A DNA stretch of 15,426 bases, taken from NCBI GenBank assembly GCA_949739085.1, contig CATIYU010000105.1, positions 1 to 15,426 of the forward strand. Reading direction: 5' to 3'. The stretch comes from an uncultured Eubacteriales bacterium. GTDB lineage: Bacteria > Bacillota_A > Clostridia > Oscillospirales > Oscillospiraceae. The notes beneath the pieces were generated by a model. It saw only the letters and a program-made list of their open reading frames with translations. It ran no database searches and had not been told where the DNA came from. A program made the translations under genes and the position numbers. Shown one piece after another: positions 1 through 15,426 of the stretch (positions are counted from its first letter, which is position 1; every line of letters begins with the position of its first letter).

Positions 1-458
1 AGCACCACCTCCAGGCTCTCCCCGGGCAGGCCGCTCTTGGCGAACCGGGGGGCCTGACGGGTGGGGGTGGCGAAGTGGGTGTTGCCCCAGCCGCCCTTGC
101 CGCCCCGGCAGAGGATAAAGGGCTCGTCCCCGGACATATCCTGGATGATATCGTTGGTCTCCGCGTCCCGGACCAACGTGCCCCGGGGGACGCGGATGGT
201 CAGGGACTTGCCGTCCTTGCCGCTTTTGCGCTGGCCCATGCCGTCTACGCCGTTCTCCGCCGTGTATTTCCGCTTGTAGCGGAAGTCCATGAGGGTGGAG
301 AGGTTGTCGTCCACCTGGAGGATGATATGTCCTCCAGCGCCGCCGTCACCGCCGTCGGGCCCGCCCGCGGCTACATACTTCTCCCGGTGGAAGGAAACGC
401 ACCCGTTGCCGCCGTTCCCGGCCCGCACGGTGATTCTCGCTTTATCAATAAAGGCCAT
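1..458 (-). CDS. obgE: Obg-family GTPase, N-terminal part (runs off left edge)
   Basis: The reverse strand from the ATG at 458 to the edge encodes 152 residues of an Obg/CgtA protein. It starts MAFIDKARITVRAGNGGNGC and continues with the glycine-rich Obg-fold repeats (GGPDGGDGGAGGH, CRGGKGGWGNTHFATPTRQAP). These are diagnostic of the Obg N-terminal domain that precedes the GTP-binding domain. Obg is a ribosome-associated GTPase needed for large-subunit maturation and stress control. The GTPase and any C-terminal domain lie outside the window. A GAAAGGAG ribosome site sits a few bases before the start. The gene follows the sirtuin on the same strand, but a hairpin with a T-run lies between them, so co-transcription is doubtful. 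The family call is near certain. The frame is open to the edge with no visible damage. Confidence 0.97.
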   Translation of the reverse strand, partial: MAFIDKARITVRAGNGGNGCVSFHREKYVAAGGPDGGDGGAGGHIILQVDDNLSTLMDFRYKRKYTAENGVDGMGQRKSGKDGKSLTIRVPRGTLVRDAETNDIIQDMSGDEPFILCRGGKGGWGNTHFATPTRQAPRFAKSGLPGESLEVV

Positions 459-511
459 AGTGGCTCCTTTCTGTCTCGCTGACCCTGTATCATATTGTGT
501 GGCAAATAAGG

Positions 512-548
512 AGAAAACATACGGCGGCCCCGCCCTTGCGGGACCGCC
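512..548 (-). terminator. Rho-independent terminator after the sirtuin gene
   Basis: On the reverse strand an 11-bp GC-rich stem (arms 538-548 and 523-533, one G-U wobble, 4-nt loop) is followed by GTATGTTTTC. It begins 19 nt past the sirtuin stop codon. The T-run is short, so termination may be partial and obgE may receive some read-through. Confidence 0.65.
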
Positions 549-567
549 CGCGCCGTGGTATACTGTC

Positions 568-1281
568 CTAGAGCTGGCGCATGACCTCCCCGATGGGGGC
601 GCTGATGGTCAAATCCGCGCCCGCGCCGGGAAGCTGGGACTTATTGATGACTACCAGCCGGGTTCCCCGGTAGTAGCGCACCAGCCCCGCCGCCGGGTAG
701 ACGGTGAGGGAGGTGCCGCCGATGATGAGCACCTCCGCCTGCCGGATGGCGGAGACGGATTTTGCCAGCACGTCCTGGTCCAAGCCCTCCTCGTAGAGCA
801 CCACGTCGGGCTTGATGATCCCGCCGCAGCGGCACCGGGGGACGCCCGCGCTGTTCTGGACCGCCTCCACGCCGTGGAACGCGCCGCATCTGGCGCAGTA
901 ATTGCGCAGGACGCTGCCGTGGAGCTCCAGAACGTTTTTGCTACCCGCCTTCTGGTGGAGGCCGTCGATATTCTGGGTGATGACGGCCCGGAGCTTCCCC
1001 AGAGCCTCCAGCTCCGCCAGCTTGAGGTGGGCGGGGTTGGGCTCCGCGTCCAGACAGAGCATCTTGTTGCGGTAGAAGCGGAAGAACTCCTCCGGGTTCT
1101 CCTCGTAAAAGCTGTGGCTGAGGATAGTTTCCGGCGGGTAGTCGTACTGCTGGTGGTAGAGGCCGCCGGTGCTGCGAAAGTCGGGGATGCCGCTCTCGGT
1201 GCTGACCCCGGCCCCGCCGAAAAAGACGGTATTGCCGCTCTGGGCAATCCAATCCTTCAGGGTTTTCACTTCGTCTGACAT
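568..1281 (-). CDS. SIR2-family NAD-dependent protein deacylase (sirtuin, class U type)
   Basis: This 237-aa protein has the usual length of a bacterial sirtuin. Visible motifs in order are the NAD-binding GAGVSTESGIPDFRS (residues 23-37), TQNIDGLHQKAG (102-113), the catalytic His121 in LHGS, a zinc site of Cys129, Cys132, Cys150 and Cys152, then KPDVVLYEE (158-165) and the ribose-binding GGTSL (188-192). All catalytic residues are present. By family knowledge it removes acetyl or other acyl groups from lysines, consuming NAD+ and yielding nicotinamide and O-acyl-ADP-ribose in the cytoplasm. The sequence resembles the Thermotoga-like class U group. The ATG at 1281 follows an AGGAGGG ribosome site. 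It is divergent from the ArsC-like gene with only 54 nt between starts. Its substrates cannot be read from the sequence. Confidence 0.95.
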   Translation of the reverse strand: MSDEVKTLKDWIAQSGNTVFFGGAGVSTESGIPDFRSTGGLYHQQYDYPPETILSHSFYEENPEEFFRFYRNKMLCLDAEPNPAHLKLAELEALGKLRAVITQNIDGLHQKAGSKNVLELHGSVLRNYCARCGAFHGVEAVQNSAGVPRCRCGGIIKPDVVLYEEGLDQDVLAKSVSAIRQAEVLIIGGTSLTVYPAAGLVRYYRGTRLVVINKSQLPGAGADLTISAPIGEVMRQL

Positions 1282-1335
1282 GGGAATCCCTCCTGTTTTC
1301 TCCCATACATTCTATATTATAAGGAGTATACTGGC

Positions 1336-1671
1336 ATGAATATTCAGATTTTTGGCTCCTCCAAGTGCTTTGACACGAAAAAGGCCCAGCGGTGGTTCAA
1401 GGAGCGGCGCATACAGTTCCAGTATATAGACCTCCCCAAGAAGGGCTTTTCCCCCGGGGAGTACCGCTCCGTGCGGCAGAAGCTCAGCTTCGAGCAGCTG
1501 GTGAACACCCAGTGCAGGGCGTACCAGGACCTCTACATGGCCTATATCACCCCGGAGGCGGCGGAGGAGAAGCTCTTTGACAACCCCCAGCTCTTCAACA
1601 CGCCGGTTGTGCGCAACGGGAAATTTGTCACCGTGGGCTTCTGCCCGGAGGTGTGGGAAACCTGGGAGTAG
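1336..1671 (+). CDS. ArsC/Spx-family thioredoxin-fold protein with a single N-terminal cysteine
   Basis: This 111-aa protein has the length and layout of the ArsC/Spx/YffB family: an N-terminal strand and active-site loop (GSSKCFDTKKAQRWF, Cys11), then VNTQCRAYQDL (residues 57-66) and the C-terminal FNTPVVRNGKFVTVGF (cis-Pro90 followed by Arg93). It lacks the CXXC pair of Spx. Cys11 sits at the position of the ArsC catalytic cysteine, and a second Cys60 occupies the usual glycine-like position of the NT(S/R)G motif. Family members include glutaredoxin-coupled arsenate reductases, RNA-polymerase-binding Spx regulators and many uncharacterised proteins, so arsenate reduction is not established. 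No ars genes are near. The AAGGAG at 1321-1326 is 9 nt before the ATG. The gene converges on the small membrane protein, with stops 7 nt apart. Confidence 0.85.
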   Translation: MNIQIFGSSKCFDTKKAQRWFKERRIQFQYIDLPKKGFSPGEYRSVRQKLSFEQLVNTQCRAYQDLYMAYITPEAAEEKLFDNPQLFNTPVVRNGKFVTVGFCPEVWETWE

Positions 1672-1678
1672 CCCGCGC

Positions 1679-1873
1679 CTATTTTTCCCGGTATCCCTTC
1701 ACTGCTGCGGCGGCTCCCAGCAGGATAAGTCCCCAGGAGAGCGCGGGCAGCAGCCCCTCGTCCAGAACCGTCACGTTGGGCATGTTGGACACAATCCATG
1801 CGGCCATGTAGCTGGTGCAGCGCACAATCACTCCGGCGAGGAACAGCCCTACGCCTATAACAATTTTTTTCAT
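1679..1873 (-). CDS. Small hypothetical membrane protein (64 aa)
   Basis: This short reading frame encodes 64 residues with two hydrophobic segments (about residues 4-27 and 42-58), separated by a short polar loop (NMPNVTVLDEG) and ending in the basic tail KGYREK. I recognise no family. Support for it being real: the ATG is 7 nt after the stop of the rhomboid-like gene on the same strand, GGAG sits across that stop at a suitable spacing, and the frame fills the gap exactly up to the convergent ArsC-like gene. It is probably translated with the rhomboid-like protein and could be a membrane partner of it. That link rests on position only. Confidence 0.65.
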   Translation of the reverse strand: MKKIVIGVGLFLAGVIVRCTSYMAAWIVSNMPNVTVLDEGLLPALSWGLILLGAAAAVKGYREK

Positions 1874-1880
1874 ACCCGCG

Positions 1881-2732
1881 TCACTCCGTAAAGTGGGTGT
1901 GGTTGAAGATGTGGTCCTCGCAGAAGCAGTGGTAGCCCGCGCACTTGGAGCAGTAGCGGAACTGGAGGTTGGGGTACTCCGTGTCCGTGCGGCCGCAGAC
2001 GGAGCACTTGTGGTTGTAGCCCTTCTGCCGCTGCTGCTCCTTGACGGCCCTGCGGAACTGCACCGCCTCGGGGCGGCGGCGGACCCGGGCCCGGTCCACC
2101 CGCTGCTGGAAGTCCGGAGAGAAGAAGATCAGCAGGTTCAGGAGGGCCACAACGGGCAGCAGGGCCATGCCCCAGTACCCGGCGGCGATGGACTGGATAA
2201 CGCTGAGGGCGTAGAGGGCGGCCTCCAGAATGGCCAGCCACTTCATTTTAATGGGAATGATGAAGTAGATGTTGATGATGGTATCAGGATAGGTGAGGGC
2301 GTAGGCAAAAAAGAGGGCCGTATTGACGTAGCTGGCCCCCAGGATGGGCAGAGATACGCCGTCAATAAAATAGGCCAGAATGGCGGCCAGGGCGGTCAGC
2401 AGCACGCCGCTGAGGTAGTAGATGGTGAACTTGGCGCTGCCCCAGAGCTGCTCCAGCGTGGAGCCCAGCCAGTAGTAGAAGAAGAGGGAGACAATCAGCC
2501 AGAATCCGCCGCTGGTGGGGGCCAGGGCGTAGGTCACCAGCCGCCAGACCTGCCCGTGGAGGACGGCCTGGGCGTCCATCATCAGAAATTGGAGCAGCAG
2601 GCCGGACCGGTCGAAGATGCTCAGGAGATAGATGGCGGCGTTGGCGGCCACGATGAAGCGCATCAGGTTGGGGATACCCAGCCGGGGGTGTAGAGCGCAG
2701 AAGCGGTCTATGGCGTCGTTCAGCTTTCTCAA
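1881..2732 (-). CDS. Rhomboid-like membrane protein with C-terminal Cys/His-rich (zinc-ribbon-like) tail
   Basis: This 283-aa protein has about six hydrophobic segments and rhomboid landmarks: HGQVWRLVTYALAP (residues 59-72, the L1-loop region), GSTLEQLWG (90-98) and GAS (132-134) at the active-site serine position. The serine motif is GASY rather than GASG. The last membrane segment (about 183-204) has no histidine, so the Ser-His dyad is incomplete and protease activity is doubtful. The tail after residue 240 is soluble and carries Cys243, Cys246, Cys261, Cys264, His268, Cys269, Cys271, His274, His278 and His280, enough ligands for one or two zinc ions. The start is TTG at 2732, chosen because GGAGGA lies 8 nt upstream and no ATG fits. 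It may be an inactive, derlin-like rhomboid that binds membrane proteins. Confidence 0.85.
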   Translation of the reverse strand: MRKLNDAIDRFCALHPRLGIPNLMRFIVAANAAIYLLSIFDRSGLLLQFLMMDAQAVLHGQVWRLVTYALAPTSGGFWLIVSLFFYYWLGSTLEQLWGSAKFTIYYLSGVLLTALAAILAYFIDGVSLPILGASYVNTALFFAYALTYPDTIINIYFIIPIKMKWLAILEAALYALSVIQSIAAGYWGMALLPVVALLNLLIFFSPDFQQRVDRARVRRRPEAVQFRRAVKEQQRQKGYNHKCSVCGRTDTEYPNLQFRYCSKCAGYHCFCEDHIFNHTHFTE

Positions 2733-2740
2733 GGGAAGAT

Positions 2741-2746
2741 TCCTCC
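2741..2746 (-). promoter_or_regulatory. Strong ribosome binding site that fixes a TTG start
   Basis: GGAGGA on the reverse strand ends 8 nt before the TTG at 2732. It is the only strong ribosome site upstream of the rhomboid-like frame, so it decides the non-ATG start. Confidence 0.75.
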
Positions 2747-2767
2747 AGTTTTTTTGGTAGTGGGTCT

Positions 2768-2816
2768 ATTGTACTCCAACAGAGGGGAAAAGTCATCAAA
2801 AATATTTGAATATTTT
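2768..2816 (-). promoter_or_regulatory. Probable promoter and AT-rich palindrome upstream of the rhomboid-like gene
   Basis: On the reverse strand a TACAAT -10 box occupies 2773-2768. No good -35 is present at 17 nt (ATGACT; TGACTT at 16 nt). Just upstream lies a perfect 8+8 palindrome with a 2-nt centre (AAAATATT-CA-AATATTTT on the reverse strand, 2799-2816). The weak -35 beside a palindrome suggests a promoter controlled by a DNA-binding protein. The promoter call is moderate. The palindrome itself is certain. Confidence 0.55.
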
Positions 2817-2849
2817 GGGAAAGGGAGCTGGCGGCGGCGCGGCGGAGAG

Positions 2850-2883
2850 AAAGAGACTGCGGTTTTTGCACCGCAGCCTCTTT
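2850..2883 (-). terminator. Terminator of the polyferredoxin operon
   Basis: Stem arms 2850-2862 and 2871-2883 pair over 13 bp with one G-U wobble and an 8-nt loop. The structure lies shortly downstream of the polyferredoxin-thioredoxin stop codon. On the reverse strand the downstream arm ends in CTCTTTCTCTCC, a modest pyrimidine tail. Confidence 0.75.
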
Positions 2884-2901
2884 TTCGCGTGTCAAGCGGG
2901 C

Positions 2902-4383
2902 TTACGCGCCCTCTGTCAGAGCGCCAACCAGAGATTCCAGCTGCTCGTAGGTGACAGAACCCACGGCGTTGTAGACGATCACGCCGTCCTGATCCAGAAT
3001 AACGGTCTGGGGCAGCATGGTGGAGCCGCCGTAGGCGGCCAGGACGCCGCAGCTGTCCAGGGCAAAGGGGATGGCGTAGCCGTAGTTGGCCAGATAGGCG
3101 TCCACGTCCTCTGTGACCAGGCTGGAGTGGACGGCCACTACCGCCACGCTGCCGCCATAGTCGCGGAAGAGTTGGTCAAAATAGGGCAGCTCCGCTACGC
3201 AGGGGCCGCACCAGGTGGCCCAAAAGTTGATGACCGTCACCGTACCCCGGGTGTCCGAGAGGGTGAAATCGCCGCCGCCGTAGAGGGGCACGGTAAAATC
3301 GGGACCCAGATCGCCCACCTCATTGCCCACGGGGGCTTCCGGCGGGGCGGCCTCCACCGGCGCGTCCGCCGCGTCTGGGGCGGGGGGTTCCCCGGTGAGC
3401 AGATTGTAGTAAGCCAGCGCCGCAGCAAGCACGGCCAGGGCGGCGCACCAGGCGATGTAGCGGTTCCGGCCCAGCCTGCCGGGGGAATCCCCCTGTCTGG
3501 GGGCCCGGAGGGTGACGCCGCCAGCCCGGAAGGAGATGGCGGCGGCGGGGCAGGCGTCCACACATCCGGCGCAGTGGATGCACTCGCGGCCGCCCACATG
3601 GCGGACGTCCATCTTACAGCGGTCCACGCACAGGCCGCAGTGGGTGCATTTGGAGGCATCCACCTTCACGCCCACCAGGTTCAGCCGGGCGAAGAGTCCA
3701 TAGATAGCGCCAAGAGGGCAGAGAAAGCGGCAGAAAACCCGGTAGACAAAGACGCTGGCGCCAAAGATGAGCACCATTATGACGAACTTCCAGGTGAAAA
3801 GGAAGTTCAGCATGGAAAACCGGCTGGCGTTGGCGGGGTTCGCCAGGAGGCCAATAGCCCCCTGGAAGGTCCCGGCGGGGCAGATGTACTTGCAGAAGGC
3901 CGGGACGGGGTAGCGCTGGGCCGCGTACCACAGGGGGATGAGCGCCACAAATACCGCCAGAATCACATACTTCAGGAGGGACAACGCCCGGGTGGCCCGG
4001 CTCTTTTGCAGCTTGGGCGTGGGGATTTTGTGCAGGAGCTCCTGTATCAGACCCATGGGGCACAAAAAACCGCAGATGGTGCGCCCCAGCGTTAGGCCCA
4101 GCAGCAGCAGAACGCCCAGCATATACAGGGGGGCCCGGGTCCCCGACGAGGCCAGGGCGTTTTGCAGGGCCCCCAGCGGGCAGGCCCCCACCGCCCCGGG
4201 GCAGGAGTAGCAGTTAAGACCCGGGACGCAGAGCGCTTTTGTACTGCCCGCGTAGATCTCGCCGCTTATGTAGCCCTTGAGGTGCGCGTTATACAGCAGC
4301 GCCGCGTATACCTGAATGAGCCTGCGCCGGGTGGGCAGGCGGTTTTTTATCCAACTGGCAGCTTTCATCCCTTCAACCCCCAT
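2902..4383 (-). CDS. Membrane polyferredoxin (NapH/YccM-like) fused to a TlpA-like thioredoxin domain
   Basis: This 493-aa fusion has an N-terminal membrane part (about residues 20-235) with several helices and cysteine motifs typical of NapH-like proteins: Cys58/Cys61/Cys68, GFLCPMG (Cys104, Cys108), CKYICPAG (Cys164, Cys168) and CRFLCPLG (Cys218, Cys222). Two 4Fe-4S ferredoxin motifs follow (Cys246, 249, 252, 256 and Cys268, 271, 274, 278). Next come a membrane helix (about 309-327), a Pro/Ala/Glu-rich linker, and a thioredoxin domain with WCGPC (391-395) and the cis-Pro loop STMLPQT (454-460). The layout puts the Fe-S centres inside the cell and the thioredoxin outside. By family knowledge such polyferredoxins pass electrons through the membrane, so an extracytoplasmic disulphide reductase fed by iron-sulphur clusters is inferred. 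Start: ATG 4383 preceded by GAGG, 10 nt after the upstream gene; the frame is open further upstream, but those starts lie inside that gene. Confidence 0.9.
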   Translation of the reverse strand: MGVEGMKAASWIKNRLPTRRRLIQVYAALLYNAHLKGYISGEIYAGSTKALCVPGLNCYSCPGAVGACPLGALQNALASSGTRAPLYMLGVLLLLGLTLGRTICGFLCPMGLIQELLHKIPTPKLQKSRATRALSLLKYVILAVFVALIPLWYAAQRYPVPAFCKYICPAGTFQGAIGLLANPANASRFSMLNFLFTWKFVIMVLIFGASVFVYRVFCRFLCPLGAIYGLFARLNLVGVKVDASKCTHCGLCVDRCKMDVRHVGGRECIHCAGCVDACPAAAISFRAGGVTLRAPRQGDSPGRLGRNRYIAWCAALAVLAAALAYYNLLTGEPPAPDAADAPVEAAPPEAPVGNEVGDLGPDFTVPLYGGGDFTLSDTRGTVTVINFWATWCGPCVAELPYFDQLFRDYGGSVAVVAVHSSLVTEDVDAYLANYGYAIPFALDSCGVLAAYGGSTMLPQTVILDQDGVIVYNAVGSVTYEQLESLVGALTEGA

Positions 4384-4393
4384 CCGATGGCCC

Positions 4394-4849
4394 TCAGCCC
4401 AGGCCGATGCATTCCGTGCAGATGTTGGCCGCCTTGACCAGCACGTCCCGGAGGCCGCCGTTGAGAACGCCCAGGACAATGAGAACAGCGGCGGCGGCAT
4501 AGAGCGCCAGGCGCAGGCCCCTTGTTCCGGCATTCCCCAGTTCCGTTCGGGGCGCGGCTTTGGGAGGTGTTCTCCCGCGGCGGACGCTCTGTTGTCCCGC
4601 CGCGGCCTGGAGGACCAGCCCCGCCGCAGCCAGCGCCAGATAGGCGAAGAGCGCGGGGGAGATGGCCGCCAGACGGTCCGCCACGATCTCCCAGGAATAT
4701 ACGGGCTCAATGCGCTCGCCGGAGGCGGTGAAGTTTTCCGGGCTGTTGCCGGTAAGGCAGACGTCCGCCGCCTGCCAGCACAGCAGCAGGCACACGGCGG
4801 CGGTCGCCGCCGCTAGGACCAGGCGCAGAACGCGCAGGGCGCGGGCCAT
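4394..4849 (-). CDS. Membrane protein with C-terminal CD1871A-type CXXC tail
   Basis: This 151-aa protein has an N-terminal hydrophobic helix (about residues 7-26), a short polar loop, a second helix (about 62-82), a basic Arg/Lys/Pro linker (90-110), and a last helix followed by NGGLRDVLVKAANICTECIG with Cys144 and Cys147 at the extreme C-terminus. That final 40-residue block matches the small CD1871A family of CXXC proteins, known from Clostridia next to polyferredoxin and thioredoxin genes. Those proteins are normally about as short as this block, so this looks like a fusion or an extended form. The CXXC pair beside the membrane could relay electrons or bind a metal. Start ATG 4849 was chosen because a consensus promoter lies at 4912-4884, which leaves a leader of about 28 nt with GGGGGAG. 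It is first in the operon with the polyferredoxin fusion. Confidence 0.85.
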   Translation of the reverse strand: MARALRVLRLVLAAATAAVCLLLCWQAADVCLTGNSPENFTASGERIEPVYSWEIVADRLAAISPALFAYLALAAAGLVLQAAAGQQSVRRGRTPPKAAPRTELGNAGTRGLRLALYAAAAVLIVLGVLNGGLRDVLVKAANICTECIGLG

Positions 4850-4883
4850 GAGATCTCCCCCTTTTTCCATACAGCTTTCCCAC

Positions 4884-4912
4884 ATTATACTGCCGGAAGC
4901 CCTGTAATGCAA
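4884..4912 (-). promoter_or_regulatory. Sigma-A promoter of the CXXC/polyferredoxin operon
   Basis: Reverse strand: TTGCAT (4912-4907), 17-nt spacer, TATAAT (4889-4884). Transcription should start near 4877. This rules out the longer reading-frame starts upstream and supports the ATG at 4849. Confidence 0.85.
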
Positions 4913-4945
4913 GGGGGAGTGCAGGCGGCGGGCTCGCGAATCCGC

Positions 4946-4958
4946 CCAAAATTTTTGG
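4946..4958. promoter_or_regulatory. Palindrome midway between the divergent redox promoters
   Basis: CCAAAA-T-TTTTGG is a perfect 6+6 inverted repeat. Its centre (4952) lies at the midpoint between the two -35 boxes (ending at 4912 and starting at 4991). It could be a shared operator for both transcription units. No regulator gene is adjacent. Confidence 0.4.
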
Positions 4959-4990
4959 TTTGTGGGGGCCGCCCTTTGTCACTCAACATA

Positions 4991-5019
4991 TTGACAGGCC
5001 GGTCCCTTTCCCGTATCAT
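4991..5019 (+). promoter_or_regulatory. Sigma-A promoter of the thioredoxin lipoprotein
   Basis: TTGACA (4991-4996), 17-nt spacer, TATCAT (5014-5019). The leader is about 65 nt and ends in GGAGGA (5078-5083), 8 nt before the ATG at 5092. Confidence 0.85.
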
Positions 5020-5091
5020 GGGACGCAGCTATTTCTTCGGCCAGATCAGCCGGGAGAGATAGAAATACAGGGAATTTGGAGGAAATGAACC

Positions 5092-6888
5092 ATGAAACGC
5101 AGGTCTCTGCTTGCTTTTCTTCTCCTGTTGATTCTGTGCCTGGCCGCCTGCGGGGGAGGGCCGGACGGGAACGGAGGGGAACAGGCCGCGCCCAGGGAGG
5201 ACTTCCCCGCCGCCGCTGTTGGAACCGGACTGGGCGACGGCATCGCGGACTTCACCTTTACAGCCTATGACGGCAAAACCTACAGCCTCTACGAGACCCT
5301 GGAGGAGAAAAAGATGGTCCTCATCAACCTGTGGGCCAGCTGGTGCGGTCCCTGCCGGGCCGAGTTCCCCTATATGCAGACCGCGTATGAGGCGTACCAG
5401 GACGATGTGGAGATCTTTGCCCTCTCCTGTGAGGCGGGGGATACCAGCGAGGTTCTCCGCGCCTACGCGGAGAGCATGGGCCTGACCTTCCCTGTGGGCC
5501 GGGATACGCCTAAGCTGCTGGAGGAGAGCTTCCGGACCGGTTCGGTCCCCACCTCCGTGGTGGTGGACCGCTTTGGCGTCATATGCTTTATTGCGTCCGG
5601 CGCGGTCCCGTCCCAGGAGGCGTTCCAACAGCTCTTCGACGTCTTTACGGCAGAGGACTATACGGAATCCGTCCTGCTCCCGGATGGCCTCCCCGCGAAG
5701 CGCCCCGATGTGGAGCCCGAGGACCCCGCCGAATTGGCCGCCGTTCTGGGGGAGGGCCTCACCTATGTGAACCCGGACGGCGGGCATACCTGGCCCCTCG
5801 CCTTGGAGGACGGCTGTGCGGCCTCCACCAACGCCGCTCAGAGCGCCACTGTCTCCGCCCTCCATGTGGAGCTGGCCGCCGCTGCCGGGGACGTGTTTGC
5901 GGTGGATTACGCTGTCTCCAGCGAGGCGGGCTTTGACTTTATGACCATCTCTGTCAACGGCGAAGTGGTGAAGTGCGCCAGCGGCCAGCAGGACTGGTCT
6001 ACCGCCTTCTACACCTTCGAGGAGGCCGGGGATTACACGGTGACCCTGGCCTACGAGAAGGACGGGACCGGCGACGGCGGCAGCGACGGGGCGTACTTCA
6101 AGAACGTCCGCCTCCTCTCCGGGGACGAGGCCGCAACCCTGCGGGCCAGCCTGCCCGTCTGCCCCTACGCGGCGGAGACTACCCTTACCGTGACCAGCCC
6201 CGGCGCGGAGGAGGTGGTTATCAGCGACCCCAGCGGCGCGCTGGAGAGCGCCTTTGGAGACGCCCGGTGGTATATCATCCCCGGCCCCGCCGCCAGCTTC
6301 TCCGCCACTCTGGCCGAGGGCCTGAACGCCGGATGCGCCAGCTTCCTCAGCGGTAGCGGCGGCAGCGCCGTCCTCTCCGACTGCGTGGCGGACGGGAAGT
6401 ACGTGTTTACGGTCAGCGAACCCACGGGGATTGGCTATGCGGCCCTTCTGCCCTCCATGTCCAGTGAGCCGCTTACGATCTTTTTCTTCAATGGCGAGGC
6501 AAATCTGAACGCCTTCCTGGCCCGGAACTTCACCGGGGCCAACGGCGTCCTGTCCGCCACTTGGAAGTATGCCAGCGGCGCGGCTCCCGCGTCCACCGCG
6601 GTCAGCGAGGGGGCGGACGCCCTGGAGGAGGGAAAGGTCCTCTACTACCTGGTGTTCGTTGACCAGGACGGCGCGCCTGTGGAGGGGGTTACCGTCAATA
6701 TCTGCGACGACAGCTCCTGCACCCCCATGCAGTCCGGCGCGAACGGCGTGGCGGCCTTTGCCTATCCCCCCTTTGGCTACCATGTTCAGGTCCTCCAGGT
6801 TCCGGACGGCTATGAGTACGATCTATCCACAGAAACCTATCTGAGCGAAGAGGGCGGCGTCACAGAGCTTGTTGTGAACAAGAAGTAA
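5092..6888 (+). CDS. Lipoprotein with TlpA-like thioredoxin domain and long uncharacterised C-terminus
   Basis: This 598-aa protein begins with a lipoprotein signal (basic MKRR, a hydrophobic run, lipobox LAAC with Cys20). After a Gly-rich linker there is a TlpA/redoxin domain (about residues 48-187) with WASWCGPCRAEFPYM (active Cys85 and Cys88) and the cis-Pro loop SVPTSVV (151-157). The remaining ~400 residues are unlike ordinary TlpA proteins, which end near 190. They include a beta-rich segment resembling a jelly-roll (about 260-347), a further unassigned region, and a C-terminal segment from about residue 515 that looks like an Ig/transthyretin-type surface domain (VDQDGAPVEGVTVNICDD). 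The thioredoxin part should reduce or exchange disulphides outside the membrane. Divergent transcription from the polyferredoxin-thioredoxin operon suggests a shared pathway. Functions of the C-terminal domains are unknown. Confidence 0.9.
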   Translation: MKRRSLLAFLLLLILCLAACGGGPDGNGGEQAAPREDFPAAAVGTGLGDGIADFTFTAYDGKTYSLYETLEEKKMVLINLWASWCGPCRAEFPYMQTAYEAYQDDVEIFALSCEAGDTSEVLRAYAESMGLTFPVGRDTPKLLEESFRTGSVPTSVVVDRFGVICFIASGAVPSQEAFQQLFDVFTAEDYTESVLLPDGLPAKRPDVEPEDPAELAAVLGEGLTYVNPDGGHTWPLALEDGCAASTNAAQSATVSALHVELAAAAGDVFAVDYAVSSEAGFDFMTISVNGEVVKCASGQQDWSTAFYTFEEAGDYTVTLAYEKDGTGDGGSDGAYFKNVRLLSGDEAATLRASLPVCPYAAETTLTVTSPGAEEVVISDPSGALESAFGDARWYIIPGPAASFSATLAEGLNAGCASFLSGSGGSAVLSDCVADGKYVFTVSEPTGIGYAALLPSMSSEPLTIFFFNGEANLNAFLARNFTGANGVLSATWKYASGAAPASTAVSEGADALEEGKVLYYLVFVDQDGAPVEGVTVNICDDSSCTPMQSGANGVAAFAYPPFGYHVQVLQVPDGYEYDLSTETYLSEEGGVTELVVNKK

Positions 6889-6911
6889 AAAGACAAAAAG
6901 CCCATAGATAA

Positions 6912-6946
6912 GGAGCGGCACAGCGGAAGCTGCGTCGCTCCTTTTT
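6912..6946 (+). terminator. Rho-independent terminator after the thioredoxin lipoprotein
   Basis: Arms 6912-6924 and 6929-6941 form a 13-bp stem (one G-U wobble, one A-C mismatch) with a GGAA tetraloop, followed by TTTTT. It starts 23 nt past the stop codon. Lying between convergent genes, the hairpin may also stop leftward transcripts of the TrhA gene, although the T-run on that side is weaker. Confidence 0.88.
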
Positions 6947-6986
6947 CATAGGAGACGGAACGGGGGGTTCACACCCTGTCCATGCG

Positions 6987-7631
6987 CTATACGCAGTAGA
7001 GCGCGATGCAGATATATTGCAGGATGCTGCCAGCCAGCACGAACAGGTGCCAGACAAAGTGCCTGTAGCGCTTCTGGGACTTGTAAAAGACGATTCCCGC
7101 CGTATACGCCACGCCGCCCCCCGTCAGGAGCGCCAGGCCCAGCGGCGGCAGGGCTTCGATTATCGCTCCAAGCGCCAGCACCACCAGCCAGCCCATCAGG
7201 GCGTAGAGGACCAGGGAGAGCTTGTCGAACCGCTTGAGGTCAATGGCGTTGAGGGTGATGCCCACCACCGCCAGGGTGGTGTTGGTGAGAAAGAGCATCC
7301 AGCCCGTCCGGCCCCCCACCACCAGCAGGGACATGGGGATATAGGTGCCCAGAATGAGGATGAAAATGGAGCAGTGGTCCATCACCCGCAGGGCCCGCTT
7401 TACCGCCGGGGTGCGCACAGCGTGGTATACCGCCGAGGCGGTGTACAGCAGCACCAGGCTGACTCCGTAGGCCGCCAGACTGAAGACGGTTTTCGGCGAC
7501 CCGGACAGAATCCCCCGCGCCACCAGCGGGGCCGCCCCTGCCGCCGCCAGCAGCGCACCTACGCCGTGGGAAATGGTGTTGGCCAGTTCCTCGCCCGCAG
7601 TCTGGGGCCGGGATAATTTTTTCTCTGCCAT
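6987..7631 (-). CDS. trhA: TrhA/hemolysin III family membrane protein (PAQR superfamily)
   Basis: This 214-aa protein with about seven hydrophobic segments has the full-length layout of the hemolysin III/PAQR family. The metal-site signature is complete: Ser66 and His70 in SAVYH, Asp85 and His86 in MDHCSIF, and His191 and His195 in YRHFVWHLF, plus the N-terminal NTISHGVGA. Bacterial members have been linked to membrane fluidity and energy homeostasis. The hemolysin name is historical, so toxin activity should not be assumed. The start at 7631 was chosen over the upstream in-frame ATG at 7676 because AAGGAG lies 8 nt before it, and MAEKK matches family starts. Transcribed alone from a consensus promoter about 60 nt upstream, divergent from the DUF1836 gene. 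Confidence 0.93.
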   Translation of the reverse strand: MAEKKLSRPQTAGEELANTISHGVGALLAAAGAAPLVARGILSGSPKTVFSLAAYGVSLVLLYTASAVYHAVRTPAVKRALRVMDHCSIFILILGTYIPMSLLVVGGRTGWMLFLTNTTLAVVGITLNAIDLKRFDKLSLVLYALMGWLVVLALGAIIEALPPLGLALLTGGGVAYTAGIVFYKSQKRYRHFVWHLFVLAGSILQYICIALYCV

Positions 7632-7693
7632 AGCGGTCTCCTTTCCAGAAGGCCCCGGAGGGCCTGTCAAGCACATACCTAATATTCGATATT

Positions 7694-7722
7694 ATTATAT
7701 ATCGCTATCGATAATATGTCAA
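7694..7722 (-). promoter_or_regulatory. Consensus promoter of trhA with overlapping palindromes
   Basis: Reverse strand: TTGACA (7722-7717), 17-nt spacer, TATAAT (7699-7694), a perfect consensus. The spacer contains TATCG-ATAG-CGATA, and AATAT-CGA-ATATT lies just past the -10. These inverted repeats overlap the polymerase site, as repressor operators do. Confidence 0.9.
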
Positions 7723-7756
7723 GCGCCTTGCCGGGATTATTCTTTGATTTTTTATA

Positions 7757-7785
7757 TTGCATTATGCAGGAAATTCGGCTATACT
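7757..7785 (+). promoter_or_regulatory. Sigma-A promoter of the DUF1836 gene
   Basis: TTGCAT (7757-7762), 17-nt spacer, TATACT (7780-7785). Transcription should begin near 7792, at the foot of the hairpin listed next. Confidence 0.82.
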
Positions 7786-7787
7786 AA

Positions 7788-7814
7788 AAAGGGGCGCACA
7801 CTGTGCGTCCCTTT
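7788..7814 (+). promoter_or_regulatory. Stem-loop at the 5' end of the DUF1836 mRNA
   Basis: Arms 7788-7799 and 7803-7814 pair over 12 bp (one G-U wobble) with a 3-nt loop. No T-run follows on the + strand, so it is not a terminator for this gene. Placed at the transcript start, it may protect the 5' end or mark a regulatory site. The ribosome site (AAGGGGGGAG, 7833-7842) is outside the stem. Confidence 0.6.
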
Positions 7815-7846
7815 GGAAAAAACAAACGAAATAAGGGGGGAGCCCT

Positions 7847-8392
7847 ATGAATAACGATACGGCGGCCTCCGCCCGGCGGCTGGCGGAGTGGATGGAGGCG
7901 CTGGAGCGGTTCAGCCTGCCGGATTGGGAGGCCCTGCCCCAGCTGGACCTGTACATGGACCAGGTGGTGCTCCTGCTCACCCGGTATCTGGAGCCCATGT
8001 ACGCCGGGGAGGACGAGCGGTTCATCACCGCCAGCATCATCAATAACTACGTGCGCATGAAGGTAATGCCGCCGCCGGTGAAGAAAAAGAACTCCCGGGC
8101 CCACATCGCCTACCTGGTCATTATCTGCGCCCTCAAGCAGAGCCTGAGCATCTCCCAAATCCAGCAGCTGCTGCCGGAGGACCGGGAGGAGGGAGCTGTG
8201 CGGGCGCTGTATACGGAGTTTGTGGGGCGGTTCCGGGACGCGGCGGCGTTCGTCTGCCGGAGCCCCCGGGCTCCAGAGCGCAGCGCCCTGGAGGATGGCG
8301 GCGGACTGGCGATGACCGCCGCCATCCTATCGGTCCTCTCCAAATCCCTTACAGATTTCCTGCTGTACGAGGAGGACGGGGAGGAGGATTAG
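7847..8392 (+). CDS. DUF1836 family protein
   Basis: This 181-aa soluble protein has the DUF1836 core at about residues 60-110: ITASIINNYVR, MPPPVKKKNSRAHIAYL, then SISQIQQLL. The pattern resembles a MerR-like helix-turn-helix followed by helices, so DNA binding is plausible but not shown. The family is common in Clostridia and Bacilli and has no established function that I know of. The start ATG 7847 follows a strong AAGGGGGGAG. The acidic C-terminus (YEEDGEED) ends in a stop that overlaps the stop of the convergent symporter gene. It is monocistronic with its own promoter. A link to the divergent trhA gene is possible only by position. Confidence 0.88.
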   Translation: MNNDTAASARRLAEWMEALERFSLPDWEALPQLDLYMDQVVLLLTRYLEPMYAGEDERFITASIINNYVRMKVMPPPVKKKNSRAHIAYLVIICALKQSLSISQIQQLLPEDREEGAVRALYTEFVGRFRDAAAFVCRSPRAPERSALEDGGGLAMTAAILSVLSKSLTDFLLYEEDGEED

Positions 8393-9615
8393 CGCCGCCC
8401 GGCGCTCTGCGGGACGCGGGCTGTCTCCTTCATGGCCACTGAGCAGGCCAGGTCCCCCAGCACGTTGCAGCAGGTGGCCCCCATGTCGCAGAGGGTGTTG
8501 ACGCTGATGTACACCCCCATCACCCCGGCGGGGAGTCCGGCGATGGCGGCCAAGGCGGCGAAGGAGGCGATGGCTCCGCCGGGCACCCCCGGCGTGCCGA
8601 TGCTCAGCAGGGTGTTGCTCAGCAGCACTACCGCCAGCATTCCGAAGCTGATCTCCACGCCGCAGGCGTTGGCGAAGAAGACGATCATAAAACTCATGAC
8701 AATGCTCACCGCGTCCATGTTGATGGTGGCCCCCAGGGGCAGCGCCAGGCTGGAGACCTCGTTGGGGACCCCCAGCCCGTCGGCGCAGCGCTTGCTGATG
8801 GGCAGAGTGGCGGAGCTGGAGCAGGTGCCAAAGGCGTTGAGGGCCGCCGGGAGGACCTTGAGGAAGAAGGTTTTGACGCTACACTTGCCCAATACCTTCA
8901 CGATGCCGCCGTAGACAATGAGGCTGTAGAGGAACATGGTCAGGTAGAGTGCCGCCAGCACCGCCCCCAGGGCGATGATGGTGTCCGTGCCGTTGGCGCA
9001 GATGACGGAGGCGATGGAACAGAACACGCCCACGGGGGTGAAGTACATCACCACAGAGATGATCTTTACGGAGATGCCGTTTACCGCCTCTGTCAGGTCC
9101 ACGAAGGGCTTCGCTTTCTCCCCCAGGGCCAGACAGGCGGCACCCACGATGATGGCGAACACCAGCACTTGCAGCATGTCGCCGTTGGCGAAGGCGGCGG
9201 CGGGGTTGGCGGGGATGAGGTTTTTCACCGTGTCCAGCAGGCTGGTGAAGGGGGTGGCCTCCACGGCGGACTCCACCATCTCGATAACCACGCCCTGCCC
9301 CAGCCCCAGGGCTTTGGGCAGGAACAGCCCCAGCAGGCTGGCAAACAGGGTGGTGGCGGTGAAATACACCACGGACTGGGCCCCGATGCGCCCCGTGGCG
9401 GAGACGCTGCCGATGCTGTGGATGCCCACGATGAGGGAGCAGAACACCAGGGGGTAGATCATCATGCGCAGGGCGTTCATGTACAGCCCGCCCACCAGGT
9501 CGATGGCTGGCAGCAGGAATTCCATGCGGCCCGGGATGACGAGACCGGCGGCAATGCCCAGCAGCAGGCCCAGAAAAATCGCCAGGGTAATGTTGAGCGT
9601 TTTCTTGGTTTTCAT
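8389..9615 (-). CDS. Dicarboxylate/amino acid:cation symporter (DAACS family), probably neutral amino-acid specific
   Basis: This 408-aa protein has the DAACS fold landmarks: N-terminal helices, the serine-rich hairpin CSSSATLPISK (residues 265-275), the NMD motif (299-301), the second hairpin GTPGVPGGAI (340-349) and the last-helix motif DMGATCCNVLGD (377-388). Family members import glutamate, aspartate, C4-dicarboxylates or small neutral amino acids with Na+ or H+. Aligned to GltPh, Asp377, Thr381, Asn384 and Asp388 match D394, T398, N401 and D405. The substrate-side-chain Arg397 is Ala380 here, and D390 is Asn373. Loss of this Arg marks neutral substrates in relatives such as ASCT1/2. The start ATG 9615 was chosen because GAGGAG lies 8 nt upstream and the upstream frame is T-box leader. 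Expression is under a T-box riboswitch. The stop overlaps that of the DUF1836 gene. Confidence 0.94.
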   Translation of the reverse strand: MKTKKTLNITLAIFLGLLLGIAAGLVIPGRMEFLLPAIDLVGGLYMNALRMMIYPLVFCSLIVGIHSIGSVSATGRIGAQSVVYFTATTLFASLLGLFLPKALGLGQGVVIEMVESAVEATPFTSLLDTVKNLIPANPAAAFANGDMLQVLVFAIIVGAACLALGEKAKPFVDLTEAVNGISVKIISVVMYFTPVGVFCSIASVICANGTDTIIALGAVLAALYLTMFLYSLIVYGGIVKVLGKCSVKTFFLKVLPAALNAFGTCSSSATLPISKRCADGLGVPNEVSSLALPLGATINMDAVSIVMSFMIVFFANACGVEISFGMLAVVLLSNTLLSIGTPGVPGGAIASFAALAAIAGLPAGVMGVYISVNTLCDMGATCCNVLGDLACSVAMKETARVPQSAGRR

Positions 9616-9639
9616 CTGAAAATCTCCTCTTTTTCCTGA

Positions 9640-9678
9640 AAATAATAAAATGCCCGTCTTCCATAACAGAAGACGAGC
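9640..9678 (-). terminator. T-box-controlled intrinsic terminator
   Basis: Reverse strand: GCUCGUCUUC (9678-9669) pairs with GAAGACGGGC (9661-9652) across a GUUAUG-containing loop and is followed by AUUUUAUUAUUUU. Its 5' arm is the same segment used by the antiterminator, so the two structures exclude each other. Confidence 0.95.
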
Positions 9679-9968
9679 ATGATATACCCGTGGTACCACT
9701 TCTCTTCGCCCCGGCGGGCCGAAGCCGCCGGAACCTCATAGGCATCCAACAATGCCCCCCGCTGTAACAGGCGGACCTGTCGCGCCCTGGCAAAAGCTCG
9801 GGCGCGCTGCTCTGGAACCATGTTCACCTGCTTCCGGCCTGTCTCCTCTCAGCATACGGAGACTCTCTGTAAGGCGTTCCAGAGGCGCCCGCTCCAGGGA
9901 GCGGGACCCCGGCGGCTGCGCCGCCCAAGCTACTCTTTCCTTCATCGCGTTTCACGCTTATGAAACTG
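9640..9968 (-). promoter_or_regulatory. T-box riboswitch (tRNA-sensing leader) of the symporter
   Basis: This ~330-nt leader has the T-box elements in order on the reverse strand: the 5' GAUGAAGGAAAGAGUAG segment (about 9946-9930), GC-rich hairpins inserted in stem I, the conserved CAGAGAG followed by a distal hairpin (arms UCUCC/GGAGA), the specifier-loop strand GUGAACAUGG (9827-9818), a stem CGCGCCC/GGGCGCG, a CCGGCGG/CCGCCGG stem III, and the antiterminator. In the antiterminator (9703-9668) AGAAG pairs with CUUCU and ACGGGU with GCUCGU around the T-box bulge UGGUACC (9698-9692). UGGU would pair with a tRNA 3' end of sequence ACCA, i.e. discriminator base A73. An uncharged cognate tRNA should favour read-through. 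The specifier is read best as AUG (Met), less well as GCA (Ala). Confidence 0.95.
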
Positions 9969-9974
9969 TGGCTT

Positions 9975-10003
9975 ATTATAGGCGGCGGCGGTGGATTTGT
10001 CAA
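9975..10003 (-). promoter_or_regulatory. Consensus promoter of the T-box/symporter transcript
   Basis: Reverse strand: TTGACA (10003-9998), 17-nt spacer made mostly of CCG repeats, TATAAT (9980-9975). This is a perfect consensus promoter. The -35 box contains the TGA stop of the upstream histidine kinase. Confidence 0.92.
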
Positions 10004-10926
10004 GAAAAAATTTTCCGGGCTTCCGGCGGCAGATCTCCCTGGGGCTCCGGGAAGCGGATGCGGATTTCCAGCCTGTCCCCGGCGTATTGGGCGGCAATGG
10101 TTCCGTTCATCCGCTCCACCAGGGCCTTGGCGATGGCCAGGCCCAAACCGGTGGAGTTCCGGGCCGCCTCCACGGAGAAGAAGCGGTCGAAGAGCCGCCC
10201 CACCTCCACCTCGTTCAGGCCGGGGGCGGTGTTGGAGAAGACGGCCTCCCCGTCCGCCAGGAGGGCCACCTCCAGGTCGCCGCCGCTATACTTCAGGGCG
10301 TTGCTCATAATGTTGCCGAACACCCGGGAGAGGGCGGCCCGGTTGAGGGGCCGGACCACCTTCGCCGCCGGAATGCGGATATCCGGCGTGATGCCCCGGG
10401 CGGTAAGAGCGCCGTAGAAGGCGGCCAGGCTCTCCTCCAGGGCGTCGTTGAGGCACAGGGGCTCCAGGGGCAGATCTTCCTCCAGGGAGAGGGTCACCGA
10501 GTAGCGCAGCAGCTCCTCTGTCAGCTGGCCCATGGCGTCTGCGCGGTTCCGGATCAGGGCCAGATACCGCGCCGCGTTCTCCGTGTGCTCCTCTCGCTCC
10601 AGCAGGTCCAGGTAGCCTCGGACGGCGGTGAGGGGGGTGCGCAGGTCGTGGGAGATGTTGGTCACCGCCTCTTTCAGCTCCCGGTCGCCGTTCTGGTACT
10701 GCCACCGCTGGTCCCGCAGAATCCGCAGGTGGCTGTTGAGCAGGGAGGCCAGGCGGCGGACGCGGCGGTCTCGGGTGGGACTGGAGAGGAGGTTGTTGGT
10801 GTCCTGGGAGAGAAGCGCCCCAAGAGCCTGGACGATTTCGTCCAGGCTCTTCCACATGAGATAGATTTTCAGGAGCAGGGCCGCCAGCGCCGCCGCCAGC
10901 AGGGCTGTGAGCATCCAGGGGAGCAT
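10000..10926 (-). CDS. Sensor histidine kinase of the ABC operon
   Basis: This 308-aa kinase has one N-terminal membrane helix (about residues 5-24) and no large external domain. The HisKA H-box is NISHDLRTPLTAVRGYLDLL with phospho-acceptor His93. The ATPase domain shows GNIMSNALKYS (N-box, Asn205 and Asn209), FDRFF (246-250) and NSTGLGLAIAKALVER (G2). The usual DxGxG G1 box is degenerate (NTAPGL, 232-237), as is common in this small-kinase group. With no sensing domain it probably senses the transporter or the membrane, as in intramembrane-sensing kinases. It should phosphorylate the response regulator encoded at the head of the cluster. It is last in the ABC operon, with GGAGG upstream of the start, 13 nt after the second permease, and has no own terminator before the next promoter. 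Confidence 0.93.
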   Translation of the reverse strand: MLPWMLTALLAAALAALLLKIYLMWKSLDEIVQALGALLSQDTNNLLSSPTRDRRVRRLASLLNSHLRILRDQRWQYQNGDRELKEAVTNISHDLRTPLTAVRGYLDLLEREEHTENAARYLALIRNRADAMGQLTEELLRYSVTLSLEEDLPLEPLCLNDALEESLAAFYGALTARGITPDIRIPAAKVVRPLNRAALSRVFGNIMSNALKYSGGDLEVALLADGEAVFSNTAPGLNEVEVGRLFDRFFSVEAARNSTGLGLAIAKALVERMNGTIAAQYAGDRLEIRIRFPEPQGDLPPEARKIFS

Positions 10927-10939
10927 ATTGCCGCCTCCG

Positions 10940-11767
10940 TTATTTCAAATCCTTCTTCTGAAAGAGAGCCGCCCCCACCCCCGCGCTGACGGCCAGGGCG
11001 CACAGGCTGGCCAGAGGCAGATACCAGGGGCAGGCGTCCGCCTTGGCCGCCAGCTGCACCGCCTGGCACCCCGGCAGCAGGTATATCAATTCGCAGACGG
11101 CCCGCCAGGGCCCCTGGACGTACCCCGGGTTGGGCTGGGCCTCCTGGAGGAGAATCCGGCCGTTTTCCACATACTCCCGGGCGGGAATCATCTCCGGTTC
11201 CGTCAGCCGGGAGTTGAGGTAAATCCCCAGAAACAGCAGGATATAGGCCAGGAAAATGCAGGCGACGGCGGAGACCGCCCTGTTTTGAATCAGCATGGCG
11301 GCCAGAGTGAAGAGGCCCGCCAGGGCGGCGGTCATGAGAAAGGCGCAGAGGGTGAACCACAAAACCGCCCCCAGCTCCATCTGGAACCAGCCCATCAGGG
11401 GAACCCCCACCGCCAGCATGGGGACAATGTACCCCAGGCACAGAAGGACCCCCGCCCCGGCACAGGCGGCGAGATTGGCCAGGTAGATGGCGCTTCTGGA
11501 GTGGCCCGCCAGGATTTTGTTGCGGATGGTCCCGCAGCTGTACTCCACGCCCAGAAAGAGGGCGCAGAAGGCGGAGAGCACAACCCCCGCTACCAGGACG
11601 AAAATAAAGTACCGGTTGTCCAGGCTCAGGACGATGCCCATACTCCGGGCGCTGAGGTACCCGGCGGCGGCCTCGAACACGCCAACGCCCGCCATCACCG
11701 CCATGGAGGCCCAGAAGGCCGCGCTCTTCCGGAGCCGGAGAAAATTAGCGCTCAAAAGAAGCCTCAT
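10940..11767 (-). CDS. ABC-2 type permease, second subunit (LanE/LanG-like)
   Basis: This 275-aa protein has about six hydrophobic helices. It opens with MRLLLSANFLRLRKSAAFW and carries the family motif EYSCGTIRNKILAGHSRSAIY (about residues 79-99). It ends in QKKDLK. It is a paralogue of the preceding permease: same length, matching start, the EYS.G.IRNKI..GHSR..IYLAN block and the same ending. Paired ~250-275-aa permeases with one ATPase are the layout of LanFEG lantibiotic-immunity and related peptide exporters. An AGGGGG ribosome site lies just before the ATG, 10 nt after the first permease stop. A large external loop between helices (about residues 195-235) is likely, from the polar stretch. 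Confidence 0.88.
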   Translation of the reverse strand: MRLLLSANFLRLRKSAAFWASMAVMAGVGVFEAAAGYLSARSMGIVLSLDNRYFIFVLVAGVVLSAFCALFLGVEYSCGTIRNKILAGHSRSAIYLANLAACAGAGVLLCLGYIVPMLAVGVPLMGWFQMELGAVLWFTLCAFLMTAALAGLFTLAAMLIQNRAVSAVACIFLAYILLFLGIYLNSRLTEPEMIPAREYVENGRILLQEAQPNPGYVQGPWRAVCELIYLLPGCQAVQLAAKADACPWYLPLASLCALAVSAGVGAALFQKKDLK

Positions 11768-11777
11768 GCGCCGCCCC

Positions 11778-12605
11778 CTACTTCAGGTCCTTACGCCGGA
11801 AGAGGGTCAGCCCCCCGCTGGTGAACAGGACGGTCAGCGCCGCCGCCAGGGCCATCATCCGTCCAGGTTTTTCAAATCTCAGGTTAAAGTACTGGTCGGC
11901 CTGCCCTGTGGGGAGCAGGTCGTACACAAATTCATATGCCGCCCGCTCCGCCCCCTCCAGATACTGGGGGTTGGGCTCTAGATGGTCCTCCACCTCCCCG
12001 TTTATGGAGAGGGAATAGGAGCTGATCTCCGGCGGGGCTTTCAGCCGCCCGTATACCGAGACGGCGGCGGCGGTCAGCAGCAGCACCGCCATCATGGAGA
12101 TCACCGCCGCAGACGCTTTCCGGCTGCACAGCATGGTAGCCAGCATGAGGATCGCGCAGTAGGCGGCGGTCATCAGCACAGAGCCCAGCAAACAGAGCAG
12201 GACCGTCTTTGTGCCCACCGTCATCCAGCCAATGAGGGGAATGCCCACGACGGCGCTGGAGAGCATATAGGCGGCGCTGAACGCCAAGGCTGCGGCGAAG
12301 CTGGCAATGAAGTTGGCCAGATAGATGGACGTCCGGCTGTGGCCGATGGCGATTTTGTTGCGGATAGCGCCGTCACTGTACTCAGTGCCGAAAAAGAGGG
12401 GAATAAAAATAGACATAAGGAGGCCGGTGAACTGGACCCAGCCAAAAAACACGGAGTCCAAGGAAACCGGGAATCCATACTGCTGGTGCTCCTGGAACCG
12501 GGTCACGCACATGAACGCGCCGAAGGCGAAGCTGATGACCAGCGTACCCCAGAAAAGAAACGTTTTCCGCAGGCGGAAGAAATTGGCGCTGAGCAGGTTA
12601 CGCAC
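11778..12605 (-). CDS. ABC-2 type permease, first subunit (LanE/LanG-like)
   Basis: This 275-aa membrane protein has about six helices, opening with RNLLSANFFRLRKTFLFW, with EYSDGAIRNKIAIGHSRTSIY near residues 75-95 and ending RRKDLK. It pairs with the next permease and the upstream ATPase to make an ABC exporter. The start is GTG. I chose the GTG at 12605 because it aligns with the ATG of the paralogue (MRLLLSANF). An in-frame GTG at 12614 would add three residues. Either start overlaps the end of the ATPase gene (stop at 12600-12598), so translation is probably coupled. A G-rich stretch upstream serves as ribosome site. Substrate is not deducible beyond the family's link to peptide antibiotics. 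Confidence 0.87.
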   Translation of the reverse strand: MRNLLSANFFRLRKTFLFWGTLVISFAFGAFMCVTRFQEHQQYGFPVSLDSVFFGWVQFTGLLMSIFIPLFFGTEYSDGAIRNKIAIGHSRTSIYLANFIASFAAALAFSAAYMLSSAVVGIPLIGWMTVGTKTVLLCLLGSVLMTAAYCAILMLATMLCSRKASAAVISMMAVLLLTAAAVSVYGRLKAPPEISSYSLSINGEVEDHLEPNPQYLEGAERAAYEFVYDLLPTGQADQYFNLRFEKPGRMMALAAALTVLFTSGGLTLFRRKDLK

Positions 12606-13512
12606 GGTCCCCACCCCCCACCAGATTGATAAAGAAGCTCTCCAGACTTTCGTCCCGCTCCTGCATGGAGAGGACCTCGCAGCCCTCCTTGGCCAGGGCC
12701 AGGGTGAGCTGGGAGACGTTCACCTGGGCGAACACGTCCGCAGTCCGCTCTGAGAGAATTTTGTACTCCACCCCCATGCCGTCCAACACCCGGGCCAGGG
12801 CCCCGGCGTCCGTCACCTCCACCCGGGCGCACTTCCGGCAGGCCGCCTCCAGCTCCGCCGCGCTGAGCTCCTTGACCATCCGCCCGGCGTCGATAAACCC
12901 ATAATGGGTGGCCAGCCGGGCCAGCTCGTCGAGGATGTGGCTGGAGATGAGGAACGTGATCCGCCGCTCCCGGTTCAGCTTCAAAATCAGTTCCCGAATC
13001 TCAATGATGCCCTGGGGGTCCAGGCCGTTGACCGGCTCGTCCAGCACCAGGAAGTCCGGGTTCCCGGCCAAAGCCACGGCGATGCCCAGCCGCTGCTTCA
13101 TGCCCAGGGAGAAATTCCGGGCCTTTTTCTTTCCCGTGTCCTCCAGGCCCACCAGCCTGAGCAGATCGGGGATGCCCGCGTCGTCGGGCAGGCCCAGCAC
13201 CTGGTACTGCTCCTTCAGGTTGTCCGCCGCCGTCAGGTCCAGGTAGATGGAGGGGGTCTCCACCACCGCGCCTATCCTCCGGCGGGTGCGGTGGATGGCC
13301 CGGTCCCGGTTCTCCACGCCGTAGAGGGCGAAACCGCCGCCTGTGGGCTCCTGCAAGCCGCAGATGAGCCGGATGAGGGTGGTTTTGCCAGCGCCGTTGC
13401 GGCCCACCAGGCCGTAGATAGCCCCCTTGGGCACGTTCATAGCGAGGCCGTCCAGGGCCTTGAAGCTGCCGTAGCTCTTGGAAAGGCCCCTGGCGGTCAG
13501 TACATATTCCAT
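12598..13512 (-). CDS. ABC transporter ATPase with E-loop (LanF/BcrA-like)
   Basis: This 304-aa ATPase shows Walker A GRNGAGKTT (37-45), signature SLGMKQ (135-140), Walker B FLVLDEP (154-160), D-loop GLDP (163-166) and the H-loop His192 in SSHILDE. At the Q-loop position the sequence is VVETPSIYLDLTA, with Glu85 in place of Gln. This E-loop is described for LanF immunity ATPases and is also seen in BcrA-like proteins. The C-terminal ~85 residues match the extra domain of that group. It should power export, or extraction from the membrane, of a peptide such as a lantibiotic or bacitracin-like compound. ATG 13512 follows AAGGAGGT, the best ribosome site in the operon. It is first gene after the repeat array and co-transcribed with both permeases and the kinase. 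Confidence 0.94.
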   Translation of the reverse strand: MEYVLTARGLSKSYGSFKALDGLAMNVPKGAIYGLVGRNGAGKTTLIRLICGLQEPTGGGFALYGVENRDRAIHRTRRRIGAVVETPSIYLDLTAADNLKEQYQVLGLPDDAGIPDLLRLVGLEDTGKKKARNFSLGMKQRLGIAVALAGNPDFLVLDEPVNGLDPQGIIEIRELILKLNRERRITFLISSHILDELARLATHYGFIDAGRMVKELSAAELEAACRKCARVEVTDAGALARVLDGMGVEYKILSERTADVFAQVNVSQLTLALAKEGCEVLSMQERDESLESFFINLVGGGDRA

Positions 13513-13546
13513 GGAAAAACCTCCTTTGCCGCATGGTTCTGTTGCG

Positions 13547-13615
13547 GTGATAGCGGGATGATAGCGGAAAAGGGTTAAGAAAGCGGTAAAGGAAGCGGTA
13601 AAGAAATGGTATAGA
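13547..13615 (-). promoter_or_regulatory. Direct-repeat array and probable regulated promoter of the ABC operon
   Basis: The 103-nt gap between response regulator and ATPase contains tandem 12-bp repeats on the + strand: AAGCGGTAAAGG (13581-13592), AAGCGGTAAAGA (13593-13604), a weaker upstream copy AAAGGGTTAAGA (13569-13580, 8/12) and a degenerate copy at 13604-13615. A second pair, TGATAGCGG, occurs 11 nt apart (13548 and 13559). On the reverse strand TATCAT (13563-13558) or TATCAC (13552-13547) could be the -10. Neither has a good -35, and the repeats cover that position, as expected for activation by an OmpR-type regulator. Confidence 0.75.
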
Positions 13616-14275
13616 TTATTCCTCCCGCAGTTTGAAGCCGATGCCCCAGACCGCCTCGATATAGTCCTTCCCGTCCGCCTCCCGCAGCTTTTTCCGCAGG
13701 TTGCTGACGTGGATTTTCAGGGAGCTCTCGGTGCAGTCCGGGGTGTCGGCGCTGATGCGGTCCAGGAGGACGGATTTGGCGATGACCTGGGAGGGGTTTT
13801 GCAGTAGCAGCTTCAAAATAGCGTATTCCGTGCGGGTGAGGCGGACCTGACGGCCGGACGCGGCGGCGGTGCGGGAGGCGGGGTCCAGGCGTAGGCTGCC
13901 GTAGACGAGGCCGCTGCCCCCAGGGGCGGCGCTCCGCAGGGCCACGGCGACGCGGGCCAGCAGCTCCCGGGTGTCAAAGGGCTTGGTCATGTAGTCCGCC
14001 GCGCCGCCCAGCAGCAGGGCCACCTTGCCGTCCACGGCGGCCTTGGCGCTGAGGACGATGACGGGGACGTCTTTGATCTGGGGCAGCACCTCCTCGCCGG
14101 AGAGGCCGGGGAGCATCAGGTCCAACAGCACCAGGTCGGGCCTCTGGGCGGAGACCGCCATCAGGGCCTCGGTGCCGGAGTAGGCCCGGGAGACCCGGTA
14201 GCCCTCCCGGGTGAGGAGCTCCTCCAGCATGTTGCCAATATGGAGGTCGTCGTCGATCATAAGGATGTGTTTCAT
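13616..14275 (-). CDS. OmpR/PhoB-family response regulator
   Basis: This 219-aa regulator has a receiver domain (1-~115) with acidic Asp8-Asp10, phospho-acceptor Asp52 in LLDLMLPG, Ser76, and Lys98 in MTKPFD. A linker leads to a winged-helix DNA-binding domain (about 125-217) with LTRTEYAILKLLL, SLKIHVSNLRKKL and VWGIGFKL. All key residues are intact. It is the likely partner of the kinase encoded at the end of the cluster and the likely ligand of the repeat array just downstream, which would put the exporter and kinase under its control and create positive feedback. The start ATG 14275 was chosen because AAGGAG lies 8 nt upstream. The longer frame would begin upstream of the promoter's expected transcription start. 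It has its own promoter. Confidence 0.95.
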   Translation of the reverse strand: MKHILMIDDDLHIGNMLEELLTREGYRVSRAYSGTEALMAVSAQRPDLVLLDLMLPGLSGEEVLPQIKDVPVIVLSAKAAVDGKVALLLGGAADYMTKPFDTRELLARVAVALRSAAPGGSGLVYGSLRLDPASRTAAASGRQVRLTRTEYAILKLLLQNPSQVIAKSVLLDRISADTPDCTESSLKIHVSNLRKKLREADGKDYIEAVWGIGFKLREE

Positions 14276-14306
14276 GGAAATCTCCTTTGCTTGTTGCACA
14301 AGGGGC

Positions 14307-14335
14307 ATTATAGACCTTTTCCCAGGCGTCCGCAA
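14307..14335 (-). promoter_or_regulatory. Promoter of the response regulator
   Basis: Reverse strand: TTGCGG (14335-14330), 17-nt spacer, TATAAT (14312-14307), about 30 nt before the start codon. The -35 boxes of this and the divergent DUF3786 promoter are 14 nt apart. Confidence 0.82.
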
Positions 14336-14349
14336 GAAAGATTTTGCTC

Positions 14350-14378
14350 TTGCCAGCCCTCCGCGGCTGTGATATAGT
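14350..14378 (+). promoter_or_regulatory. Promoter of the DUF3786 operon
   Basis: TTGCCA (14350-14355), 17-nt spacer, TATAGT (14373-14378). Transcription should start near 14385, about 30 nt before the ATG. Confidence 0.8.
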
Positions 14379-14415
14379 AGGTATAAAGGGAAAGTGAAAT
14401 GTGAGGAGCCGCCAT

Positions 14416-15030
14416 ATGGACGTTGTCAATAATAAAGAGGGCAAGCCCCTGGAGCACTACCTGGGCCTCTACCAGCATGGGGACCCGGCGGAGATGGCCG
14501 CCCGGTGCGCCCGCCCCTGGGACAGGGAAGCCCGGACCATCACCATGGAGCTGCTGGGGGACCGCTACAGCGTGTCCCACCCGGATTTTACCATTGTGGG
14601 CCCCGCGCCCCTGAGCAACGCGGAGCGGATTCTCTTTCTGCGCTACCTGCTGGATGGCCGGTGTACCATGCCCGGCGGGCAGTACCTCACCTACCGGGAG
14701 TTCCCCTGGGGGGAGGTCTATCTGCGGCAGTTTACCGGGCGGTGCGTGCAACGGTTCGCCTTCTCCTACGGGAGCAGGCCGGAGCTGCTGGAGAGGATCA
14801 TGGCGAAGCTCCCCGCGAAGCGGCTCAGCCACAGCGACGCGGGCTGGGAGGTGGAGCTAATGCCCCGGCTGGCAGTGCGGTTTTTGCTGTGGCTGGGGGA
14901 CGAGGAGTTCCCGCCCAACGCTCAGATCCTTTTTTCCGATAATTTCCGTCACGCCTTCACTGCGGAGGACCTGGCAAACGTGGGGGATATTATATTGAAC
15001 CGGATGAAGAAAATTGGTGCGGAACTGTAG
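14416..15030 (+). CDS. DUF3786 domain protein
   Basis: This 204-aa soluble protein matches the DUF3786 family. Typical blocks are LGDRYSVSHPDF (47-58), the RILFLRYLLDG segment (71-81), YREFPWGEVY (93-102), PELLERIM (122-129) and the C-terminal ILFSDNFRHAFTAEDLANVGDII (171-193). The family occurs in anaerobes. I know of no established enzyme activity, although members are sometimes found near corrinoid or one-carbon genes, none of which are here. The start ATG 14416 was chosen because AGGAG (14404-14408) lies 7 nt upstream. A GTG at 14401 in the same frame would leave no ribosome site. The next gene begins 14 nt after the stop, so the two form an operon. Confidence 0.88.
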   Translation: MDVVNNKEGKPLEHYLGLYQHGDPAEMAARCARPWDREARTITMELLGDRYSVSHPDFTIVGPAPLSNAERILFLRYLLDGRCTMPGGQYLTYREFPWGEVYLRQFTGRCVQRFAFSYGSRPELLERIMAKLPAKRLSHSDAGWEVELMPRLAVRFLLWLGDEEFPPNAQILFSDNFRHAFTAEDLANVGDIILNRMKKIGAEL

Positions 15031-15044
15031 AAAGGAGAGCAGCT

Positions 15045-15257
15045 ATGCCAGTATTTGCCTTTATCGTCACAATTGCTATGGGTATTTTTGTTGACGGGTT
15101 TATCGGCATTCCTATGAATTGGCCCAACGCGGGAACGGTCGTTGCCGTGGCCACGATGGGCCTGTTTGTCCTGTGGGCGGTGCGCCATCCGAAGTCCGGG
15201 GAGGAGGCCGTGCCCCAGGAGCCCGGTGAGGAATTCCGGGAGCGGAGCGCGGAGTAA
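15045..15257 (+). CDS. Small hypothetical membrane protein (70 aa)
   Basis: This 70-aa protein has two hydrophobic segments (about residues 2-24 and 29-47) and a charged C-terminal tail rich in Glu and Arg. AAAGGAG (15031-15037) is 7 nt before the ATG, and the gene starts 14 nt after the DUF3786 stop, which supports real translation. Lower GC and different codon use in its first 25 codons reflect the hydrophobic content. I recognise no family. A two-helix membrane protein following a DUF3786 gene could anchor or regulate it, but that is only positional. Confidence 0.75.
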   Translation: MPVFAFIVTIAMGIFVDGFIGIPMNWPNAGTVVAVATMGLFVLWAVRHPKSGEEAVPQEPGEEFRERSAE

Positions 15258-15285
15258 AGTTTTTGAAAAAAGTTTGTGAAAGATA

Positions 15286-15314
15286 TTGCAATCTGATTTT
15301 GTTTGGTGTATGAT
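15286..15314 (+). promoter_or_regulatory. Promoter of a transcript running off the right edge
   Basis: TTGCAA (15286-15291), 17-nt spacer, TATGAT (15309-15314). Transcription should begin near 15321. Confidence 0.75.
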
Positions 15315-15320
15315 AGGGGC

Positions 15321-15426
15321 GTCCTAGAGGGGAGGCCTCCCAGAGGACAAAATCAAATAGGATTGGTAGAGTAAGCACGGCGCGTAAAGTGGCAAGCGGC
15401 TGGGAAGTTGCCCTTGCACGAAAGGC
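15321..15426 (+). ncRNA. Unidentified structured leader or non-coding RNA (cut by the window edge)
   Basis: No convincing reading frame follows the promoter. The first ~30 nt form a hairpin: GTCCT (15322-15326) pairs with AGGAC, and an inner GGGAGG-CCTCCC palindrome closes it. The hairpin is followed by an AAAATCAAATAGGATTGG segment and then GC-rich sequence with a possible short pairing (GGCAAGCGGC / GTTGCCC). This could be the 5' end of a riboswitch or of a stand-alone RNA. I could not match it to a family from memory, and the 3' part is missing. Confidence 0.4.

Follow-up and report, generated by a model that had tools for sequence, protein, structure and literature searches.

A Conserved Module of a CD1871A-Family Protein, a NapH-like Polyferredoxin, and a ResA-Type Thioredoxin as a Candidate for Reduction of External Thioredoxins in Anaerobic Bacteria

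Known Electron Routes and the Genes of the Locus

The ferredoxin:thioredoxin reductase of chloroplasts and anaerobes is a soluble, cytoplasmic enzyme in which an Fe-S cluster reduces a thioredoxin disulfide. To our knowledge, no route is known by which electrons are supplied to external thioredoxins in strict anaerobes without CcdA or DsbD. The module described here would likewise use Fe-S to reduce a thioredoxin disulfide, with a fusion protein whose fold we take to be unrelated to that of the soluble enzyme; no catalytic subunit of ferredoxin:thioredoxin reductase is among the 16 Pfam matches of this fusion. In the CcdA1-Etrx1-MsrAB2 system of Streptococcus pneumoniae, a CcdA/DsbD-type system with Etrx lipoproteins, CcdA takes electrons from cytoplasmic thioredoxin via cysteine pairs (part of PMC3914529), whereas the present locus encodes a NapH-like polyferredoxin and a CD1871A-family protein with no match to DsbD_TM. 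NapH itself passes menaquinol electrons together with NapG (part of PMC5928378). In NosR and RdhC/PceC, as in the fusion, a NapH-like membrane module and an external redox domain share one chain, but their external domain is an N-terminal FMN-binding domain, while that of the fusion is a C-terminal thioredoxin (parts of PMC5928378 and PMC8238504). The characterized NapH and RdhC are linked to the quinol pool rather than to ferredoxin, as given in a section of PMC5928378, and this counts against the model that we favor.

The window is a DNA stretch of 15,426 nucleotides from an uncultured Eubacteriales bacterium. On its reverse strand lie the genes for a 151-aa CD1871A-family membrane protein (4394-4849, with an RBS-like GGGGGAG preceding its ATG) and for the fusion of a NapH-like polyferredoxin to a ResA-type thioredoxin (2902-4368), for which the ATG at 4368 (or 4383) is a better start than 4710. 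The CD1871A stop at 4394 is about 10 or 25 bases from the start of the fusion on the same strand, from which we infer co-transcription. The forward strand encodes a divergent 598-aa thioredoxin lipoprotein (5092-6888) with the signal MKRRSLLAFLLLLILCLAAC and lipobox LAAC, AhpC-TSA/Redoxin matches over cutoff, a thioredoxin domain with CGPC at 5344-5355 that is 32% identical to that of the fusion, and an extended C-terminal part without a firm family assignment. Before this gene stands a promoter-like TTGACA-17-TATCAT on the forward strand (4991-5019, 11/12); positions 2700-7000 hold three promoter-like sites compared with 0.6 expected in shuffles. The fusion scores 70.2 bits against PF12801 (Fer4_5), with Fer4, Fer4_7, and Redoxin/AhpC-TSA also over their cutoffs, and the CD1871A protein 36.3 bits against NF040920 (cutoff 32). 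These matches confirm the arrangement given in a preliminary description of this DNA, a polyferredoxin fused to a thioredoxin, next to a CD1871A gene and divergent from the lipoprotein. Its statement that no CcdA-like protein is present also holds for the window, as none of its 17 ORFs run against Pfam matched DsbD_TM, and neither the fusion nor the CD1871A protein matches PF02683 at E up to 0.1. The same 17 ORFs include no napG or periplasmic reductase. Searches of the literature for the component names, and for several components together, turned up no title or abstract that describes the module, most subscription journals and preprints lying outside that literature.

Cysteine Motifs and Predicted Topology

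Like E. coli NapH, to which it is 23% identical, the fusion has two CX3CP motifs on the inner side and two cytoplasmic [4Fe-4S] motifs, with matching order and aligning cysteines; its score against NapH TIGR02163, 70.7 bits, is far below the curated cutoff of 213.05. Unlike the fusion, E. coli NapH lacks six outer cysteines and the thioredoxin. The first four of these (C46, C52, C55, and C62 in the numbering of alignment A2) form a CX5CX2CX6C segment at 4180-4230 (this and the following features being on the reverse strand) that is predicted to be external and has no counterpart in the NapH alignment; C46, C52, and C55 occur in 111/111 relatives and C62 in 110/111. The remaining pair, C158/C162, is an outer CX3CP motif, also predicted external (3880-3894, 111/111 relatives), that falls in an alignment gap of NapH. 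The two inner CX3CP motifs, C98/C102 (4060-4074) and C212/C216 (3718-3732), align with the first and second CX3CP of NapH and are each found in 111/111 relatives, and a strongly positive loop follows C98/C102. All eight cysteines of the two ferredoxin motifs predicted to be cytoplasmic (C240-C250 and C262-C272; 3550-3648, Pfam Fer4/Fer4_7) are likewise present in 111/111. The last transmembrane helix (3400-3456, hydropathy center at residue 313, residues 298-323 in the AlphaFold model) is predicted to take the chain outward to a ResA/Etrx-type thioredoxin domain with the motif WATWCGPC (2905-3336, CGPC at 3210-3199).

The orientation follows from loop 115-129, which carries 5.0 K+R compared with 0.2 D+E and is thus placed inside; the Fer4 motifs would accordingly be on the inner side of the membrane, with C46-C62, C158/C162, and the thioredoxin on the outer side. 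By this positive-inside rule the fused thioredoxin is predicted to be external, as the preliminary description had proposed. A weakness is that hydropathy flagged no helix before residue 82, although residues 1-80 hold many K+R (9.4 per sequence), so that a first helix near residues 18-37 must be assumed. An AlphaFold model built from 111 diverse relatives reached a mean pLDDT of 92.0 and a pTM of 0.86, whereas with 20 close relatives the membrane part was poor (mean pLDDT 58.6). Fold-search matches were filled by the thioredoxin domain (model residues 344-487) and not by the membrane part. The domain has its closest fold and sequence in ResA, and it combines a Redoxin/AhpC-TSA domain, a CXXC, and a ResA fold, as expected of ResA/TlpA proteins, with a score against ResA NF002854 (80.8 bits) below the curated cutoff of 170.

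In the CD1871A protein, the NF040920 match spans residues 115-151 and ends in ICTECIGLG, with the CXXC codons at 4420-4418 and 4411-4409. Its score over the cutoff and its C-terminal CXXC make it a member of the family, although its chain is longer and carries additional hydrophobic segments at the N-terminus. An Arg-rich loop precedes its last hydrophobic segment, and 32/35 short CD1871A proteins have at least two K/R ahead of the hydrophobic segment, which places the CXXC, by prediction, outside and beside the membrane. The NCBIfam line for NF040920 gives no function, and the family name was not found in the literature searched. In one genome (G302), the CD1871A frame appears broken close to its end.

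Linkage, Co-Occurrence with CcdA/DsbD, and Selenocysteine Candidates

The fusion loci that we compared are the best 80 of at least 588 confirmed stretches. At 79 of these 80, a CD1871A gene lies directly upstream on the same strand within 700 bases, and reciprocally a polyferredoxin gene lies directly downstream, on the same strand and within 700 bases, at 39/40 loci found with CD1871A. The misses are a contig that starts 64 bases upstream (L002) and a cysteine-less look-alike (L120). In a sample of 245 genomes of the class, CD1871A over cutoff and the polyferredoxin subfamily (E ≤ 1.9e-85, with 9e-58 as the best value beyond it) occur in the same 39 genomes, no more than six candidates being scored in each genome. 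Of the 39, 36 supplied rows to alignment A2 and score by construction, and the three outside it (G171, G208, and G087) also score 1.9e-85 or better; the informative part is that no class genome without CD1871A came near the subfamily score. Given this reciprocal co-occurrence, the pairing is far beyond chance, and the constant partner of the polyferredoxin is CD1871A, to which the preliminary description gave no role.

A thioredoxin, fused or separate, lies within 4.5 kb at 79/80 fusion loci and at 32/40 loci of the class sample found with CD1871A, the other eight including a contig-end locus (L096) and the look-alike. CD1871A, polyferredoxin, and thioredoxin are therefore, by comparative genomics, a conserved module. 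The fused state was marked at 69 of the best 80 loci; of the remaining 11, eight have a single ORF with a thioredoxin motif, L060 matches the query through residue 488 and L079 through residue 423, and the match at L077 reaches residue 313 only, in an ORF that ends after 324 aa with no thioredoxin nearby. With most polyferredoxins of the class sample unfused, the fused arrangement appears to be derived. Near 20/80 loci (best 80 of at least 588), a second thioredoxin gene stands on its own, so the lipoprotein, previously proposed as the last step, is an optional component and not a fixed one. Module thioredoxins are most often CGPC or CTPC, and a cultured species, Peptoclostridium acidaminophilum DSM 3953, carries the module. 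Neighbor clusters present at 5 or more of 120 loci were the polyferredoxin (112), CD1871A (48), an ABC-type ATPase (16, identified by eye), response regulators (12), histidine kinases (11), a subtilase/LRR protein (11), an antisense ORF family (9), thioredoxin lipoproteins (6), and a SpaA-like lipoprotein (5), with no recurrent substrate enzyme among them.

The fusion genomes (best 80 of at least 588), which are mostly MAGs without completeness figures, contain DsbD_TM over cutoff in 1/80 (0/30 and 1/50 in two sets) and at E ≤ 0.001 in 6/80 (1 in the 30-set and 5 in the 50-set). The module is thus found where ccdA/dsbD is mostly missing, the opposite of a cluster occurring only alongside ccdA, which had been named as the case against the proposal. 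With kinship ignored throughout, DsbD_TM occurs over cutoff at the order level in 2/22 genomes with CD1871A compared with 64/175 without (Fisher p 0.008), at the class level (E ≤ 0.001) in 12/40 compared with 112/205 (p 0.005), and in 1/80 fusion genomes compared with the same 64/175 order genomes (p 1e-11). Outside the module, the same thioredoxin type has a DsbD_TM gene within 300 bases in 29/32 cases, a count that omits two matches inside modules (G115 and G129). The earlier idea that the fusion replaces CcdA/DsbD is favored by the scarcity of DsbD_TM in fusion genomes and by this pairing outside the module; however, 12/40 class-sample genomes with CD1871A also match DsbD_TM (E ≤ 0.001), so the replacement is not strict there.

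Candidate selenocysteines occur at two of the motifs, in a CD1871A protein reading KAVRVULECIGIG (L105) and in partner thioredoxins reading WVTTUPSC (L094) and WGTFUPSC (L103). Just downstream of the latter two are the hairpins TTCCTGC-GTT-GCAGGAA (-9.1 kcal/mol) and TTTCTGC-GTT-GCAGAAA (-6.7 kcal/mol), respectively. The hairpin after the CD1871A TGA is weak (z -0.84, -5.0 kcal/mol), best-segment z values, which follow a sliding search for the segment, being optimistic, and the best segment at L103 differs from the hairpin quoted. The three genomes have tRNA-Sec at 65-73 bits, whereas four other module genomes have no match better than 47.3 bits; one of these four, G147 (47.3), is marginally over the gathering threshold of 47. 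A search by DNA pattern in 391 genomes found no further UXXC CD1871A, only the original (1/391), and of 58 relatives of G126, seven have CD1871A over cutoff (G126 included), with the in-frame TGA in G126 only.

Proposed Electron Path and Alternatives

Gene linkage, invariant cysteines, predicted topology, the near-absence of CcdA in fused-form genomes, and candidate selenocysteine at two motifs are the basis of our model, in which CD1871A and the NapH-like polyferredoxin probably form a membrane complex that reduces an external ResA-type thioredoxin, in place of CcdA/DsbD, in anaerobes. A low-potential cytoplasmic donor, probably ferredoxin, would reduce the two cytoplasmic [4Fe-4S] clusters, which would pass electrons to the inner cysteines C98/C102 and C212/C216 and on to C46, C52, C55, C62, C158, and C162 on the outer side, acting as an extra cluster or as thiol pairs. 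From there, electrons would reach the CXXC/UXXC of CD1871A, then the thioredoxin CXXC, and finally external disulfides. We infer complex formation, electron direction, donor, relay order, cluster ligation, and final substrates from the observations above. A fuller version, which we advance tentatively, is a chemically distinct route, a membrane-spanning ferredoxin:thioredoxin reductase that relies on Fe-S clusters rather than a CcdA-type cysteine shuttle, hands electrons to the CD1871A thiol/selenol protein, sometimes with selenocysteine at the handover, for reduction of external thioredoxins, and might do the work of CcdA/DsbD in many Clostridia and, probably, in a second phylum.

A variant of the main model, possible although we incline against it, has a CcdA-like thiol path through CX3CP pairs, with the Fe-S clusters feeding the inner pair only. 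The family has three CX3CP motifs and the extra four-cysteine segment, and such motifs were argued in the RdhC paper to be more likely disulfides because at most 8 Fe were found per NosR (part of PMC5928378). However, C46-X5-C52-X2-C55-X6-C62 resembles the RseC motif CX5CX2CX5C, and the RseC domain with this motif forms an oxygen-sensitive Fe-S cluster (part of PMC11729352), which makes a further cluster as plausible. Many external reductases are served by NapH-like proteins acting as modular conduits (part of PMC8238504), and the fusion could be an ordinary NapH/NosR-like conduit to some external reductase in a respiratory quinol/flavin branch, with the thioredoxin a mere assembly factor. We consider this unlikely, as no FMN-binding family is among its 16 Pfam matches and neither napG nor a periplasmic or other reductase appears among the neighbor clusters at 5 or more of 120 loci.

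Selenocysteine typically marks reducing or peroxidase-like sites. Its candidates in both thioredoxin and CD1871A, together with ResA/Etrx-type domains whose counterparts elsewhere are paired with reducing CcdA (the 29/32 above), make it very unlikely that the module instead oxidizes thiols, drawing electrons from the external thioredoxin into the cytoplasmic ferredoxin pool and forming disulfides outside, even though all parts are reversible in principle and sequence does not fix the direction. That the thioredoxin is a polyferredoxin-fed ResA that reduces apocytochrome c is highly improbable, for despite its closest fold and sequence being ResA, the cytochrome c assembly protein PF01578 is over cutoff in only 5/30 fusion genomes compared with 8/14 controls.

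Reduction of an external thioredoxin by the CD1871A-polyferredoxin complex, the reading that we prefer, would make two genes and a thioredoxin a compact candidate for the electron supply of strict anaerobes without CcdA or DsbD. If true, it would give the CD1871A family its first function, tie NapH-like conduits to thiol chemistry, and mean that reduced ferredoxin can meet the cost of reducing proteins outside the cell; exact catalytic residues are indicated by the selenocysteine cases. Many strictly anaerobic gut bacteria appear to send electrons across the membrane through an Fe-S protein and a tiny two-cysteine partner for external protein reduction, a job done elsewhere by CcdA/DsbD.

Genes of the window

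The CD1871A-family protein of the window (151 amino acids; 4849-4394, minus strand) carries ICTECIGLG at its C-terminus. About 10 or 25 bases 3′ of its stop codon, on the same strand, lies the ATG (4383 or 4368) of a gene ending at 2902 that, from its Pfam domains and open reading frame, encodes a fusion in which a NapH-like polyferredoxin is followed by the last transmembrane helix, a Pro/Ala-rich linker, and a ResA-type thioredoxin. A thioredoxin lipoprotein starts at 5092 on the plus strand, with a good promoter-like site 5′ of the gene, and its thioredoxin domain is 32% identical to that of the fusion. The preliminary description listed no CcdA-like protein in the window, and a Pfam scan agrees, with none of the 17 ORFs being a DsbD/CcdA protein.

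The C-terminal 400 residues of the lipoprotein (5620-6888, plus strand) have no firm family, with a weak carboxypeptidase-regulatory-like match near the end; thioredoxin proteins of 584-646 residues in divergent orientation also occur at the fusion loci L001, L004, L006, L007, and L008. The window further encodes a Rhomboid-like protease (1881-2732, minus strand), whose Cys/His-rich C-terminal tail (CSVCGRT...CSKC) resembles a zinc ribbon, and a row of genes for a response regulator, an ABC ATPase, two ABC-2 permeases, and a histidine kinase (10000-14335, minus strand), an arrangement familiar from systems that sense and export peptide antibiotics.

A conserved module

CD1871A, polyferredoxin, and thioredoxin form a conserved module. 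A species-genome scan with a 20-sequence alignment gave at least 588 confirmed stretches, the best 80 of which are the fusion loci L001-L080. A CD1871A family search of 245 class genomes gave 41 matches in 40 genomes (39 over the cut-off), and 40 of these are L081-L120, the remaining match (G004) being in the same genome as L006. When neighbors were sought with a profile from 35 short members, a CD1871A gene of the same orientation was found no more than 700 bases from the polyferredoxin at 79 of these best 80 fusion loci, the exception being L002, whose sequence starts 64 bases ahead of the gene, and at 39 of the 40 loci from the family search. The exception there, L120, holds a look-alike peptide (5212-5340, minus strand) with SLHY in the CXXC region and the cysteines missing, and no polyferredoxin was found in the 11 kb of sequence covered there; it is possibly a decayed or repurposed relative. 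A polyferredoxin search of the 245 class genomes with a 111-row alignment found the subfamily at E ≤ 1.9e-85 in 39 genomes, exactly those with CD1871A over the cut-off; 36 of these had supplied rows, and the three that had not still reached 1.9e-85 or better. The next match is at 9e-58. Intermediate relatives (E about 1e-57) occur at G272:C70:14482-15258 and G231:C1:2198296-2199069 in genomes without CD1871A, each with a CcdA-thioredoxin pair within about 10 kb, and are a possible evolutionary link. At one site in G302 (L129, L133), the CD1871A frame is seemingly broken shortly 5′ of the CXXC, and the adjoining polyferredoxin match is full-length.

A search of the surrounding 4.5 kb finds a fused or a separate thioredoxin at 79 of the fusion loci, which are the best 80 of the at least 588 confirmed stretches, and at 32 of the 40 loci found through CD1871A. 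An extra separate thioredoxin gene lies within 6 kb at just 20 of these best 80, so the lipoprotein, previously proposed as the end of the relay, is optional. Six fusions (P0006, P0010, P0059, P0080, P0093, and P0113) have two near-alike thioredoxin domains one after the other, the external domain having been duplicated in tandem. Because 33 of 37 listed polyferredoxin ORFs are unfused (270-341 residues; two others are fused, L109 and L112, a contig end truncates another, and the last has 475 residues) and their CD1871A partners mostly have 40-60 residues, the fused polyferredoxin and longer CD1871A, as in the window, look derived.

In the phylum of L043, 35 of 185 genomes also carry CD1871A; L043 comes from a Fretibacterium genome, which taxonomy places in Synergistota. 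At three loci inspected there (L136-L138), the polyferredoxin is beside CD1871A in all three, and a thioredoxin is in view at two, with 2-3 kb of flanking sequence covered. On a megaplasmid of the cultured Peptoclostridium acidaminophilum DSM 3953, the genes for CD1871A and the 4Fe-4S protein are adjacent, and one MFS gene separates the pair from a TlpA gene upstream.

Selenocysteine candidates and a proposed electron route

In a candidate selenoprotein form of CD1871A (L105:5275-5540, plus strand; KAVRVULECIGIG), a TGA at 5512 replaces the first Cys codon of the CXXC, and the same replacement is seen in ResA-like thioredoxins beside the module at L094:2021 (plus strand; WVTTUPSC) and L103:3609 (minus strand; WGTFUPSC). 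Short hairpins about 20 bases 3′ of the TGA in L094 (TTCCTGC-GTT-GCAGGAA, -9.1 kcal/mol) and L103 (TTTCTGC-GTT-GCAGAAA, -6.7 kcal/mol) have arms that co-vary; that of L105 is weaker (-5.0 kcal/mol, z -0.84). All three genomes have a tRNA-Sec (65-73 bits), whereas the top score in four other module genomes checked was 47.3 bits, at the gathering limit (47), a level also attained by secondary matches in G050 and G229. A pattern search found no TGA-bearing CD1871A besides that of L105 (1 of 391 genomes). Cys-to-Sec exchange is classically a sign that the cysteine concerned is redox-active, and because the candidates replace Cys there, the CXXC motifs of CD1871A and of the thioredoxin are probably both catalytic.

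The most likely electron route runs from the cytoplasm through polyferredoxin and CD1871A to thioredoxin. Low-potential electrons would enter the two [4Fe-4S] clusters of the polyferredoxin, cross the membrane via the inner CX3CP cysteines (C98/C102, C212/C216) to the outer cysteines (C46, C52, C55, C62, C158, C162), and pass to the CXXC of CD1871A and then to that of the thioredoxin. We infer ferredoxin as the donor from the fermentative anaerobic lifestyle and the ferredoxin motifs. By analogy, the outer cysteines could be thiol pairs, as the disulfides preferred for CX3CP by the RdhC authors would suggest (PMC5928378), or else ligands of a cluster, such as the similar CX5CX2CX5C motif of RseC forms (PMC11729352). 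The pneumococcal CcdA-Etrx-MsrAB2 pathway serves a surface methionine sulfoxide reductase (PMC3914529), which makes such a reductase one candidate substrate by analogy; no Msr-type gene is among the neighbor clusters present at five or more loci. Cytochrome c maturation is an unlikely role for most genomes, with PF01578 over the cut-off in just 5 of 30 fusion genomes.

Relation to CcdA/DsbD

The membrane part of the fusion is NapH-like, yet it scores 70.7 against a NapH cut-off of 213, and no NapG or reductase gene was found near the module. Among the Pfam families scanned, the fusion has no CcdA/DsbD, NosR/RdhC, or FTR domain. An earlier survey covered NapH-like conduits carrying FMN domains as well as DsbD with thioredoxins, and the portion cited here holds no NapH-like conduit to a thioredoxin (PMC8238504). 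CD1871A is a family name, and no paper in the library searched uses it. The module could represent a distinct chemistry for transmembrane disulfide reduction, a reading that we hold tentatively, at a little short of even.

In genome content, the module mostly replaces CcdA; the preliminary description had proposed the fusion as a substitute for CcdA/DsbD. The CcdA/DsbD domain DsbD_TM (PF02683) is over the cut-off in 0/30 fusion-locus genomes of one set and 1/50 of the other (1/30 and 5/50 at E ≤ 0.001). With genomes of unstated completeness and kinship ignored, it is over the cut-off in 1/80 fusion genomes vs 64/175 order genomes without CD1871A (Fisher p 1e-11) and, at the order level, in 2/22 CD1871A genomes vs the same 64/175 (p 0.008); at the class level and E ≤ 0.001, it is found in 12/40 CD1871A genomes, the look-alike G198 included, vs 112/205 others (p 0.005). 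Thioredoxins of the same type outside the module, found via the thioredoxin part of the polyferredoxin-fusion profile, have a DsbD_TM gene within 300 bases in 29 of 32 cases. Thus, where one set of genomes uses CcdA to serve this kind of thioredoxin, the other set uses CD1871A-polyferredoxin.
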